Origin: an alpha proteobacterium U9-1i
GTDB lineage: Bacteria > Pseudomonadota > Alphaproteobacteria > Caulobacterales > Aquidulcibacteraceae
DNA length: 64,000 nt
Assembly (NCBI GenBank): GCA_000974665.1
Contig: BBSY01000005.1
Location: 62,001-126,000, forward strand
Direction of reading: 5' to 3'
The translations under genes and the position numbers were made by a program. Positions 1 to 64,000 of the stretch are shown in pieces. The notes below the pieces were generated by a model. It saw only the letters and a list, made by a program, of their open reading frames with translations. It was not told where the DNA came from and did no database searches. Numbering within the stretch: the first letter of the stretch is position 1; each line of letters opens with the position of its first letter.

Positions 1-814
1 TTTGCAGCCCCGGGTGGAGGCGCGTGCGAAGCTTATGCATCACCGTGATCTGATCTTCCGTTGTCGATCGTTCGTGCGGCGCCTCGCCCAGCCAATGCTC
101 GTAATCCACCATGAGGCCAACGAAATGGCTCACGGACTGGCGTTGGTACACGGATTTAAATCGCTTGATGATGCGGCTGCGCGAGCGCGAAAGCCAAAAG
201 CCCCAATCCAGATATCGCCCGATATCGGTTGGCGCTTCCTCGCGCACGATACGATCCATCTTCTGACGCTGGCTGAGCGGGCGCCCGTCCAGGCCTGACC
301 CGCCGGCCGCGATGTCGATATCGCTGAGAAGCAAACGTGCAGGCGTATTGCCGTCGTGTCCCGACGTTGCGCGATCCATTGCCTCAAGCCGGTTCGCGAG
401 GGCGTCCTTGTAGCCATTGCGCGCCGCCTCATCAGCGGCGTTTTGGCGTTCCTCATCTTCAAACACATCTTCTTCGGGATCGGGGGGGCCATCCTGCGCG
501 CCGCGGTCAATGCGCGCGGACTCGACGCGCGCGGACGGCGCTATCCCCTGCAGCGTTGACTTCAACAGTCCGCCAAGCGCCCTGCCTTGCGGCTTTCCAT
601 CGCGGCACTCAGGAGGCAGATTCTCTTGGTTGTAGTTCTTGAACACCACCACGGAGATGAATTCTTGCACGGACAAGTCCGTCGCGTTGAACACGTGGGT
701 GTGCGCATCGACGATCGTGGTGGGCGCGGCAATGTCCAGTGCGGGCGTTCTTGTTTGAGAGCTGCCACACGCGGCCACCGCACCGACACTGAGCAACAAC
801 GCGCGTCTGTTCAT
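1..814 (-). CDS. amidohydrolase-like lipoprotein, C-terminus cut by window edge
   Basis: Reading the minus strand from an ATG at 814 gives an open frame of 271 codons that runs off the window with no stop, so the C-terminus is missing. The N-terminus is a lipoprotein signal: two arginines, a hydrophobic stretch and a lipobox VAAC with the lipidated cysteine at residue 16. Residues 36-40 read DAHTH, the HxH metal-binding signature at the start of amidohydrolase-fold (TIM-barrel) enzymes. A glutamate/aspartate-rich linker (about residues 95-120) follows. An envelope-anchored metal-dependent hydrolase is the inference; the substrate cannot be told and the remaining metal ligands lie at least partly outside the window. 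Its start is 21 nt below the stop of the upstream metzincin gene on the same strand, so the two probably form one transcript. Confidence 0.72.
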   Translation of the reverse strand, partial: MNRRALLLSVGAVAACGSSQTRTPALDIAAPTTIVDAHTHVFNATDLSVQEFISVVVFKNYNQENLPPECRDGKPQGRALGGLLKSTLQGIAPSARVESARIDRGAQDGPPDPEEDVFEDEERQNAADEAARNGYKDALANRLEAMDRATSGHDGNTPARLLLSDIDIAAGGSGLDGRPLSQRQKMDRIVREEAPTDIGRYLDWGFWLSRSRSRIIKRFKSVYQRQSVSHFVGLMVDYEHWLGEAPHERSTTEDQITVMHKLRTRLHPGLQ

Positions 815-834
815 TGCGACCTCCAAAATACAGG

Positions 835-2415
835 CTAATCGCCGAACCTGGCGACACACGGTCCAAAGCGCCGAATGGTGCCAGCTTCATTTCGTTGCGT
901 GGGCACGGACACGCCTGCGGGCACGATCGCGGGTGAGGCAAACGCCGGCGATGGCGAAGGCCGTTGCGGGTCCTCGCTGTAACGGTTGCGCGGGCAAAGG
1001 TCGCGGAAGGAACCGGACTGCGCATAGCAAGTTCGAGCGCCGATGGTGGCCCAGCCCGTTTGCGGGTTGCTCACGGCGAATGCGAAATTGTCACCGCCCG
1101 CAGAGGTCTCGTTTTCGTGCCGCGATCCCATCAAGTGCCCGAGTTCATGCGCCAGCGTCGCGCGGCCGCCTAAGCAACCTAACGCAACCACGGCAAACGC
1201 CGTGTCTCGGGTGGTTGGGGTAGTGATCACGTCGTCGGGGGCAGCGCCGCAGATCATCGCGTCCCGCACGATCAACACAACCACATCCGCATGCACACGA
1301 GCACGCTCGGCGAACACATCGTCGAGGTAGATGTCTCCGCGTGTCTGGAGTCGGATGAGATGGCGATTCCACGCTTTATCCATCTGCGTCGATGAGCAAT
1401 CGTAGAGCGGGTTGCTGCAAGGCGATTTGTCTGCGTCTTCGGAATAGGCGCTCACATATGTCAACGGCTCTTCGGAAACGGTGAAGCTGTTGATGCTGCT
1501 GCGGTTCAGCGCCGTTCTGAATTCGGAGAGCGGCCTGAAAACGTATTGGTCCAAACTGTCGAGGCCCTGTTCCGCAGGCTTCGTAAAAACGAACAATATT
1601 CTCAGCTCCGCGCCCGCAGGGCAAGTTGGCGTCAGGAGCGGAACGGACGGCGCGGCAGCTCCTGGATTATTAGGACCGTCGAAGGCGCTCGCGGGATGAT
1701 CGGGCGCAGGCGGCGCTCGCACCGCAGGCTCGATCACCGCGAACGTGCTCTCGGACAATTGCCGGAACTGAACATCGCCATTGACCGTCTCCATGCGCCC
1801 AGAGATCACGCCGTCCAACTCCATGAGTTCAGCTTGCGCATAGCTGCCGTCCGGAAGCGTGGTTTGGCCCGTCCAAAAGCGCGCGCGGCCAAAGGTGCGA
1901 GGCGCGTCAACCGCCTCAAACGATTGAAAGTCGCCGTTAGGCAAGGGCAACGCCACACGCTGTCCGTCGCCCCTGCCAAATGCATCCGTGACAACATCGC
2001 CAGGCGCAAGATCGAGCACGTTGACCACACGCATGCCCTGCAGCGCGATGCGGGCGCCTGCCGGCTTTTCCTCCGCTGTCAGCGGCCGCATGCCATCGAC
2101 AGAAAAAATCGACTCCGCCGGCGCCGCATGTCGCTGTAGTCGAACCTCTGTAACGCCGCTGGCTTCGTTCACTTGACGAATCTGATCTTGCAGCCGCTTC
2201 AACTCGAGGGGATCCGGCGTCACGTACACGCTTGGCGCAGTTTCAAAACGCGTCAGCGTGCCGACATTCACGTTGCGCAGCACGCGTTCGACGTCGCCAC
2301 GGGCGCCTTCGAGAATGTAGCCGCCGCTATCGTTTTGAGCGAAAGCTTCCAACGGCGCCGCGAGCATGAACGCGACTGCCGCCATGGCGCGAATGCTTGT
2401 TACGCAATTTGACAT
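835..2415 (-). CDS. secreted reprolysin-like zinc metalloprotease (metzincin)
   Basis: A 526-residue protein with a signal peptide (about residues 1-27, ending AFAQ) and a long N-terminal region of about 230 residues that is probably a propeptide/inhibitory domain. The zinc site is explicit: HELGHLMGSRH at residues 423-433 matches HExxHxxGxxH, in which three histidines bind zinc and the glutamate is the catalytic base; this is the signature of metzincins such as reprolysin and related M12 families. Cysteines flank the catalytic domain, fitting an exported, disulfide-bonded protein. It is predicted to act in the periplasm or outside the cell. The amidohydrolase-like lipoprotein gene follows 20 nt downstream. 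Peptidase assignment is firm from the motif; the subfamily and substrate are not known. Confidence 0.85.
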   Translation of the reverse strand: MSNCVTSIRAMAAVAFMLAAPLEAFAQNDSGGYILEGARGDVERVLRNVNVGTLTRFETAPSVYVTPDPLELKRLQDQIRQVNEASGVTEVRLQRHAAPAESIFSVDGMRPLTAEEKPAGARIALQGMRVVNVLDLAPGDVVTDAFGRGDGQRVALPLPNGDFQSFEAVDAPRTFGRARFWTGQTTLPDGSYAQAELMELDGVISGRMETVNGDVQFRQLSESTFAVIEPAVRAPPAPDHPASAFDGPNNPGAAAPSVPLLTPTCPAGAELRILFVFTKPAEQGLDSLDQYVFRPLSEFRTALNRSSINSFTVSEEPLTYVSAYSEDADKSPCSNPLYDCSSTQMDKAWNRHLIRLQTRGDIYLDDVFAERARVHADVVVLIVRDAMICGAAPDDVITTPTTRDTAFAVVALGCLGGRATLAHELGHLMGSRHENETSAGGDNFAFAVSNPQTGWATIGARTCYAQSGSFRDLCPRNRYSEDPQRPSPSPAFASPAIVPAGVSVPTQRNEAGTIRRFGPCVARFGD

Positions 2416-2481
2416 CGCCGCCCCGCGAAGGCGCGAGCGTTACTCAACTCTGGGGCGAAAGTCTAGGGCGCTTGTCGCACA

Positions 2482-3951
2482 CTAAGCGCTGCGCGCGATG
2501 GCGTTGAGGCGATCGACGGCAGCTTGCGCGAGTTGCGTAAAGCTTTCGGCGCTCGGCTGGCGTTTTGGCATGCGGTTCCATGCGTCGAGCGCGGCGATCT
2601 TGTAGGCTTCCGCGAGCGTTGGATAGTTGAACGTGTTCTCGACAAAGTAATCGAGCGTGCCTTCGAGGTTGAGCACGGCTTGGCCGATATGGATCAACTC
2701 AGTCGCGCCTTCGCCGACGATGTGGACGCCCAGGAGACGCCGCGTTTCGAGCGCGAAGATCATTTTCATGAAACCGGAATTGAGCCCCATGATGTGACCG
2801 CGCGATGTTTCGCGGAAGCGCGCGATGCCGGTTTCGAACGGAATGCGCTTCTCGCGCACTTGCTCCTCGGTCATGCCGATGGTTGAAATCTCTGGCACGG
2901 AGTAGATGCCGTAGGGAAAAAATTCCGGCGGGGCATGCGCCGGTTCGCCGAAGGCGTGGCACGCGGCGATGCGGCCCTGCTCCATTGACGTTGAGGCTAA
3001 GGACGGAAAGCCGATGACGTCGCCTACGGCGTAGATGTGCGGTTGTGCAGTGCGGAAAGTGGCTTTGTCGACGCTAATGCGGCCGCGTTCGTCAGCGGAG
3101 AGGCCAGCGGCGGCGAGGTTTAAGCTTTCTGTCGCGCCAATGCGGCCGGCGGCGAACAACACCATCTCCGACCAGATATGGCGGCGATCTTCCAATTGGA
3201 TGAGGCACGCATCCTTGCCGGCGCGCTCCACACGCTCGACCTTGGAGCGGAAGCGCAGGGTGACGCCACGGTCGCGCAGATCGTGGATGAACTCGTCCAC
3301 CAGTTCGCGATCGATGAAGCCCAGCAGCCCGTCACTGGGCTCGATCACGGTGACCTTGACGTCGAGCGCGGAAAAGATCGTGGCGTATTCGATGCCGATC
3401 ACGCTCGCGCCGATGACGGCGAGTGAGCGGGGTAGACGTTTCAGGTCCAAAATCTCGTCGGCGTCGAGGATCGCGTCGCCGTCGAACGGCACATAGGCCG
3501 GGCGGTACGGTTGCGTGCCGACCGCAAGCAGAACGCGGTCGCCATGGACATGGCGCACTTCACCGTTGTCCAACATCACCTCAATCGCGTGCGCGTCGAT
3601 GAAACGGGCCGCACCTGTGATCCATGTGACGGCGTTGCGGGCGAACTGATGCTCCAACACCTCGACCTCGTGGTCGAGCGTGATTTGGAGGCGGCGGCGG
3701 AGGTCCTCGGCGCTGATGTCGGCCTTGGCGCGATGGCCGCGGCCATAGATGCCGCGCTCACGCCAACCTGAGAGGTTGAGCACCGTTTCGCGCAACGTTT
3801 TGGACGGGATGGTGCCGGTATGAACGCAGACGCCGCCGACGCGGCGGCCTTTCTCGATCACGAGGACAGATTTTTTGAGCTTGGCGGCCTGCACCGCGGC
3901 GCGCCGGCCTGCAGGCCCGGAACCGATCACGATCAAATCGTAGTGCGCCAT
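2482..3951 (-). CDS. sthA: Si-specific NAD(P)+ transhydrogenase (soluble pyridine nucleotide transhydrogenase)
   Basis: A 489-residue FAD-dependent pyridine nucleotide-disulfide oxidoreductase family member that transfers hydride between NADPH and NAD+ in the cytoplasm. The FAD dinucleotide fold begins at residue 7 (VIGSGPAGRRA); a second Rossmann motif, VIGASVIGIEYATIF, lies near residue 181; GDVIGFP marks the FAD-binding aspartate region and the C-terminal third is the dimerisation domain. The segment GGVCVHTGTIPSK at about residue 40 keeps only one of the two redox cysteines of lipoamide dehydrogenase/glutathione reductase, the second being threonine, exactly as expected for SthA, which lacks the active disulfide. 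Length matches the family (about 465-490). It follows a small membrane protein gene (start 4217) by 56 nt on the same strand. Confidence 0.92.
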   Translation of the reverse strand: MAHYDLIVIGSGPAGRRAAVQAAKLKKSVLVIEKGRRVGGVCVHTGTIPSKTLRETVLNLSGWRERGIYGRGHRAKADISAEDLRRRLQITLDHEVEVLEHQFARNAVTWITGAARFIDAHAIEVMLDNGEVRHVHGDRVLLAVGTQPYRPAYVPFDGDAILDADEILDLKRLPRSLAVIGASVIGIEYATIFSALDVKVTVIEPSDGLLGFIDRELVDEFIHDLRDRGVTLRFRSKVERVERAGKDACLIQLEDRRHIWSEMVLFAAGRIGATESLNLAAAGLSADERGRISVDKATFRTAQPHIYAVGDVIGFPSLASTSMEQGRIAACHAFGEPAHAPPEFFPYGIYSVPEISTIGMTEEQVREKRIPFETGIARFRETSRGHIMGLNSGFMKMIFALETRRLLGVHIVGEGATELIHIGQAVLNLEGTLDYFVENTFNYPTLAEAYKIAALDAWNRMPKRQPSAESFTQLAQAAVDRLNAIARSA

Positions 3952-4007
3952 CGCCCCGCCTCTATTGCGGGCGCATCAGACGCCGCTTCGCTCGCCAAGA
4001 GGTTAAT

Positions 4008-4217
4008 TCAGGCCTGCTCGGCGAAGCGCTTGGTGAGGTCAGCGGCGGTCGTCGCCCAGCCTTCCGTGAGGCGGCTGAGGCCCGGAGCAATCGTCTCATC
4101 ATACTCGATGGAGAGCACCGCCAGCGCCACGAACACCGCGCCAAGGCAGGTGCTGACGAGCGTAAGCGTTACATCGCGCCAGCGCGCGCGCCACTCAGAC
4201 AGGTCGATCAGCCACAT
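4008..4217 (-). CDS. small single-pass membrane protein, unknown
   Basis: A 69-residue protein with one hydrophobic helix at about residues 17-38 and a charged N-terminus, followed by a soluble tail of about 30 residues. I do not recognise a family. The ATG at 4217 is preceded on the minus strand by a good Shine-Dalgarno sequence (GAGGTG), which supports it being translated. It lies between the cupin gene upstream and sthA downstream, all on the minus strand, and may be cotranscribed with sthA. Confidence 0.6.
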   Translation of the reverse strand: MWLIDLSEWRARWRDVTLTLVSTCLGAVFVALAVLSIEYDETIAPGLSRLTEGWATTAADLTKRFAEQA

Positions 4218-4340
4218 GATTGCACCTCGTCCCTGGCTTCACTCTTTCGCCAGGAAGGTAAACAAGTGCTGATCAAAAGGTTTACGCGTGCGGTTTTCGC
4301 AGCAAAAGCATGCGCGCTTAGAACAAATGATGTGATCGCG

Positions 4341-4685
4341 TCACAAACGCACGACGAATTTCTTGCGCATGGGTTCGATCACCCGCCACACGCCGGTGAA
4401 GCCGGGCTCGATGACAAAGCTGTCGCCGGCGCAGAATTTTTGCGTCACGCCGTCGTCGCCGACTAGCTCACAGACCCCTTCAAGCACGTAGCAGAATTCG
4501 AACTCTTCGTATTTGACGCGCCAAGCGCCGATTTCGCCGAACCACTCGCCTACGAATGTTCTGTGTTCTGGGTCCTCATAGTCGAGGATCGTGCGCGTCG
4601 TCGGCGCGCCTTCGACGAGGCGATCAGCGGCGATTGGCTCGATGCTTTCGACGCCGGTTCCGGCGCTGCGGATCACGCGCGTCAC
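4341..4685 (-). CDS. cupin domain protein (EutQ-like cupin_3)
   Basis: A 114-residue single-domain protein. The centre has the typical small-cupin layout: a GEWFGEIGAWRV strand, EFEFCYVLEG, then GDSFVIEPGFTGVWRV, which fits the cupin_3 (DUF861/EutQ-like) group. Such proteins form small beta-barrels and often bind a metal or small ligand; here the histidine set of classical cupin motif 1 is not evident, so enzymatic activity is uncertain. The start is GTG at 4685, and this GTG overlaps the TGA of the upstream TetR gene (GTGA, 4 nt), implying translational coupling in a two-gene operon. A role in the pathway sensed by that regulator is inference. Confidence 0.8.
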   Translation of the reverse strand: MTRVIRSAGTGVESIEPIAADRLVEGAPTTRTILDYEDPEHRTFVGEWFGEIGAWRVKYEEFEFCYVLEGVCELVGDDGVTQKFCAGDSFVIEPGFTGVWRVIEPMRKKFVVRL

Positions 4686-5293
4686 GGTGCGGGCTCGGCG
4701 TCCGCCTTGGGCTTGGGATCAAAGCCCGCCCAGCGGCCGAACATCTCCTCGGCGCGGCGCAAATTCTTGTCGAGCGACGCCATCGTCTTGGCGAAGTCCC
4801 CGGCGGTGTCTCCGCGCCAGGCGATGCGGGCTTGGCCGATGATCACGCCCAGGCCCTGCGCACGCGCTTGGCCAGTCATGCCGTCGGCCTCCAAGCCAGC
4901 GAGCGCAAGCACCCAACGCGCGCTGCGGACGCTGCGCTGGTGGGCCGAGGCAAGCAGCGTCGGATCGCGATCAATCCCTTGTTCCATCGCGGAAATAGCC
5001 GCCCTATGCCCCTCCATCGCCTCGAAGCGGCGCATGATCAGATCGAATAAGCGGTCGCGTACGCTTTGGCTCGGATCGAGCGCGTCGAGATCGTCGGCGA
5101 CGGCGCGATCGAACGCCTCCTCCACGCAATCGACGGCCTCCCACAAGCTCGCGCCGTAAAAGTCCGCCACTGGGCGGCTTGCGGCGTCGGCGAGGCGCAC
5201 GATCGTCACCTCGCGCCACGGCGTGGTTGCGGCGAGCGACAACGCGGCGCGGGCGAGGTCGCGGCGGATGCTGGTGTCGAGGTTCAGGCTCAT
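4682..5293 (-). CDS. TetR-like transcriptional regulator
   Basis: A protein of 203 residues from the ATG at 5293; an in-frame GTG at 5317 would add eight residues and cannot be excluded. The N-terminal 45 residues (RRDLARAALSLAATTPWREV, then IVRLADAASRPVADFYGAS) fit a TetR-type helix-turn-helix, although the recognition helix is degenerate compared with the usual STFYxHF motif. The C-terminal part is all-helical, like TetR ligand-binding domains. The gene overlaps the downstream cupin gene by 4 nt. It diverges from tadE, with 163 nt between the two starts. Autoregulation is typical of the family, but I see no convincing operator here. Confidence 0.7.
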   Translation of the reverse strand: MSLNLDTSIRRDLARAALSLAATTPWREVTIVRLADAASRPVADFYGASLWEAVDCVEEAFDRAVADDLDALDPSQSVRDRLFDLIMRRFEAMEGHRAAISAMEQGIDRDPTLLASAHQRSVRSARWVLALAGLEADGMTGQARAQGLGVIIGQARIAWRGDTAGDFAKTMASLDKNLRRAEEMFGRWAGFDPKPKADAEPAP

Positions 5294-5456
5294 CGGGTGA
5301 AGCTGAAACGCGGCCACGCCTCAGGTCAAGCGGATGCGGCATGGCGCAGCGCTTTCGCGGCAAAATTACGCGCGTCAGCGCCGTGTCGGAATTCGTTTAC
5401 CTCGGCGCCGCGCCGGTTTCACCGAAGCACAAGGCCGATACCGTACGCTCTGAGCC

Positions 5457-5885
5457 ATGGCACACACATCAGACCGCCCTCGCCACATGCTGCGCAACGA
5501 AGGAGGCACAGCCGCCGTCGAGTTCGCGATCATCGCGCCGGTGTTGATTGCCATGTTGATGGGCATCATCTCGTTCGGAAGCTATTTCTGGACGGCGCAC
5601 ACGGTGCAGCAGATGGCCAACGACGCCGCGCGGGCCGCGATTGGCGGACTGAGCGATCCTGAACGAACGGAACTGGCCCGCGCGAGCCTCAGTGCAGGCA
5701 TGGCCGATCAGGGCATGATGGATCCAACGCGCATGAGCGTTGAGATCAGCCGCACCGGTCCTTCGCTCACGGTCTCCGTTGCCTACGACGCCAGCGACAG
5801 CATTTTCGCCGCGCTCTCAAGCCTTATTCCGATCACCGAAACGCGCGTGGAGCGCAGCGCCTCCATCCGCCTGGGCGGGCTCTGA
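5457..5885 (+). CDS. TadE-like pilus assembly protein
   Basis: A 142-residue protein with the TadE-like N-terminus: a short basic segment, then GTAAVEFAIIAPVLIAML at about residues 18-35 starting a single transmembrane helix. The glutamate within the hydrophobic stretch (AAVEFA) is the prepilin-like feature shared by TadE/TadF pseudopilins, which are processed by a prepilin peptidase. The rest is periplasmic. TadE-type proteins take part in Flp/Tad pilus assembly or related export. The stop codon overlaps the ATG of the next, TadG-like gene by one base, so the two are translationally coupled. No other tad genes (cpaBCEF, tadBC) lie in the window, so this is an isolated tadE/tadG pair. Confidence 0.82.
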   Translation: MAHTSDRPRHMLRNEGGTAAVEFAIIAPVLIAMLMGIISFGSYFWTAHTVQQMANDAARAAIGGLSDPERTELARASLSAGMADQGMMDPTRMSVEISRTGPSLTVSVAYDASDSIFAALSSLIPITETRVERSASIRLGGL

Positions 5886-7522
5886 TGCACGCGTTTCTCC
5901 GTAACAAGAACGGCGCGACCGCCGTGACGACGGCGCTGACGGCGGTGGTGTTGGTGGGGTTCGCCGGCCTCGCCGTTGACGTTGGCAATGTGTACCTCAA
6001 CACGCGCCGCCTGCAGGGCATCGCCGACCTTGCGGCGATCTCCGCCGCCAGCGATCTGCCACGCGCGCGCGAACGTGCGGGCGAAGCGGTGCGGCTCAAC
6101 AATTGGCCGGGCAATGTCCGCATCAGCACCGATACGGGCGCCTACCGGCCAAATCCTGATGTCCCGGCGGCGCGGCGGTTCAGCGCCGACGGCGCTGGCC
6201 GCAACGCCGCGCGCGTGCAGCTTCGCGCGGACACGCCGCTCTACTTCGCGGCGATGTTCGTGCCGGAAGGCCGCATGTCGTTCACCCGGGAGGCTGTCGC
6301 GGCGCAGAGCCGATTGGCGGCGTTTTCAGTTGGTACGCGACTGCTTTCGCTCGATGGCGGCGCGCTGAATGCGCTGCTGAGCGGACTGACAGGCTCCAAC
6401 GTCTCTTTGTCGGTGATGGACTATCGCAACCTGGCAAGCGCGGATGTTGACCTGTTTGATTATCTCGACGCGCTGCGCACGCGCGTCGACCTCGAAGCGG
6501 CGAGCTACGATGAAGCACTTGATGCGCGCGTGCGGCCGGGGGACGCGCTCGGCGCAGTTACAGATGTGCTCGCGCAACACCAACATCCAGGCGCACCGGC
6601 GATGGATCGGCTCGCGCGCTCGGCGACGGGATTGGGTTCGGTCGATGGGCTCTCTGACTTGATCGACGTGGGGCCCTACGGGTCGCAAGATATCAACATG
6701 ACGGCCGAGAGCGCGCGCGTGCGCGTCAACGCGCTCGATCTCGCGACCGCCGTGCTTGAGTTGGCCAACGGCGAGCGCCAGGTGCAACTTAACCTCGCCA
6801 GCGGCGTACCCGGCCTCGCGACCACGCAAGTGTGGCTTGCCATCGGCGAACGGCCGAACAATTCACCTTGGTTGAGCGTGACCGACGATCGCGACGTAAT
6901 CGTACGCACCGCGCAAGCGCGGCTTTATGTTGAGACACGCGTTGGCGCTGGCGGCTTGCTGGGCTCGGTGCGCGTACCGATTTTGGTCGAGCTTGCGAGC
7001 GCGGAAGCGCGCCTGCGCGACGTTGAATGCGGCGACGATCCCAGCCGGCACAGCGTAACTTTGGAAGCTTCGCCCTCGATTGGGATGCTCGCGCTCGCGG
7101 ACATCGATCGCACGCGGCTCAACAATTTCCGCCAGGATTTGACTTTGCGCCCTGCTCGCCTGGTTGATCTTGCGCTGCTTAAAGTCGATGGCGCTGCGCG
7201 CATAGATGTCGGCGGCGACGCTTGGCGCAGCGTGCGCTTCAGCGGCGATGACATCGCACAGGGGCGCGTCCGCTCCGTGGCCACACGCGACGCAGCCAAC
7301 GCCACGGTTTCGAGTTTGCTCGGCAATACAAATGTCACGGTGCGCCCGCTCGGGCTCAGCACCGGCCCGGTGACCGCCGCGCTCCGCCCGGCGCTGGCGA
7401 CGGCCGCAAGCGGACTTGACCCCCTGATCAACGGGCTGACGGACTTGCTTGGGATCAAATTGGGCGAAGCAGATTTGCGCGTCACCGGCGTTCGCTGCGG
7501 CGCCGCGGCCTTAGTGCTCTAG
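5885..7522 (+). CDS. TadG-family pilus assembly protein
   Basis: A 545-residue protein with an N-terminal TadG/Flp pilus motif: NGATAVTTALTAVVLVGFAG near residues 9-28 (one transmembrane helix), then AVDVGNVYLNTRRLQGIADLAAISAAS, the stretch that defines putative Flp pilus-assembly TadG proteins. The large remainder is predicted to be periplasmic and beta-rich, and I recognise no von Willebrand A motif (MIDAS) in it, so the C-terminus is of unknown function. It is coupled to tadE by the TGATG overlap at 5883-5887. Its 3' end overlaps the end of the convergent proC by 4 nt. Confidence 0.78.
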   Translation: MHAFLRNKNGATAVTTALTAVVLVGFAGLAVDVGNVYLNTRRLQGIADLAAISAASDLPRARERAGEAVRLNNWPGNVRISTDTGAYRPNPDVPAARRFSADGAGRNAARVQLRADTPLYFAAMFVPEGRMSFTREAVAAQSRLAAFSVGTRLLSLDGGALNALLSGLTGSNVSLSVMDYRNLASADVDLFDYLDALRTRVDLEAASYDEALDARVRPGDALGAVTDVLAQHQHPGAPAMDRLARSATGLGSVDGLSDLIDVGPYGSQDINMTAESARVRVNALDLATAVLELANGERQVQLNLASGVPGLATTQVWLAIGERPNNSPWLSVTDDRDVIVRTAQARLYVETRVGAGGLLGSVRVPILVELASAEARLRDVECGDDPSRHSVTLEASPSIGMLALADIDRTRLNNFRQDLTLRPARLVDLALLKVDGAARIDVGGDAWRSVRFSGDDIAQGRVRSVATRDAANATVSSLLGNTNVTVRPLGLSTGPVTAALRPALATAASGLDPLINGLTDLLGIKLGEADLRVTGVRCGAAALVL

Positions 7523-8337
7523 CGTTTACCCAGATCGCGTGAGCGCTGCGCGGCTTTGCTGACGGCGCGGCGCAGCAACGGCCCTAAGCCATCGGCGGCG
7601 CCGAGTACATCAAGCGCTGCTTCAGTTGTTCCGCCCGGGGACGTTACTTGTTTGCGTAAAACGCCCGGCGGATCGTCCGTCTCCAGCATCAGTGCGCCGG
7701 CGCCGGCGACGGTGCGGCTGGCGAGACGCATCGCGGTGTCTTTGTCCAAGCCTTCTTGCTCGGCGGCGGCAGCGAGCACTTCGGCCAGCAGGAACACGTA
7801 AGCCGGCCCGGAGCCTGAAACGGCGGTGACGACATCCATGAGCCGTTCGGCTGCGATCGGCTCGACGCTGCCAAGCGGTTCGAGCAATTGCTCGATCAAC
7901 TGGCGATCTTCCGCCGTGCACGCGGGCGCGGCAACATAGGCCGTTACGCCACGACCGATGCGCGCGGGGCTGTTGGGCATGGCCCGAACGACGCGCGGCG
8001 CGCCCAATTCGCGCGCAAGCGTTTCCAATGTGACGCCGGCCATAACGGACAGCACGCGCGTATCAGGCCCGACAAATTGGCGAGACATGACCGCCGCTTG
8101 CGCGAAGGTTTGCGGCTTGACCGCGAGCACGAGAACGTCGACGGGCCCGGGCGTTGGCGGATTAAGCACCGCGCCGACCGCATCGAGCGCCTGCTCCAAT
8201 TCCGGATCGAAGTTCGGTTCAACAACCGTCAGCGTCAGCCCGCCGCCCTTGCGGACAGCTTCGATCCAGCCGCGCACGAGCGCACCGCCCATAGCGCCGG
8301 CGCCGATCAGCGCGACCGAGGGCGAATCCATGCTCAT
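7519..8337 (-). CDS. proC: pyrroline-5-carboxylate reductase
   Basis: A 272-residue enzyme that reduces 1-pyrroline-5-carboxylate to proline with NAD(P)H, the last step of proline synthesis. The N-terminal Rossmann motif is ALIGAGAMGGALVRGW (about residues 9-24). The substrate-binding helical part carries VSGSGPAYVFLLAEVL (about 165-180) and the family signature KQVTSPGGTTEAAL near residue 230. Length is normal (about 270). It sits 17 nt after ybjN-domain gene 8355-8867 on the same strand; the two are probably an operon. Two methionines (8337 and 8331) are possible starts. Confidence 0.93.
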   Translation of the reverse strand: MSMDSPSVALIGAGAMGGALVRGWIEAVRKGGGLTLTVVEPNFDPELEQALDAVGAVLNPPTPGPVDVLVLAVKPQTFAQAAVMSRQFVGPDTRVLSVMAGVTLETLARELGAPRVVRAMPNSPARIGRGVTAYVAAPACTAEDRQLIEQLLEPLGSVEPIAAERLMDVVTAVSGSGPAYVFLLAEVLAAAAEQEGLDKDTAMRLASRTVAGAGALMLETDDPPGVLRKQVTSPGGTTEAALDVLGAADGLGPLLRRAVSKAAQRSRDLGKR

Positions 8338-8354
8338 GCGACTCCGATCAGCGT

Positions 8355-8867
8355 TTAGGCTTCGCCGATGGTCTCGAACAACGCCGCCTGCGCGGCGTCC
8401 GCGGCCACCATGCCGCCGAGGATAAGGAAATTGAACGCCGGCTGGAAGCGCTCGGCCGCGTCGAGCGCAGCCGCCAGCATGGCCTGCACCTCGCCGACCG
8501 AGATTTCGTCACGCCCGATCATCGGCATGGCGTGGCGGAAAATGATGGTGCCATCGTCGGACCACACATCGAAATGGCCGAGCCAGAGGTTTTCATTGAT
8601 CTGACACGCCAGCTTGATGGCTTCGTCGCGGCGCGAAACCGGCGCCTGAATGTCGAAGCCGAGCGTGAACAGAAGCGCTGGCAGCTCTTCGCGGTAGCTG
8701 AAATAGCCGACCGTTTCGCCCCAGGTGCACTTGAAGCTGAAATGGACGTCGCCATCTTCCGCGCGTTCGGAGCTGAAGCGATCGTCAGAGGCGATCACAG
8801 CCTCCACGGTGTCCATCGGATCGGACGACGTCTCGATTTCGTCGTCGAGATAGAGATCCATGCGCAT
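8355..8867 (-). CDS. YbjN domain-containing protein
   Basis: A 170-residue cytoplasmic protein with the YbjN fold (type III secretion chaperone-like). The acidic N-terminus is followed by beta-strand segments such as VHFSFKCTWGETVGYFSY and the helical NENLWLGHFDVW region, then a helical C-terminus rich in alanine. YbjN proteins have been linked to stress response and motility regulation in enterobacteria, but the biochemical role is unsettled. The gene lies immediately upstream of proC on the same strand. Confidence 0.8.
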   Translation of the reverse strand: MRMDLYLDDEIETSSDPMDTVEAVIASDDRFSSERAEDGDVHFSFKCTWGETVGYFSYREELPALLFTLGFDIQAPVSRRDEAIKLACQINENLWLGHFDVWSDDGTIIFRHAMPMIGRDEISVGEVQAMLAAALDAAERFQPAFNFLILGGMVAADAAQAALFETIGEA

Positions 8868-9069
8868 CCCCTTCGCGCGTTCGGGGCCGCCGCGGCAGAC
8901 GGCCGGTTACGATCTCTTCGCCTTGGGTGCGCGCTTACGGGACGCGTCGAATCAACCCCAGCTATTAGCTAAGCGCCCAGTTCGTTACTTGATAGTTTCC
9001 AGCACGGCATAAGCGGACTTGCCCAGAGCTTTGCTCACGTGGGGGGCAGATTGCGTCGCTGCGTTTTTC

Positions 9070-9090
9070 ATGTTGTTTGCGAAACAACAT
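9070..9090. promoter_or_regulatory. perfect 9-bp palindrome upstream of the acyl-CoA ligase
   Basis: ATGTTGTTT, a 3-nt spacer, then AAACAACAT: both arms are exact. It is centred about 35 nt upstream of the GTG start at 9115 and lies alone in an otherwise unstructured 247-nt gap. The shape and position are those of a repressor operator (TetR or similar) controlling the ligase. No regulator gene is adjacent. Binding is inference. Confidence 0.55.
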
Positions 9091-9114
9091 TCGCTGCGAG
9101 CCTAGGCGGCAAAC

Positions 9115-10650
9115 GTGCTGATTGCATCCGTCCAATATGCTGACACCCCTGACGCGATCGCTTTGAGCGATGAGCGCGTTGCGCTGTCGTGGCGGCAGAT
9201 GGCGGAGATGGCGGCGCGGGGCGCGAGCGCATTGCTGGCGCCTGATCCACCACAGCCGCTGCGCGTGGCGATCTTCGCGACAAACAGCACGGAAACCGTG
9301 ATCGCTTACATCGCCGCGTTGCGCGCGGGCGTGTCGAGCGTGCCGCTCAATTTTCACCTGACCGCGGAAGAAGCAGCCTACATCCTCAAGGATTCCGGCG
9401 CGTCGATTTTGTTCGTGAGCCCCGAAACCGCGGAAGCCGGCTTGGCGGCGGCGAAGCTTGCGGGCGTGACGCGCGTGATCGGTTGGCGCACCAATTTCAC
9501 GGGCGTGGAGAGCTTCGAGGATTGGTTGGCGAACGCGCCTGCCAGCGAACCGCCTTCGACCATGCCGGCGCAGCCGCATCTTCACTACACCTCCGGCACG
9601 ACAGGCAAACCGAAGGGCGTTGAGACGCCGCCGAATATGTTTCCAGAGAACGTCACCGTCGCCGAGGCGTTCGAAACGTTCGCGGCGGAGGTCCGCGCCA
9701 CGGGCTTTCAAGGGCCGGTGCTCACGGTGAGCCCACTCTATCACACGAGCCCGATGCGCGCCGTGCGGCTCGTCGCGGGCGGCGCGCCTTTGGTGACGAT
9801 GGCGCGGTTCGACGGCGAGGCCACGCTCGCGGCGATCGAGAAATATGGCGTGAGCACCATCCACATGACGCCGACGCATTTCGTGCGCCTGCTCGATCTG
9901 CCGGACGCGACGCGACGCAAATACGATCTCTCAAGCTTGCGCAAAGTGCGCCACACGGGTGCGGCCTGCCCTGCGCATGTGAAGCGGGCGATGATCGAAT
10001 GGTGGGGGCCGGTGATCATCGAAGTGTATGGCGCGACGGAATCCGGGCCGGTGACGTCGATCTCCTCGGAGGAATGGCTGGAGCGGCCAGGCTCCGTGGG
10101 GCGCTGCATTCCGCCGTTTGAGGTTGAGGTTTATTCGGAAGACGGCGCGCGGCTGGGCGCGAATGCATTTGGCGTGCTCTATTTCCACGACACGACCGGC
10201 CGCGGCATTCGCTACTTCAACGATGCGGACAAATCCGCGCGCTCACACATCAAGCCGGGCACGTTCAGCCTTGGCGAGATGGGCTACGTGGACGATGCAG
10301 GCTACGTGTTCGTCACCGACCGCATCTCCGACATGATCGTCTCGGGCGGCGTCAACATTTACCCTGCCGAGATCGAGCATGCTTTGCTCGAACATCCGGC
10401 CATTCACGATGTCGCGGTGATTGGCGTACCGAATGCGGAAATGGGCGAAGAAGTGCGCGCGCTCGTGGTGCTCGAACCCGGCGCGGCGGTCCCATCAACC
10501 GCGGAGTTGGACGGCTTTTGCCGCGAGCGCCTCGCTGGCTTCAAGCGCCCGCGCTCGTACGAATTTGTGCCCGACGTCGGCCGCAACGCTCTCGGCAAGG
10601 TAAACAAGCGCGCCCTGCGCGCGCCCTATTGGGCCGACGCGCCGCGTTAA
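9115..10650 (+). CDS. AMP-binding acyl-CoA synthetase
   Basis: A 511-residue ANL-superfamily enzyme that adenylates a carboxylic acid and transfers it to CoA. The P-loop motif YTSGTTGKPKG starts at residue 158; the adenine-binding motif YGATESGPVT follows near residue 305; the hinge and C-terminal domain show DMIVSGGVNIYPAEIEHALL (about 405-424), and the catalytic lysine region GKVNKRALR lies at 494-502. The start codon is GTG. Length and motifs suit a fatty-acid or aromatic acyl-CoA ligase, but substrate cannot be read from sequence. There is no neighbouring beta-oxidation gene. A perfect palindrome sits just upstream, suggesting control by a ligand-responsive repressor. Confidence 0.88.
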   Translation: MLIASVQYADTPDAIALSDERVALSWRQMAEMAARGASALLAPDPPQPLRVAIFATNSTETVIAYIAALRAGVSSVPLNFHLTAEEAAYILKDSGASILFVSPETAEAGLAAAKLAGVTRVIGWRTNFTGVESFEDWLANAPASEPPSTMPAQPHLHYTSGTTGKPKGVETPPNMFPENVTVAEAFETFAAEVRATGFQGPVLTVSPLYHTSPMRAVRLVAGGAPLVTMARFDGEATLAAIEKYGVSTIHMTPTHFVRLLDLPDATRRKYDLSSLRKVRHTGAACPAHVKRAMIEWWGPVIIEVYGATESGPVTSISSEEWLERPGSVGRCIPPFEVEVYSEDGARLGANAFGVLYFHDTTGRGIRYFNDADKSARSHIKPGTFSLGEMGYVDDAGYVFVTDRISDMIVSGGVNIYPAEIEHALLEHPAIHDVAVIGVPNAEMGEEVRALVVLEPGAAVPSTAELDGFCRERLAGFKRPRSYEFVPDVGRNALGKVNKRALRAPYWADAPR

Positions 10651-10745
10651 TCTCGGTTCGCGATTTGCAGAATTTCGCCTCGGGCGCGCACGCTTGGCCA
10701 AAACTGGCACAGCGGCGTTGGATATGAGACGCGGGAAATACGAAC

Positions 10746-10997
10746 ATGCCGAAGCTTCGAGCGCACAAAGCCAGTCAACCGGCCGGATGGATTCGCGTGC
10801 CGGAGCACGAGAATTTCGGCTGGGCGCTGCGGCTGCAACTGGCGCCGCATTCGAGCGTCACCGTGCCGGTGCGCGTGCAAACCCGTGACCGCGGCTGGAC
10901 GCAATATTTCTTCGCCGACCTCGACAGCCTGAGCCAAGCCCAGCTCGACCAACTCGCCGCGAACGATTTGTTCGAACCGGCGCAGGACGCGGTTTAG
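10746..10997 (+). CDS. small hypothetical protein
   Basis: An 83-residue protein of unknown function with a plausible codon pattern and an ATG start at 10746, 95 nt after the acyl-CoA ligase. It is soluble, rich in aromatic residues (WIRVPEHENFGWALRL, RGWTQYFFADLDSL), without a signal peptide or membrane segment. I recognise no family. It could be cotranscribed with the ligase. Immediately downstream lies the left arm of a long inverted repeat. Confidence 0.5.
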   Translation: MPKLRAHKASQPAGWIRVPEHENFGWALRLQLAPHSSVTVPVRVQTRDRGWTQYFFADLDSLSQAQLDQLAANDLFEPAQDAV

Positions 10998-11004
10998 CGC
11001 TCAA

Positions 11005-11113
11005 GAGGACCGCCGGCTTCCAGCCGGCATCTGGCTTGGACGCTAGTTAAGTTGACCCGCAATCCAACTCCAAACCCCGCGCGGAAGATGCCGGCTGGAA
11101 GCCGGCGGTCCTC
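11005..11113. repeat. perfect 28-bp inverted repeat with 53-bp centre
   Basis: The arms 11005-11032 and 11086-11113 are exact reverse complements over 28 bases. Each arm also contains two copies of the self-complementary GCCGGC, so each can fold alone. The 53-bp centre has no gene. It lies 7 nt after the stop of the 83-residue gene. On either strand there is no clear T-run after the structure, so a simple terminator is less likely than a small mobile repeat or a RIP-like element. I saw no other copy in the window. Confidence 0.85.
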
Positions 11114-11194
11114 AGAGGCCTGTTGAGAAGGCAGAGTCCGCATTTCGCCGGAAGCAGACATCGCCGAGAGCACTTCACTTTCGCCAGCAATCGA

Positions 11195-11555
11195 ATGACA
11201 TTGTCAGGCATGGTGCGTACGCATTCGCGGAAAATAATCGGTTTGACCGCGTTGGGCGCGGTCCTTACGGGTCTGGGATGCACCTCGGAGCCGCCGCGCG
11301 GGGAGATGGTGCTGGTACGCGTTTTGTCATCCGAAGACATTCGTGTGGGGGCAAGCCCCGCGCCCCTTGAACAACTTGATGCAGTCGTATTGAACGCGGC
11401 CGCAGCCACCGGAAGCGAGCACCGACGACCTTCGCGCAAACGTGCTCATCGCTGTGGCAATTGATGGTGCCCCGCCCGCCGATGTTGCGGAGGTCGGCGA
11501 CGCGTTGAGGGGGTTCGAGCGTGTGATCTACATGGCCGAGGATCGACGTAGCTGA
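11195..11555 (+). pseudogene. frameshifted lipoprotein-like remnant, possibly ExbD/TolR-like
   Basis: The frame opening at ATG 11195 (or 11210) gives a hydrophobic signal-like segment (KIIGLTALGAVLTGLGC) and about 45 residues of sensible protein, then runs into an arginine/histidine-rich tail ending at 11464. Shifting one base between about 11394 and 11420 opens a convincing continuation (residues such as DDLRANVLIAVAIDG and GFERVIYMAEDRRS) to a stop at 11555. Together they resemble the periplasmic domain of ExbD/TolR-type proteins, but this is tentative. The lipobox is weak (GLGC). One net extra base explains the break; no homopolymer is present there, so real decay, a sequencing error and programmed shifting all remain open. 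Confidence 0.5.
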
Positions 11556-11607
11556 TCTCTAACGCTCGATGTCCGCAGCGGGCCGAAGGCGAGCGAACGT
11601 CGCCCGG

Positions 11608-11859
11608 CTACTTCCCCTTCAGCGCCGCCTCGAGCGCCGCGACCCGCTCGCGCAGTTCGTCGGCCTCGGCGCGGGCGTCGGTCGCCATTTGCTTGACGGC
11701 TTCGAACTCGTCACGGCTCACAAGGTCCATCTCGGCCACAAAACGGTCCGCCTGGGCGCGCAGGAAGCCCTGCGCCTCCTGGCCGGCGCCTTGGGCCAGG
11801 CCCATCGCCCCGGTCATCAGCCGGGCCAGATCATCGAACACGGAGCTTTGCGATTGCAT
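11608..11859 (-). CDS. ubiK: accessory factor UbiK family protein (BMFP)
   Basis: An 83-residue protein starting at ATG 11859 (a longer frame begins at 11895, but the conserved region starts at MQSQSSVFDD). The pattern FDDLARLMTGAMGLAQGAGQEA, then a central helix, then a C-terminal coiled coil (RAEADELRERVAALEAAL) is that of the BMFP/YqiC family. UbiK assists late, oxygen-dependent ubiquinone synthesis as a partner of UbiJ in enterobacteria. It diverges from lgt with 73 nt between starts, a common arrangement in alphaproteobacteria. Confidence 0.85.
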   Translation of the reverse strand: MQSQSSVFDDLARLMTGAMGLAQGAGQEAQGFLRAQADRFVAEMDLVSRDEFEAVKQMATDARAEADELRERVAALEAALKGK

Positions 11860-11932
11860 GGGGCCCTGTTTAAGAACCAGGCGCCGGGCGCGCAATGCGG
11901 CCGATCAGCTTTAGAGCCAAGGGTGAACGCGG

Positions 11933-12970
11933 GTGATTTTCGAAGCGATTCAATTCCCCAACATCGATCCGGCGGCGTTGACCATCCCGCCGATCTTCGG
12001 CCTGGGGCCGTTTCACCTGCGCTGGTATGCGCTGGCTTACATCGCCGGCCTCGTGCTCGGCTGGCGCTGGATGGTGTGGCTGATCCGGCGCGATCGGCTG
12101 TGGGCGCCGAACAAGCCGGCGCTCAGCGTGCCGCAGGCGGACGATTTCCTGTTCTGGGCGACGCTTGGCGTCATCCTCGGCGGGCGGCTGGGGTACGTGC
12201 TCTTCTACAAGCCGGACATGATCTGGAAGAACCCGGTCGAGATCCTGCAAATCTGGCAGGGCGGCATGAGCTTCCATGGCGGCCTGATCGGCGTCGCGAT
12301 CGCGGCGATCTGGTTCACGCGCCAGCTGCACGTGGATGAAACGCAATTTGCATCGCTGGCGAAGAAGCATGCCGTCGCCGAGCCGCCATCGGGCGAGCGC
12401 GGCGCGTACATGGAGTTTAAGGGCCTCGGCTGGCTGAAGAAGAGCGAGGCCGAAAGCCTCCGCGAAAAAACCAAGACCGAGAAAGTCGATCTGCTGCGCT
12501 TGGGCGATATCGCCGCCGCAGCTGCGCCGATCGGGCTCTTCTTCGGACGCATCGCCAATTTCATCAATGGCGAGCTTTGGGGCCGTGTCACCGACGGGCC
12601 GTTCGGCGTTGTGTTCTGCAACGATCGCCTGCGGGATTTCACCGGCAATTGCGCCGCCGGCAACGAACCGCGCCATCCAAGCCAATTGTACGAAGCCGCA
12701 CTCGAAGGCGTCGCCTTGTTCGCGATCATCAACATCGCCACGTTGCGGTTTGACTCGCTGCGCCGGCCCGGCGTGAACACCGGCTTGTTCTTGATCTTCT
12801 ACGGCATCTTCCGCGCGATCCTCGAAACCGTCCGCGAACCCGATGCGCATATGCCGGAAGCTTTGCGCGGTATCGTCACCATGGGCATGCTGCTCTCGAT
12901 CCCAATGATCCTCATCGGCGCCTGGCTGATACGGCGGGCCTACGTTTCTCCCAAATTAGCGGCCGCGTGA
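11933..12970 (+). CDS. lgt: prolipoprotein diacylglyceryl transferase
   Basis: A 345-residue polytopic inner-membrane enzyme that transfers diacylglyceryl from phosphatidylglycerol to the lipobox cysteine of prolipoproteins. Diagnostic motifs: FHLRWYALAYIAG near residue 25, MSFHGGLIGV near residue 113, and the Lgt signature FFGRIANFINGELWGR near residue 205. The start is GTG at 11933. It is longer than E. coli Lgt (291) because a charged segment of about 50 residues (about residues 130-180, rich in K and E) lies between the GGLIG helix and the signature helix. Its stop overlaps the GTG of the DUF559 gene (GTGA). It supplies the lipidation needed by the several lipoproteins in this window. Confidence 0.93.
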   Translation: MIFEAIQFPNIDPAALTIPPIFGLGPFHLRWYALAYIAGLVLGWRWMVWLIRRDRLWAPNKPALSVPQADDFLFWATLGVILGGRLGYVLFYKPDMIWKNPVEILQIWQGGMSFHGGLIGVAIAAIWFTRQLHVDETQFASLAKKHAVAEPPSGERGAYMEFKGLGWLKKSEAESLREKTKTEKVDLLRLGDIAAAAAPIGLFFGRIANFINGELWGRVTDGPFGVVFCNDRLRDFTGNCAAGNEPRHPSQLYEAALEGVALFAIINIATLRFDSLRRPGVNTGLFLIFYGIFRAILETVREPDAHMPEALRGIVTMGMLLSIPMILIGAWLIRRAYVSPKLAAA

Positions 12971-13470
12971 GCGCTGGCGAACACCGCGCGTGGCAGGCCT
13001 TGCGCTTGCTGAGAAACGAAGGCGTACACGTCGTGCGCCAACACAAGATTGGACGCTACACCGTGGACTTCGCCATTCGCCGCGCATGCGTTGCTATCGA
13101 GATTGATGGCGGTGTCCACGATATGGAGGGCCGCGCTGAATACGACGCGATGCGCCAAACTCATCTGGAGAACATCGGCTGGTCCTTCGTACGCTTCCGC
13201 TCCGAAGAAACCCACGACGCGAAGGCAATCATCGACAGAGTGCGTGCCGCGCTCCCCCTCCCCTTGAGGGGAGGGGGCAGGGGGCGGGGTGATGCGTCAG
13301 CGATTGAAGATTCGCGTTCAGCGCAGCTCGAAACCGGACATGCGAGCGCATCACCCCACCCCCGGCCCCCTCCCCTCGCGGGGAGGGGGAGTTCCCTCAA
13401 CGCCGCACCCGCGCAAATCGCAAATTGCCGTCGCGTGCAAAGCGATGAGTCTGCGCGCGTCTCTCGTTGA
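12967..13470 (+). CDS. DUF559 domain protein (Vsr-like endonuclease fold) with repeat-derived tail
   Basis: A 167-residue frame starting with a GTG that overlaps the lgt stop. Residues about 5-92 are a DUF559 domain: AWQALRLLRNEGVHVVRQHKIGRYTVDFAI, CVAIEIDGGVHD and a WSFVRFRSEE strand, the restriction-endonuclease-like core with D/E-x-D type residues (VDF, EID). Such genes are common single inserts beside housekeeping genes; function is unknown. From residue 96 to about 142 the frame is encoded by a CTCCCC/GGGGAG inverted repeat and so is not family sequence. The frame ends 26 nt inside midA. The original gene probably ended near residue 95 before the repeat arrived. Confidence 0.75.
   Translation: MSAGEHRAWQALRLLRNEGVHVVRQHKIGRYTVDFAIRRACVAIEIDGGVHDMEGRAEYDAMRQTHLENIGWSFVRFRSEETHDAKAIIDRVRAALPLPLRGGGRGRGDASAIEDSRSAQLETGHASASPHPRPPPLAGRGSSLNAAPAQIANCRRVQSDESARVSR
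13252..13391. repeat. inverted pair of CTCCCC/GGGGAG repeats
   Basis: Arms 13252-13296 and 13347-13391 are inverted copies of a 45-base unit, agreeing at 41 positions. Each unit begins with its own hairpin (CTCCCCTTGAGGGGAG in the left arm, CTCCCCTCGCGGGGAG in the right) followed by a G-rich tail and GTGATGCG. This is the organism's intergenic palindromic repeat family, seen again near 34.5, 37.8 and 63.0 kb. Here it falls inside the DUF559 frame and just before midA. Confidence 0.85.
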
Positions 13471-14488
13471 GAAGATCAAGTACAACGGGCCGATGACGGT
13501 CGCGGAGTACATGGCGGCGTGCCTGTACGATCCGGAGTTTGGCTATTACGCGGCGCACCCCGCCATCGGCGGACACGGCGCGGACTTCATCACCGCGCCG
13601 GAAGCGAGCCAGATGTTTGGCGAACTCATTGGACTTTGGTGCGCCCACGAATGGGCGGCGATGGGCAAGCCGGCGCTCAATTTGATTGAGCTTGGCCCGG
13701 GCCGCGGCGTGCTGATGCAAGACGCGTTGCGGGCGACAGCGCGCATCGAAGGTTTTCACGATGCGCTGAACGTGGTGTTCGTGGAGGTGAGCGCGCCGTT
13801 GAGAGACGAGCAGGCCGAGCGCGTGCCCAGCGCGGAATGGGCGCAGCGGCTGGAGGATGCGCCGCCGGGGCCGTCCATCATCATCGGCAATGAATTTCTC
13901 GACTGCTTGCCGATCCGCCAATTCGTGCGCGATGAAGATGGCTGGCGCGAAAAGCTCGTCGGTCTGGACGACGCGGATCAATTGATCTTCGGCCTTTCCA
14001 ACGCCCTGCCCGCGCCGGACACGGACGATGAGATCGGCGCCGTGCGCGAGATCGCGCCGGCCTTGCCGGCGATCATGTACGAGATCGAGCAGCGCCTGCA
14101 CGACGCGCCGGCCCGCGCGCTCTTCATCGATTACGGCTACGTGACGCCCGAGGGCGCCGACACGCTGCAAGCGTTGGTGAAACACACCAAGATCGATCCG
14201 ATTGAGCAACCAGGAGAAGCCGACCTCACTGCGCACGTAGATTTCGCGGCGGTGGCGAAGCTTGCTGCGGACGCCGGGCTGCAAGTGTCAGGGCCGGCGC
14301 CGCAAGGTTATTTTCTCCGCGCCCTTGGCATCGACGTGCGCGCGGAAAGCTTAAGCCAAGCCAACCCACAACGCGCCGAGCGCATCGCGCGCGAACTCAC
14401 ACGCCTCACGCACCCTGATCAGATGGGCGCATTGTTCAAAGCCATATGCCTCTCCAGTCCGAACCTCCCTCCGCCAGCGGGCTTCTAA
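13445..14488 (+). CDS. class I SAM-dependent methyltransferase, MidA/NDUFAF7 family
   Basis: A 347-residue protein from ATG 13445 (the frame is open further upstream, but that part is repeat and non-conserved). Family features: YMAACLYDPEFGYYAA near residue 22, DFITAPEASQMFGELIGLW near 42, SAM-binding LIELGPGRGVLMQDAL near 77, and IGNEFLDCLPIRQF near 150. The mitochondrial member NDUFAF7/MidA dimethylates an arginine of the complex I NDUFS2 subunit; a similar NuoD/complex I role in this alphaproteobacterium is inference. It overlaps the DUF559 frame by 26 nt and pgeF by 43 nt, so the genes are tightly coupled. Confidence 0.88.
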   Translation: MSLRASLVEKIKYNGPMTVAEYMAACLYDPEFGYYAAHPAIGGHGADFITAPEASQMFGELIGLWCAHEWAAMGKPALNLIELGPGRGVLMQDALRATARIEGFHDALNVVFVEVSAPLRDEQAERVPSAEWAQRLEDAPPGPSIIIGNEFLDCLPIRQFVRDEDGWREKLVGLDDADQLIFGLSNALPAPDTDDEIGAVREIAPALPAIMYEIEQRLHDAPARALFIDYGYVTPEGADTLQALVKHTKIDPIEQPGEADLTAHVDFAAVAKLAADAGLQVSGPAPQGYFLRALGIDVRAESLSQANPQRAERIARELTRLTHPDQMGALFKAICLSSPNLPPPAGF

Positions 14489-15258
14489 GCGCGCAAGCGC
14501 CGCCGGCGTTTCACGCTGACGCACTCACGCGCGTCGGCGTGCGCCACGGCTTCTTCGGCCGCCGCGGCGGCGTGTCGGAAGGGATCTACGCGAGCTTGAA
14601 CGCCGGCCCCGGCTCTCGCGACAATCAGAGCGCCATCGCCGAGAACAGAAAGCGCATCGCCGGCGCGTTCGACGTCGGCGTCGACAAGCTCGTGAGCCTG
14701 CATCAAGTGCATTCGCCGCGTGCGGTGTTCGTCGATGCGCCCTTTCCCGCCGCGCGACCGGAAGCGGACGCGCTTGTGACAAAAACGCCAGGCCTCGTGC
14801 TCACAGCGCTCAGCGCCGATTGCGCGCCGGTTCTGTTCGCGGATGCGCAAGCGGGCGTGATCGCATCGGCGCATGCGGGCTGGCGCGGGGCGATTGGCGG
14901 CGTGCTGGAGGCGACGGTCGCCTGCATGGTCGAAGCAGGCGCGGAGCCAGGCCGCATCGTCGCGGCAATTGGGCCCTGCATCCATCAGGCCTCCTACGAA
15001 GTCGGCCCCGAATTCGAATCGGAGTTTGTGACGGCGAATCCCGCGTATGCGCGCTTCTTCGTTCCGGGCGCGGGCGATCGCCGCCGGTTCGATCTGCCCG
15101 GCTTCTGCGCCGCGCGGCTCCAAGCTCTAGTACTCGCCACTGTGGAGATTTTGCCCCACGACACCTATCTGGGCGCTGAAACGTTGTTCAGCCACCGCCG
15201 TGGCGTGCACGAAGGCGCCCCCGATTACGGTCGCAACTGCGCAGCCATCTCGCTGTAA
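14446..15258 (+). CDS. pgeF: peptidoglycan editing factor PgeF (YfiH/laccase-domain)
   Basis: A 270-residue protein of the YfiH family, which removes wrongly incorporated L-Ser from peptidoglycan precursors and has been reported as a purine nucleoside phosphorylase/polyphenol oxidase fold. Conserved zinc-site segments are visible: LHQVHSP (about residue 85), [11 protein letters not shown] (about 125), [17 protein letters not shown] (about 143) and [12 protein letters not shown] (about 180); LFSHRRG near 245 is the C-terminal signature. The ATG at 14446 lies inside midA; a later start is possible. Gene order midA-pgeF-prs is a known alphaproteobacterial arrangement. Confidence 0.88.
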
Positions 15259-15395
15259 CAACGGCGCCCAAAAAAGCGGCGTCATATTCGCAATGCAAAA
15301 CTGTCGTTCTGTTGCAGCAAAACGTCTTTGCGCGCCCCGAGTCGCACGTTAAGAGCCGGCCAAACGCGAATGGATGCGTCGGGGCCCTAGTATCC

Positions 15396-16324
<929 letters not shown>

Positions 16325-16328
<4 letters not shown>

Positions 16329-16630
16329 GTGGCGCGCCAAAGGTGCTCCGGCTCGCGCCGGAATATGGCTGCTGGCCGATCTGGAATCCCGAGCCGAACG
16401 ACACGCACGATTACAATGTCGATCCGAGGACGTTGCCCATAAGCGCCGCGCTCTGCGAGGCGCTTGAGGCCTGGGCGGACGAACACTACGCGACATTGAA
16501 CCAGGATTATCCGCCGGACTCCAAGTTTCCGTCACTTGAAGCGGAGCAAGCCTGGCGCGCGCGGGGCGGACAATTGTTGGCGCAGCTCAAGTCCGAGCTG
16601 CCCGGAGTTGCTTGGACATCGCGATTCTAG
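16325..16630 (+). CDS. small hypothetical protein coupled to prs
   Basis: A 101-residue soluble protein that starts with a GTG overlapping the prs stop codon (GTGA at 16325-16328). The same frame is open upstream inside prs, but that part is antiparallel to nothing conserved. It has the segment [13 protein letters not shown], then [20 protein letters not shown] and a helical, tryptophan-containing C-terminus. I do not recognise a family, though short proteins with this WPLW-type beginning occur beside unrelated housekeeping genes. Coupling to prs suggests coexpression, not necessarily shared function. Confidence 0.6.
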
Positions 16631-16646
16631 CCTCGCACGGGCGCAG

Positions 16647-17453
16647 CTAGTTGCGAACCCTGGTCGCAGCGAACGCGGCAATCGCGCGCCACGTAAAAAC
16701 ACGATGGGCCGCTCCAAGAGGTTGTAGATGACCAGCCCCTGATACGAACGTCAGCAGCGAACGCGGGATCGCATCCGCCAGCGCGTGAGCGCTGTCGCGC
16801 AAAAAGAAATCGTCCGCCCCGCCATTGATGATAAGCACCGCACCCGCCAGCGCGTCGCATTCGGCCGGCGCGATCAGCGCACCTTCGCCAAGGCGCGCGA
16901 GGTCTCCGTAGTGGCGTTGAATGGCGGCGCGTTGTGGTGCGCCCTGCTCCAGAAACGGTGTCACCCATTGATCGGCGCCGGATGTCAGCGCTTGCGATTC
17001 CGCGGCCATCGCTGCGACGTTGGCCGTACTGAACGATGCGCCAACGCCGATCGCCGCAACAGGTTTTCGCCAGGCGGCGGCGAGTTTAAGCGCCGCAAGC
17101 CCGCCGGAGCTCGCACCGACGATCAAGTCGATTGAGTCGCGATGCTCGTGCAGCGCGGCGGCGAGCGCATCGGCGGCGCTTCCATAGTCAAAGCGCTGAA
17201 CCAAAGGCGACGCTCCGTGGCTCGGCAAGTCCGGCGACAAGATCCGTACACCGTGCAGCGCTGCTAATTCCGGCGCTCTCGCCTCCCAGAACCGCCCCGA
17301 AGCGCCAAACGGATGTACAAGCACCCAGCTGCGCGGCCCCTCGCCGACGCTACGAACGTTGATCGGAGCGCGCTCGCCCCAGGCCAAATTGGGCGCAGCA
17401 ATTGACGCAAGGCTGAACCACGCCAATGCGCGCCGCGTGAAAGAGGTGTTCAT
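16647..17453 (-). CDS. exported alpha/beta hydrolase
   Basis: A 268-residue protein from ATG 17453 with a twin-arginine-like N-terminus (FTRRALAWFSLASIAAP) and probable signal cleavage near residue 26. The hydrolase core is clear: VLVHPFGASGRFW (oxyanion HG-type loop, here HPFG), the nucleophile elbow VGASSGG (serine near residue 117), an acid in GGADDFFLRD, and the catalytic histidine in SGAGHLQP near residue 246. Predicted as a periplasmic esterase/lipase-like enzyme; no substrate can be assigned. It is convergent with the prs-linked gene and diverges from the membrane protein at 17614. Confidence 0.78.
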   Translation of the reverse strand: MNTSFTRRALAWFSLASIAAPNLAWGERAPINVRSVGEGPRSWVLVHPFGASGRFWEARAPELAALHGVRILSPDLPSHGASPLVQRFDYGSAADALAAALHEHRDSIDLIVGASSGGLAALKLAAAWRKPVAAIGVGASFSTANVAAMAAESQALTSGADQWVTPFLEQGAPQRAAIQRHYGDLARLGEGALIAPAECDALAGAVLIINGGADDFFLRDSAHALADAIPRSLLTFVSGAGHLQPLGAAHRVFTWRAIAAFAATRVRN

Positions 17454-17613
17454 GGCTGCAGCCAATACGCTCACCCGCGCGTCCGCAAGGCGGCGGCGAC
17501 AAGCCGTTACGGCCAAGCGTTCGTCGCGAGCACACGCCCGTCAGTGGTATTTAGTTGCCGCCTAGCGGCTGCGGGGATAATTATCCGCGCGTGCAATCGC
17601 TGGGGAGCGTCAA

Positions 17614-18150
17614 ATGGCGGCCAAGACGGCGGAATACCGCAAATCCGAAAACAATGGCGTGACGACATTTGAAGTGACGCCGGCGCCGGCGCCGAAGTTT
17701 GGCTGCTTGCTGATCCTCGGCGTGGTGATCGGGCTTGTCGGGCTCGGCATGCTGGCCGACGGCGGAATTTTTATGCTGGCGATGGGTGCGTTCGCGCTCT
17801 GGTATGGGTGGACACGCGACCTGCGCCCGAAGGAGCATCGCGCGCCGTCAAGCTTCCGCGTGACGCCGACCACGATCGAGGCAAGCGGTCGCACGTTCCA
17901 GACGGGCGATATCCATCGCCTGCTGATCCGCAACGCGATCACCGATCAAGAGACGATGGAAGTCTATACCGACAACCCGAACGTAGCGGCGGGGCTTGAG
18001 TTCCGCGCTCAAACCGCGCGCGTGGCCAATGCGCTGACGCTCGAAAGCGGTGGAAAATCCACATACCTCGCCGGCGGCATGGACAGCACAACCGCCTATG
18101 GCTTGCTGCAAGATGTCAGCCGCATCGTCGGTTTCAACAAGGACGCCTAA
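17614..18150 (+). CDS. membrane protein of unknown function, PH-like soluble domain
   Basis: A 178-residue protein with a short N-terminal cytoplasmic part, two adjacent hydrophobic helices at about residues 29-65 (GCLLILGVVIGLVGLGML, then GIFMLAMGAFALWYGW) and a soluble C-terminal part that begins SSFRVTPTTIEASGRTF, a pattern seen in bacterial PH-like membrane-anchored domains. A Shine-Dalgarno (GGGGAG) precedes ATG 17614. I do not recognise a specific family. It stands alone between divergent and convergent neighbours. Confidence 0.65.
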   Translation: MAAKTAEYRKSENNGVTTFEVTPAPAPKFGCLLILGVVIGLVGLGMLADGGIFMLAMGAFALWYGWTRDLRPKEHRAPSSFRVTPTTIEASGRTFQTGDIHRLLIRNAITDQETMEVYTDNPNVAAGLEFRAQTARVANALTLESGGKSTYLAGGMDSTTAYGLLQDVSRIVGFNKDA

Positions 18151-18231
18151 GCGGCGCGTGGACACTTGGTGTGAGGAGCAAGCGCCCACGCGCCATCGCC
18201 GCGCGCCCGCGCGCACGACGGATTCGATTGA

Positions 18232-18879
18232 CTAGTGCAAGGCCGTTCCCGGACGGCGGCGGTAGGTCAAATCCCACGTCACCGTCCAAGCATTGGTCGC
18301 TGGATCAAATGTCTCGCCCCACTGCCGGACCGTGTTGGCGTCAAGCGCCTGGAAGTTCATGCGCTGGCGTTGTGGCGCCGCGCCGTTTGGACCCGGAGGC
18401 GGGTTCTCCATGTCGAGACGCATCACGCCGTCCTGGAACGTGCCGCCATATTCCGTGCGCCGACCTGTCGCGTCCGCCCAGGTTTGATGCCATTTCTGAT
18501 CGGTGGCGTCGTAGCTGTTGATCGAGTGACCGTGCGGTCCAGCGAACGGGCGCCAATATTCCATGATCACGCACCCCTGCTCGTGCAGGCTGATCGTGTT
18601 TTCGCCAATGGTCATGGGGTTTTGCACGCCGGTCGGCGACACGTCCCACTCGCCGACCCAGAAATCGAACTGCCGGTTCTCCGCGGCAACGCACCCGGTT
18701 GGACGGCTTGGTTGCACGGCGCCGTTGTTGACGTAGCCACGCAAGCGCGTGACCTCATCGCGCAGATCTTGTCGGCTCATGCGTTCGACGGCGGGCGGTT
18801 GCTGGGCTTGTTGTTGTGCGAGCGCGGGCGTCGCCGTGAATGCGGCGCTGGCGAGCAGAAAAATCGCAAAGCGTTTCAT
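18232..18879 (-). CDS. secreted DUF1579-like protein, copy 1
   Basis: A 215-residue protein from ATG 18879 with a signal peptide (MKRFAIFLLASAAF...ALAQ). After a short helical region (QDLRDEVTRLRGYVNNG) comes a beta-barrel-type domain: RQFDFWVGEWDVSPTG, GCVIMEYWRP, HGHSINSYDATDQKWHQTW, NTVRQWGETFD and a final YRRRPG strand. This pattern matches the DUF1579/THAP4-like group of small beta-barrels, whose function is unknown in bacteria. It follows a close paralogue, which ends 14 nt upstream of this start, so the two form a tandem operon. Confidence 0.75.
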   Translation of the reverse strand: MKRFAIFLLASAAFTATPALAQQQAQQPPAVERMSRQDLRDEVTRLRGYVNNGAVQPSRPTGCVAAENRQFDFWVGEWDVSPTGVQNPMTIGENTISLHEQGCVIMEYWRPFAGPHGHSINSYDATDQKWHQTWADATGRRTEYGGTFQDGVMRLDMENPPPGPNGAAPQRQRMNFQALDANTVRQWGETFDPATNAWTVTWDLTYRRRPGTALH

Positions 18880-18893
18880 TTTACGGACTCGCA

Positions 18894-19529
18894 CTAACGG
18901 ACAGAGGTGTTGGGACGGCGGCGATAGGTGAAGTCGAACGTCACCACCCACGCATTGGTCGCCTGGTCAAAGCGCTCGCCCCATTGGCGCACAGTATTTT
19001 GATCGACAGCGCGGAAATTCATGCGCCGGTCGCCGGGCGGCGCATTGGCAGCCGGAGCTCCCATGTTGCGCAGCGACATGACGCCATCCGCGAATGCGCC
19101 GGCGTACACAGCACGACGCCCGCCAGCGCCCGCGTAAGTCTGATGCCATTGCTGATCGACGGAATCATAGATGTTGATCGAGCGGCCGTGCGAACCCGTT
19201 GGCGGACGCCAGTTCTCGATAATCACGCAGCCCTGATCGTGCAGCGTGATGGAGCTTTCAGCGAGCACCATGTTGTCCTGCCCGCTGGGCGAGACATCCC
19301 ATTCGCCGATCCAGAAATCGAACTGGCGGCTTTCGGGAGAAGTGCAGCCGGCAGGGCGCGTCGGCGCCACACCGCCGTTCATGACATAGCCGCGCAGCCG
19401 CGTGACGGCGGCGCGCAATTGCTGCGTGGTCATGGAGTCCACGGGCGGTGGCTGCGCCGGCTGTTGAGCTGCAGCCGGGGCCGCCAGCCACAAATGCGCG
19501 CAAGCAATGAACAGGGCCGCTCGAAACAT
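18894..19529 (-). CDS. secreted DUF1579-like protein, copy 2
   Basis: A 211-residue paralogue of the downstream gene, starting at ATG 19529 (an in-frame GTG lies 6 nt upstream). Signal peptide to about residue 22, then the same order of motifs: QLRAAVTRLRGYVMNGG, RQFDFWIGEWDVSPSG, GCVIIENWRP, GRSINIYDSVDQQWHQTY, NTVRQWGERFD, YRRRPN. A long conserved run of the two copies differs mainly at scattered positions, indicating an old tandem duplication. Periplasmic location is predicted; ligand and function unknown. Confidence 0.75.
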   Translation of the reverse strand: MFRAALFIACAHLWLAAPAAAQQPAQPPPVDSMTTQQLRAAVTRLRGYVMNGGVAPTRPAGCTSPESRQFDFWIGEWDVSPSGQDNMVLAESSITLHDQGCVIIENWRPPTGSHGRSINIYDSVDQQWHQTYAGAGGRRAVYAGAFADGVMSLRNMGAPAANAPPGDRRMNFRAVDQNTVRQWGERFDQATNAWVVTFDFTYRRRPNTSVR

Positions 19530-19701
19530 GATCACCTCACGGCCCGAATGGGGAGCGTCCGCCCCTCCTCCGCAACACTATGTGCGCGCAATCGCCGTGC
19601 TGGCGCGACGAACGTCAGCTGCGCGGGCAAATTGGACCCGTCGGTGAATAAGCACTGGCGCCCTCTGGTCACGTTGTTGGCGGCAGCCTAAATTTTCGCG
19701 C

Positions 19702-20616
19702 ATGCGGACCATTCTCAAATTCATCGCATGCGTCATGGCTACTACGTTGGCCGCATGCGCTGGCGGCGGCGAGCCAACCGAGCCCAACCGTTTCCCAATC
19801 TCGACTGACTATCCCGCGGGAACGATGGAGCGGATCAGTTTCACAGCCGGCGTATCCGAGGGCTGGCGCATCTCAGCTTTGCGGACGCCCGATCGGCCGG
19901 AGGCCGACTGGAAAGTCGTCATCATCACCGGCACGCCATCCTGGAGCGAGTATTGGGCGCCAACCATCGCCGGCGCGCCAACGACGCGCGAAGTGATCGT
20001 CGCCGATCGGCCTGGCTTTCAAACCAGCGAGCCTGAAACCGCGGTGCGGGACCTCGCCAAGCAGGCCGACGCGCTGGCGCCTATGCTGGACGCGCGCGAA
20101 GGCCAGCGTGTGCTGCTTATCGGCCAATCGTTCGGCGCGCCGATCGCCACTTTGATGGCGCAGCGTCACGCTGACAAAGTCGATGCGGTGGTGCTGGTGT
20201 CGGCTTATTTCGGCGACCTTGGCGCAACCGGCCGGCGCCTGTTCGGCGTTGGCCGCATCATCCGCCCGATGCTTCCGCGCGACCTTCGCAACTCGACGAC
20301 GGAAGTGCTTGCGCAACGCGATCAGTTGCCGGCGGTCTGGGACGCATTGCGCGGTTTGCGCCAGCCGCTGGTGTTCATCCACGGCGACGCCGACACGTTT
20401 GTGCCGCTGGAAGCCGATCAGCGCATCGCAAACGAATACGGGCATACTCTGATCACCGTGCCGGGTGGCGACCATTTTCTGAACGCGTGCTGCGTGCCCG
20501 CATTGCTCGACGCGGTCGAGCAGGCGATCGCCGAAGCCGAAGGTCGAGAAAACGCCAATCCACCACCGCCCGCGACGGACCCCGATCCGAGCGGCGGGCC
20601 GACATTGCGACGTTAG
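19702..20616 (+). CDS. alpha/beta hydrolase lipoprotein
   Basis: A 304-residue protein with a lipoprotein signal (lipobox LAAC, cysteine at residue 19). The hydrolase fold shows VVIITGTPSWSEYW in the oxyanion region, the nucleophile elbow LIGQSFGAP (serine near residue 138), an acid-bearing strand VFIHGDADTFVP, and the histidine in GGDHFLNACC. The C-terminus is a proline-rich tail of about 25 residues. It is thus a membrane-anchored esterase/lipase-like enzyme; substrate unknown. Its end overlaps the convergent gene at 20613 by 4 nt. Confidence 0.78.
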   Translation: MRTILKFIACVMATTLAACAGGGEPTEPNRFPISTDYPAGTMERISFTAGVSEGWRISALRTPDRPEADWKVVIITGTPSWSEYWAPTIAGAPTTREVIVADRPGFQTSEPETAVRDLAKQADALAPMLDAREGQRVLLIGQSFGAPIATLMAQRHADKVDAVVLVSAYFGDLGATGRRLFGVGRIIRPMLPRDLRNSTTEVLAQRDQLPAVWDALRGLRQPLVFIHGDADTFVPLEADQRIANEYGHTLITVPGGDHFLNACCVPALLDAVEQAIAEAEGRENANPPPPATDPDPSGGPTLRR

Positions 20617-21773
20617 CTGAGGAGCAAGTCCTCGGGCGCGCGCGCGGTGTCGGCGCAGAGCTCAACGCCGTCGAGCATCGCGTCAAACTCGCCGTAAATC
20701 TCAAGCGCCTCGTCGGCCTCGAGGAATGGCGCGGCTTTGTCGGGAAAGCGGAAGCCCCAGTAAGAGTGAATGTGCATCAACGCGCCCGTCGCTTCGCCGA
20801 GCGGGCCGTAATTTGCGGGCGCGTCGAGCAGAAAATCGCGAAACTCAGTCGGCTGGCCGCGCGTCAAAGCGGCGAACGCGTTGGTGTAACCATCGACCAG
20901 CTCGCGGCAGCGGCGCGCTGTCACTTCGATACCGCGCGCGACGCTGCGCTTAAGCGCTTCGGCGTCCTTGTACTTGTGGGCGTCGGCGCGAGAAATCGTG
21001 CAGCCGGCGAAGCGCGCCTTGAACGCATCGTGCTTGGCCTCGAACGCACGCATCAGCCACGTGTAATAGAGAAAACCTTTCCACGCGAAGACGCCGCGCG
21101 CGTATTCGCCAGGCGAGAGTCGGAGAGTTTCGCGCAACGGATCGAGAAACTTGGCGTTCTCGTCCGTCATCAATTTTTCCGCGAGGCGCGCCGACATTGT
21201 TGAGGCGCGCCGCCCACCTGCACCGAAGGCAAGACGCGTTAGCGGCTCGATCTCCTCGCCAACGAACTCGATCATGTTGGCGACATCGGCTTCGGAGATT
21301 TCGAAATAGCAGCGCGCCGGCTCGATCGCGCGGGCGCGCAATTGTTCACGCATCAGAAAGGGATCGAAAGACGGCATCTCGTGCAACGCATTGATCAGTT
21401 CGAGATCGTTTTGAAACGCCGCTTCGTCGGCGAAATTGCCGATCGCGGCGCGCAGCAATCCCTCGAACCTGCGCTCCCCCACCATGACGCTGGTGCCGCC
21501 CAAGCCCAACTCGGTCGCGGAGTAAGGGAAGATGATCTTGGTGGTGTTCGGCTCGGGCCGTTCGAACAACTCCCGCTCGTGGCGGCGCACGGCGTGCTTG
21601 ACGATCAAGGCGCGATTGAGCTTGGCGTTCTTGAACAACGGCTGTTCGGCGTAATCGGGCTCGGCCCCGAAGCGTTCATAAGTGAGCGCCAAGTTAAGGA
21701 CACGCGCCGTCGAGCCGCTTTCGCGGATAAGCGCGAGGTCGCGCCGGCCGTCTGACTTACGGGCCGCACCCAT
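20613..21773 (-). CDS. conserved-looking protein of unknown function
   Basis: A 386-residue soluble protein from ATG 21773 (an upstream in-frame ATG at 21800 is less likely). I do not recognise a family. It starts with basic RKSDGRRDLALIRESG, has no signal peptide or membrane helix, and is mostly helical with an aromatic central part (YARGVFAWKGFLYYTWLMRAF) and a C-terminal THSYWGF-like segment (MHIHSYWGFRFPDK). Codon use matches neighbours, so it does not look recently acquired. It lies between the hydrolase lipoprotein (convergent) and the glutathione S-transferase gene 44 nt upstream on the same strand. Confidence 0.6.
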   Translation of the reverse strand: MGAARKSDGRRDLALIRESGSTARVLNLALTYERFGAEPDYAEQPLFKNAKLNRALIVKHAVRRHERELFERPEPNTTKIIFPYSATELGLGGTSVMVGERRFEGLLRAAIGNFADEAAFQNDLELINALHEMPSFDPFLMREQLRARAIEPARCYFEISEADVANMIEFVGEEIEPLTRLAFGAGGRRASTMSARLAEKLMTDENAKFLDPLRETLRLSPGEYARGVFAWKGFLYYTWLMRAFEAKHDAFKARFAGCTISRADAHKYKDAEALKRSVARGIEVTARRCRELVDGYTNAFAALTRGQPTEFRDFLLDAPANYGPLGEATGALMHIHSYWGFRFPDKAAPFLEADEALEIYGEFDAMLDGVELCADTARAPEDLLLS

Positions 21774-21817
21774 GGCGACCGTTTTACCGCCGGGACGCAA
21801 CCCGTTCGTTAACGGCG

Positions 21818-22486
21818 CTAGCCGAGGAGGCGGGCCGGCATGGCTTCGCGATAAGGGAAGAACTTGAAGAACGGCCGCGCCTCTTCGGTCACACGCTGCA
21901 CCGAGGGCCGGGCAAACAGGCGATCGAAATAGCGCGCCAGGTTCGGATACCCGCCACTGAACGGTTCAACGCATTCGGCGTAAAACAGCGCCGGCTCCGC
22001 TGCGCAATCGGCCAAACCGAACGCGCCGCCCGCCACCCATTGGCGCGTGGCGAGATGCTTGTCCGCCACACCATAGGCCATACGCAGCAATGCCCGCGCC
22101 TCTTCGACGCCGTGCGCATCGCCCTTTCCGTCCGGCCGGATGCGGTCGGTGACGATCTTCGACATGGGCGTCATCACGTAATTGTCGAAGAACCGGTCCC
22201 AGAGCCGCGCCTCCAGCGCCGCCTCAGGATCGGCCGGGATCATCGCTGCCCCGCCTCGCTTGCGATCGAGATATTCGATCTGAACACTGGTCTCCGGGAC
22301 GATGCGGGCGCCGTCCTTGAGCACCGGTATTTTGCCCACCGGCCAGGCCTCGTTCAGCTCGGTTGCCGAATTGGGGTCTCCCAGGTCCACATAGCGAGCC
22401 TCGAAGGGGACGCCTCGCTCATAAAGAGCGATCAGCACCTTGTGGCGGTAGGAGGCCAATGGGCGGTAGTATAATACCAGAGTCAT
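21818..22486 (-). CDS. glutathione S-transferase family protein
   Basis: A 222-residue protein from ATG 22486. The N-terminal thioredoxin-like domain has LVLYYRPLASYRHKVLIAL (catalytic Tyr/Ser region), the cis-proline segment GKIPVLKDGARIVPETSVQIEYLD with the glutathione-binding ETS at about residue 64, and the helical C-terminal domain contains the N-capping motif FGLADCAAEPAL near residue 155. It conjugates or reduces substrates with glutathione in the cytoplasm; subclass not assignable. The frame is open upstream to 22525, but the conserved domain begins at the chosen ATG. It diverges from rplY. Confidence 0.87.
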   Translation of the reverse strand: MTLVLYYRPLASYRHKVLIALYERGVPFEARYVDLGDPNSATELNEAWPVGKIPVLKDGARIVPETSVQIEYLDRKRGGAAMIPADPEAALEARLWDRFFDNYVMTPMSKIVTDRIRPDGKGDAHGVEEARALLRMAYGVADKHLATRQWVAGGAFGLADCAAEPALFYAECVEPFSGGYPNLARYFDRLFARPSVQRVTEEARPFFKFFPYREAMPARLLG

Positions 22487-22633
22487 GAACCTAGCTAGGT
22501 CCGGGCGACGCCTTCGTGCAAGCACGTCGGCGAATACCGCGCGCCGCCTTGCCCTCTTTGCGGCCTTAGTCTAGAAGCCCGCCTTCGTTTTTCCGAACCG
22601 GACCGGTTTGACTTACTCCTTGGGAGCCAGCCC

Positions 22634-23269
22634 ATGGCGGGCATCGTATTGAACGTTGAGCAGCGCGACAAAGTTGGCACGGGCGGCGCCCGCGCGACGC
22701 GCAAGGCCGATTTGATCCCCGGCGTCCTTTACGGCGGCGCTCGCGGCTCGATCCCGATCGAACTCAACCGCAAGGAAGTCGAGACTGCGATTCGCTCCGG
22801 CAAGTTCCTCTCGCACATGGTTGAGATCAGCCATAAGGGCGAGCGCCAGCCGGTGATCCCGCGCGCGGTGCAGTTCCATCCGGTCAGCGACAAGCCGATC
22901 CACTTGGATCTTTATCGCGTCGAGCCGAACGCCATCATCGCCATCGATGTCGTGGTTCACTTCAAGAACCACGAAGCTTCGCCCGGCCTGAAGCGCGGCG
23001 GCGCGCTCAATATCGTCCGTCACACCATCAAGATGAAGGTGCCGGCCGACAAGATTCCGGAAGAGATCGTTGTGGATTTGACGGGCGCCGACATCGGCAC
23101 CTCCATCCACATCTCGTCAGTTCAGCTGCCTGAGGGCGTTCGCCCGGTGATCCGTGATCGTGATTTCACGATCGCCACGATCGTCGGCCGTAAGGCTGAA
23201 GCGGAAGAAACGAAACCCGCCGAAGGCGCCGCCCCTGCCGAAGGCGCTGCCGCTCCGGCCGCCACCTAA
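22634..23269 (+). CDS. rplY: 50S ribosomal protein L25/general stress protein Ctc
   Basis: A 211-residue long-form bL25 (Ctc type), which binds 5S rRNA. The N-terminal L25 domain shows GTGGARATRKADLIPGVLYGG; the C-terminal beta domain (about residues 95-185) includes ADIGTSIHISSVQLPEGV. An alanine/glutamate/proline tail (EETKPAEGAAPAEGAAAP) follows. The short form in E. coli is 94 residues; two-domain forms are usual in alphaproteobacteria. It is followed 65 nt later by pth, the common order rplY-pth-ychF. Confidence 0.94.
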   Translation: MAGIVLNVEQRDKVGTGGARATRKADLIPGVLYGGARGSIPIELNRKEVETAIRSGKFLSHMVEISHKGERQPVIPRAVQFHPVSDKPIHLDLYRVEPNAIIAIDVVVHFKNHEASPGLKRGGALNIVRHTIKMKVPADKIPEEIVVDLTGADIGTSIHISSVQLPEGVRPVIRDRDFTIATIVGRKAEAEETKPAEGAAPAEGAAAPAAT

Positions 23270-23334
23270 GCAAAGCAAGACGCGCTACGCGCCGACCCTG
23301 GCCGCGCATATGCGCGGTGAGGTAGGATGGCGCC

Positions 23335-23949
23335 ATGTTGCTGTTCGTCGGCCTTGGCAATCCCGGCCCGAAATACGCGGGAAACCGGCACAATATCGGC
23401 TTCATGGCCGTGGACGCCATTGCGCGCGCGCATGGCTTCGGACCGTGGCGCAAGAAGTTCCAAGCCGAGTTATGCGAAGGCCAAATTGACGGTGCGCGCG
23501 TACTGTTGCTGAAGCCGCAAACCTACATGAACGAAAGCGGCCGCGCGGTTGGCGAAGCCGCAAGCTTCTACAAACTTTCCGCCCCGGACGTGGTGGTGTT
23601 CTACGATGAGATAGATCTCGCGCCGGGACGCTTCCGCATGAAAACGGGCGGCGGCGCTGCGGGTCACAACGGCATTCGCTCGATGATCGCCTCCTCCATC
23701 GGCGAGGGCTTTCGGCGCGCGCGCTTGGGTGTTGGGCATCCCGGTCATAAGGATCAAGTGCACGGCTACGTGTTGAGCGACTTCCACAAAGCGGAGGCCG
23801 AGTGGGTTGACCGGATGCTCGACGCGCTCGCGAAGGCTGCGCCTCTCCTCGCCAAAGGCGAGGACGAGAAATTCCAGGGGGAAGTGATGCGCCTCGCGCC
23901 CGCGGCGAAGGCCGATCCGCGCAAACCAAGCGCGGGCGACGACGCCTAG
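23335..23949 (+). CDS. pth: aminoacyl-tRNA hydrolase (peptidyl-tRNA hydrolase)
   Basis: A 204-residue Pth1 that frees tRNA from peptidyl-tRNA dropped by ribosomes. Signatures: [20 protein letters not shown] (catalytic histidine in NRHNIG at about residue 22), [13 protein letters not shown] (about 61-73), [13 protein letters not shown] near 95 and [12 protein letters not shown] near 113. The last 15-20 residues are a basic, flexible tail. It lies downstream of rplY on the same strand and its 3' end overlaps the convergent unknown gene by 4 nt. Confidence 0.94.
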
Positions 23950-24269
23950 CGCTTCTTTACGCGTTTCGATTGGCTGCCGCACAAATTGCGCACTGAACCG
24001 GAAACCCCCGCAGCGCGCATCGCCGCCTCGGCTTTCTCCATGTCCCAGTGCGGAACCCGCAGCACACGGCTTTGCGCGTTAACGTGCTTCAAGCTTTTGG
24101 CTGCGCGTTCCAGGTGACGCGGCGAGCCGGAGCGGTCCACGGCGATGGCGCGTTTGCCATCCTTGGCTTTTTGATTGATGCGGCGGCGGCGTGCCAGCGG
24201 CGGCTCGGACAAACGCGGCGCGTCAAAGTCCAACACATCCAAGTCCCGCCAGACATATGAGCGCGCCAT
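23946..24269 (-). CDS. small basic hypothetical protein
   Basis: A 107-residue protein from ATG 24269 (the frame also opens at 24308). It is strongly basic, with [18 protein letters not shown] near the start, then clusters of arginine and lysine ([16 protein letters not shown] at the end). No signal peptide or membrane helix. Nucleic-acid binding is possible from charge alone, but I recognise no family. It is convergent with pth (4-nt overlap) and divergent from the TPR gene. Confidence 0.5.
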
Positions 24270-24406
24270 GGCCTTGCTCCTGTGGATAGCCTCGAATCGC
24301 CGGTACATGTGTTCGCGACTCCGGCCAACCCAAACAGAGCGTCGATTACAGCGAAGGCTCGCAAGCGAAACGAGTTTCGGCTATCGATTGGCCAGGGGCC
24401 ACCTGC

Positions 24407-25150
24407 ATGTTTCTGCTGATCCTTTCTTATATTCCGTCGCTGCTTTGCGGCGTGCATGTCGTCCGTACCGGACGCGAAATGTACTGGCTGTGGCTGTTTG
24501 CGATCGCGCCAATGCTGGCGCCGGCGTTCTATTTCTTCGCGGTGTTGCTGCCGGAAATGATGGGCGGGCGAACTGCGCGCGGCGTCGGCAAGGCGGCGCA
24601 ACGCGCGCTCGATCCGGAACGCGAGTACCGCACCGCGATGCGCAATTTGGAAGATACGCCAACGGTAGGCAATCGCATGAAAGTGGCGCAAGCGGCGGCG
24701 GCGCTCGGACGCTGGAGCGATTCCGAAGCGCAATGGGCGCAATGCGTGACGGGTCACTGGGCGGAAGATCCGGCGATCCTGCTTGGTCATGCGCACGCGC
24801 TGCTGGAACTCAACCGCTTTGCCGACGCACTGAAGCGTCTGGAAGAAGTGCAGAAGCTTGGCCGCGAGGGCGAAACGCCACAAGTCGCCCTCGCGTTCGC
24901 CCGGGCGCTTGAGGGCTTGGGCCGCAACGACGAGGCCGAAGCGCCCTATCGGTTTGCGGCGGATCGCGTGCCCGGGCTCGAGGCGGGCGGCCGCTACGTG
25001 GCTTTCATGGCCAAGACCGGCCGAAAGGCCGATGCCGAACTCGGCCTCGCTGAACTCGAACGGCGTTTGCAGAAGATCGCCCCGCCGCTGCGGCCCGAAG
25101 CGCGTATCTGGCGCGACATGGCCGCACAGGCGGTCGCCGCCGCCCGCTGA
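24407..25150 (+). CDS. membrane-anchored tetratricopeptide-repeat protein
   Basis: A 247-residue protein with two N-terminal hydrophobic segments (about residues 1-16 and 26-47, around LWLFAIAPMLAPAFYFFAVLL) followed by a soluble helical region of TPR type: pairs such as RMKVAQAAAALGRWSDSEA, AILLGHAHALLELNRFADAL and QVALAFARALEGLGRNDEAE. Such anchored TPR proteins usually scaffold envelope complexes; no partner is evident. It precedes ychF by 82 nt on the same strand and may be cotranscribed with it. Confidence 0.75.
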   Translation: MFLLILSYIPSLLCGVHVVRTGREMYWLWLFAIAPMLAPAFYFFAVLLPEMMGGRTARGVGKAAQRALDPEREYRTAMRNLEDTPTVGNRMKVAQAAAALGRWSDSEAQWAQCVTGHWAEDPAILLGHAHALLELNRFADALKRLEEVQKLGREGETPQVALAFARALEGLGRNDEAEAPYRFAADRVPGLEAGGRYVAFMAKTGRKADAELGLAELERRLQKIAPPLRPEARIWRDMAAQAVAAAR

Positions 25151-25232
25151 GGGTGACGCGGCGGACCAAATAGCGTATCTGCACGCGGCCTTTTGGCCGC
25201 CGCCGAGCCGGCTGGCCCGATCAGAGGAAAAC

Positions 25233-26330
25233 ATGGGTTTTAAGTGCGGCATCGTTGGACTGCCGAATGTCGGCAAGTCCACGCTCTTCAACGCTTTGAC
25301 GCGCACGGCTGCTGCGCAAGCGGCGAACTATCCGTTTTGCACCATCGAGCCGAATGTCGGCGAAGTGGCCATGCCGGAGCCCCGTCTTGACGTGTTGGCG
25401 AAGATCGCCGGCTCGAAAGAGATCATCCCGACGCGCATGAATTTCGTCGACATCGCCGGCTTGGTGCGCGGCGCCTCGAAGGGCGAAGGCCTCGGCAACC
25501 AATTCCTGGCCAACATCCGCGAATGCGACGCTATCGCTTACGTGCTGCGCTGTTTCGAGAATGACGACATCACCCACGTCGAAAACCGAATCGACCCGAT
25601 CGCGGATTTGGAGACGGTGGAAACCGAATTGATGCTGGCCGACCTCGAGAGCCTCGAGAAGCGGATCACCAATCTCGAAAAGAGAGCCAAGGGCGGCGAC
25701 AAGGAGGCCAAGCTGACGCTTGATCTCGTTCTGCGCGCCAAAGCGCTGCTCGATGACGGCAAGCCTGCGCGACACACCAAGCGCGCGGCGGACGAAGAAA
25801 AAGCGTTCGAGATGTTGCAGCTGCTGACGGCGCTGCCGGTGCTTTACGTCTGCAACGTAGATGAGGCTAACGCGGCGACAGGGAACGCGTTTTCCAAGCG
25901 CGTGCAGGAACGCGCCAAAGCCGAGAACGCTGCGTGCGTTGTGATCTCGGCGCAGATCGAAGCGGAGCTCGCGGCGCTAAGCGATGAAGAGCAGAAGGAG
26001 TTTTTGGCCGCGGCCGGGCTCGACGAACCCGGTTTGGATAAGCTTATCCACGCCGGCTACGACCTCTTGAACCTGCAAACCTATTTCACCGTCGGCCCGA
26101 AAGAAGCGCGCGCCTGGACCATCCAAAAAGGCTGGACCGCGCCGCAAGCCGCCGGCGTCATTCACGGCGACTTCGAAAAAGGCTTCATTCGCGCCGAGAC
26201 GATCGCCTACGCGGATTTCGTAGCCCATAACGGCGAAGTTGGCGCCAAAGAGGCCGGCAAGATGCGGCTGGAGGGCAAGGAATACATCGTCCGCGAGGGC
26301 GATGTGATGCATTTCCGCTTCAATGCGTAG
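25233..26330 (+). CDS. ychF: redox-regulated ATPase/translation-associated GTPase-like YchF
   Basis: A 365-residue Obg-family P-loop protein, start ATG 25233 after GAGGAAA. G1 is GLPNVGKSTLF (residues 9-19), the switch region NYPFCTIEPNVGEV follows, G3 is DIAGLVRGASKGEGLGNQFL (about 70-89), and the usual G4 NKxD is replaced by NVDEAN, which favours ATP over GTP. A coiled-coil insert (about 130-190) and a C-terminal TGS domain (LQTYFTVGPKEARAWTI) complete the architecture. It binds ribosomes and affects translation initiation and oxidative stress. Its stop overlaps the ATG of the downstream transporter by 8 nt. Confidence 0.94.
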   Translation: MGFKCGIVGLPNVGKSTLFNALTRTAAAQAANYPFCTIEPNVGEVAMPEPRLDVLAKIAGSKEIIPTRMNFVDIAGLVRGASKGEGLGNQFLANIRECDAIAYVLRCFENDDITHVENRIDPIADLETVETELMLADLESLEKRITNLEKRAKGGDKEAKLTLDLVLRAKALLDDGKPARHTKRAADEEKAFEMLQLLTALPVLYVCNVDEANAATGNAFSKRVQERAKAENAACVVISAQIEAELAALSDEEQKEFLAAAGLDEPGLDKLIHAGYDLLNLQTYFTVGPKEARAWTIQKGWTAPQAAGVIHGDFEKGFIRAETIAYADFVAHNGEVGAKEAGKMRLEGKEYIVREGDVMHFRFNA

Positions 26331-27546
26331 CGGTGGCGCCCCGACGCACACGCTGACCACGTTCGAACTCGTTGCAATGGTTGCAGCGCTTTCGGCGCTG
26401 AATGCGCTGTCCATCGACATCATGCTGCCGGCCCTGCCGGATATCGGCCGCGCGTTCGGGCTCGTAAACGACAACGACCGGCAATTGGTGGTCATTGTAT
26501 ACGTGGCCGCCTTCGGCGTGATGCAGCTCGTCTACGGCCCGCTCTCCGATGCGTTTGGCCGACGCAGCGTGCTCGTGGGTGCGCTCGGGCTTTTCGTTAT
26601 CGGCGGCGTGTTGTGCGTCGTCGCGCCTAGCTTTGAGATTTTTCTTGCGGCGCGCGCGCTTCAGGGCGTGGGCGCGGCGGCAACGCGCGTGATCTCCGTG
26701 GCCGTCGTGCGCGACCTCGTTGAAGGCAGGCGCATGGCGCAGATTATGTCGATGGCGATGACCGTGTTCATGCTGGTGCCGATCATCGCGCCGGGTGTCG
26801 GGCAATTGATCTTGCTGGTGGCGCCGTGGCGTTGGATTTTTGGTGCGTTGCTTATCTACACGCTTGCGCTGCTGGCCTGGGCGCTGATCCGCTTGCCAGA
26901 AACCTTGAAGCCCGAGAACACCACGCCATTCCGCCCGCGCGCGATCGCCAGCGCCTATGCGAGCGTGCTGCACAACCGGCAATTCGTTGGTTATATGATC
27001 GCCAGCATCTTCTTGTCCGGCGGCCTCTTCGGCTACATCACGGCGTCTGAACAATTGTACGTGGACGTGTTCGACCTCGGGCACAATTTCGCGTTCGCGT
27101 TCGCCGCGATCGCCATCGCGATTACCATCGGCACGTTCCTCAACTCGCGCATTGTCATGCGCTACGGGATGCGCCGTATCTCGCACGCGATGGCTCTGGC
27201 GTTCACGGCGCTTGCCGCGATTCACACTTTGATGGAATTGGCCGGCCTCGTGTCGATCTGGGTGTTCCTGCCGATGCTGGCGCTTACATTGATGCCGTTC
27301 GGCATGATCGGCGGCAACTTCAATGCGCTCGCGATGGAGCCGATGGGGCGCAACGCTGGATCGGCATCTGCCCTCTTCGGTGCGACAACAGCTGTATTCG
27401 GCGCGGCGCTTGGCGGCCTCATCGCCCGCGCCTTCAACGGCACCGCGCTGCCGTTCTTGATAGGCTTTACCATCATGGGCGTATTGATGTTGCTCAGCGT
27501 GTTCTGGGTGGAGCGCGGAAAGTTGTTCGCCGAACCTAGTCCCTGA
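26323..27546 (+). CDS. Bcr/CflA-family drug efflux MFS transporter
   Basis: A 407-residue 12-helix transporter. The N-terminal helix with ALSIDIMLPALPDIGRAF and the loop DAFGRRSVLVGALGLF (loop 2-3 MFS signature) are typical of Bcr/CflA (DHA1) exporters; the motif C-like ARALQGVGAAATRVISVAVVRDL is also present. Drug:proton antiport in the inner membrane is expected; substrates are unknown. It overlaps ychF by 8 nt, so its expression is tied to ychF, and its end overlaps the convergent retropepsin-like gene by 11 nt. Confidence 0.85.
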   Translation: MRSGGAPTHTLTTFELVAMVAALSALNALSIDIMLPALPDIGRAFGLVNDNDRQLVVIVYVAAFGVMQLVYGPLSDAFGRRSVLVGALGLFVIGGVLCVVAPSFEIFLAARALQGVGAAATRVISVAVVRDLVEGRRMAQIMSMAMTVFMLVPIIAPGVGQLILLVAPWRWIFGALLIYTLALLAWALIRLPETLKPENTTPFRPRAIASAYASVLHNRQFVGYMIASIFLSGGLFGYITASEQLYVDVFDLGHNFAFAFAAIAIAITIGTFLNSRIVMRYGMRRISHAMALAFTALAAIHTLMELAGLVSIWVFLPMLALTLMPFGMIGGNFNALAMEPMGRNAGSASALFGATTAVFGAALGGLIARAFNGTALPFLIGFTIMGVLMLLSVFWVERGKLFAEPSP

Positions 27547-28528
27547 GCCGCGTCCCCGTTTGAAAACGGCGCAGCCGGAAATGCACGGTGCCGCGGCTAT
27601 AGTCGATGGCGATCGAACGCGCCTGCGAGAGAACGTCCATGCCCACGAGCAAAGTGGGCTCATCCTGCAGCCCCCACAGATTGAAAATGTGGAAATTGCC
27701 GACATAGGCGATGAGGTTCTCAACCTCGATCCCCTCACCCACGTCCAGGCGCGGGATCAAAACTGCCGCGTCGAGCGCGATCGGCTCGCCAGCCGTGAAG
27801 GCGCGCGTGACTTCCGTGCGCGAATAATCGCGCCGAACACCACCGCGCAGCTGCTCGCGTAGGGCGACATTGGCCATGCTGGTGTCAGAGCCGGTGTCGA
27901 TCAACAAGTTCACGGGCTGATTGCGGACAAACCCGCGTATGACGACCAAGTGGCCGAAGCGAAGCTCGCCTTGGATCGTCACCCAATTGCGTAGTCTCGG
28001 GGCCGTCGCGGCCGGCAATATCTCGATGCAGCGCCGTTCAAAATCCATGCGGAGGCGCCGGCCCTCCATGCCATCAACGCCCAACAGACCATGCTCACCC
28101 GCCAACACCGCACCCTGAAGCAACGGCATGGACGCGCTAGGCATGGGCAACGTTCCGTAACTCAGCGAACCGGCGTCAACGAGCGGCGCGACGGTGACGC
28201 CGTAGACGGAGTGCACATTGCCGGAACCGTTGGGCGATAGCCCAAGCTGCGTCGCCAGCGCCTGTGACAACACGGAGCGGTTGGCGCCGGTATCGACGAT
28301 AAAGCGAAACGGCCCCTGCCCGGCCACCATCACCGGCGCCACCATGCGACCACGGCGATCCTCGTCTGTGGGCCCAGACACCCCATCTGCGGCCGCTTGG
28401 GCGAACAATGGCGATGGCGCTCCGCGCAATTGATCCGCGTCCAAGCAGGCGCCGATCGCGGCGGCAGGCGCCATCCAAAGCGCTGCCGCGCAGAGCGCCA
28501 GTGCGATCCATTTGCCCGCTACGACCAT
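27536..28528 (-). CDS. exported retropepsin-like aspartic protease
   Basis: A 330-residue protein with a signal peptide (about residues 1-26). It contains two aspartyl-protease half-sites in one chain: IVDTGANRSVLS (about residue 80) and LIDTGSDTSMA (about residue 205), so, unlike retroviral or SspA-type single-domain enzymes, both catalytic aspartates come from one polypeptide as in pepsin. Each is followed by the hydrophobic strands typical of the fold (LLGVDGMEG, LVGMDVLSQ). Periplasmic proteolysis is inferred. A second, divergent family member lies at 59833-60705. Confidence 0.75.
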   Translation of the reverse strand: MVVAGKWIALALCAAALWMAPAAAIGACLDADQLRGAPSPLFAQAAADGVSGPTDEDRRGRMVAPVMVAGQGPFRFIVDTGANRSVLSQALATQLGLSPNGSGNVHSVYGVTVAPLVDAGSLSYGTLPMPSASMPLLQGAVLAGEHGLLGVDGMEGRRLRMDFERRCIEILPAATAPRLRNWVTIQGELRFGHLVVIRGFVRNQPVNLLIDTGSDTSMANVALREQLRGGVRRDYSRTEVTRAFTAGEPIALDAAVLIPRLDVGEGIEVENLIAYVGNFHIFNLWGLQDEPTLLVGMDVLSQARSIAIDYSRGTVHFRLRRFQTGTRLRD

Positions 28529-28648
28529 GGCCCGACCATGATCCGAAGCTCGGCCCCAAGCCAGACGCTTTTGTGGAAACCACGGCTCAACTTATTGTCA
28601 CCGGCGCGGCAGGCTCGACGAAACCGATGCGCCGTGCGAATGCGAATG

Positions 28649-29308
28649 ATGCAACGCACAACGCTAACCAGCCGCCATGACGGGGCCGAAATCTCCGCCC
28701 TTCACGCAAAACCGGCCGGCGCTCCTATCGGCGGCGTTGTCGTCATCCAGGAAATCTTTGGCCTGACTGACCACGTGGCGGAGATGTGCGAGCGCTTCGC
28801 CGCCGAAGGGTACGACGTGCTGGCGCCCGGCCTCTTCGAGCGCATCGAAGCGGGGTTTCTTGCTGGCCACGACGCTGGGGGCATCGCTAAGGGGCGCGAC
28901 GCGGTGATGGCTTCGCCCTGGCCGCAGGTGGTCGGCGATGTCCAAGCGGCGATCGACGCGCTGCCCAAGCCAACTTACATCACCGGCTTCTGCTATGGTG
29001 GCGCGGTGAGTTGGGTCGCGGCGGCGCAATGCGAAGGGCTGAAGGCGGCGTCGTGCTTTTACGGGCGCATGATCGTAGACAAGCTGCAAGAAACGCCGAA
29101 GGTCCCGGTGATGCTGCACTACGGAGCGCGAGATGCGTCGATCCCGATGGATCAGGTTGAGCGCGTCAGGGATGCAGCGCCAGACTCGCCTCTCTATATC
29201 TACGACGCAGGCCACGGCTTTTGCCGCAAGGCCAGCCACGATTTCGACGAAGCGGCGAGCACGCTTGCGCTTTCGCGCACGGTGGATTGGTTCGCGCGCT
29301 GGCGCTGA
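28649..29308 (+). CDS. dienelactone hydrolase family protein
   Basis: A 219-residue alpha/beta hydrolase; several in-frame ATGs (28640, 28646, 28649) make the exact start uncertain. The fold shows GGVVVIQEIFGLTDHV, the nucleophile elbow GFCYGGA (cysteine near residue 113, as in dienelactone hydrolase), VMLHYGARDASIP with the acid, and YDAGHGF with the histidine. Dienelactone hydrolases open lactone rings in aromatic degradation, but many homologues have other esterase substrates. It begins a same-strand run with a VOC protein and a PNPOx-like protein. Confidence 0.85.
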   Translation: MQRTTLTSRHDGAEISALHAKPAGAPIGGVVVIQEIFGLTDHVAEMCERFAAEGYDVLAPGLFERIEAGFLAGHDAGGIAKGRDAVMASPWPQVVGDVQAAIDALPKPTYITGFCYGGAVSWVAAAQCEGLKAASCFYGRMIVDKLQETPKVPVMLHYGARDASIPMDQVERVRDAAPDSPLYIYDAGHGFCRKASHDFDEAASTLALSRTVDWFARWR

Positions 29309-29319
29309 GGAGCAAGCTC

Positions 29320-29718
29320 ATGTCCATCGACCACGTGTCCGTCGGCGTGTCCAACATGGCGCGCGCGAAGGCGTTTTACGACGCAGCGCTTGCGCCACTT
29401 GGAATGGCGCCGGTGATGCCGGTGGAGATCGGCGGCAACTTGGTGGGCGTTGGGTACGGCAAGCCAGGCAAGCCGAGCTTCTGGATTCAATTCCCGGTCA
29501 ACGGTCAAGTCGCCACCATGGGTAACGGCGTCCACATCGCTTTTCGCGCGGAGTCACGAGCGGACGTCGATGCGTTCTATATCGCGGCAATGGAACATGG
29601 CGGCGTCGAGGATGGCCGCCCAGGTCTGCGCAGCGAATACCACCCGGACTATTACGGCGCGTTCGTGCGCGATCCCGACGGCAACAAGATCGAAGCCTGC
29701 GCGCATCACCACGAATAG
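29320..29718 (+). CDS. VOC (glyoxalase/bleomycin resistance-like) family protein
   Basis: A 132-residue protein from ATG 29320, preceded by GAGGAGC. The paired beta-alpha-beta-beta-beta layout is visible: MSIDHVSVGVSNMARAKAFYDAAL at the start, SFWIQFPVNGQ, NGVHIAFRAESRADVDAFY, and a final YYGAFVRDPDGNKIEAC strand with the metal-ligand glutamate. VOC proteins bind a divalent metal and catalyse varied isomerisation or dioxygenation reactions; this subgroup is uncharacterised. It starts 11 nt after the dienelactone hydrolase stop and is probably cotranscribed with it. Confidence 0.86.
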   Translation: MSIDHVSVGVSNMARAKAFYDAALAPLGMAPVMPVEIGGNLVGVGYGKPGKPSFWIQFPVNGQVATMGNGVHIAFRAESRADVDAFYIAAMEHGGVEDGRPGLRSEYHPDYYGAFVRDPDGNKIEACAHHHE

Positions 29719-29783
29719 CGGCGGCGATCGGAACGCATCGGCGTGCGTGACGTTCAACCTTGAAGTCCAACGGAGATTTCAAG

Positions 29784-30281
29784 ATGGCCGATCGCGCAAC
29801 CACGCCCGCAGAAGACCTCGATAAAGTCTGGTCGATCATGGAGAAGATTCACACGTGCATGCTGGTGACGATGCATGGTGATGTTCATCGCGCCCGGCCG
29901 ATGGGACCGCGGGTTCGTAGACATGAAAACGCGATCTACTTCTTGACCGATGACGGTAGCCCGAAAGTGGAAGAGATCGAGGAAATGCCGAGCGTGTGCC
30001 TCGCCTTCGCTGATCCGGGCGGCAACGATTTCGTGTCGGTAAGCGGGGCCGCACGCATCCTCAATGACCGCGCCATGATCAAAGAGCTTTGGTCTCCGGC
30101 GGCATCGGCGTTTTGGGACGGAGCGGATGATCCGAAGATCCGCGTGCTCGAAGTGACGCCGCACGAAGCACAATACTGGAGCGGACCGAACGCGCTCGTC
30201 GCCACAGTGATCATGCTCACAGCGGCGGCGACCGGCGTCAAACCGGACGTGGGCAAGTCCGGCAAAGTCGATATGAACTAA
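29784..30281 (+). CDS. pyridoxamine 5'-phosphate oxidase family (general stress protein-like)
   Basis: A 165-residue split-barrel flavoprotein-type protein from ATG 29784. Typical stretches are DKVWSIMEKIHTCMLVTMHGD, RPMGPRVRRHENAIYFLTDD, VCLAFADPGGNDFVSVSGAARI and a C-terminal VLEVTPHEAQYWSG, matching the general-stress-protein-26 branch, which binds FMN or F420-like cofactors rather than making pyridoxal phosphate. It is the third gene of the run after the dienelactone hydrolase and VOC genes. It overlaps the convergent AraC gene by 4 nt. Confidence 0.84.
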   Translation: MADRATTPAEDLDKVWSIMEKIHTCMLVTMHGDVHRARPMGPRVRRHENAIYFLTDDGSPKVEEIEEMPSVCLAFADPGGNDFVSVSGAARILNDRAMIKELWSPAASAFWDGADDPKIRVLEVTPHEAQYWSGPNALVATVIMLTAAATGVKPDVGKSGKVDMN

Positions 30282-31183
30282 GGCGCTTCCGCGCCAATCA
30301 ACGTGGCGCTGTCGCGCAAGCGCGCGGCGTCACGCACGGGCGGCGCGCCGAACAGTCGGCGATACTCACGGCTGAACTGCGACGGGCTTTCATAGCCCAC
30401 GGCGTGCGAGGCGCTTGCCGCGTCCATCGCTTCGACGAGGATCAAGCGCCGCGCTTCCTGTAGCCGCATCTGCTTTTGATATTGCAGCGGGCTCATCGCA
30501 GTGACTTGCTTGAAATGCTGGTGCAATGCGGAGGCGCTCATGCTGGCCTCACGCGCCAGCGTCTCGATCGCAAAGCTCTCGCGGTAATTCTCCTTGATCC
30601 ACACGATCGCGCGATTGATTTGGCCGAGCCGGCTTTCGCCATGCGCCATCTGCCGCAAGCGGTGGCCCTGCTCACCCATCAGCAAACGATAGATCAGCTC
30701 ACGCATCACCATCTTGCCAAGCACCGGAATGTCTCGCGGCGTTTCGAGCAAGCGCACCAAACGGATCGACGCATCGAGCAAGTCCGGGGTCACGTCCGAC
30801 ACCGCAAGGCTCGCACTGCATGGCGCTTCGGGCGCGGCGTCGCCGATCTCAAGCACCATCTCCGCCAGCATTTTGCGATCGAGATCGATGCGCAGGCAGA
30901 GATATGGGCGCTCGTCGCTCGCCTCCAGAATTTGTCCGACGATCGGCACGTCCACCGACGCGATCAGATATTTCGAGCCGTCATACTCAAACACCTGGTC
31001 GCCCATCATCGTGCGCTTCCGGCCCTGCGCGATCAGGCAGATCGTCGGCTCCATGAGCGCGTGAACCTGGGAGGTCGGCGCTGTGCCGCGTATGAGCATC
31101 AGGCCGGGGATCGGCGTCTCGTTGACCCCTTCTTCTGTGGAGAATCGGTCAATCAATACCGTCAGTTCGCTTAGGCGATCCAT
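30278..31183 (-). CDS. AraC-family transcriptional regulator
   Basis: A 301-residue regulator from ATG 31183. The N-terminal domain (about 1-175) is AraC_N type: EPTICLIAQGRKRTMMGD, SKYLIASVDVPIVGQI and LCLRIDLDRKMLAEMV. The C-terminal double helix-turn-helix starts near residue 205 (IKENYRESFAIETLAREAS, ASALHQHFKQVTAMSPLQYQK) and ends with SHAVGYESPSQFSREYRRLFG. This subgroup usually lies next to and activates an SDR oxidoreductase gene; here an SDR-Atu4866 operon diverges across a 208-nt gap that contains nested inverted repeats. Confidence 0.9.
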   Translation of the reverse strand: MDRLSELTVLIDRFSTEEGVNETPIPGLMLIRGTAPTSQVHALMEPTICLIAQGRKRTMMGDQVFEYDGSKYLIASVDVPIVGQILEASDERPYLCLRIDLDRKMLAEMVLEIGDAAPEAPCSASLAVSDVTPDLLDASIRLVRLLETPRDIPVLGKMVMRELIYRLLMGEQGHRLRQMAHGESRLGQINRAIVWIKENYRESFAIETLAREASMSASALHQHFKQVTAMSPLQYQKQMRLQEARRLILVEAMDAASASHAVGYESPSQFSREYRRLFGAPPVRDAARLRDSATLIGAEAP

Positions 31184-31194
31184 TGAATTTTCTC

Positions 31195-31252
31195 GGTGTT
31201 CGTTCAGTTCGATAGCCGGAATATTGCATAAAACTCCGGCTGCCAGAACACC
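31195..31252. promoter_or_regulatory. two interleaved inverted repeats in the AraC/SDR divergent promoter region
   Basis: An inner pair AGCCGGA (31214-31220) and TCCGGCT (31235-31241) sits inside an outer pair GGTGTTC (31195-31201) and GAACACC (31246-31252). All arms are exact 7-mers. They lie 11-69 nt upstream of the AraC start and 140-197 nt upstream of the SDR start, where an AraC-type activator that also controls its own gene would bind. The centres are 4 nt apart, so they are not one single palindrome. Binding is inference. Confidence 0.45.
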
Positions 31253-31391
31253 CAAATGGGCACTCTTGGAGGATTAGGCAATAATCGCGGAGGTCTGATC
31301 TACCGCTGAAGCGCTTGCGTCAGCCATCTTCTCGTTGTCGCCGGTTGCTCCGCAGCGCCGGCCCCAAACTCAAAATCGAGGAGACCTCACA

Positions 31392-32123
31392 ATGTCCGAT
31401 CTGAAGGGCAAAATCGTTGCCGTCACTGGCGCGTCGAGCGGCATCGGCGAAGCTGCCGCCCGCCTCTTGGCTCAACGCGGCGCGACCGTATTTCTCGGCG
31501 CCCGCCGCACCGACCGCCTTGAAACGCTCGCCCGCGAAATCCGCGATGCCGGCGGCAAGGCGGACTTCCAAGCGCTCGACGTCACCAGCCGCGACAGCGT
31601 GCAGGATTTCGTCCGCGCCGCCGTCGAACGCTTCGGCAAGCTCGACACGCTCGTCAACAATGCCGGCCTCATGCCGCTCTCGCCGCTCGCCGCCCTCAAA
31701 GTGGACGAGTGGGACCGCATGATCGACGTCAACATCAAAGGCGTGCTCTACGGCATCGCCGCAGTGCTGCCGGTGTTTCAACGCCAGGGCCAAGGCCACG
31801 TGATCAATGTCGCGTCGGTCGCCGGCCATCAAATCTGGCCGACATCGGCGGTCTATAGCGGCACCAAGTACGCGGTGCGCGCGATCTCCGAAGGCTTGCG
31901 CCAGGAGCACAAGGACGTCCGCGTCACCATCATCTCGCCGGGCGCGACGGAATCCGAACTCGCCGACACCATCACGCACAAAGAGACGGCCGATTGGGTG
32001 AACGAATTCCGCAAAGGCTCGCTCAAAGCCGATGCGATCGCCCGCGCCATCGCTTTCGCGATCGAACAACCCGACGACGTCGATGTGAACGAGATCATCG
32101 TCCGTCCGACCTCGGCCGCTTAA
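31392..32123 (+). CDS. SDR family oxidoreductase
   Basis: A 243-residue classical short-chain dehydrogenase/reductase from ATG 31392. The cofactor motif VTGASSGIGEAAARLL (residues 11-26) with basic ARRTDRL after strand 2 suggests NADP(H). NNAG is at about 88-91, the catalytic serine in INVASVAG near 138, and YxxxK as YSGTKY (about 151-155); ISPGATESE follows. Substrate unknown. It is the first gene of an operon with the Atu4866 gene and is divergent from the AraC regulator, which probably activates it. Confidence 0.92.
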   Translation: MSDLKGKIVAVTGASSGIGEAAARLLAQRGATVFLGARRTDRLETLAREIRDAGGKADFQALDVTSRDSVQDFVRAAVERFGKLDTLVNNAGLMPLSPLAALKVDEWDRMIDVNIKGVLYGIAAVLPVFQRQGQGHVINVASVAGHQIWPTSAVYSGTKYAVRAISEGLRQEHKDVRVTIISPGATESELADTITHKETADWVNEFRKGSLKADAIARAIAFAIEQPDDVDVNEIIVRPTSAA

Positions 32124-32135
32124 GGACCAAGACCC

Positions 32136-32423
32136 ATGGGTATGCTCTTCAACACCAAGCCGCGCCACGCGGACCTCATCGAAAACGACCCGCTTAGCTA
32201 CGTTGGGCTATGGGTCAGCGCCGCTGGCTATGTGCGTCACGAATTGCTGCCCAATGGCCGCTACGCGGAAGCCCGCGGCCGCAAGCAGAACGCACTCGAA
32301 GGCCGCTATTGGCTCGACGGCAACACGATCGACTACGAAGACGACACGGGCTTCATCGCCCAAGGCGAATTCGTGGACGGCGTGCTGCACCAAGGCGGCA
32401 TGATTTTCTACAAGGTGGATTGA
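32136..32423 (+). CDS. Atu4866 domain-containing protein
   Basis: A 95-residue protein starting 12 nt after the SDR stop. The core is the small beta-sandwich Atu4866 domain: YVGLWVSAAGYVRHELLPNG, GRYAEARGRKQNALEGRYWLDG, NTIDYEDDTGFIAQGEF and a C-terminal HQGGMIFYK. The family is known from an Agrobacterium structure, with no assigned function, and is often found beside SDR genes and AraC regulators, as here. A shared pathway or redox partner role with the SDR is inference. An intrinsic terminator follows it. Confidence 0.88.
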   Translation: MGMLFNTKPRHADLIENDPLSYVGLWVSAAGYVRHELLPNGRYAEARGRKQNALEGRYWLDGNTIDYEDDTGFIAQGEFVDGVLHQGGMIFYKVD

Positions 32424-32430
32424 TCCACTG

Positions 32431-32469
32431 GGGCGGACGATCCGTTGCGGGCGTCCGCCCTTTTCTTTT
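32431..32469 (+). terminator. intrinsic terminator after the SDR-Atu4866 operon
   Basis: GGGCGGACG at 32431-32439 pairs with CGTCCGCCC at 32452-32460, followed directly by TTTTCTTTT. It lies 8 nt after the Atu4866 stop and ends the SDR operon before the flavoprotein gene at 32495. Confidence 0.85.
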
Positions 32470-32494
32470 CCGCTATCCCACGTATCAAGCGCCG

Positions 32495-33694
32495 ATGCAC
32501 ACCATCGCGATCATCGGCGCGGGCCCGGCGGGCCTGATCGCGGCGGACATTCTGAGCGCCGCCGGCATGCGCGTAACCGTGTACGAACGCATGCCAAGCG
32601 TCGGCCGCAAATTCCTGATGGCCGGACGCGGCGGCCTCAACCTCACCCATTCCGAACCGCTCGACGCCCTCCTCGCGCGCTACGGCGAAGCGCGCGACAA
32701 GCTGGCGCCGATGATCGAAGCATTCGCCCCGCGCGATCTGATCGCGTGGTGCGAAGACCTAGAACAGGAGACGTTCGTCGGCTCCAGCGGTCGCGTGTTT
32801 CCGAAAGCGATGAAAGCGTCGCCGCTGCTGCGCGTGTGGCTTTCGCGCCTTGAGACGCAAGGCGTGACCATCCAAACGCGCGCGACATGGCTTGGCTGGG
32901 CCGATGACGGCGCACTGCGCTTCGCCGGTGACTCAGTACGCGCCGATGCGACACTGCTCGCACTCGGCGGTGCAAGCTGGCCGAAGCTTGGCTCTGACGG
33001 GACTTGGAGCGCAGCACTCGAAGCACGCGGCGTGAAGCTTACGCCATTCGCGCCGAGCAATGTCGGCTTCAACGTCACGTGGTCGCCGCACTTTCGTGAA
33101 CGTTTCGCTGGACAGCCGCTCAAGACCGTTGCCATCCGTCACGGCGCGCATGAGGTGCGCGGCGAAGCGATGCTCACCGAATACGGCATCGAAGGCGGCG
33201 CGATCTACGCGCTGTCGGCCGCATTGCGTGCGCGTGTACCCATTGACGTGACGATCGATCTGCGACCGGCGCTCTCGCGATCCGACATCGCCGACAAGCT
33301 CACGGGCGCAAAGCGCGGCGATTCATTGTCGTCCACGCTGCGCAAAACGCTGGGCCTTTCGCCGCTGGCGATCAGCCTGCTGCACGAAAACGGCGCGCCG
33401 CCGCGTGAACCGCACGCGCTTGCCGCGCATATCAAGGCCGTTCCGATCCACCTCACCAGCGCGCGGGGCCTTGAGCGCGCCATCTCCAGCGCCGGCGGCG
33501 TGCGCTGGGACGCAGTCGACGACACGCTCCAGCTCCGCGCCATCCCCAACACCTACGTCGCCGGCGAAATGCTCGACTGGGAAGCGCCCACGGGCGGCTA
33601 TTTGCTGCAAGCCTGCTTCGCGACAGGCGTTTGGGCTGCGAAGAACCTGCTTAAGCGCCTGCGCGGCCTTGCCCCTCCGGCGCCCCCCTGCTAG
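32495..33694 (+). CDS. NAD(P)/FAD-dependent oxidoreductase, BaiN/TIGR03862 family
   Basis: A 399-residue flavoprotein from ATG 32495. The FAD motif IAIIGAGPAGLIAADIL is at residues 4-20; the family signature KFLMAGRGGLNLTHSEP follows near 41. An interior Rossmann-type region and a C-terminal GEMLDWEAPTGGYLLQACFATG motif close the FAD site. Family members (YhiN/HI0933 type) include BaiN bile-acid reductases, but most are uncharacterised; the product here is unknown. The frame is open upstream through the terminator, which is not conserved, so the ATG is preferred. The next gene starts 14 nt downstream. Confidence 0.88.
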   Translation: MHTIAIIGAGPAGLIAADILSAAGMRVTVYERMPSVGRKFLMAGRGGLNLTHSEPLDALLARYGEARDKLAPMIEAFAPRDLIAWCEDLEQETFVGSSGRVFPKAMKASPLLRVWLSRLETQGVTIQTRATWLGWADDGALRFAGDSVRADATLLALGGASWPKLGSDGTWSAALEARGVKLTPFAPSNVGFNVTWSPHFRERFAGQPLKTVAIRHGAHEVRGEAMLTEYGIEGGAIYALSAALRARVPIDVTIDLRPALSRSDIADKLTGAKRGDSLSSTLRKTLGLSPLAISLLHENGAPPREPHALAAHIKAVPIHLTSARGLERAISSAGGVRWDAVDDTLQLRAIPNTYVAGEMLDWEAPTGGYLLQACFATGVWAAKNLLKRLRGLAPPAPPC

Positions 33695-33707
33695 CACCCC
33701 GCCTCCG

Positions 33708-34496
33708 ATGCCCCAGGCCTCCGCTCTCCTCAACGTGATGATCGCCGCCGCCCGCAAAGCCGGGCGCGGGATGGTCCGTGACTTTGGCGAAATCGAGAAT
33801 CTTCAAGTTTCGCGCAAGGGCCCTGCCGATTTCGTCACCCGCACTGATCTCGCCGCCGAGAAAGTGTTGTTCGAAGAACTTTCGAAAGCGCGACCTGGCT
33901 ACGGCTTCGTGATGGAAGAGCGTGGCGTTGTCGAAGGCACCGACAAAACCAACCGCTGGCTCGTCGATCCACTCGACGGCACCACCAATTTCATGCACGG
34001 CATTCCCCATTTCGCTGTGTCGATCGGGCTTGAGCGCGAGGGCGTTCTGGTTGCGGGCGTCGTTTACAACGTGATCCGCGACGAGCTGTTCTGGGCCGAA
34101 CGCGGCCAGGGCGCGTACTTAAACGACAAGCGCATACGTGTCGGCGCGCGCGCCAACATGGCCGATGCGTTGTTCGCGACGGGAACGCCGTTCCTCGGCA
34201 AGCCGGGGCACGACCTGGCGCTCGCTGAAATCGGCCGCGTCATCGCGCAAACTTCCGGCGTGCGCCGCTTCGGCGCGGCCTCGCTCGATCTTGCGTATGT
34301 CGCCTGCGGCCGCTTTGACGGCTTTTGGGAGCGGGGCCTCAGCGCGTGGGACGTCGCAGGCGGCGCGATGATCGTGCGCGAAGCGGGCGGCTTCGCAAAG
34401 GAAATCGATGGCGGCGATTTCATGAAAACCGGCGCCATCGTCGCCGCGAACGAAAAGCTCCTGCCTCTCCTTACGAAAGCCGTGCGCGGCGGTTGA
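33708..34496 (+). CDS. inositol monophosphatase family protein
   Basis: A 262-residue enzyme of the IMPase/SuhB fold from ATG 33708. The metal sites are visible: EERG near residue 67, WLVDPLDGTTNFMHGIPHFAV (the D-P-x-D-G-T motif, about 84-104), and WDVAGGAMIVREAGG near 220. It hydrolyses phosphate from inositol-1-phosphate or related sugars, Mg-dependent. Alphaproteobacteria often use the paralogue SuhB or a histidinol-phosphatase-like member; I cannot separate them here. It is 14 nt downstream of the flavoprotein. Confidence 0.9.
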   Translation: MPQASALLNVMIAAARKAGRGMVRDFGEIENLQVSRKGPADFVTRTDLAAEKVLFEELSKARPGYGFVMEERGVVEGTDKTNRWLVDPLDGTTNFMHGIPHFAVSIGLEREGVLVAGVVYNVIRDELFWAERGQGAYLNDKRIRVGARANMADALFATGTPFLGKPGHDLALAEIGRVIAQTSGVRRFGAASLDLAYVACGRFDGFWERGLSAWDVAGGAMIVREAGGFAKEIDGGDFMKTGAIVAANEKLLPLLTKAVRGG

Positions 34497-34506
34497 TCTT
34501 CAACTG

Positions 34507-34620
34507 CTCCCCCGTTTACGGGGGAGCTGTCAGCGTGCAAAGCACGATGAGTGAGGGGGCAACGCGTTCCATCCCCCTCCGTCGCCAACGGCGACACCTC
34601 CCCCGCTTCGCGAGGGAGGA
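34507..34620. repeat. CTCCCC/GGGGAG intergenic repeat pair
   Basis: From CTCCCCCGTTTACGGGGGAG at 34507 to the hairpin CCTCCCCCGCTTCGCGAGGGAGG-like element near 34620 lie two units of the short palindromic family, with CAGCGTGCAAAGCACGATGA and GTCGCCAACGGCGACA hairpins between them. It fills the gap between the inositol-monophosphatase gene and the GPH transporter, and pushes the transporter's start just downstream of it. Confidence 0.75.
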
Positions 34621-34637
34621 CAAAGAACGGAGGCGGC

Positions 34638-36020
34638 GTGGCGAATTCAAACGCAGGCGAGCGTAAAGTTTCCGCCTGGGAAATCGTCGCCTTCGCGGCG
34701 CCTGCGGCGCCGTTGCTGGCGCTGACGCTGCCGACGGTCATTTTCCTGCCGCCGCACTTCGCTGAACATCTCGGCATACCACTTTGGGCGGTGTCAGCGA
34801 TCTTCTTGGGCGCTCGGCTGCTCGACATCGTTTTCGATCCGATGGTCGGCGGCATTCAGGACCGCACCGAGCACGCATGGGGCCGCCGCCGTTTCTGGCT
34901 GGCGGCGACTTGCCTGCCGCTGATGGTGCTTGTGTGGATCACGTTCCTCGGGCTGCAGCCTGGCGTCAGCATCGCCGCAGCGTTGGCGACGATCCTTGTC
35001 CTCTACACGGTGTTTGCGGCGATGATGGTGGCGCATCTGGGTTGGGCGGGCGAATTGGTGCCGACCTATCACGGCCGCACGCATGTGCTTGGCGCCGTGC
35101 AAGTAGCGAGCTTGGTTGGACAAACGATCATGCTCGTGCTCGCCGGCGTTGTCGTGCAAGGCTTCGGCGGCTCGAACGCCGACGCGGTGCACGCCATGGG
35201 CTGGACGGTGCTATTTCTGTTGCCGGCGACGACGCTTCTGGCGGTGTTGTTCGTGCGCGAGGAGCAGCGGCCGCCGCAACCGCACCTCGGCCTGATGGAT
35301 TCAATCAAGGCGCTGCTCGCCAATCGCTCGGCGCAGCGTGTGCTGTTGCCGGACCTGTTGCTGGGGATCGCGCAAGGCGTATCGGGCGGATTGTTTCTGT
35401 TCTTTTTCCAGTTCGTCCTCGGCTTTGAGCGCGAGTCGCAGACGTTGCTGGCGATGTACTTCCTCGCGGGTCTCGCCGGCGTGCCAATCTGGTGGATCGC
35501 CGCGCGCAAGATCGGCAAGCATCGCGCGTTGCAGGCCGCGTTTATCTATTCGGCGCTGACACTTGCTCTATTGCCGATTATGCCAGCGCAAGAATTCTGG
35601 ATCGTTGGGCCGTTCATGGCGCTGGCAGGTCTGGCGCAGGGCGGTGGCACGCTGCTGACGCGATCCTTGATGGCCGACGTTGTGGACGAGGACGAAGTGA
35701 ACACCGGCGCGCGGCGTTCAGGGCTCTATTTCGGGCTGCTCCTCACGACGTCAAAACTCGGTATCGCCGCCGGGCCGATCACCTACGCCATCCTCGGTGC
35801 TGTTGGGTTTGTCGCCTCGCAAGGCGCAGACAACAGCGCGCAAGCGCTCGGCACATTGACCGCCCTGTTCATCGGCGTGCCCGTAACGCTCAACGTGCTC
35901 GCGGCTTTGTCTCTGCGCAATTATCCGCTGGATGAAGCGCGTCAAGCCGCGCTGGCGGCGGCCATCGCCGAGCGCCAATCGGCGAACAGCGAGAACACCT
36001 TGGGGCCATCCACCAAATAG
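34638..36020 (+). CDS. GPH-family MFS transporter (glycoside/pentoside/hexuronide:cation symporter-like)
   Basis: A 460-residue transporter starting at GTG 34638, preceded by ACGGAGG; the open frame upstream of it is the intergenic repeat. Helix 1 has AFAAPAAPLLALTLPTVIFLPP and the family loop is FDPMVGGIQDRTEHAWGRRRFW (about residues 64-85), a hallmark of GPH symporters. Twelve hydrophobic helices can be traced; a conserved RRSGLYFGL segment occurs near residue 365. Sugar or related uptake is expected; the substrate is unknown. Its 3' end overlaps the convergent glycosyltransferase by 79 nt. Confidence 0.84.
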   Translation: MANSNAGERKVSAWEIVAFAAPAAPLLALTLPTVIFLPPHFAEHLGIPLWAVSAIFLGARLLDIVFDPMVGGIQDRTEHAWGRRRFWLAATCLPLMVLVWITFLGLQPGVSIAAALATILVLYTVFAAMMVAHLGWAGELVPTYHGRTHVLGAVQVASLVGQTIMLVLAGVVVQGFGGSNADAVHAMGWTVLFLLPATTLLAVLFVREEQRPPQPHLGLMDSIKALLANRSAQRVLLPDLLLGIAQGVSGGLFLFFFQFVLGFERESQTLLAMYFLAGLAGVPIWWIAARKIGKHRALQAAFIYSALTLALLPIMPAQEFWIVGPFMALAGLAQGGGTLLTRSLMADVVDEDEVNTGARRSGLYFGLLLTTSKLGIAAGPITYAILGAVGFVASQGADNSAQALGTLTALFIGVPVTLNVLAALSLRNYPLDEARQAALAAAIAERQSANSENTLGPSTK

Positions 36021-36715
36021 CGGCGCCACAACCGCGCCGGCTCGCTGCCCAGCCGGTGCAGCCATTCCAGCCCCAACGCGCGCAGAATGCGGGGCGCACG
36101 ACGCTTGCGGCGCGCCAGAAAATCCAAAGCCGCACCGACACAGAGGCCGACGCCGCGCGCGTCGCCGCGTTGCTTGATCGCGAAGGCGATCAATTCTTGT
36201 TGCGGCGCGCCCACGCAGATGAAGGTAAACCGCGCGCCCTGCTCGGCGGCGAACGCCGCGGCTTCGACGATGGCGGCGGGATTTTGCTTCAGCCCCATCG
36301 GCGCGTCGTACCAGCGCACGTCTGTGAGTTTGTAACGTTTTGCAAGCTTGGCGATGGTTTTCGCGTCGCCGCCGATGATGGTGATGGCTTCACTCGGCTC
36401 GATCACTTGATCGAAGAGGCGCTTGGCCAAATCTGCGCCCGTCGCCGTGGGCAAACGCAAACCCGCCTTCTTCGCCAGCGCCCTGAGCATCTTGCTGTCG
36501 TTCAGCGTCAGCCAAGCGTTGTCGTAAAGTGCGCGGCGCGCCGGTTCTTTGGAGAGACCCACGACATGATCGACATTCGGCGTCGCGACATAGGCAAAAC
36601 GCCCGCCCAGGGTCGCGCGGACTGTCACCGCGTCGACTGCGCGATCCAGATCGAGGCCGCTGAACTCAATGTCGAGAAATGAAATCGAAGTCGGAGCCGC
36701 GCCGTCGAACGCCAT
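35942..36715 (-). CDS. WecB/TagA/CpsF family glycosyltransferase
   Basis: A 257-residue enzyme from ATG 36715. Family marks: VATPNVDHVVGLSKEP near residue 37, WLTLNDSKMLRALAKKAG near 62, PTATGADLAKRLFD near 83, ITIIGGDAKTIAKL and ICVGAPQQELIAF near 175. Members transfer N-acetylmannosaminuronate or glycerol-linked sugars to polyprenyl-diphospho-GlcNAc in polysaccharide or teichoic-like assembly; membrane-associated. Without neighbours from a polysaccharide cluster the product is unclear. It overlaps the GPH transporter's 3' end by 79 nt and lies 22 nt downstream of the mnmC stop on the same strand. Confidence 0.85.
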   Translation of the reverse strand: MAFDGAAPTSISFLDIEFSGLDLDRAVDAVTVRATLGGRFAYVATPNVDHVVGLSKEPARRALYDNAWLTLNDSKMLRALAKKAGLRLPTATGADLAKRLFDQVIEPSEAITIIGGDAKTIAKLAKRYKLTDVRWYDAPMGLKQNPAAIVEAAAFAAEQGARFTFICVGAPQQELIAFAIKQRGDARGVGLCVGAALDFLARRKRRAPRILRALGLEWLHRLGSEPARLWRRYLVDGPKVFSLFADWRSAMAAASAA

Positions 36716-36737
36716 CGCTTTTAACCCAAACGACGCA

Positions 36738-38612
36738 TTAACCGTTGCGCCGGGCCCGCCGATGCAGGAACCGGGCCGGATCGATCGCATCAAGCGCCGG
36801 CCCAGACAGCGCTTGAGGTGTAGCGCAGAGGAGCGACGCGATTGTCTCTCCGAGCAGCGGCGCAAGCGTCAGTCCACGCGCACCTAAACCACCGATAACG
36901 TAAACGCCCTCATGGCGTGCGTTAGGCCCGCGTTCAGCATCCGGCAGCGCGCCGGCGATCGGTGCACGATCCTGCGTCGTGGCGCGAAACGCAGCGCGGG
37001 AGCGCAGAGTTGACGCATCAAGCGACGCGGCGACATCGGGCGCGAGCTTCGCCAAAGCGGCAAGATTTTCGGCGCGGCTGCTTTTGCCATCCACACTCGC
37101 TTCGGCCTTGTCGAATGTCGCGCCGAACATTACGCCGCCGCCGAACGGTGCGAGATAATTGCCTTGGGTGATCGCATGTTTGGGCTCGGCGCCCGCGCCC
37201 CATTCGATTTGCCCGCGCGACAGTTCGATCGGCAGGAATGCGGCCGGACGAAACGCGCCCAGCCCAGCGCCACACGCGAGCACCACCGCATCCGCCTTCA
37301 ATCGCGCGCGACCGTCAGGCGCGCGAAGGAGCCAGGCGTCCCCGGCCGGTTCGATCGCGGAAATTTCCGCCTCCAGCAACAGCTCAGCGCCCGCCAGCAT
37401 CCGTTCGAGCGCCGCGACCGGCCGCACGAGGCCGGCGCGCGGATGAAACGCTGCGCCGTCAGCTCGGGCGCCGAACCAATCGGCCGGCAGCGGCGGATCA
37501 TTCAGAAGATCTGCGAGCGCGTCGGCGCTATTGGCGCGCGTGCGTTCCTCGACGCCACAGCCATCGAGTACGCCAAGCTTTTCGTAAGTGGCGACCGCGT
37601 CGAGGTACGCAGCCAGAAACACCTCGGCTAACGGCCCGCCGCGATCGAGGCGCGGCATGATCAGGCCTGCCGGATTGCCGCTCGCCCCCGCCCCCAGCGC
37701 CGGGGCAGCGTCGAGCACAATGGTTTCCAGGCCGCGCCGGGTGAGCGCCGCCGCAGTCGCTGCGCCGGCGATTCCAGCGCCGAGGATAGCGACGCGGGAA
37801 GCCGACGCTCTCCCTCCACGCGCGGGGGAGGTGCTGAGCGTAGCGAAGCGGAGGGGGAAGGCCGCAGCGCCGCCGCCGTCGTCTGCGGCGGCGCCCCTTT
37901 CGCGAGCAGCGGAGGAAAAGGTTGCCTCCAGCCGTTCGCGTTTGCGCCCGAAGCCCGGCTTCTTCTCCACAGCAAATCCTGCCGCTTCGAGGCCTCTGCG
38001 GACTTCCCCGGCCACGGTGAACGTCGCCGCGCGCGCGCCCGGCGCTGAAAGCGCGGCGATTCGCTTGAACACGTCCGGGCTCCACATCGCCGCGTTCCGC
38101 GCCGGTGCGAAGCCGTCGAGAAACCAAGCATCGAACTTGCCTCGAAGGCCGGCGAGCACGCGCTCGGCATCGCCCACGTGAATGGTCAGCGAGAACCCAT
38201 CCTCCGGGAACCAAAGGCGTTGCGGCCCGAAAGCGCGCACCGGCCAGCGCGCGAGCAGGCGCGCGGCGAGGTCCGCCACCTCCGGGAAATGCGCGAGCGC
38301 ACGCGCCGCATCCTGCTTTGCGAGAGGGAATGCCTCGATAGAGGAGATATGCAAATTTGCGCCGGGCGAATGTGTTGCGCGCCAAGCACGCCATGCAGCC
38401 AAAACATTCAATCCGCTGCCAAATCCCAGCTCGCAGAGCGCGAAACTTGGACGCCCGGCCCATGCGCTAGGAAGACCACAGCCGGCTAGGAATACCGCCT
38501 CGCTTTCGGCCAGACCGCCTTCGCGAGAAAAGTAGACATCGTCGAACGCCGTCGCCTTGGGGGTTCCGTCATCGCTCCAAACGAGCGTGGGTTGGGGTGG
38601 CAAGCGCGGCAT
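36738..38612 (-). CDS. mnmC: bifunctional tRNA mnm5s2U methyltransferase/oxidoreductase MnmC
   Basis: A 624-residue two-domain enzyme from ATG 38612. The N-terminal MnmD methyltransferase has DDVYFSREGGLAESEAVFL, SAM-binding CELGFGSGLNVLAAW (about 59-73) and WFLDGFAPARNAAMW. The C-terminal FAD oxidase (cmnm5 to nm5) has VAILGAGIAGAATAAALTRRG near 274 and VYVIGGLGARGLTLAPLLG near 583. Together they make mnm5s2U34 of glutamate/lysine/glutamine tRNAs. The linker (about residues 251-268) is encoded by an in-frame copy of the organism's intergenic repeat, and both domains remain intact. It is followed by the glycosyltransferase and preceded by a terminator. Confidence 0.93.
   Translation of the reverse strand: MPRLPPQPTLVWSDDGTPKATAFDDVYFSREGGLAESEAVFLAGCGLPSAWAGRPSFALCELGFGSGLNVLAAWRAWRATHSPGANLHISSIEAFPLAKQDAARALAHFPEVADLAARLLARWPVRAFGPQRLWFPEDGFSLTIHVGDAERVLAGLRGKFDAWFLDGFAPARNAAMWSPDVFKRIAALSAPGARAATFTVAGEVRRGLEAAGFAVEKKPGFGRKRERLEATFSSAARERGAAADDGGGAAAFPLRFATLSTSPARGGRASASRVAILGAGIAGAATAAALTRRGLETIVLDAAPALGAGASGNPAGLIMPRLDRGGPLAEVFLAAYLDAVATYEKLGVLDGCGVEERTRANSADALADLLNDPPLPADWFGARADGAAFHPRAGLVRPVAALERMLAGAELLLEAEISAIEPAGDAWLLRAPDGRARLKADAVVLACGAGLGAFRPAAFLPIELSRGQIEWGAGAEPKHAITQGNYLAPFGGGVMFGATFDKAEASVDGKSSRAENLAALAKLAPDVAASLDASTLRSRAAFRATTQDRAPIAGALPDAERGPNARHEGVYVIGGLGARGLTLAPLLGETIASLLCATPQALSGPALDAIDPARFLHRRARRNG
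37809..37860. repeat. intergenic-type hairpin repeat inserted in the mnmC linker
   Basis: The stretch carries a GGGGGAGGTGCTGAGCGTAG core with CTCCCTCC arms and a G-rich GGAGGGGGAAG tail, the same layout as the repeats near 13.3, 34.5 and 63.0 kb (hairpin, short GC-spacer with GCGTAGCGAAGC, then GAGGGGG). It lies exactly between the two MnmC domains and keeps the reading frame. Confidence 0.65.
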
Positions 38613-38640
38613 GGGCGCGGTTGAACATTGGGCCCGCCCC

Positions 38641-38672
38641 AAAAGCAAACGAGCCGCCCTTTCGGGCGGCTC
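38641..38672 (-). terminator. intrinsic terminator of the Ala/Pro-rich lipoprotein gene
   Basis: On the minus strand GAGCCGCCC pairs with GGGCGGCTC (9 bp, 38672 to 38651, four-base loop) and is followed by GTTTGCTTTT. It lies 28 nt after the stop at 38700 and 29 nt before mnmC. Confidence 0.8.
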
Positions 38673-38699
38673 GAAAGCACATAACGGTCGTTAAACCGA

Positions 38700-38924
38700 T
38701 TACGGATGGGCCGGAGCAGCAGCCGGATCAGCCGGAGCAGCAGCCGGGTCGGCCGGAGCCGCCGCCGGATCGACCACAGCAGCCGGATCAGCCGCCGGCT
38801 CAGCCGGAGCAGCTTCTTCGACCGCAGCAGGTTCTTCCACCGTCGTCGTTTGGCCGCAGGCCGCGACGCCGAAGGCGAGAACGGCCGCCGCAGCAGCGGC
38901 GAAGCCCAACTTACGCATGTTCAT
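38700..38924 (-). CDS. small lipoprotein with alanine/proline/aspartate repeats
   Basis: A 74-residue protein; ATG at 38924 or 38918. The signal peptide RKLGFAAAAAAVLAFGVAAC ends in a lipobox (VAAC), so the mature protein is lipidated at that cysteine. The remainder is low complexity: TTTVEEPAAVEEAA, then DPAAAPADPAAAPADPAAAP, a repeat of AADP units encoded by tandem GGAGCAGCAGCCGGATCAG-like DNA units. It resembles proline/alanine-rich envelope tethers but has no recognised domain. A terminator follows. Confidence 0.7.
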   Translation of the reverse strand: MNMRKLGFAAAAAAVLAFGVAACGQTTTVEEPAAVEEAAPAEPAADPAAVVDPAAAPADPAAAPADPAAAPAHP

Positions 38925-39081
38925 AGGTTGCACCCCTCGTCTCAACGTCGAGGCAATCCTCAACGCAGGCGGCGACTCCCATGCCAAGGATTAACTACAT
39001 TGGCAAGCCCACTAGGCTTCCAGGGGCATCCGTTTCTGCATAGGGCGGAATCGTTTCCGTCACCCTGCCCGAGCGGAATTG

Positions 39082-39948
39082 TCAGCCTTCGACGGCGGCC
39101 GCTAACGCTTCTTCCAACTGCTGGAAGGTCGGCTGCATGGAAGAAGGCACCGAACCGCGGCCGATTTCCACCGAAACCTGGGCGGCATTGCCATGCAAGT
39201 GCGCAACGAGGACGTCGCGGATGATCTTATAGAATTGCGCGTCGTGCTCGATCACCGAGTTTAGGCGCGCGGCCATCGGGCCAACGATGCCATAGGCCAA
39301 GAACACGCCGAGGAACGTGCCGACCAGCGCTTTGCCGATCATGAGACCCAGAATTTCGGGCGGCTCGTTGATCGCGCCCATGGTTTTCACGATGCCCAAC
39401 ACGGCCGCGACAATGCCGAGCGCCGGCAGACCGTCGGCCATGCCTTGCAGCGCGTGCGCGGGATGCAGGGCCTCGTGGTGGTGCTTTTCGATCTGCTTTT
39501 CCATGGCGTCCTCGACCTGATGCGGATCGTCGAGGTTCATGGTCATCATGCGTAGCGTGTCGCAGATGAAATCGACCACGAAGTGGTCTTTGCAGAGTTT
39601 GGGATACTTCTGAAAAATCGCGCTTTCGTTGGGTTTTTCGATGTGCTGCTCGAGCGCGACGACGCCCTTCGTCTTCATCAGCTTGGTGAGCTGGAAGAGC
39701 AGCGACAACAGGTCCTGATAGTCCTTCCGGTTCCACTTCGGACCCGACATCACCATGCTGAGCCCGCCGACGACGCCTTTGAGGCCGTGCATGTCGTTGG
39801 AGATGATCATGGCCCCGACAGCGGCGCCGAAGATCATCATGAATTCCATCGGCGCGGCTTCGATGATGACGTCGAAATGGCCGCCGGCGAGCATGAAGCC
39901 GCCGAAGACCATGCCGAACACCACTGCGAGGCCGATAATCGGAAACAT
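39082..39948 (-). CDS. motA: flagellar motor stator protein MotA
   Basis: A 288-residue inner-membrane protein of the MotA/TolQ/ExbB family. Four hydrophobic segments occur (about 3-22, 33-51, 170-190, 205-225). The proline-bearing stretches GMADGLPALGIVAAVLGIVKTM (Pro173 equivalent) and VGTFLGVFLAYGIVGPMA (Pro222 equivalent) are the torque-coupling signatures, and the large cytoplasmic loop between helices 2 and 3 is charged, with EKHHHEALHPAHALQ. It is the proton-channel stator with MotB, but no motB lies beside it in this window, which is unusual. Confidence 0.93.
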   Translation of the reverse strand: MFPIIGLAVVFGMVFGGFMLAGGHFDVIIEAAPMEFMMIFGAAVGAMIISNDMHGLKGVVGGLSMVMSGPKWNRKDYQDLLSLLFQLTKLMKTKGVVALEQHIEKPNESAIFQKYPKLCKDHFVVDFICDTLRMMTMNLDDPHQVEDAMEKQIEKHHHEALHPAHALQGMADGLPALGIVAAVLGIVKTMGAINEPPEILGLMIGKALVGTFLGVFLAYGIVGPMAARLNSVIEHDAQFYKIIRDVLVAHLHGNAAQVSVEIGRGSVPSSMQPTFQQLEEALAAAVEG

Positions 39949-40132
39949 AAACGTCCGTTAGGAAAAGGCGGGAAATCCCAAGGCGTTATGGCCTTGTTGG
40001 GCTTAACGGGCGGTTGCGCCGTCGCGTTTGCCGCGCCGGGCGCTGAAACAATCGCGGAGAAAGTTTGAGCTTGCCGCGACGCCACGCCGGTTTGCGCTTC
40101 GGCGATCTCATGTATGTCTCGCGCGCGCCTTC

Positions 40133-41410
40133 ATGACCGACCAGCCCGCCCCACGCCGCGTTCCTCGGCTTTACCTTCTCTTCATTTGTCTGCTCGTGAT
40201 CGGGGCCGGCAATTCGATGTTGCTCGCTGTCGCGCCGCCCTTGGTGCGCGATCTCGGCCTTTCAGATTCGAGCGTCGGCTGGATCTTCTCTCCATCCGCT
40301 TTGCTGTGGGTGTTTTGCAGTCCCTACTGGGGCAGACATTCCGACCGCGTTGGACGCAAGCCGACCATCGCCATGGGCCTTGCGGCATTTGCGATTTCGA
40401 TGATGGCGTTTGCGGGCGTAGTCGTCGCCGGCGGCGAGGGCTGGCTCGCGGGCTCCGCCCTTCTCACCGCCCTCATCGTCGCGCGTTGTATCTTCGGTGC
40501 GTTTGGCTCGGCGTCGAGCCCGGCGAGCCAAGCTTACGTCGCCGACCATACCACGCAGTTCCAGCGCACCGAGCAATTCGCGATCCTCAGTTCGGCGTTT
40601 GCACTGGGTCAAGCCTTCGGCCCGGCGGTGTGCGCGGCGCTCGCGGCTCGGTTGGGGCTGGTGTTTCCGATCGTGCTGATCGGCACGCTGGGCGCTGTCG
40701 CGGCGTTCCTCGTGTGGCGCTTCCTGCCCGAACAAAAAAAGCCGTCGGCCACGCCGCCTGGTTCGTTGGCGCTCACCGGCGGCGATGATGGCGTGAACTC
40801 TTTCAGGCTCGCGCGCGATCCGCGCCTGTCGGCGTATTTGCTCTATGCGCTGGCGATGTCGGTCGTCACCGGCGCGCTGACGCAAGTGTTCGGCCTCTTC
40901 ACCATGGACCGGCTGGAGGTCTCCGGCGAGGCCGGCGCCGAATTGATCGCCGCTGGCTTCATGGTCAGCGCATTGGCGCTGCTCGCCACGCAGATGGCGC
41001 TGTTGCCGCGGCTCAAACTCACGTCGCGGCCACTCATGGCGTGGGGCACGGCGTTCATTTTCGTTGGCGTGGCCATCCAGATCGCCGCGCCTAGCTTGGG
41101 CGCGTTACTGGTTGCACAAGCCGTGCAGGGCGTAGGCTTCGGCCTCGCGCGTCCGGGTTTCACAGGCGGCGCCTCGGTTGCTGTGCGCCCGCACGAACAA
41201 GGCGCGGCGGCCGGCCTGGTCACCGCGATGAACGGCGCAGGCTTCGTGGTCTCGCCGATGGTCGGTGGCGTTGTCTATGAACGCTTCGGCATGGACGCGC
41301 CGCTTTACGTGATGCTCGCGCTCCTCAGCGGAATGCTGGCTTTCACATTGGTGAGCCGGCGCTTGCGCAACCAAACGCCGATCACACCGACGGATAGCGC
41401 AACCCCCTAA
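40133..41410 (+). CDS. MFS transporter
   Basis: A 425-residue 12-helix transporter from ATG 40133. The conserved loop GRHSDRVGRKPTIAMGLAAF (motif A, loop 2-3) is near residue 66 and the second-half segment EQGAAAGLVTAMNGAGFVVSPMVGG near 365. This is the drug/metabolite MFS type (TetA-like), with unknown substrate; inner membrane. It stands alone, upstream of motA in divergent orientation, and its 3' end overlaps the lytic transglycosylase by 4 nt. Confidence 0.82.
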   Translation: MTDQPAPRRVPRLYLLFICLLVIGAGNSMLLAVAPPLVRDLGLSDSSVGWIFSPSALLWVFCSPYWGRHSDRVGRKPTIAMGLAAFAISMMAFAGVVVAGGEGWLAGSALLTALIVARCIFGAFGSASSPASQAYVADHTTQFQRTEQFAILSSAFALGQAFGPAVCAALAARLGLVFPIVLIGTLGAVAAFLVWRFLPEQKKPSATPPGSLALTGGDDGVNSFRLARDPRLSAYLLYALAMSVVTGALTQVFGLFTMDRLEVSGEAGAELIAAGFMVSALALLATQMALLPRLKLTSRPLMAWGTAFIFVGVAIQIAAPSLGALLVAQAVQGVGFGLARPGFTGGASVAVRPHEQGAAAGLVTAMNGAGFVVSPMVGGVVYERFGMDAPLYVMLALLSGMLAFTLVSRRLRNQTPITPTDSATP

Positions 41411-42897
41411 CCCACCGCGTCGCGCGCCGCCTCGAGCACCACGTCTGTCGCTCGCCCGCGCACTTCGAGTCCGCGCGCGCGCTCGAAAGCGCGAATAGCG
41501 TTGCGGGTGCGCGTGCCGATCGCGCCGTCCGCGCGACCGGCGCTGTACCCCAAGCGATTCAGCAAACGCTGAAGCTCGCGGATGCCGGAGCGATCGAGCC
41601 CACGCGGTTCGCGCGTCGGCTCTGGCGCCACGCCAGCGCGCACGCGGATGCGTTCGAGCAATGACAAGGTTGGGAAGCCATCGGCGGCAAGGCCCTGCTC
41701 GGTCTGGAAAGCGCGCACAGCGCGGCGCGTGGCCGAACCGAAAAGGCCGTCGGCGCTGCCGGCGTCGTGCCCCAGGGCGTTGAGCAGCGTTTGCAGTTCC
41801 AAAGTCTGTTCGCGATTGAGCGAGCCGGCCGCGCGCGGCCAGTCCGCGACCAAACCACTGCGGCCTTCAAAAGATCGCGCGAGCAATGCGACAACAAGCG
41901 CGTAGCGATCAGACGCGTTGTAGCGGCGAATGACGCCGAAGTTCGGATGCAGCAACAGCGCCGGGCCCTGCGCGCCCGCCGGCAGGAAGAGCTGCGATTG
42001 CAAGCCGCGCTGATCGGAAGTCCAGGCTTGGCCATCGATGCGCGCGACGCCGCGCTCCTGCCAATCTGCGACGCTACGCTGCGTGCCGTCGGCGAGCGCG
42101 TAGTTGAAACCATCAGGCAAACGCACTTCGTCAAACACCGGCTCGCCGCGCCGCCAGCCGCGATCGGCGAGATAATTCGCGATCGACGCTGCGACATCGC
42201 CGCGATTGGTCCAGATGTCGCGATGGCCGTCATTGTCCCAATCAACCGCGGTCGTCAGATAGACGTCCGGCATGAATTGCGGTTGCCCCAGCGCACCGGC
42301 CCAGGACGAGCGGAGCTGTTGCTGCGAAGCGAGGTCGCGCTCCACCATCTCGATCATGGCCAGCAGATATCCTTCGAACTGCGCGCGGCGGCGGCCCTCG
42401 TAGGCGAGTGTCGCGAGCGCGGCGGCGCCCTCATAGTTCAAGGCGGCCGCGCCGTAGTTCGATTCCAGCCCCCAGATGCCAACGATGATGTCGGCATCGA
42501 CGCCATAGCGCCCCTCCACGGCGTCCAACGTCGGGCCGAGTTCGGCCTTCAGCGCCCGCCCGCCGCTGATGCGGTTTTCGGTGACGCGGTTGGTGACGTA
42601 ATCCCAGACGGGGGCGACGAATTCGGGCTGACGCTGATCGAGTTCGACGATGCGGGGATCTGGCGTGAGGCCCGAGAGCAACCGCTCCACCACCGCCCGG
42701 TCCCGCCCCTGGCGGAGAGCCCGCTCCGAGAACGATGCGCGCCAAGCGTCGAAATCCGCATTGCCGGAAGAAATGTAGGTGATCGGCGGCGGCGGGGCCT
42801 GCGCCTGGACGGCCGCTGGACCACAGGCCAGGGCGAAAAGGGCCGCCGTCACGACCAAGGCGCGCTTCAAATGCTTCACAGCTCGTCCTTTATCCAT
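41407..42897 (-). CDS. lytic murein transglycosylase with two peptidoglycan-binding domains
   Basis: A 496-residue protein from ATG 42897 (a TTG at 42903 lies upstream). The N-terminal signal ends near AVQAQ, so it is periplasmic. The MltB-type catalytic domain has GVDADIIVGIWGLESNYGAA (catalytic glutamate in ESNYG), GALGQPQFMP and AVDWDNDGHRDIW. The C-terminal third holds two peptidoglycan-binding domains in tandem: LQTLLNALGHDAGSADGLFG and LQRLLNRLGYSAGRADGAIG, each with RAVRAF/NAIRAF. It cleaves the MurNAc-GlcNAc bond to anhydro-MurNAc. A pair of these domains is more than the single one usual in MltB-type enzymes. Confidence 0.88.
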   Translation of the reverse strand: MDKGRAVKHLKRALVVTAALFALACGPAAVQAQAPPPPITYISSGNADFDAWRASFSERALRQGRDRAVVERLLSGLTPDPRIVELDQRQPEFVAPVWDYVTNRVTENRISGGRALKAELGPTLDAVEGRYGVDADIIVGIWGLESNYGAAALNYEGAAALATLAYEGRRRAQFEGYLLAMIEMVERDLASQQQLRSSWAGALGQPQFMPDVYLTTAVDWDNDGHRDIWTNRGDVAASIANYLADRGWRRGEPVFDEVRLPDGFNYALADGTQRSVADWQERGVARIDGQAWTSDQRGLQSQLFLPAGAQGPALLLHPNFGVIRRYNASDRYALVVALLARSFEGRSGLVADWPRAAGSLNREQTLELQTLLNALGHDAGSADGLFGSATRRAVRAFQTEQGLAADGFPTLSLLERIRVRAGVAPEPTREPRGLDRSGIRELQRLLNRLGYSAGRADGAIGTRTRNAIRAFERARGLEVRGRATDVVLEAARDAVG

Positions 42898-43034
42898 GTC
42901 CAACAGCCTTCTGGCCGCCAGCCCGTTAAACCCGCCTAAGGTGCGTCGCCGACCCCATCAACCGGCCCGGCGATTGACTTCCCCCGGCGCCCCCATTATT
43001 CACGCCGCTTCCAATTTCCCTGCCCGAGCGTGTC

Positions 43035-43160
43035 ATGAAAGTCCGGTCCTCCCTTAAGTCGCTCAAGACCCGTCACCGGGCTTGCCGCGTCGTGCGCCGT
43101 AAGGGCCGGGTCTATGTGATCAACAAGGTTGACCCGCGCTATAAGGCCAAACAGGGCTGA
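43035..43160 (+). CDS. rpmJ: 50S ribosomal protein L36, zinc-free (type B) form
   Basis: A 41-residue protein, [20 protein letters not shown] followed by [21 protein letters not shown], which matches L36 of the YkgO/type B class. It has only one cysteine, so it lacks the Zn-binding cysteine set of the C+ form. It sits between the lytic transglycosylase (divergent) and the TPR lipoprotein and is easily missed because of its length. L36 lies at the 50S surface near the peptidyl-transferase region. Confidence 0.93.
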
Positions 43161-43239
43161 GCCGGCGAAATTAAGGGCGCAATGAGGCGCCTCCTGCCCT
43201 CGCGGGCCTTTTGATTCTCGTGTAGATTCGTGCGTCGCA

Positions 43240-43800
43240 ATGCGCCGCCTGTTCATCTCCTTCGTGTGTGTGCTTTCGCTCGCCGCTTGCGGCGTTGGCG
43301 GAGACGCGCGCGCGCCGAACGATCCGCAGCTCGATTCCATGTTCACCCAGCTTGCGGAAGCGCCGGACGACGCTGCGGCCGCCGCACTCGAGGCCCAGAT
43401 CTGGCAACGTTGGGCCGAGAGCGGCTCGGCCACGGTCGATGTGCTGCTGGAGCGCGCCCGGGCGGCGGAATCGGCGGGCGATAACGAGCTCGCGGTCCAA
43501 TTCCTTGACCAGGCGAGCGACCTCGCGCCCAATTACGCCGAGCCGTGGAACCGCCGCGCTTCGATCGCCTACGACGCAGAGGATTACGCGGGTGCGATCG
43601 CGGCGATCCAAGAAACCTTGAAGCGCGAGCCCCGCCATTTTGGCGCGCTCGGCGGCTTGGGCCTCATCTACGAAGAGCTGGGCCAAGAGCGCGCGGCGCT
43701 CGAGGCTTTCCGCGCGGCGCTGGCCGTCCACCCGCATTACGAGCTCGCGGTGCAGGGCGTGCGCCGGCTCGAACCGCGCGTCGACGGCCGCGACGCATGA
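43240..43800 (+). CDS. tetratricopeptide-repeat lipoprotein
   Basis: A 186-residue protein whose signal MRRLFISFVCVLSLAAC ends in a clear lipobox (LAAC, cysteine 17). The mature part has TPR-like helix pairs: ALEAQIWQRWAESG, NELAVQFLDQASDLAPNYAEPW, YAGAIAAIQETLKREPRHFGAL and ERAALEAFRAALAVHPHYELAV. It is probably an envelope scaffold. Its stop at 43800 is 10 nt before the start of the following hydrolase, so the two are likely cotranscribed. Confidence 0.82.
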   Translation: MRRLFISFVCVLSLAACGVGGDARAPNDPQLDSMFTQLAEAPDDAAAAALEAQIWQRWAESGSATVDVLLERARAAESAGDNELAVQFLDQASDLAPNYAEPWNRRASIAYDAEDYAGAIAAIQETLKREPRHFGALGGLGLIYEELGQERAALEAFRAALAVHPHYELAVQGVRRLEPRVDGRDA

Positions 43801-43810
43801 TCCCAAAAAC

Positions 43811-44770
43811 ATGATCCTGGAACTGGGCGCCGCCGGTATCGCGGCGGCGCTTGCGGGCGGCGCTTGGTATGGCCGCGGCTATAGCGAGCGCGCGTCACGC
43901 ACCTGGCCGGCCGAAGGCCGCATGATTGATGCGGACGACGCACGCCTGCACGTGCTGGAGACCGGTGACGCGGCTAACCCACGCGTACTGCTGATTCACG
44001 GCGCCAGCGCCAATTTGCGTGAATTGTGGGGGCCGCTGGCCGCCGATCTCGCGCGCGATCACCGCGTCATCGCTTACGACCGCCCAGGCTTCGGGCACTC
44101 AACGCGCCCAAGGCGCGGCGCACAAAAGATCGCCACGCAAGCGCACTTCGCGGCGAAGGTGCTTGAGCAAACCGGCAGCGGCCCGGCCATTCTCGTCGCG
44201 CATTCGATGGGCAGCGCGGTGGCGTTGCGCACTGCGTTGGACCGACCCGATCTGGTTTCTGGTTTAGTGCTGGTCGCGCCGTTCACGCACCCCTATCCAC
44301 ATCAGCCATCATGGTGGGCGCGGCTCGCCGCCGTACCGCTGATCGGCGAGGTGTTTTGTTTCTCGATCATTCCGTGCGTTGGGCCGATTGTCGGACGCAG
44401 CAGCGTCGCCAACAATTTCTGGCCATCGGAAACGCCGAAGGGCTTCTACGAAGAGGCGGGCGTCGGGTTGGTGTTTCGGCCGGCGACATTCCGCGCCAAC
44501 GCTATCGACGTGTGCGCGACAAAAACTGAGTTCGCGGCGCTTGCGCCACTCTATGCGGACTTGCTCACACCCACGATCGTCATCGCCGCGGAGAAGGACA
44601 AGATCGTCTCCCCCAAGCGCCACGCCCGCGCACTCGCCGCGGAATTGCAGTCGGTTGAGTTGGTCACCGCGCCTGGGGCTGGGCATATGCCGCACCGGCT
44701 ACGGCCAGATCTGGTGTTGTCCGCAGTTCGTCGCGTCGGAAGCATGGTGACGCCGCCCGCCGAACGCTAG
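43811..44770 (+). CDS. alpha/beta hydrolase, membrane-anchored
   Basis: A 319-residue protein from ATG 43811; an N-terminal hydrophobic helix (LELGAAGIAAALAGGAWY) anchors or exports it. The fold shows RVLLIHGASANLRELW (HG oxyanion motif), the nucleophile elbow LVAHSMGSAVAL (serine near 132; alanine replaces the first glycine), the acid in AAEKDKIVSP and the histidine in GAGHMPH near 293. Substrate unknown. It follows the TPR lipoprotein by 10 nt. The GapR gene follows 42 nt downstream. Confidence 0.82.
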   Translation: MILELGAAGIAAALAGGAWYGRGYSERASRTWPAEGRMIDADDARLHVLETGDAANPRVLLIHGASANLRELWGPLAADLARDHRVIAYDRPGFGHSTRPRRGAQKIATQAHFAAKVLEQTGSGPAILVAHSMGSAVALRTALDRPDLVSGLVLVAPFTHPYPHQPSWWARLAAVPLIGEVFCFSIIPCVGPIVGRSSVANNFWPSETPKGFYEEAGVGLVFRPATFRANAIDVCATKTEFAALAPLYADLLTPTIVIAAEKDKIVSPKRHARALAAELQSVELVTAPGAGHMPHRLRPDLVLSAVRRVGSMVTPPAER

Positions 44771-44812
44771 CCTTAGCGAAACGATTCGATTCGGGTCTGG
44801 GGTGCTGAGGAC

Positions 44813-45100
44813 ATGGCGATGGCTGATTTTGGTGGAACGGAATCCGTGGTTGCGCCGCAAGCGCTGACGCAAACCACACGCGAGAAGCTGAAGCAGCTCG
44901 TGGCCCGCATCGAAAAGCTCGAAGAAGAGAAGAAGTCGATCGCTGACGACATCAAGGAATCCTACGCCGAAGCGAAGGCCGTGGGCTTCGATAGCAAAGT
45001 GCTCCGCCAGGTCATCAAGATCCGCAAGCAGGACCGCCAAGAGCGCGAAGAGCAGGAACAGATCCGCGATCTGTACCTCCACGCGCTGGGGGAAATTTAA
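44813..45100 (+). CDS. gapR: GapR family DNA-binding protein
   Basis: A 95-residue protein of the DUF2312/GapR family. After an N-terminal tail, the helical region [21 protein letters not shown], then [22 protein letters not shown] and [21 protein letters not shown] matches the family well. In Caulobacter GapR is a nucleoid-associated protein that clamps overtwisted AT-rich DNA ahead of replication and transcription and stimulates topoisomerases. Length agrees with the known protein. It is preceded by the hydrolase and followed by an intergenic repeat. Confidence 0.92.
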
Positions 45101-45126
45101 CTCCACCTAACAACACCCGACGACGT

Positions 45127-45229
45127 CCGTCATCCCGGACGCGCGGAGCGCGATCCGGAACCCAGGGGCAAACACACAGCCATGTGATCTCTGGATCCCG
45201 GCTCTCCCTTCGGTCGGCCAGGATGACGG
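45127..45229. repeat. CCGTCATCCCGG ... ATGACGG palindromic intergenic repeat, copy 1
   Basis: The unit begins CCGTCATCCCGGACGCGCGG and closes with CTTCGGTCGGCCAGGATGACGG, so the ends are inverted complements, with GGATCCCGGCTCTCCCTTCGG internally. A second copy at 62835-62938 is closely similar along its whole length. It sits between gapR and the next gene. This is a typical alphaproteobacterial intergenic repeat. Confidence 0.85.
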
Positions 45230-45269
45230 AGTGTTTCGATTTACGCTAAGCTCGCGCCCGGAGGGGCGC

Positions 45270-45617
45270 ATGCCGCGCGAGGTCGATCCGAAACAGACGC
45301 GCAAAGCGCTGCGCATCGTGCGCAAGCTGGCGCAGAAGGCCGCGCGCGAAGAGACGGTCGATCCCGAAACGGGCGAAGTGAAAGACGCCGCACCCGGCGT
45401 CGACTACTCAAGCTGGGAGAATGAGTTTCTCGGCGAAGTCGGCCAGCGGCTCGAAAAATACGGCTCCGCCTTCCACAACCTCGACAAAGGCCGCCGCGAA
45501 GACGCCCTCTCCATGCTGCAAACCGTGAGACTGAAAGAGATCGCCGCCAAGGCGCGCGGCAAACCGCGCAAAGGCCTCACAACGCGCAAGCCGATCGGGA
45601 GCAAGAAGAAGCGCTAG
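45270..45617 (+). CDS. basic hypothetical protein
   Basis: A 115-residue protein from ATG 45270, preceded by GGAGGGG (good Shine-Dalgarno). It is rich in lysine and arginine at both ends (KALRIVRKLAQKAARE; KPRKGLTTRKPIGSKKKR) with a helical centre (YSSWENEFLGEVGQRLEKYGSAF). I do not recognise a family. The basic tail suggests nucleic-acid binding. It follows gapR and a repeat and starts a new unit. Confidence 0.6.
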   Translation: MPREVDPKQTRKALRIVRKLAQKAAREETVDPETGEVKDAAPGVDYSSWENEFLGEVGQRLEKYGSAFHNLDKGRREDALSMLQTVRLKEIAAKARGKPRKGLTTRKPIGSKKKR

Positions 45618-45766
45618 CGTGCGCTCACCGCAGCGCAACGCAGCGCCACCGCCTCAGCTCCGATGCAATCACAGTACGTGCGGCGTGCGATTGGCTGGGA
45701 AGCCGAAGCGACGAGGGTGCTTTCTGGCTGACGGTGGTGCTCTAAAGTGCCCGCAGGGGAAGCGAT

Positions 45767-46903
45767 ATGCGCATCATCGCCACTGTCATCGCCGTTCTGT
45801 CGCTCCACGCCAGCGCGTTCGCACAAAGCGCGCCTAACCCTGTCCTCGAACATTTCCGGGCCTACCGCGCCGCGATCGCGGCTGGGGATATGGCGACCGC
45901 GGAGTCCGAAGCAGCCGCGGCACTAACGGCGTCGGAGCAGCGCGACGGCAACGGCGGCCGCACCGCAGTGTTAGCTCTGAACTTGGCAAGCTTGCGCCTA
46001 GAACGCGGGCGGCGCGCCGAGGCGATTGCGCCGGCGCAGCGCGCAAACGACATCGCTCGCGCCGGTACGGCCGATGCCGGCGTCGATCCCGTTCTGGCAA
46101 ATTTGGTGCTCGGGCGCGCACGGCTCTCGAATGAGATTGGGCCGAAGGACGATTTGCGCGCCATGCTCGACACAGCGAACGCGCGGGACGATCTCCGCGC
46201 GGAGGTGTATCTCGGCGCCCTCGATCTCGCGCGCCAGGAATTGCAGGATCGGCGATTTGCAGCAGCAGCAAACGCGTGGGATTTGGTTGCGTCAACATCG
46301 GACGCCGCGCCGGGCAACGCCACCTTGGCGCGCGCTCAAGCACTTGCGCTAGGAGGCGTGTCGCTCATTTACCTCGCCGAAGCGATGCCGAATTCCCGCG
46401 AAACGCGGCCCGAAGAAATTCAGGCTCACGATAAGCTGCACGGCGCGATGATGATTGTGCGCCAGCGATTGCTTGACCTTCCCGCTGGAGCGCCAACCTC
46501 CACCGAGGCTCGAACTTACGGAATGGCGCGCGCCTGGCACGACGCGCTCGATTCACGGCTCAGCGACATAGACAACCCCTGGGATAACGAAGACGAGCAC
46601 GCCTACCAATTGCACGAACAAGGCGCATCGGAATGCGTCGAAATCCGGCTAACGCCGCCGCCTGAGTACCCGCGCAACGCAAGCAACAATTACGAAGTGG
46701 GATCGGTGGTCACGCAGTTTCACATGGATCCAAACGGCGAAGTGTCCCGACGCGAAGTGATCGGTTCGGCGCCAAACGCTGGCAGCTTTGTCGACGCGGT
46801 TGAGCGTGTGTACGACCAATGGCGGGTGAGAACCACCGATCGACCCGGTCGCTGTCAGCGCGTGCCTATCGTCACGTTGGTGCTCAACTTCCGCCTGCCG
46901 TAA
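45767..46903 (+). CDS. exported protein with TonB C-terminal-like domain
   Basis: A 378-residue protein with a signal peptide (about residues 1-22, ending ASAFAQ). The centre is helical (TPR-like: AVLALNLASLRLERGRRAEA; NLVLGRARLSNEIG). The last 90 residues (ECVEIRLTPPPEYPRNASNN, VVTQFHMDPNGEVSRREVIG, and FVDAVERVYDQWRVR) have the TonB_C layout: a proline-leading PPEYP, a V-x-F strand and a final hydrophobic strand. TonB-like energy transduction is therefore possible, but there is no TonB-box receptor or ExbBD beside it. The 3' end overlaps the convergent DUF1294 gene by 20 nt. Confidence 0.68.
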   Translation: MRIIATVIAVLSLHASAFAQSAPNPVLEHFRAYRAAIAAGDMATAESEAAAALTASEQRDGNGGRTAVLALNLASLRLERGRRAEAIAPAQRANDIARAGTADAGVDPVLANLVLGRARLSNEIGPKDDLRAMLDTANARDDLRAEVYLGALDLARQELQDRRFAAAANAWDLVASTSDAAPGNATLARAQALALGGVSLIYLAEAMPNSRETRPEEIQAHDKLHGAMMIVRQRLLDLPAGAPTSTEARTYGMARAWHDALDSRLSDIDNPWDNEDEHAYQLHEQGASECVEIRLTPPPEYPRNASNNYEVGSVVTQFHMDPNGEVSRREVIGSAPNAGSFVDAVERVYDQWRVRTTDRPGRCQRVPIVTLVLNFRLP

Positions 46904-47195
46904 ACAAGCGAATTACCCACGTGCGCCCCTCCGGCGATACGATCAGCCCAACGACCAGAATGTTCAGCACCGCCGCCAGACGCAGATAAGTGCGGAACGG
47001 TTCTTTGCGCGTTTTGTGGCGGAAGAGCTGTTGCCCCAGCAGCGCGCCCAGTGCGCCGCCAACGAGCGCGAGGCCGAGCAGCTCCTTCTCTGGCACACGC
47101 GATCTGTTCGCTTCAGACGCGCGCTTGTCCCACCAGAACAGCACGAACGCGAAAAGGTTGATGACGCCGAGCCAAAGCCACAACGCCATCACCAT
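46884..47195 (-). CDS. DUF1294 membrane protein
   Basis: A 103-residue protein with three hydrophobic helices, starting at ATG 47195 or 47189. The order LWLWLGVINLFAFVLFWWDKR, EKELLGLALVGGALGALLGQ, KEPFRTYLRLAAVLNILVVG is that of the DUF1294 family, small inner-membrane proteins of unknown function. It is next to the sigma-54 regulator gene on the same strand, 14 nt downstream of the regulator stop. Confidence 0.85.
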   Translation of the reverse strand: MVMALWLWLGVINLFAFVLFWWDKRASEANRSRVPEKELLGLALVGGALGALLGQQLFRHKTRKEPFRTYLRLAAVLNILVVGLIVSPEGRTWVIRLFTAGGS

Positions 47196-47209
47196 GCCTG
47201 CATCTCCGT

Positions 47210-48694
47210 TTAGCCTTCGGCCGCGACCCGTTCTTCCAGCCCATATTCGCGCAGCTTGCGATAAAGCGTCGAGCGGCCGATGCCAAGCCGGCGCGCCACT
47301 TCCGACATGTGGCCGGCATAATGGTCGATCGCCAGTTCGATCAAATCGCGTTCGACTTGTTCAAGCTTCCGCAGATGGCCTTCGGTGTCGAAGATCGCGA
47401 CCGGTGACGTATCGACGGTTTGGGACGCCACTGCTTCAAACGCCATCGTCATCGCGACATGATCGTTCGCTGGCAGCGGTAGCGTTTCCTCGCGCGCATC
47501 GTTCGCAGCATAGACGGGCTTCAGGCCGGAAATCTGCGGGAAGTCTTCCGGCTGCAGCAGATCGCCTTCGCACAGGATCACCGCGCGGAACACGCTGTTT
47601 TCGAGTTGGCGGACGTTGCCCGGCCATTCGAAATCCATCAGCATCTGCATCGCCGCTGCCGACGCGCCGCGGACGCTGCGGCCCTCTTCCGCGTTGAAGC
47701 GGGCGATGAAACGCTGCACCAGCGGGCCCACGTCGTCGCGGCGCTCACGCAATGGCGGCGCTTCGATCGGGAACACGTTCAGGCGATAATAGAGATCTTC
47801 ACGGAAGCGGCCGTCGGCGACGAGCTTTGCCAAATCCTTGTTGGTGGCGCTGATAATGCGGACATCGACCTTCACCGGGCGCTTGGCGCCGACGGGATCA
47901 ACTTCGCTTTCCTGCAGCACGCGGAGCAACTTCACTTGTGCGTCGAGTGGCAATTCGCCGACTTCGTCCAAGAAAAGCGTGCCGCCGTTTGCCTCAACAA
48001 ACTTGCCGGCGTGGTTGTCGACCGCGCCGGTGAACGCGCCTTTGCTGTGGCCGAACAGGATCGATTCAACCAGGTTCTCAGGGATCGCGCCGCAATTCAC
48101 GGTCACGAACGGGCGCCCTGCGCGATCGCTTGAGCCTTGGATGGCGCGCGCGAGAATTTCCTTGCCGACACCGCTTTCACCGGTGATCAACACCGGAATG
48201 TTGGACGCGGCAGCGCGTTTGCCCATGCGTACAACTGGGCCCATCACGGGCGCGTTGGCGACCATATCGTCAAACGAAAATTGGCCGGACGCCTTCTTCT
48301 TCAGGCGCACCACTTCGGTTTTCAGGTTCGACATGTCGAGCGCGTTGCGGATCGACACCATGATGCGTTCGGGCGAAGCCGGCTTCACGAAGAAATCGCT
48401 GGCGCCGGCCTGCATGGCTTGGACGACTGTGTCGATACCGCCAGAAGCAGTGAGCACGATGCACGGCAGATCGGGGCGGCGCGCGCGAATTTCCTTCAGC
48501 GCTTCCTGGCCCGTCATGCCCGGCATGACCAGATCCAGCAGCGCGATATCGATATCGGCGTGCGTTTCAACGGCGGCGACAGCCTGTTGGCCATTCTCGG
48601 CCGCGCGCGTCAGAAAGCCGTTGCGCTCGACAGCCGCCTGCAGAAGGCGCCGTTGCGCCGGATCGTCATCGACGATCAGGATAGTCTTGCCCAT
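47210..48694 (-). CDS. sigma-54-dependent response regulator (NtrC family)
   Basis: A 494-residue protein from ATG 48694. Receiver domain: TILIVDDDPAQRR with phospho-acceptor aspartate at about residue 54 (ALLDLVMPG) and FFVKP lysine near 104. The AAA+ domain has the Walker A GESGVGKEILARAI, GHSKGAFTGAVD (the GAFTGA loop that contacts sigma-54), and Walker B GGTLFLDEVGEL, plus the arginine-finger region YYRLNVFPI. The C-terminal Fis-type helix-turn-helix ends RLGIGRSTLYRKLREYGLEE. Phosphorylation and ATP-driven sigma-54 open complex formation are expected. No cognate histidine kinase is adjacent. The layout recalls Caulobacter TacA. Confidence 0.9.
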   Translation of the reverse strand: MGKTILIVDDDPAQRRLLQAAVERNGFLTRAAENGQQAVAAVETHADIDIALLDLVMPGMTGQEALKEIRARRPDLPCIVLTASGGIDTVVQAMQAGASDFFVKPASPERIMVSIRNALDMSNLKTEVVRLKKKASGQFSFDDMVANAPVMGPVVRMGKRAAASNIPVLITGESGVGKEILARAIQGSSDRAGRPFVTVNCGAIPENLVESILFGHSKGAFTGAVDNHAGKFVEANGGTLFLDEVGELPLDAQVKLLRVLQESEVDPVGAKRPVKVDVRIISATNKDLAKLVADGRFREDLYYRLNVFPIEAPPLRERRDDVGPLVQRFIARFNAEEGRSVRGASAAAMQMLMDFEWPGNVRQLENSVFRAVILCEGDLLQPEDFPQISGLKPVYAANDAREETLPLPANDHVAMTMAFEAVASQTVDTSPVAIFDTEGHLRKLEQVERDLIELAIDHYAGHMSEVARRLGIGRSTLYRKLREYGLEERVAAEG

Positions 48695-48853
48695 GGTCCA
48701 CCATATGTTCGACGCCCCTCTGTTGGAGGCGTTCGTTGAAGCGACCATACGGATCAGACGTTCAAGTCGCGTTAAAATGGCACACTGAATCGCGGTTTTC
48801 GTAAGCTCTCATAGGCACTAGATAAACGCGATGTTCACCATGCCGGCGCGCAC

Positions 48854-50185
48854 ATGACGGACGAAAAAGACCCAGAGCGCAACCGGATCAGCGCGCGCAT
48901 CGGCCGCGTGGCGAGCGTTGGCGCGAATTTGTCGGGCGCGGTTGGCGCGCGCGCGATGGGCGCCGATCAGGCAGCTCTCGCGCGCGTGCTGCGCCAAGCA
49001 CTGGGACGCTCCAAGGGCCCACTGATGAAAGTGGCGCAATTGCTCGCCACCATCCCGGATCTTTTGCCGGAGGCCTACGCGGAAGAATTCCGCAAGCTGC
49101 AGGCGCACGCTCCGGCGATGGGCCGGCCGTTCGTGGAGCGGCGGATGCGCGCCGAGCTTGGCAATGATTGGGAAACCAAGTTTGCGCGCTTCGACAAGGA
49201 CGCCGCCGCCGCCGCGTCGCTTGGCCAAGTGCACCGCGCGGAAGGGCACGATCATCGCGCTCTTGCCTGCAAGCTCCAGTATCCGGACATGGCAAGCGCC
49301 GTCGAAGCCGATCTGGGTCAGCTCAAAACCTTGCTTGGCCTCTTCAAGACGATGGACGGCACCATCGACAGCACCGAGGCGATCGAGGAAGTGAGCGAGC
49401 GCCTTCGCGAGGAACTCGATTACGCGCGCGAGCTGAAGCACATGCGCTTGTTCGCGGCGATGTATCGGGCCGATCCACGTCTCCGCACGCCAGAGCCGGT
49501 CGAGGCGCTTTCAACCAAGCGCCTCCTGACTATGACTTGGCTTGACGGGCGTGGCCTCCTTTCGTGGCTCGACGAGACACAAGCAACGCGCAACCGCATC
49601 GCCGAGATGATGTTTCGCGCCTGGTGGGGGCCGATGACGCATTATGGCGTCATTCACGGCGATCCCCATCTCGGCAATTACTCGCTTACCGAGAACGCCG
49701 AGCATCTGCAGCTCTTGGATTTTGGCTGCGTGCGCATCTTCCCGCCGCGTTTCCTCGAAGGCGTCGTTGGCCTTTATCGCGGGTTGCGCGCCGACGATCG
49801 CGATCAAATCGCCCACGCCTACGAGGTTTGGGGCTTTAGGAATTTGAATGCGGAACTGATTGACGCGCTGACGCTTTGGGCGCGCTTCATTTACGGCCCG
49901 ATGCTGGACGATCGGGTGCGCACCATCGCCGACAATGTTCCTCCCGCCGAGTATGGCCGCCGCGAAGCGATGGAGGTGCGACGGCGCTTGAAGACGCTGG
50001 GCCCGGTGCTGATCCCGCGTGAGTTCGTATTTATGGATCGCGCCGCCATTGGCCTTGGTGCAGCGTTCCTGCACTTGCGAGCGGAGCTAAACTTCGGCGC
50101 CATGTTCGCCGAAAGCGTCGAAGGTTTCTCAACGGAAGAGCTGGCGGCGCGCCAGCGTGAAGCGACAGCCGCCGTCGGGCTTTAG
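48854..50185 (+). CDS. ABC1/UbiB-family kinase-like protein
   Basis: A 443-residue ABC1/ADCK-type protein. The N-terminal KGPLMKVAQLLATIPDLLP (about 55-73) is the family's KxGQ region, with alanine replacing the usual glycine (KVAQ). It continues with AAAASLGQVHRAE (alanine-rich loop) near 115, YARELKHM near 195, HGDPHLGNY (catalytic-loop aspartate) near 270 and LDFGCV (Mg-binding DFG) near 293. Relatives support ubiquinone or lipid metabolism by an atypical ATPase or kinase activity. It is not certain that this is UbiB itself. It diverges from the sigma-54 regulator. Confidence 0.86.
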   Translation: MTDEKDPERNRISARIGRVASVGANLSGAVGARAMGADQAALARVLRQALGRSKGPLMKVAQLLATIPDLLPEAYAEEFRKLQAHAPAMGRPFVERRMRAELGNDWETKFARFDKDAAAAASLGQVHRAEGHDHRALACKLQYPDMASAVEADLGQLKTLLGLFKTMDGTIDSTEAIEEVSERLREELDYARELKHMRLFAAMYRADPRLRTPEPVEALSTKRLLTMTWLDGRGLLSWLDETQATRNRIAEMMFRAWWGPMTHYGVIHGDPHLGNYSLTENAEHLQLLDFGCVRIFPPRFLEGVVGLYRGLRADDRDQIAHAYEVWGFRNLNAELIDALTLWARFIYGPMLDDRVRTIADNVPPAEYGRREAMEVRRRLKTLGPVLIPREFVFMDRAAIGLGAAFLHLRAELNFGAMFAESVEGFSTEELAARQREATAAVGL

Positions 50186-50694
50186 CCCAACATCAGCAAC
50201 GTGCCCTGCTGCACCGCAATCATCGCGACGAGCGCGCCTTGGGCGCACGTGCGGTAGATGGCGCGCGAGCCACCCGTCCAGCACATGCTCAACAGTGCAA
50301 GCGCAGTAATGGCCGCGATCGGCGCGCTCCAAAACACAATGGCGTTGAGCGGCGCGAACAGAGCCGTGATGGGCCACGCGAGCAACGCCATCGCGTGGGC
50401 GCCGGCCGCTACCGCGCAACCGTACGCGTCGCGATAAAGGGCGTCGGCGAGCGTTTCGCGGGTAAAGTGAAACGATAGCGCAAACACGGGCGCTGAAAGC
50501 AACAGCACCATCCAGAGGTCAATCCGGCCAAGCGCTAAGGCGACAAACAGCCCGCCAAGGGCGCCAGCGGCGCTCGCGCCGCCGAGAACGACGAGTCGTT
50601 CAGACTTTCGGAAGTTGGAAGCGAACGGCTGCTCACCCGCAACCTCAGGCGTTTGGACCGATACGAATGACCCCATTGGCGCGTCGAATGCCAT
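50182..50694 (-). CDS. membrane protein of unknown function
   Basis: A 170-residue protein from ATG 50694, with hydrophobic helices at about 40-60, 65-82, 104-120, 123-140 and 150-168, so probably four or five transmembrane segments. The N-terminus (SFVSVQTPEVAGEQPFASNF) is soluble. No family is recognised. The frame is open farther upstream but only as GC-rich non-conserved sequence. Its 3' end overlaps the convergent ABC1 kinase by 4 nt; it is divergent from the antiporter at 50854. Confidence 0.58.
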   Translation of the reverse strand: MAFDAPMGSFVSVQTPEVAGEQPFASNFRKSERLVVLGGASAAGALGGLFVALALGRIDLWMVLLLSAPVFALSFHFTRETLADALYRDAYGCAVAAGAHAMALLAWPITALFAPLNAIVFWSAPIAAITALALLSMCWTGGSRAIYRTCAQGALVAMIAVQQGTLLMLG

Positions 50695-50853
50695 GTTCCA
50701 CCTGTTGTCGCACGTGTGAGCCCCTCTCACTCCGCGACAACGGGCGCCGCGACGCCTTGTTCCTGCCACATCGAAAAATACGCACTTCGCCTTGCGCGCG
50801 AACCACGCGGCGTGTGTATTGGGGCAGCGAAGCGCGCGGGAGCCCATAGGAGA

Positions 50854-52077
50854 ATGGAAAAGTACGCACTGATCACGACGCTCGTCGCCGCGATCGTGCT
50901 CGCTTTTTTGTTCGGCGCGATCGCCAGCCGGTTCAGGTTTTCACCAATCGTTGGCTATTTGCTCGCCGGCCTCGCCGTCGGCCCTCATACGCCGGGCGTT
51001 GAAGCCAACGTCGACATGGCGCTCCAGCTGTCAGAGATCGGCGTCATCCTGCTGATGTTCGGGGTCGGGCTCAAAATCTCGATCGATGACATCTGGTCCG
51101 TGCGCTGGACGGCGGTGCCAGTGGCGTTGCTGCACACCCTGCTCTGCGCTGCGCTCGGATTTGGCGTCGGCCTCGCGCTGGGCATGCCGCCCGCAGAGAG
51201 CATTCTGATGGGCTCGGCGATCTCGATCGCCTCAACCATTGTCCTATTGCGCGCGCTTGAAGACCGCCGCCTCACCAAGACCGAAGAGGGCCGCATCTGC
51301 GTCTCGTGGCTTTTGGTGGAAGATCTGCTCATCGTCCTGGCCATCGTCGCCCTGCCCGCGATCGTTGGGGCGACCGCCAGCGAAGCCGCCGGCGCCTCGC
51401 CCATGGCCATCGCCGGCGCGGTCGGCCTGACGTTCCTCAAGATTGCCGGCTTCATCGCCCTGATGTTGGTGGTTGGCGCGCGGGTGTTCCCGTGGCTGAT
51501 CGTCCAGGTCGCGCACTTGAAGTCGCGCGAATTGCTCTCGCTCGGTACGTTAGCGTTGGCGCTCGGCGTCGCCTACGCAGCATTCCGCTGGTTTGACGCG
51601 AGCTTCGCGCTGGGGGCGTTCCTCGCGGGCCTGGCCCTCAATGGCTCGAAATTCTCGCACAAGGTCGCCGAAGATTCGCTGCCGATGCGCGACACCTTTG
51701 CCGTGTTGTTTTTCGTCGCGGTGGGCATGCTGTTCGACCCGGGCGTTGTCCTGCGCCAACCGCTCGCGCTCGCGGCGCTCGTCGCGGTGGTGATTCTCGG
51801 CAAGGCGGTGCTGGCCTACGTGCTAATGCGCCTCTTTAACCAGCCGCCGCACGCGGCGATGCTGGCGGCCGTAGGCCTTGCGCAAATTGGCGAGTTCTCA
51901 TTCGTGCTTGCGGGGCTCGGGCTCGATCTCAACGTCATGAGCCGCGAGACCTACAATCTCATCCTCGCCGCAGCGATGATCTCGATCGCGCTGAACCCGT
52001 TCCTGGTCCGCTGGGCGCCCATTGCTACCGTCCCGAAGCCCACCCCAGCGCCAGCGGCGAACACGTCGCCAGGTTAA
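50854..52077 (+). CDS. CPA2-family cation:proton antiporter
   Basis: A 407-residue polytopic protein from ATG 50854 (preceded by AGGAGA; the longer upstream frame is non-conserved). The CPA2 signature SPIVGYLLAGLAVGPHTPG begins near residue 30, and the acidic ion-binding region SWLLVEDLLIVLAIVALP is near 152. Twelve or so helices are traceable. Members exchange Na+ or K+ for H+. The typical long C-terminal TrkA-N/RCK nucleotide-binding domain (as in KefB/YbaL) is absent, so this is a bare transport domain. Confidence 0.88.
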   Translation: MEKYALITTLVAAIVLAFLFGAIASRFRFSPIVGYLLAGLAVGPHTPGVEANVDMALQLSEIGVILLMFGVGLKISIDDIWSVRWTAVPVALLHTLLCAALGFGVGLALGMPPAESILMGSAISIASTIVLLRALEDRRLTKTEEGRICVSWLLVEDLLIVLAIVALPAIVGATASEAAGASPMAIAGAVGLTFLKIAGFIALMLVVGARVFPWLIVQVAHLKSRELLSLGTLALALGVAYAAFRWFDASFALGAFLAGLALNGSKFSHKVAEDSLPMRDTFAVLFFVAVGMLFDPGVVLRQPLALAALVAVVILGKAVLAYVLMRLFNQPPHAAMLAAVGLAQIGEFSFVLAGLGLDLNVMSRETYNLILAAAMISIALNPFLVRWAPIATVPKPTPAPAANTSPG

Positions 52078-52159
52078 GTGCGCTGTAACTGGGCTTACTC
52101 CACCTCTTGTTAGCGATCCTCGCGCATGGTCCGCCCCGATCTGCGCGGGGAATTTCACC

Positions 52160-52357
52160 ATGCTGCATTACAATACCTGCGTGACCTGCGATTGCGGGGC
52201 CCGCTACGAACGCGCCGAAGTACGCTTGCCGATCAAGGACATTGGCGTTTTCGAATGCCACGATTGCGGCAAGATGCTTGAGCACTGGCACAGCCAGACC
52301 GTGCCGCATTTCCGCGCCGCGGCCAGCGCGCCGGAACGCAAGACGTCCGCAGCTTAG
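52160..52357 (+). CDS. small zinc-ribbon protein
   Basis: A 65-residue protein from ATG 52160 after GGGGAATTTC. The cysteines TCVTCDCG and ECHDCGKM form a plausible CxxC/CxC zinc ribbon. The rest is HYNTCVTCDCGARYERAEVR at the N-terminus and a basic alanine-rich tail. Similar short zinc-ribbon proteins are found in many alphaproteobacteria, with no known role; nucleic-acid or protein binding is possible. Its 3' end overlaps the histidine kinase gene on the opposite strand by 4 nt. Confidence 0.65.
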   Translation: MLHYNTCVTCDCGARYERAEVRLPIKDIGVFECHDCGKMLEHWHSQTVPHFRAAASAPERKTSAA

Positions 52358-53343
52358 CCGCCGCCGGTCCGGCGGTCCGGCGGGTTGGGCCAATCGAAGA
52401 CGCACGCGAGCACCTGCTCGCCCATCTCGTACCGCACGCTGGCGTCCTCCAACGAGTTCAACGCTGCGCGGATCAAGCCTGCGCCGAGGCCAGCGCCCTC
52501 GCCAGCGTTGATCCGGCCGATCCCGACCTCGCGCCATTCAACCGAGACGCGGCCATCCTGTTCACTCCATTCAATGCGCACCAAACCCTGCGGTGTCGCA
52601 AGCGCGCCGTACTTCATGGAATTGGTTGCAAGTTCATAGAGCGCCATGCTGAGACCGGTGACTGCCGTGCGCGGCACGTTCAATCTTGAGCCGCGCTTCA
52701 CTTCCAGTCGGGGGTTTGGGAGGAACGGCGCGAGTGTGGACTCGATCAATGTTTGAAGATCGACATTGTCCCAATCGCGCTTGAGCAACAGATCTTGCGC
52801 GGCGGCCAGCGCGATCAGACGCTGCTCAAGCCGATCGCGATATTCAGGGACGCTGCCGACGTTGCCGGCAATTTTACGCGACAGCGACTGAACCACCGCA
52901 ATGATGTTCTTGATCCGATGCACAGATTCACGCGTCGCCAGCACGCGACTGTGCTCGGACGCCGCGATCTGGTCCATCAGCAAGCGCGCTCCGCCGCTGG
53001 TCAGCACCGTCAACGTTGCCGTGAAAAGATAGACGATTGTCGTCGCGCCCTGGATCGCACTCGGCGGCCCGTTGAGGTTGGGCGCGATCCACAGCCACCA
53101 CGCCGACGCCGCACTCACGACCACGGCGAAGACACCAACGCGCAATCCCCCAGCAAAGGCGGCGATAACGATGGCGGGATAGAGCGTGATGAAGGGCGGC
53201 AACGGCTGTTGGGCCACCGCGTCGAGCGGAAACCTCGCCAAGATGCCGACGCCAATCACCAGCAGCGCGACGACATAGGCGAGCGGGCCGCCCGTGCGAG
53301 GCAGCAATGCCTTCAGGCGTTGCAGGTCGATCCCTTGTGCCAT
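52354..53343 (-). CDS. HWE-family sensor histidine kinase
   Basis: A 329-residue membrane kinase. Helices at about 18-35, 46-66, 70-88 and 100-118 form a DUF4118-like sensor region. The HWE/HisKA_2 core begins RESVHRIKNIIAVVQSLSRK, with phospho-acceptor histidine at about residue 142; the ATP-binding half shows ALYELATNSMKYGALATPQG (N box) and the VEWREVG segment, HWE style. The cognate response regulator is not adjacent. It is 18 nt upstream of a same-strand DUF3052 gene's stop, so it may not share its transcript. Confidence 0.86.
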   Translation of the reverse strand: MAQGIDLQRLKALLPRTGGPLAYVVALLVIGVGILARFPLDAVAQQPLPPFITLYPAIVIAAFAGGLRVGVFAVVVSAASAWWLWIAPNLNGPPSAIQGATTIVYLFTATLTVLTSGGARLLMDQIAASEHSRVLATRESVHRIKNIIAVVQSLSRKIAGNVGSVPEYRDRLEQRLIALAAAQDLLLKRDWDNVDLQTLIESTLAPFLPNPRLEVKRGSRLNVPRTAVTGLSMALYELATNSMKYGALATPQGLVRIEWSEQDGRVSVEWREVGIGRINAGEGAGLGAGLIRAALNSLEDASVRYEMGEQVLACVFDWPNPPDRRTGGG

Positions 53344-53361
53344 GCCCCCTCCGCGCAGGCG

Positions 53362-53766
53362 CTAGCGCAGCGCCTTGCGTATAACGAGTTTGAGCCCGGA
53401 CCAGGTTTCATCCACGGCGCAAACTTTTATGTCTACGTATCCCATCGGCAGCGCGATCCTACGGATCGTGTCCTCAGTGATGTCGGTGGAGACTTTCGAG
53501 GCCTTCTTCGGCCACGATACCCAAACCTGCCCTTCGACCGCCAATAATGGTCGCAGCTTCTTCAAGTCTGCTTCGAGCTTGGCGGCGCTCGTGTGGAACA
53601 CGTGGGCGGCCGGCAAGTCCTTCGAAGCGCGGGCAAGGTAGCGCGGAATTATGTGCTCCTCGATCTCGGCCTGGACGCTCGCGGGCATGCTTTTCGCCCA
53701 AAGCGCGCCGCCCTCCTTGAGGCCGAGCTTTTTCGCCAAGGGTGTTCCTGAATAGCCGGCCGGCAC
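53362..53766 (-). CDS. DUF3052 family protein
   Basis: A 134-residue soluble protein starting at a GTG (53766) that directly follows the TGA of the upstream gene. [24 protein letters not shown], then [21 protein letters not shown], then [23 protein letters not shown] and [11 protein letters not shown] match DUF3052, a single-domain family with no known function. The order with the small membrane protein is consistent with a two-gene operon read in the direction small protein, DUF3052, HWE kinase. Confidence 0.82.
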
Positions 53767-53958
53767 TCAGCTCTCTCCCCGCTCGCCGCCTTGGCGCTGG
53801 TGAAGCTTGGCCAGGAGCTCGCGCTCCTGAATGTCCATCTGATTTTGCGCCCTGCGGGCTTCGATTTGGTCGTCGACCCGCTTGCGGGACCGGCGCGCCC
53901 AGGCCGCGACGGCCAGAACGGCCATCCCTCCAAGTCCGAGTACGAAAAACCAGATCAT
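53767..53958 (-). CDS. small membrane protein
   Basis: A 63-residue protein with one N-terminal helix ([21 protein letters not shown]) followed by a charged coiled-coil-like tail ([20 protein letters not shown]). Starts at ATG 53958. No family recognised. It abuts DUF3052: its TGA is at 53767-53769 and the DUF3052 GTG is at 53764-53766, implying translational coupling. Confidence 0.6.
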
Positions 53959-54072
53959 GGCCGCTCCTCTTGCCCCCGCTGCCGTGCGGCCTGGGTATCC
54001 CTTGCCCCGCCGGGGGCTTTAGGCTATCAGCCCCGCTTCCCGTTTCGCCCCCGAGCACCAGGATTTACGGCC

Positions 54073-54306
54073 ATGAAAGCCGAAGGCCATCCCGACTACC
54101 ACATGATCACCGTCCAGATGACGGATGGGTCCACCTACAAGACGCGTTCGACCTACGGCGAGGAAGGCGCGACCTTGGCGCTGGAAATCGACCCGAAGGT
54201 TCACCCGGCCTGGACCGGCGGCAACCAGACGCTGCTCGATCGCGGCGGCCGCGTGTCGCGCTTCAACGACAAGTTCGGCGGCTTCATGAAGAAGAAGGAA
54301 GGCTGA
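54073..54306 (+). CDS. rpmE: 50S ribosomal protein L31
   Basis: A 77-residue bL31 from ATG 54073: [59 protein letters not shown]. It has no cysteine, so it is the zinc-free (C-) form, matching the zinc-free L36 elsewhere in the window. L31 bridges the 30S head and the 50S central protuberance. A strong terminator follows. The DUF1465 gene is convergent. Confidence 0.93.
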
Positions 54307-54330
54307 GGCCTTCCGAAGGCACAAGTTCGA

Positions 54331-54359
54331 ACGCCCGCGCCTCTGGCGCGGGCGTTTTT
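54331..54359 (+). terminator. intrinsic terminator after rpmE
   Basis: ACGCCCGCGCC, loop TCT, GGCGCGGGCGT, then TTTTT. An 11-bp stem followed by a T-run, 24 nt after the rpmE stop. Confidence 0.9.
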
Positions 54360-54381
54360 GTTTGGCCGACTGGTGGATTGA

Positions 54382-54909
54382 TTAGCGCCCGAACGCCGCG
54401 TTGAGCTTCGCCAGTTGATCGCTGACGCCGTTGCCGGCGGGGGCTTCTTCGCCACCTTCACCGTACATCACCTCGTCGAGCCGGCGGACGCGTTCGTAAA
54501 TCGCCGCGCCCCGGCCGATAAGGGTCTTCAGAGCCTCGGGCAAATCCTCCGCGCCGGCAAAGCCTGGGCTGGCCTGCGGCTCACGAGCAATCATGCGATA
54601 CTTTTCGCCGGTGGCGTCCTTCATCGCGATCTCGCCGTCGCGTACCGCCTTCTGCACCAGCAGCCAGGAGGCTACCTGCATCAGCCGCGTGGTGAGGCGC
54701 ATGCTCTCGCCGGCATAGGCCAAAGCGGCAGCGCGTGAGAGACGCTTGGAGGCGGCCCGGCCCGGCCCATCGAGATAGGCGGCGGTTTCCTCAACGAGCC
54801 CCATACCTTCCTTGAAGGTGCGCTCGAACATCTCGGTTTTGGCGAATTCGGCGGCGCGTTTGCCGTCCGGAGCAACGCTGTTGGGGGAAAGCTGGGTTTT
54901 TTCAGTCAT
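54382..54909 (-). CDS. DUF1465 family protein
   Basis: A 175-residue all-helical protein from ATG 54909. It contains MFERTFKEGMGLVEETAAYLDG, KRLSRAAALAYAGESMRLTTRL, MQVASWLLVQKAVRDGE and a C-terminal ERVRRLDEVMYGE segment, the pattern of DUF1465, an alphaproteobacterial family that includes proteins annotated as regulator-like or cell-envelope associated, without firm function. It lies beside rpmE and DUF1192, a common neighbourhood in this class. Confidence 0.85.
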   Translation of the reverse strand: MTEKTQLSPNSVAPDGKRAAEFAKTEMFERTFKEGMGLVEETAAYLDGPGRAASKRLSRAAALAYAGESMRLTTRLMQVASWLLVQKAVRDGEIAMKDATGEKYRMIAREPQASPGFAGAEDLPEALKTLIGRGAAIYERVRRLDEVMYGEGGEEAPAGNGVSDQLAKLNAAFGR

Positions 54910-54959
54910 GGCTTTCCGGACTTCGCAAACCGCAGGCCGCTCGGGCCCGGCGCCACACC

Positions 54960-55160
54960 TTACGACGGCCTGACGCCAAACACCGAATCCGCGGCCGCGC
55001 GCTGGGCGCGCTTGGATTGGATCGCGCGTTCGCACTGGGCGATCTCGGCGCGGAGGCGCTCAATCCTGTCTTCAAGATCGCCAATGGTGGCGTTCTCGAG
55101 CTGCGCTTCGAGCGATGCCGGCTTTTTTACCGGCGGGGCGAACGGATCATCGTCCAACAT
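54960..55160 (-). CDS. DUF1192 family protein
   Basis: A 66-residue protein from ATG 55160 (a longer open frame exists but only this part is conserved). It starts LDDDPFAPPVKKPASLEAQL and continues GDLEDRIERLRAEIAQCERAI, a short coiled coil. This is the DUF1192 family, small alphaproteobacterial proteins of unknown function. It is 50 nt upstream of the DUF1465 gene on the same strand and is divergent from the quinone oxidoreductase. Confidence 0.85.
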   Translation of the reverse strand: MLDDDPFAPPVKKPASLEAQLENATIGDLEDRIERLRAEIAQCERAIQSKRAQRAAADSVFGVRPS

Positions 55161-55235
55161 GGCCTGACCTCCGCTATGATCGTACCTCAACTCCGCCGTA
55201 AGCTTAAGCGGACATGCCGGGCCGAAAGGGAGAAC

Positions 55236-56195
55236 ATGCAAAGAATCCTTCATAGCCCCGATGCGCCGCTCCGCTTGGTCACCGCTGAAAAGCCGAGCCC
55301 CGGCCCCGGCGAGATTCTGATCCGGGTCGCCGCCGCCGGCCTCAACCGGCCCGACCTGATGCAGCGCGCCGGCCTCTATCCGCCGCCGCCTGGCGCGCCG
55401 GACACAATGGGGCTTGAGGTCTCCGGCGAAATCGAAGCGCTCGGACCCGGCGTCACGCGCTGGCATCTTTACGATAAGGTCACCGCGCTTCTCTCCGGCG
55501 GCGGCTACGCCACATACGCCATCGCGCACGAAGGCGCGGCCCTGCCCGCGCCGTCGCGGCTCAGCATGAGTGAAGCAGCGGCGTTGCCGGAAACCGTGTT
55601 TACCGTGTGGGCGAACGTGTTCGAGAGTGCAGCGTTGCTGCCAGGCGAAACATTGTTGGTTCATGGCGGCGCCTCCGGCATCGGCACCACCGCGATCCAA
55701 ATGGCGAAGGCGCACGGCGCGCGCTTGTTCGCAACGGCAGGCGACGATGCCAAGGTCGCGCTTTGCAAGAAGCTCGGCGCTGATCGCGCCATCAATTATC
55801 GCACCGAGGACTTCGAGGAAATTGTGCGGGTCGAAGGCGGCGCTGATGTCGTGCTCGACATGGTCGGCGGGCCATACATTCAAAAGAACATCAACATTAT
55901 GAACGAGCGCGGGCGCATCGTCATGATCGCCTTTCTAAAGGGTCCGCAGGCCGATCTCAATTTGATGCGTATGATGCTGAAGCGGATCACGCTCACAGGC
56001 TCAACGCTGCGCTCACGCTCCAATGAGGAAAAAGCCCGGATTGCGCGTGCGGTGGAAAAACACGTCTGGCCGTGGATCGAGGCCGGCAAGGTGAAACCGG
56101 TGATCGACAGCACCTTCCCGCTCTCCGACGCCGAGGCCGCGCACGCACGGCTGCAAGGCGGGGCGCACGCGGGGAAGATTGTCTTGGTCGCCTAG
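55236..56195 (+). CDS. NAD(P)H-quinone oxidoreductase, PIG3/QOR-type zinc-free MDR
   Basis: A 319-residue medium-chain dehydrogenase/reductase from ATG 55236, preceded by AAGGGAG. GroES-like N-terminus: EILIRVAAAGLNRPDLMQRAGLYPPP, and GLEVSGEIEALGPGV. The NADPH Rossmann motif LLVHGGASGIGTTAIQMAKAHG starts near 135. No zinc-ligand cysteine is present at the usual site (MDR enzymes of the PIG3/QOR branch lack zinc). The C-terminus ends GGAHAGKIVLV. It reduces quinones or related electrophiles with NADPH. It overlaps the small convergent gene by 4 nt. Confidence 0.9.
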   Translation: MQRILHSPDAPLRLVTAEKPSPGPGEILIRVAAAGLNRPDLMQRAGLYPPPPGAPDTMGLEVSGEIEALGPGVTRWHLYDKVTALLSGGGYATYAIAHEGAALPAPSRLSMSEAAALPETVFTVWANVFESAALLPGETLLVHGGASGIGTTAIQMAKAHGARLFATAGDDAKVALCKKLGADRAINYRTEDFEEIVRVEGGADVVLDMVGGPYIQKNINIMNERGRIVMIAFLKGPQADLNLMRMMLKRITLTGSTLRSRSNEEKARIARAVEKHVWPWIEAGKVKPVIDSTFPLSDAEAAHARLQGGAHAGKIVLVA

Positions 56196-56371
56196 GGCTT
56201 TGCGTTCTTCGACTTGACGTGTTCGTTGTTCGTGCGCTCAGCGCCGCCGAACACATCTTCCTCGTCCACGGGCCGGTTGCCGCCCTTCTGAGGCGGCGGC
56301 GCGGCGGCGCCTGGCTTTAGGCCAGACTTGGCGCCTTTAACGGGCTCGGGTCGGCTCGGCTGGTTTGGCAT
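56192..56371 (-). CDS. small proline-rich hypothetical protein
   Basis: A 59-residue protein from ATG 56371 (the frame also opens at 56419). It has basic/proline-rich PNQPSRPEPVKGAKSGLKPG, AAAPPPQKGGNRPVDEED and an NNEHVKSKNAKP end. No domain, signal peptide or membrane helix; intrinsically disordered by composition. The 3' end overlaps the quinone oxidoreductase stop by 4 nt. Coding potential is moderate. Confidence 0.45.
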   Translation of the reverse strand: MPNQPSRPEPVKGAKSGLKPGAAAPPPQKGGNRPVDEEDVFGGAERTNNEHVKSKNAKP

Positions 56372-56440
56372 CGCGCGCGTCCTCACAGTTCGTGAGGGCA
56401 ACACGGAAATCGCGGGCACGTTCCGACTGCGGCCTGCGCG

Positions 56441-56986
56441 CTATTGAGGCGCCGCCATTTCTTGCAAGAACGCGCACTCCTGCGCCTCAGCCAATTCGTA
56501 GAGGCGCTGCCCACGCATCATCTGCGGCATCATGTTTTCGACACCGCCCATCATTGCCGCGCTCTCGCGATTATTCGCATCGGCCTGCGCCTGCATGCCA
56601 CTGATCTGCGCCTGCATGGCCAGTGACTGCGCATAGCCCGCGCCGGGAATAAAGGAACTCGCCAAGCCGCCGATGATGGATGACATCGCCATGCCGGACA
56701 TTGCGCTGCGCGCATCTTGAGCTTGATTTTGCCGAGACTGCGCCCACTGACCGAGCGACGCGATCTGAGCCTGCATCGCCGGATCATTCATCGTCATAAT
56801 CATTTCAGATTGGATGGCGTCGCAGGTCATGTGCTCATCGCCGGGTCTGGCCGCCGCGGCTTGTGCGGCCGCCATGGAGGTTTCGAGCGATTGCCCGGCC
56901 GCCATCATCTGATCTTGGCCCGGTTGGGCGAACGCCGTTGGCGCGACCAAGAGACTTAACGCAATGAGGACGGGCGCAGCACGCAT
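56441..56986 (-). CDS. exported Met/Gln/Ala-rich protein of unknown function
   Basis: A 181-residue protein with a signal peptide (about residues 1-20, ending TAFAQ). The mature sequence is low in aromatic residues and rich in Met, Gln and Ala: GQDQMMAAGQSLETSMAAAQ, MAMSSIIGGLASSFIPGAGYAQS and MAMQAQISGMQAQADANN. The hydrophobic centre could form a membrane helix. Two cysteines (DAIQ region and ECAFL) might pair. No family is recognised. Divergent from trcR. Confidence 0.6.
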   Translation of the reverse strand: MRAAPVLIALSLLVAPTAFAQPGQDQMMAAGQSLETSMAAAQAAAARPGDEHMTCDAIQSEMIMTMNDPAMQAQIASLGQWAQSRQNQAQDARSAMSGMAMSSIIGGLASSFIPGAGYAQSLAMQAQISGMQAQADANNRESAAMMGGVENMMPQMMRGQRLYELAEAQECAFLQEMAAPQ

Positions 56987-57238
56987 CAGAACCTCCCCTT
57001 CCGCATGAGCGATCGCCGTACTCTCCGGCGGTTGAGCTGAATGCTCAATGAGGAAAGGCTGCTCGGATCGCTGAATCTACCCAAAATCGCCGCGCCGCTG
57101 CCTTCCCAAGCCGCGCTGCCGGCGCTATATCCGCCGCAACTGACTTGGTCCGCGCCCGGATCCGTCAGCCCGTTGCTCCATCTGGCCCGAGCGCCTGGCG
57201 ACGACGCCGGGCGCTTTTGCATATCTGGAGCCTCCCCC

Positions 57239-57877
57239 ATGACCGTCGTTCTGATGCCGAAGGCCACCGCCGTTTGGTTGATCGAGAACACCTCGCTCGC
57301 GTTCAATCAGATCGCCGAGTTCTGCGGTCTGCACCCGCTTGAAGTGCAAGGGATCGCTAACGAGGACGTGGCCAAGGGCATTCGCGGCGTAGACCCGATC
57401 GCCGGCGGCTTTCTGTCGCGCGAAGAGATCGCCAAGGGCGAAGCCAGCGACACCCACGTTCTAAAGCCGCTCGAGCAAAAGCGCATCGATCTGCCGCAAG
57501 TGAAGAAGAAGGGCGCGCGCTACACGCCGGTCGCGCGCCGCGGCGACCGCCCGGACGCCATCGCCTGGTTCCTGAAGAACCATCCCGAGGTCGCGGATTC
57601 CAAGATCGTAAAACTGATCGGCACGACCAAAGCCACGATCGAGCAAGTGCGCAATCGCACGCACTGGAACTCGCCGCAGATCAAGCCGGTCGATCCGGTT
57701 ACCATTGGCCTGTGCACGCAGATTGAACTCGACGGCGTCGTTCAGGAAGCGGCCGCCGCGAAAGCCCGCGCCGACGCCCGCGCCGCCAAGGCTGGCGCCA
57801 AGACGCTGAAGAGCGCCCAGGAGACCGTGCCCGCTGAAACCTACGAGGACGCAGCGGCGAGCGACGACGCCCAATAA
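57239..57877 (+). CDS. DUF1013 cell-cycle regulator TrcR
   Basis: A 212-residue protein from ATG 57239. The N-terminal region VVLMPKATAVWLIENTSLAF, NQIAEFCGLHPLEVQGIANE and GIRGVDPIAGGFLSR is the DUF1013 signature. The central part has helix-turn-helix-like QVRNRTHWNSPQIKPVDPVT. The last 50 residues are alanine/glutamate-rich. Family members in alphaproteobacteria act as transcriptional regulators linked to the cell cycle (TrcR). A terminator directly follows. It is preceded by a 250-nt intergenic region. Confidence 0.85.
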   Translation: MTVVLMPKATAVWLIENTSLAFNQIAEFCGLHPLEVQGIANEDVAKGIRGVDPIAGGFLSREEIAKGEASDTHVLKPLEQKRIDLPQVKKKGARYTPVARRGDRPDAIAWFLKNHPEVADSKIVKLIGTTKATIEQVRNRTHWNSPQIKPVDPVTIGLCTQIELDGVVQEAAAAKARADARAAKAGAKTLKSAQETVPAETYEDAAASDDAQ

Positions 57878-57905
57878 GCGACGCGCCGCAAAAGCGCCCA
57901 TTTCA

Positions 57906-57938
57906 AATCCCCCGATGCGCAAGCCTCGGGGGATTTTT
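57906..57938 (+). terminator. intrinsic terminator after trcR that contains the next gene's RBS
   Basis: AATCCCCCGA pairs with TCGGGGGATT (10 bp, 10-nt loop) and is followed by TTT within TTTTTC. The GGGGGA of the right arm (57928-57933) is also the likely Shine-Dalgarno for the ATG at 57940. Thus a transcript that reads through would fold with its ribosome site in the stem. Confidence 0.8.
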
Positions 57939-57939
57939 C

Positions 57940-58524
57940 ATGCGCACATTTTTGCTCGCAGCCGGGATTGCGATCCCGTTTGTGTATTTTGCCAACCTGT
58001 TTGGCGTCGGCGCCATCACGCCAGGGTTTGACCAGGGCGCGCTGCTGCCGAGTGAGCTTGGCCGTGACGGCATGGCCAACGCAATGTTGTTCAACGCAGG
58101 GCTGATGGCGACAGGCGCTTGCGGCGTGCTGGCCGCGTTGGGACTTTTTCTCGCGCTGAGACAGAATAGTGGCGGGGTGATTCTCGCTGGCCTCACTGCG
58201 CTTTGCATGCTCGCTTTCGGCGTGTCGATGATCGTTTACGGCGTATTTTCGCTGCCGGATCCACGCCACTACAGCCCAAGCTTGCTCATCATCGCCAGCA
58301 TGTTGGCGCCGTTGTTCGGCGCCTTCGCTCTGAAGCCTGGCGGCGCGGATCGATGGATCTTGCTTGCGGGCTTCGTCGCCGGGCTTGGCATGATTGCGCT
58401 CAGCGCTGGTCTTGGCGGCTTCGCCACGGAGCAGAACGTCGGTTGGATCGTGCGTGCGCACGGCGCCATTGCCTTCGCAACATTCGCGTATCTGTGCTGG
58501 GCCGTCTTGCGCCGTGCGCGCTAA
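57940..58524 (+). CDS. DUF998-like membrane protein
   Basis: A 194-residue polytopic protein with six hydrophobic segments: around residues 3-22, 45-66, 72-97, 109-128, 136-158 and 170-190. The pattern FLLAAGIAIPFVYFANLFGVGAI, MFNAGLMATGACGVLAALGLF, SLPDPRHYSPSLLIIASM and GWIVRAHGAIAFATFAYLCW matches the DUF998 membrane family. Function unknown. The RBS lies inside the trcR terminator stem, so translation may depend on read-through or on an internal promoter. Confidence 0.7.
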   Translation: MRTFLLAAGIAIPFVYFANLFGVGAITPGFDQGALLPSELGRDGMANAMLFNAGLMATGACGVLAALGLFLALRQNSGGVILAGLTALCMLAFGVSMIVYGVFSLPDPRHYSPSLLIIASMLAPLFGAFALKPGGADRWILLAGFVAGLGMIALSAGLGGFATEQNVGWIVRAHGAIAFATFAYLCWAVLRRAR

Positions 58525-59111
58525 GTTTCGATCAGCACGCGGCCGACCAATTGCTCGAACGCCTCCTGCATCCGTTGCGGCGTGTGCTTGTGGCCGCCTT
58601 CGCGCCACCATTTAAGCAGCGCGATGAAACCGCCCGCGATGAACACCGCGGCCTCCTGGCGTTGTACGGGTGACCAGTCCGGCCTGCGGCGCTCGAGATT
58701 GGCTTCCGCAATCTCGCGTAACTTCAACTCCGCCGCCCGCATCTGGCGCGCGTAAACGGTTGAACGCGTCATGGCCGCCGAAAGCCCCCGCGCATCGCCG
58801 ATATGAGTGAACAATGCGCGCGACGGCAACACGTCGGTGCGATCGGGATAGCGCTCCGCGTAGGCTGCTTCCGTGCGTGCGATCATATCAACGAACGAGC
58901 GCACCAGGAAATCGTCTTTTGACGCGAAGTGCTGGTAAAAAGTTGAGCGGCTGACGCCCGCCTCCTCGGCAATGTCGCTGACTTCCAGCGCATCGATATC
59001 GGCATCCTTCGCGCCCAGGCTGAACATGGCCTCGGCCAGCAGACGCCGCGTCCGTGCGGCGCGCCGGTCGATGCCTGTGAAAAGATCGGTTCCCGTTTTG
59101 CTATCGGACAT
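58521..59111 (-). CDS. TetR/AcrR transcriptional regulator
   Basis: A 196-residue regulator from ATG 59111 (a GTG at 59114 also fits). The N-terminal helix-turn-helix is RRLLAEAMFSLGAKDADIDA, with recognition part VSDIAEEAGVSRSTFYQHFASKD. The remainder is helical with an HKHTPQRMQEAFEQLVGRVL end. It diverges from a membrane protein/retropepsin operon with an 89-nt gap that holds a GTCCG/CGGAC inverted repeat. It probably represses that operon and itself. Its 3' end overlaps the DUF998 gene by 4 nt. Confidence 0.87.
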   Translation of the reverse strand: MSDSKTGTDLFTGIDRRAARTRRLLAEAMFSLGAKDADIDALEVSDIAEEAGVSRSTFYQHFASKDDFLVRSFVDMIARTEAAYAERYPDRTDVLPSRALFTHIGDARGLSAAMTRSTVYARQMRAAELKLREIAEANLERRRPDWSPVQRQEAAVFIAGGFIALLKWWREGGHKHTPQRMQEAFEQLVGRVLIET

Positions 59112-59124
59112 CACCGCCCCTCAT

Positions 59125-59144
59125 GTCCGCGAACAGCGCCGGAC
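59125..59144. promoter_or_regulatory. candidate TetR operator
   Basis: GTCCG and CGGAC at 59125-59129 and 59140-59144, ten bases apart, in the 89-nt divergent gap. Location and length are right for a TetR operator, but 5-bp arms could be chance. Confidence 0.3.
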
Positions 59145-59200
59145 CTCATCGCCGGCGCAGTCTAGCCTTGATTGTTGCTGGCATATTTCAGGGGAACATC

Positions 59201-59836
59201 ATGAGCATGGAACGGGCCGGCGGATTGGCTCTCGCGGTGGGCGCGATCGCCTACATCGCGTTGATGAGCGTTCACCCAAGCCACGCCGGCGGCAACCCTC
59301 AGTTCGGGCCCTTCACGCTGTCCGGCATCGTTCATGCGACGGCCCTCACGGTGAAGCCGATCCTGGTGTTTGGCTTCTTCGCGTTCTCGCGTTGGCTGAG
59401 CCTCGAGCGCCCGCTGGTCGCGCTCGGTTTCAGCTTTTACGCGCTCGCCGCGTTGTTCACGATGCTGGCGGGCACGATGAGCGGTTTGATGTTCCCGTAC
59501 ATGGTCGCCGCCGCGCATGCGCCTGGCGGCGACGTCGAAAGCATTCGTCTGCTGGCGCAATATACGACGTGGCTGAACCGCTCGTTCGCGCAAGTCCACT
59601 ATGACTTCGTCTCTGTCGCCATCCTGATCTGGTCGATCGCTTGGCAGCCCAAGACACCGTACGGCTGGGGCGCGCGCGCGCTCGGCTTTGTGGTGGGCCT
59701 CGGCGTGCTTGGATGGCAATTCTCCGGAACAATGAATCTAGAAGCTCGCCAGGGCGCGCTGATCGTCACCGCGGCCCAAGGCGTTTGGACATTGTGCGCA
59801 GCGGCTGCGTTGTTGAGCGCGAGGAAGGGCGAATGA
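59201..59836 (+). CDS. membrane protein of unknown function
   Basis: A 211-residue protein with six or so hydrophobic helices, from ATG 59201, preceded by AGGGGAAC. The start at 59123 would add 26 non-hydrophobic residues and is less likely. Segments: GLALAVGAIAYIALMSV, VHATALTVKPILVFGFFAFS, LVALGFSFYALAALFTMLAG, FVSVAILIWSIAW and so on. It overlaps the retropepsin-like gene by ATGA. A TetR regulator diverges. Function unknown. Confidence 0.65.
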   Translation: MSMERAGGLALAVGAIAYIALMSVHPSHAGGNPQFGPFTLSGIVHATALTVKPILVFGFFAFSRWLSLERPLVALGFSFYALAALFTMLAGTMSGLMFPYMVAAAHAPGGDVESIRLLAQYTTWLNRSFAQVHYDFVSVAILIWSIAWQPKTPYGWGARALGFVVGLGVLGWQFSGTMNLEARQGALIVTAAQGVWTLCAAAALLSARKGE

Positions 59837-60705
59837 CTATGATGCGTTTCGCCATTGCCGCGGTGCTGTTCGCCAGCGCCTGCAACAATGTCGCCGCGGA
59901 CGCTCAATCAAGTGCGTCCATCGCCCTCGACATGACCGCGCCGCGCCCGACAGCACAATTGGTCATCGGCGACGCCGATCCTGTCACCGCGATCTTCGAC
60001 ACCGGCGCCGCGGCTAGCGTGTTGCGCTTGAGCTATGCCGAACGCATCGGCGTGCCGAACCAAGGCCCCGCGTCCGCGCACGGCCCGAACGGCGCGCCTG
60101 TCAGCGGCTTCCGCACGCGTATCGACGATGCCCGCCTCGGTGATGCAAGCTTCACCGGCGCGATGGCGGTTGCGCTCGACATTCCCTTACCGCTCGAAGG
60201 CGTCGACGCAATCATCGGGCCGGGTGTGTTTTCAGGCCGCTTGGTGCGCTTCGATTTTCCCGCTGGAATTGCTCATGTCGTGCCTCGCACGGCGGACAAC
60301 ACGCCAAGCGGAGAAGCCACGCCCTATCACGGCGAAAACACCCACGGCAGAGTTCGCCGCATTCCCGCCGTGCGCGTCGATATTCCTGGCGCTCCGGAAA
60401 TTGTTGCGATCGCCGACTCCGGCTCCGCGCGCGGCTTGCTCTTGCCGCTGACACTCGCGCACAGTTTGCCGCTCTCGGAGCCGCTAACCTCTGGCGAGCC
60501 CGTGCGCATGGTCGGCGCGCAGTTTCCGAGCCTCACCAGCCGCATCAACGGCAATGTGCGCATCGGGCCGTTGACGATCGAGAACCCGCAGGTGCGCTTT
60601 GCTGACGGCATAGGCATGTCCGTCGTCGGCATGGAAATTCTACGCGACGCGATCCTGGTGCTCGACCCAGCCGAGCACCGATCTTGGTTGCTTGCCGCGG
60701 ACTAA
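59833..60705 (+). CDS. exported retropepsin-like aspartic protease, second copy
   Basis: A 290-residue protein starting at ATG 59833, overlapping the previous stop (ATGA). A signal/lipoprotein-like N-terminus ends FASAC with a weak lipobox. It has IFDTGAAASVLR (about residue 51, first catalytic aspartate) and a second half-site IADSGSARGLLLP (about 195) in which the motif is DSG, as in pepsin-like enzymes. It is related to the protease at 27536-28528 but diverged. It may process envelope proteins. Its stop overlaps the convergent LpxR-like gene by 4 nt. Confidence 0.72.
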   Translation: MTMMRFAIAAVLFASACNNVAADAQSSASIALDMTAPRPTAQLVIGDADPVTAIFDTGAAASVLRLSYAERIGVPNQGPASAHGPNGAPVSGFRTRIDDARLGDASFTGAMAVALDIPLPLEGVDAIIGPGVFSGRLVRFDFPAGIAHVVPRTADNTPSGEATPYHGENTHGRVRRIPAVRVDIPGAPEIVAIADSGSARGLLLPLTLAHSLPLSEPLTSGEPVRMVGAQFPSLTSRINGNVRIGPLTIENPQVRFADGIGMSVVGMEILRDAILVLDPAEHRSWLLAAD

Positions 60706-61775
60706 AGCCGCCAGCTGAGCGCGATGGCGCCGAAATCCTGGATCTCGGTTTGCGTCTCGAATTCCTCGCTGCGCGTCACCCAAGTGTAGGCGAGCCGCCA
60801 ATCGCCGGCGCTGATGCTCACGCCGGCCTGGAGATCGCCCACCAGAGGATTGCGTTCCACCGAAGCGCTGTCTTCGAACGTGTTGCCATCGAGGAAGAGG
60901 TTGCGCGCCACGGCGCGGCCTTGCAGGCCGACAAACACGCTCCACGACAACGGCCCGCCGGTGAAATGCTCAACCCCGGAGAGCGACGGACGCACGCGCG
61001 GCGGCCCATAATCGTTGTCGATCCGTTGGCCGATGCGCGCGGCGATGCCAACGCGCGCCTCGTCACGCAGCGTGCCCACGGTAACGCCAGCACTCGGCGT
61101 CAAATCCATTTCGAGGCCGCCGGCGACATCGGCGAACACGCGCAACGCCCGCCAACGGCGATCGAAAGATACGGCGAACGCAACTTCATCGTTGAGCTGG
61201 CTATCCCAACCCAACGGCTCCGGCGCGCCGAGCAATTGGTGGATCCCGCTTTGCGCTTCCTCGCCCTGCGCGGATGGGCCTACGAGGCCCAGCTCCAACT
61301 CGTAGGTGTCGAGATAACGCGGCGCGCGGGCGCCGTTGGTAGGTTCTTCGACGCCCACCATCAGCTGCATATAAAGCCAGCCCGCGTACGGATGCTGATC
61401 AGGCGGCGCCGGCACGGCGGAGATATCCTGCGGCGTGAAGATCGACTGACCGAAGGCAATGCCCCAGAAATCCGGATTGGCGCCGGAGAGCGGCCGCGTG
61501 AAGCCGCCCGCGCCTTCCAGCCAATCGGGCACGCCTTCGCTTGGCGACACGTAAGCAAGCTTGATGCCCGAGGTGTAGTTGTCGTCGGCGCCCGAAGAGA
61601 GCGAGTCGTTTTCAACGACGAGCGACAGCACGCCCTTTTGCTCGGCCGGACGATCGCGTGCTTCGGCGATTTGCGGCGTCATCGCCGCGAGCAACGCCCA
61701 ACCTGCCGCCCATTCCTTCAAGCGCGAGCGCTTCGCTACGCGATGATGTCCGGCGTCAGTCTGTCTTCGATCCAT
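60702..61775 (-). CDS. lipid A deacylase LpxR family protein (DUF2219)
   Basis: A 357-residue beta-barrel outer-membrane protein, with a signal (about 23-39, ending IAEA). VENDSLSSGADDNYTSGIKL, near residue 53, matches the LpxR active-site region (N, D, Y and S around ENDSF...YTSG). HPYAGWLYMQL and YLDTYELELGLVGPSAQ follow, and strands end with IALSWRL. LpxR removes 3'-acyl chains from lipid A. The ATG at 61775 overlaps DUF465 by 40 nt; a TTG at 61721, starting just before the signal core, is an alternative start. Confidence 0.8.
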   Translation of the reverse strand: MDRRQTDAGHHRVAKRSRLKEWAAGWALLAAMTPQIAEARDRPAEQKGVLSLVVENDSLSSGADDNYTSGIKLAYVSPSEGVPDWLEGAGGFTRPLSGANPDFWGIAFGQSIFTPQDISAVPAPPDQHPYAGWLYMQLMVGVEEPTNGARAPRYLDTYELELGLVGPSAQGEEAQSGIHQLLGAPEPLGWDSQLNDEVAFAVSFDRRWRALRVFADVAGGLEMDLTPSAGVTVGTLRDEARVGIAARIGQRIDNDYGPPRVRPSLSGVEHFTGGPLSWSVFVGLQGRAVARNLFLDGNTFEDSASVERNPLVGDLQAGVSISAGDWRLAYTWVTRSEEFETQTEIQDFGAIALSWRL

Positions 61776-61987
61776 TGAATTTGGTCCCTCAGCACCAGCT
61801 TGCGCTTCTTCAGCCGCGCAAGCTGCAGCGCGTCGCCGCCGCTGTTCTGTGTTGCCAGAGCCATGATCGCGCTGTCGAGCGCCCGATGCTCCTCGCGGAG
61901 CTCCACCAGCCGCGCCTTAAGCGCGCGCTTTTCGGGCGTGTCATTGATGTCGAACCCGTCGAGGTCGCCGCCATCACTCTCGGACAT
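61736..61987 (-). CDS. DUF465/YdcH family protein
   Basis: An 83-residue helical protein, ATG 61987. ALKARLVELREEHRALDSAI and LARLKKRKLVLRDQIQWIED are the two helices of the DUF465 hairpin. Such short coiled-coil proteins are widespread with no function known. It overlaps the LpxR-like frame by 40 nt at its 3' end and diverges from a second DUF465 protein at 62220. Confidence 0.82.
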   Translation of the reverse strand: MSESDGGDLDGFDINDTPEKRALKARLVELREEHRALDSAIMALATQNSGGDALQLARLKKRKLVLRDQIQWIEDRLTPDIIA

Positions 61988-62219
61988 TACGCGAAACGCC
62001 CCTCGCGCGGCCCTTCCCGGCCGCCCCTGAGCTAAGCCATGCGCCGCCCTTTGTGTAAAGCGTCAGCGGAAGGGCTGATTCCGTGGACGATTTTCCGGCA
62101 ACCACAGGCAAGCGCGAAGCAATCCGAAGAAAGATTAATTTTGTAAAACGATGTAACGAGACAACACCCGATTTTGGCGCCATCCTCAGACTCGCCTAAC
62201 TGATAAGGAGGTGCTCTTC

Positions 62220-62396
62220 ATGGCGCTCGATCAGCGGCTGCGCGAACTTGACGCGCGGCACAAGGAACTCGACTTCAACATCGAAAACGAGGCCAAAAGG
62301 CCAGCCGCGGACCCGATGCGGCTTTCGGCGATGAAACGCCAGAAACTCAAACTCAAAGAAGAAATCGAAGACATCCGAATACGTCTTCAGCATTAG
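62220..62396 (+). CDS. DUF465/YdcH family protein, short copy
   Basis: A 58-residue protein from ATG 62220, preceded by a very strong Shine-Dalgarno (AAGGAGGTG at 62205-62213). It reads MALDQRLRELDARHKELDFN, then a second helix MKRQKLKLKEEIEDIRIRLQ: a minimal DUF465 helical hairpin. A divergent, longer member (61736-61987) shares the gap. Function unknown. Confidence 0.82.
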   Translation: MALDQRLRELDARHKELDFNIENEAKRPAADPMRLSAMKRQKLKLKEEIEDIRIRLQH

Positions 62397-62504
62397 CGCG
62401 CTTCCAGATCAGGTCTGAGGCGAAAAGCTCACCCGCGCGGCGCGTGTGATTGAGCCAGAACGCCTCGCGCTCTAGCGTGCCGGCACCAAGTCGCCGGAGG
62501 CCTG

Positions 62505-62789
62505 ATGCGCGCGCTCTTCTCATTCGACGAGCAATTGTCGCCCGGCGTCCTGACGTCGATTTACCAAATCGTCTCGGCGTTCATCATGCTGTTCGCCATC
62601 GTCGGCGCGCTGGCGCTGCTCACGGCCCTCAACACCGCCGGCTTCTTCACCGCGCTCCTCACCGCACTTGGCGTGCTAGGCGCCGCCCTCGCCGCGATCC
62701 TGCTGCTGCGCATGGTCGGCGAAATCTGGATGACGCAATTGCGCATCCAGGATCGCTTGGGATTGCTGGCGGAGGAGTTGAAGGACTGA
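62505..62789 (+). CDS. DUF4282-like membrane protein
   Basis: A 94-residue protein from ATG 62505, preceded by GGAGG. Two helices, YQIVSAFIMLFAIVGALALL and LLTALGVLGAALAAILLLRM, after LFSFDEQLSPGVLTS, then a short MVGEIWMTQLRIQDRLG tail. The pattern fits DUF4282. Single-gene unit; followed by intergenic repeats. Function unknown. Confidence 0.72.
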   Translation: MRALFSFDEQLSPGVLTSIYQIVSAFIMLFAIVGALALLTALNTAGFFTALLTALGVLGAALAAILLLRMVGEIWMTQLRIQDRLGLLAEELKD

Positions 62790-62834
62790 GTAGCTCGTCG
62801 CCCGGAGCGGACATGCGCTTTCCAACAACTAAGT

Positions 62835-62938
62835 CCGTCATCCCGGACACGCGGAGCGTGATCCGGGACCCAGTGGCAAACGACGAACCCTTCGATCCCC
62901 TGGGTCCCGGCTCTCCCTTCGGTCGGCCGGGATGACGG
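62835..62938. repeat. CCGTCATCCCGG ... GGGATGACGG palindromic intergenic repeat, copy 2
   Basis: Second copy of the unit seen at 45127-45229: CCGTCATCCCGGACACGCGG opens it and CGGCCGGGATGACGG closes it. It lies in the 349-nt gene-free stretch between 62790 and 63138, which is otherwise filled by the repeat at 62980-63131; I see no gene there. Confidence 0.85.
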
Positions 62939-62979
62939 TGGTTCCTCGATGACGTCCGTTCGCGGCGAGGAGCGGAAGC

Positions 62980-63131
62980 TCTCACCTCGCCCCCGCGAGG
63001 GGGAGAGGTCGGTCGCGGCAGCGACCGGGTGAGGGGGCGCGGTTCAAGCGCGGGCGCAGCGCTTTATCCTGAAACGCACCCCTCATCCGTCGGCTTCGCC
63101 GACACCTTCTCCCCTAAACAGGGGAGAAGGG
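62980..63131. repeat. CTCCCC/GGGGAG intergenic repeat pair
   Basis: Units CTCACCTCGCCCCCGCGAGG then GGGAGAGGTCGGTCGCGGCA, GCGACCGGGTGAGGGGGCGC, and inverted TTCTCCCCTAAACAGGGGAG with ACCCCTCATCCGTCGGCTTC. This is the same layout as 13252-13391 and 34507-34620: two oppositely oriented hairpin units, here with a gap of about 40 nt. Confidence 0.8.
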
Positions 63132-63138
63132 ACTTCAC

Positions 63139-63891
63139 CTAACGCGCCGGCAGCGCCGCCCCGACTTCGAACACCACCGACACCTCTGCCGTATAAAGCA
63201 GCGGCTCCGCCGCGATCGTTGGCGGCATCACGGCTTGATCGATTGGCGCGTTGCGTGCGGCGAAGACAGCGCGATTGCCGCTTTGGGCAATCATGTTGTT
63301 TGCGCCCTCCTCGACCAGCAGCAACCGGCCCAAGCGATGCCCCGCGCCCTCCGCATAGACGCGGGCCTTATCGACAGCGTCTGTGATCGCCGTTTCGCGC
63401 GCCACGCGCCGCGCCCGCACCGTGTCGCGCAGCGAAAACGCGACATCGTTGAACGCATCCGGCTGCGCATTCACCGCGACTTCCACCGCACGGCCCAGCA
63501 GCGCCAGATCGCGCACGAGGATCGTCACGCCAGCGCTCGCCTCATAACCATTGATGCGATCCGGCCGCCGGTCGCCGCCTTCTCGCATTACAGGCGTCAC
63601 CGAAACGTCGGTGCGCTCGACCGTCACCTTCTGCGGATCGATCTCGCGCACCGCCGCATCAAGCGCGCGCGTGCGCGCCGAAATCGCCGCCGTGGCTTCA
63701 GCGGCCGTGCGGCCTGGCGCGTAGAATGAGAGCCGCACCCTCGCTTCATCCGGCGGCAAATACACTTCCGCCCGTCCAGCAACGCGCACAACCGCCGGAT
63801 CGTAGGGGCGCAGCGGCTGCACGACTTGGGCCTGGGCCGGCGCAATGCCGAGCGCAATCACGATGCCGATGGCCGCGATCCAGTTTCTCAT
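63139..63891 (-). CDS. SIMPL domain-containing protein (DUF541)
   Basis: A 250-residue exported protein from ATG 63891 with a signal (IAAIGIVIALGIAPAQAQ). The SIMPL/DUF541 fold features VRVAGRAEVYLPPDEARVRL, GRTAAEATAAISARTRALDAAV, RINGYEASAGVTILVRDLAL and DAVDKARVYAEGAGHRLGRL. Proteins of this family (e.g. BP26/OMP28, SIMPL) are periplasmic oligomers with no known catalytic role. It is the last gene, with 109 nt of gene-free sequence to the window end. Confidence 0.88.
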   Translation of the reverse strand: MRNWIAAIGIVIALGIAPAQAQVVQPLRPYDPAVVRVAGRAEVYLPPDEARVRLSFYAPGRTAAEATAAISARTRALDAAVREIDPQKVTVERTDVSVTPVMREGGDRRPDRINGYEASAGVTILVRDLALLGRAVEVAVNAQPDAFNDVAFSLRDTVRARRVARETAITDAVDKARVYAEGAGHRLGRLLLVEEGANNMIAQSGNRAVFAARNAPIDQAVMPPTIAAEPLLYTAEVSVVFEVGAALPAR

Positions 63892-64000
63892 GGTTTCCCC
63901 CATTTTGAAGGCGGCGTCTCCGCCCTACCGACCATAGTCTCGAACATCATGGCCGCTCCAAGGACGGAGGCGATCACAAGCTCGGCAGGTCATAAGATCA

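Follow-up and report, generated by a model that had tools for sequence, protein, structure and literature searches.

The window, by which we mean the whole stretch of 64,000 nucleotides analysed here, carries on its minus strand the gene mnmC (36738-38648), encoding the bifunctional methyltransferase/oxidase of the tRNA wobble uridine. The ORF list gives a protein of 636 residues from a TTG start; the true start may lie downstream, as Met13 lines up with the starts of related proteins. Matches to MnmC in several relatives begin upstream of the likely start, with a stop codon there. The MnmC2 methyltransferase domain (37917-38558, minus strand, residues 31-244) scores 225.9 bits against NF033855 (cut-off 136), and the MnmC1 FAD oxidase domain (36747-37796, minus strand, residues 285-634) scores 225.4 bits against TIGR03197 (cut-off 174.2), so that a single chain holds both domains of a bifunctional MnmC, each above its own cut-off. 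In the same NCBIfam profile search the full-length model NF002480 reaches 511 bits, below its cut-off of 540. The identification is also supported by Pfam families PF05430 and PF01266 and by PDB entries 3pvc and 3ps9. An AlphaFold model built with 21 aligned sequences has a pTM of 0.89; averaged over ten-residue blocks, pLDDT is mostly above 85 in both domains, and the three blocks of residues 251-280 average 43-50. Profile scores and model thus bear out the initial annotation, which took both domains to be intact. Between them lies the interdomain linker (37797-37916, minus strand, residues 245-284). Beside the gene, at 38700-38987, is a small ORF rich in Ala and Pro; by eye its product resembles a lipoprotein, and it contains imperfect tandem repeats.

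Within the linker, at 37810-37857, we find a copy of a repeat, hereafter family A, to which no strand is assigned and which on the minus strand encodes approximately residues 264-280 (FPLRFATLSTSPARGGR) according to the codon map. The copy is read in frame and free of stops, with the repeat codons spanning 37859 down to 37809. Seven other places in the same 4.05-Mb genome match it (E 3.4e-12 to 1.3e-4), making family A a dispersed repeat that occupies eight places, the window copy included, at multiple unrelated loci. Inside the window it stands alone: no second clear copy was found in the 64 kb, the next best match reaching 27.4 bits and pattern searches matching 37810-37857 only, so its membership of the family rests on the whole-genome matches. 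Of the seven matches, two are in-frame segments of PriA and ThiC; a pattern search turned up one more copy, in LeuRS. In all three proteins family A forms inverted pairs, and the MnmC unit is therefore best viewed as a single unit or half-pair. The exact boundaries of the insertion are blurred because the linker around it has diverged.

These observations uphold the central claim of the initial annotation, that a repeat is translated in frame as the linker of MnmC: it lies between the two domains, contains no stop and has copies elsewhere in the genome. Its details need correction. The repeat had been assigned to residues 251-268, numbers that are about 13 too low on the codon map. It had also been described as a palindrome at 37809-37860; there is a repeat at 37810-37857 with seven further genomic matches, but the lone copy folds no better than its shuffles (RNA z 0.13; DNA z -0.18), and neither does the whole linker region 37798-37922 (z -0.93). 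Finally, it had been called a copy of an intergenic hairpin family. The sequence is indeed repeated in the genome, but it is not simply intergenic, given the in-frame copies in PriA, ThiC and LeuRS, and two other hairpins of the window (13252-13391 and 34597-34619) do not clearly belong to the family. The former is a 140-bp inverted repeat of the CTCCCC/GGGGAG type, whose 45-nt arms are 91% complementary; the latter, a hairpin of CTCCC...GGGAGG form, lies close to the start of ORF 34551-36020, whose true start may be downstream.

The linker holds a second GC-rich inverted repeat, at 37867-37895 (no strand assigned; residues ~252-261), with an RNA fold z of -2.06 and 8 of 200 shuffles folding as well. 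It had no other match in its own genome at E<=0.01 among the 30 candidates scored out of 92, and over the genus it matched nothing besides itself above 41 bits; it represents no recognised repeat family. Elsewhere in the window, 45120-45229 and 62828-62938 are two copies of a GTCATCCCGG-type palindromic repeat, two parts of which are 89% and 95% alike, and 11005-11113 contains two 28-nt arms with GCCGGC that are 100% complementary and bear a weak likeness (25.6 bits) to half of family C, described below.

We compared the locus across 30 genomes of the same genus, which is probably Terricaulis (about 2-4 Mb each, mostly drafts; genomes are labelled G and loci L, G000 being the window genome). 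MnmC was found in 29 of them, G018 (82% complete) giving no match; 28 linkers could be read fully, all of them in frame, and that of G007 in part, up to a contig end. Repeats of four families, A-D, recur in these linkers. Eight of the 29 contain a recognised repeat: family A in G000, B-type inserts in G011, G003, G006 and G021, family D in G020, and family C in G019 (on two contigs, L060 and L141) and in G007 (at the contig edge). Two more contain family C fragments (G025 and, weakly, G028), and in 19 no repeat was recognised. Matches occur in at least 15 (A), 23 (B), 29 (C) and 20 (D) of the 30 genomes, the copy counts of all four families being lower bounds, since in some genomes only 29-31 of the candidates were scored. 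For the clear MnmC inserts, the best match at a locus elsewhere is 43-126 nt long and 86-100% identical. G021 (L038) has the least secure of the eight, with 52.7 bits against B copies (41 nt, 88%) and less than 35 bits against the B seed; a further linker match, in L046, is weak (35.6 bits) and short or patchy. With one way of setting the boundaries, the window's linker measures 135 nt, compared with 51-99 nt in 17 and 120-123 nt in two of the 19 repeat-free linkers of the genus. By another boundary measure, L039 and L044 have long linkers (108 and 111 nt) with no recognised repeat, which possibly hold decayed repeats or families not yet recognised. Two pairs of linkers are identical (L076 and L062, G023; L067 and L040, G011). 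In L062 the oxidase half of MnmC looks frame-shifted, in pieces with stops, through sequence error or decay.

Outside the genus the inserts disappear. Of the 26 MnmC linkers read in other genera of the family, 36-75 nt long, not one matches families A-D at E<=1e-3 (25 of 30 genomes sampled, G040 contributing two loci; G039, G047, G048, G050 and G051 are left out). The inserts therefore most probably originated within the genus. An alignment with relatives had been proposed as the check on the insertion, and the segment is absent from all 26. The opposite outcome, a linker conserved as protein, is not what we see, since linker lengths within the genus vary from 13 residues upwards and the outgroup lacks the segment. 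The matches are also specific to the linker. None of 1,450 dinucleotide shuffles of the linkers reaches 35 bits, and in 52,230 bases of MnmC coding sequence from 28 loci the eight matches of at least 40 bits, in seven loci, all fall in the linker; four of these seven loci supplied seeds, so in their case it is copies elsewhere that count as evidence. By interpolation L041 (position 234) and L048 (239) fall just before the linker; the direct reading of the linkers places both, together with L061, within it. An Rfam search of four insert loci (L001, L142, L172 and L202) gave four weak matches, all under the gathering cut-off.

To count insertion events we placed the linker states on a tree of both MnmC domains minus the linker (29 genus rows), a quick tree with several weak branches. 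The states none, A, B, C and D require at least nine changes over the 29 rows, or at least seven once L052, a fragment row, and L065, a cut row, are removed; bare presence or absence requires at least six, and family B alone four. These counts include possible losses, the weak G028 fragment is scored as none, and two C rows rest on half the protein each (L060 on the oxidase only, L065 on the methyltransferase only). The sister genomes G020 and G006 (99% SH-aLRT), whose flanking alignments show 93.0% and 90.2% identity, differ at one joint, G020 having D and G006 having B. Together the comparisons support the reading that mobile palindromes would have landed repeatedly, and in frame, in the joint of one enzyme within one genus.

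MnmC is one of several linkers that are hit in this way. Among 112 repeat places in the sampled loci, 42 lie in a stop-free stretch with at least 60 residues on each side, giving 34 distinct ORFs; the 112 are mostly best-scoring loci, some counted two or three times by overlap and one being MnmC itself (L198), so 42 of 112 is no genome-wide rate. Proteins were named from their Pfam domains, with 30 of the 34 ORFs scanned (L146, L147, L184 and L198 left out). In 14 of the 30 the repeat lies between or inside Pfam domains, in five it has a domain on one side (L163, L164, L175, L190 and L218), and 11 have no family. In the window genome, family A is in frame in PriA, LeuRS and ThiC (L003, L021 and L008): a pair of A copies sits between the 3' DNA-binding and helicase domains of PriA, and another before the editing domain of LeuRS. 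In L008 and L002 two A copies stand back to back. Family B occurs in an Lhr-type helicase, a chromate transporter, a pyruvate dehydrogenase E1 beta-like protein, UvrC and, twice each, PolA and PutA; family C occurs in an AMP-binding enzyme, a ThiF protein and a class-III aminotransferase. Repeats also lie inside domains, namely in UvrC, ThiF, AMP-binding and Aminotran_3.

PolA and PutA repeat the pattern seen in MnmC. At 35 bits, 6 of 26 PolA and 5 of 27 PutA linkers match, as against 8 of 28 MnmC linkers, with B repeats in the interdomain linkers of PolA (L230, L231, L233-L235) and PutA (L260, L275, L276, L280, L282); PolA L232 (37.4 bits) and L238 (39.2 bits) and PutA L261 (38.3 bits) are weak cases. 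Short D and C matches outside the linkers of L230, L275 and L282 were excluded from the count. With hand-scored cases placed on the MnmC tree, PolA, with inserts in 7 of 27 rows, and PutA, with inserts in 6 of 22, each require at least four changes. A hot spot confined to MnmC was accordingly dropped as an explanation.

The families differ in how they can be read and how they fold. Frame +0 of family B, an element of about 125 nt, is stop-free in all seven genic and all 16 other near-full copies, the next best frame (-2, on the opposite strand) being open in 14 of the 16; the copies are related and hence not independent, and the other copies may include genic ones. On inspection of the encoded peptides, the eight Pfam-supported B insertions and the MnmC inserts L040, L041 and L061 are read in the orientation of frame +0 and keep to that frame over at least their second half; L156 and L169 differ in how the first half of B is read. 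For family A, five of the six frames are usually open (6 copies), and the frame therefore says little, although MnmC and PriA read it in the same one (FPLRFATLSTSPARGG and PPLRFASLSTSPASGG). Strong folding is seen for the seeds of B, C and D (z -5.6, -11.3 and -10.5), against a z of -0.18 for the lone window copy of A.

A possible source of mobility is found for one family. Genes for Y1-transposases of the RAYT type (PF01797) are present in 16 of the 30 genomes, with one in the window genome. The stretches around 30 of 34 RAYT matches, 74,260 b in all, contain 28 matches to families A-D, of which 27 are C; the PolA and PutA flanks of the same genomes, used as a control, contain 6 C matches and 9 A-D matches in 89,900 b, and a looser control including genomes without RAYT matches contains 12 matches in 162,400 b. 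An A-D match occurs in 14 of the 30 stretches and C in 13. Nine RAYT genes have C on both sides (L291, L295, L299, L301, L306, L308, L310, L313 and L315): seven between inverted half-hairpins, one between full palindromes and one with both copies in the same direction. Placed in this manner, family C has the look of a non-autonomous element derived from the end sequences of RAYT transposon-like genes. Neither A nor B was found at 38 bits in the 30 stretches, and the 2.7-kb stretch around the RAYT gene of the window genome (L298) holds no A-D copy at that threshold. The initial annotation's word 'selfish' is thus supported for family C by the RAYT flanks; for family A, the window's own, the 30 stretches gave no link to a transposase.

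The locus is very probably explained by tolerated in-frame insertion of mobile repeats into variable linkers, MnmC representing one event of a recurrent process. A family A repeat would have inserted into the non-conserved mnmC linker in an ancestor of the window species; with the frame kept and no stop introduced, it would be translated as about 17 residues of flexible linker, leaving the domains intact. At least four repeat families would keep landing in the linkers and loops of proteins of this genus. Insertion may be random or weakly targeted, and those insertions that break a frame or a fold would be lost by purifying selection, so that repeats remain in linkers and loops. The insertions presumably occurred by transposition, for which the RAYT-flanking ends provide support in the case of family C; among the linkers read, no empty site turned up within one and the same species. 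To judge by its sequence, MnmC with the insert should be enzymatically active, and we infer that the insert is retained by tolerance rather than benefit: the absence of extra folding in the window copy and the many insert-free relatives argue against a need for it. Tolerated insertion is, in our assessment, the best reading over benefit.

Existing palindromes might instead act as preferred targets, with later repeats replacing the first or nesting in it. The occurrence of different families at one site in sister species would fit such targeting, as would the back-to-back A copies in L008 and L002 and the linker of L041, in which, by inspection, an extra palindromic stretch lies within the B element as if one repeat had landed in another. 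Yet no remnant of one family within another could be demonstrated in the sister pair G020/G006, and most genus rows hold one family or none. We consider preferential targeting unlikely, while noting that it is compatible with tolerated insertion and does not exclude it.

Two further accounts give the inserts a use. On the broader one, mobile palindromes are a renewable source of linkers, preadapted by one stop-free frame, a fixed orientation and a hairpin, and favoured insertions, acting through linker properties or co-translational pausing, successively renew the linkers of MnmC, PolA and PutA; we think this quite improbable. On the narrower one, which we judge marginally less probable still, inserts are kept under positive selection as helpful, through linker length or charge or through an mRNA hairpin that slows ribosomes between the domains. 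Recurrence at the same site in MnmC, PolA and PutA, the strong hairpins of the B, C and D seeds, and the shared orientation and frame of the B insertions, despite frame -2 being open in 14 of 16 other copies, would all fit a benefit. The shared frame could, however, reflect the one frame of B that is always open (16 of 16) and the shared ancestry of some insertions. Against benefit stand also the 19 of 29 genus linkers with no recognised repeat and the window copy of A, which folds no better than shuffles. Repeats within the domains of UvrC, ThiF, AMP-binding and Aminotran_3 proteins likewise count against it; tolerance alone predicts linkers. Mere resemblance between GC-rich Ala/Pro/Gly linkers and GC-rich palindromes, for which the GC-rich genome, the low-complexity linkers, the familyless hairpin at 37867-37895 and the short or patchy weakest cases (L046, PolA L232 and L238, PutA L261) might be cited, is scarcely credible when clear inserts match elsewhere over 43-126 nt at 86-100% and no shuffle out of 1,450 reaches 35 bits. 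That MnmC has long contained the segment as a conserved part, from which other loci copied it, is practically untenable: nothing turned up in favour of this idea, 26 of 26 linkers in other genera and 19 of 29 in the genus have no match and the E. coli linker is among the most divergent segments of the protein, according to the accessible part of PMC3648344.

Tolerated insertion places the locus beside several known systems. The Rickettsia palindromic elements (RPEs) are palindromic families found in frame in unrelated housekeeping proteins, the encoded peptide being conserved, as the accessible part of PMC10969869 describes them. The repeats here resemble RPEs by description, as palindromic repeats in frame in unrelated proteins, with frame +0 of B stop-free in all 16 other copies: such in-frame dispersed palindromes occur in conserved proteins in the window genome (MnmC, PriA, LeuRS and ThiC) and, in others, in its relatives. 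The setting differs from that of RPEs in that the host has a GC-rich genome of 4 Mb, and presumably belongs to a free-living genus, within which four families have reached the same linker.

Intragenic REPs offer a second comparison. In the accessible parts of PMC3733652 they are reported in DNA-repair and tRNA-related genes, two Xanthomonas species having different REPs at roughly one position of recB, and RAYT-like genes flanked by TIRs are described there. PolA, UvrC, PriA and LeuRS carry repeats here, and the C sequences flanking RAYT genes recall those TIR-flanked genes. On inspection, the GTAG/CGTC end tag of REPs is absent from the ends of the A copies and of C: a GTAG within the window copy of A is GAAG in most aligned A copies, and the CGTC of C is internal rather than terminal. 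Family B, at about 125 nt, is also longer than the 20-40 bp given for REPs in those parts of PMC3733652, whose REP account does not include several families at one linker within one genus, as found here. Bacterial MITEs are a third comparison. QMITE of Coxiella, ERIC and others are non-autonomous palindromic repeats, some of them in frame in ORFs, according to the accessible parts of PMC5896051 and PMC10969869, and the in-frame palindromic repeats described here are like them. For QMITE, the cases given there comprise one C-terminal extension along with insertions into hypothetical proteins, whereas here interdomain linkers of conserved enzymes are hit, and recurrently. Among titles and the beginnings of abstracts, with few subscription papers covered, none dealt with repeats in the linker of MnmC or in proteins of Terricaulis.

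Repeat DNA can thus sit unnoticed within core enzymes, and the genus provides natural linker-length variants of a bifunctional tRNA-modifying enzyme. It also supplies a case outside Rickettsia with enough related species for events to be counted, for filled and empty linkers to be compared in sisters, and for tolerance to be tested against benefit. The precedent lies in the RPEs and intragenic REPs; what is new is the GC-rich alphaproteobacterial setting, the arrival of four families at one linker, and independent events that can be counted.
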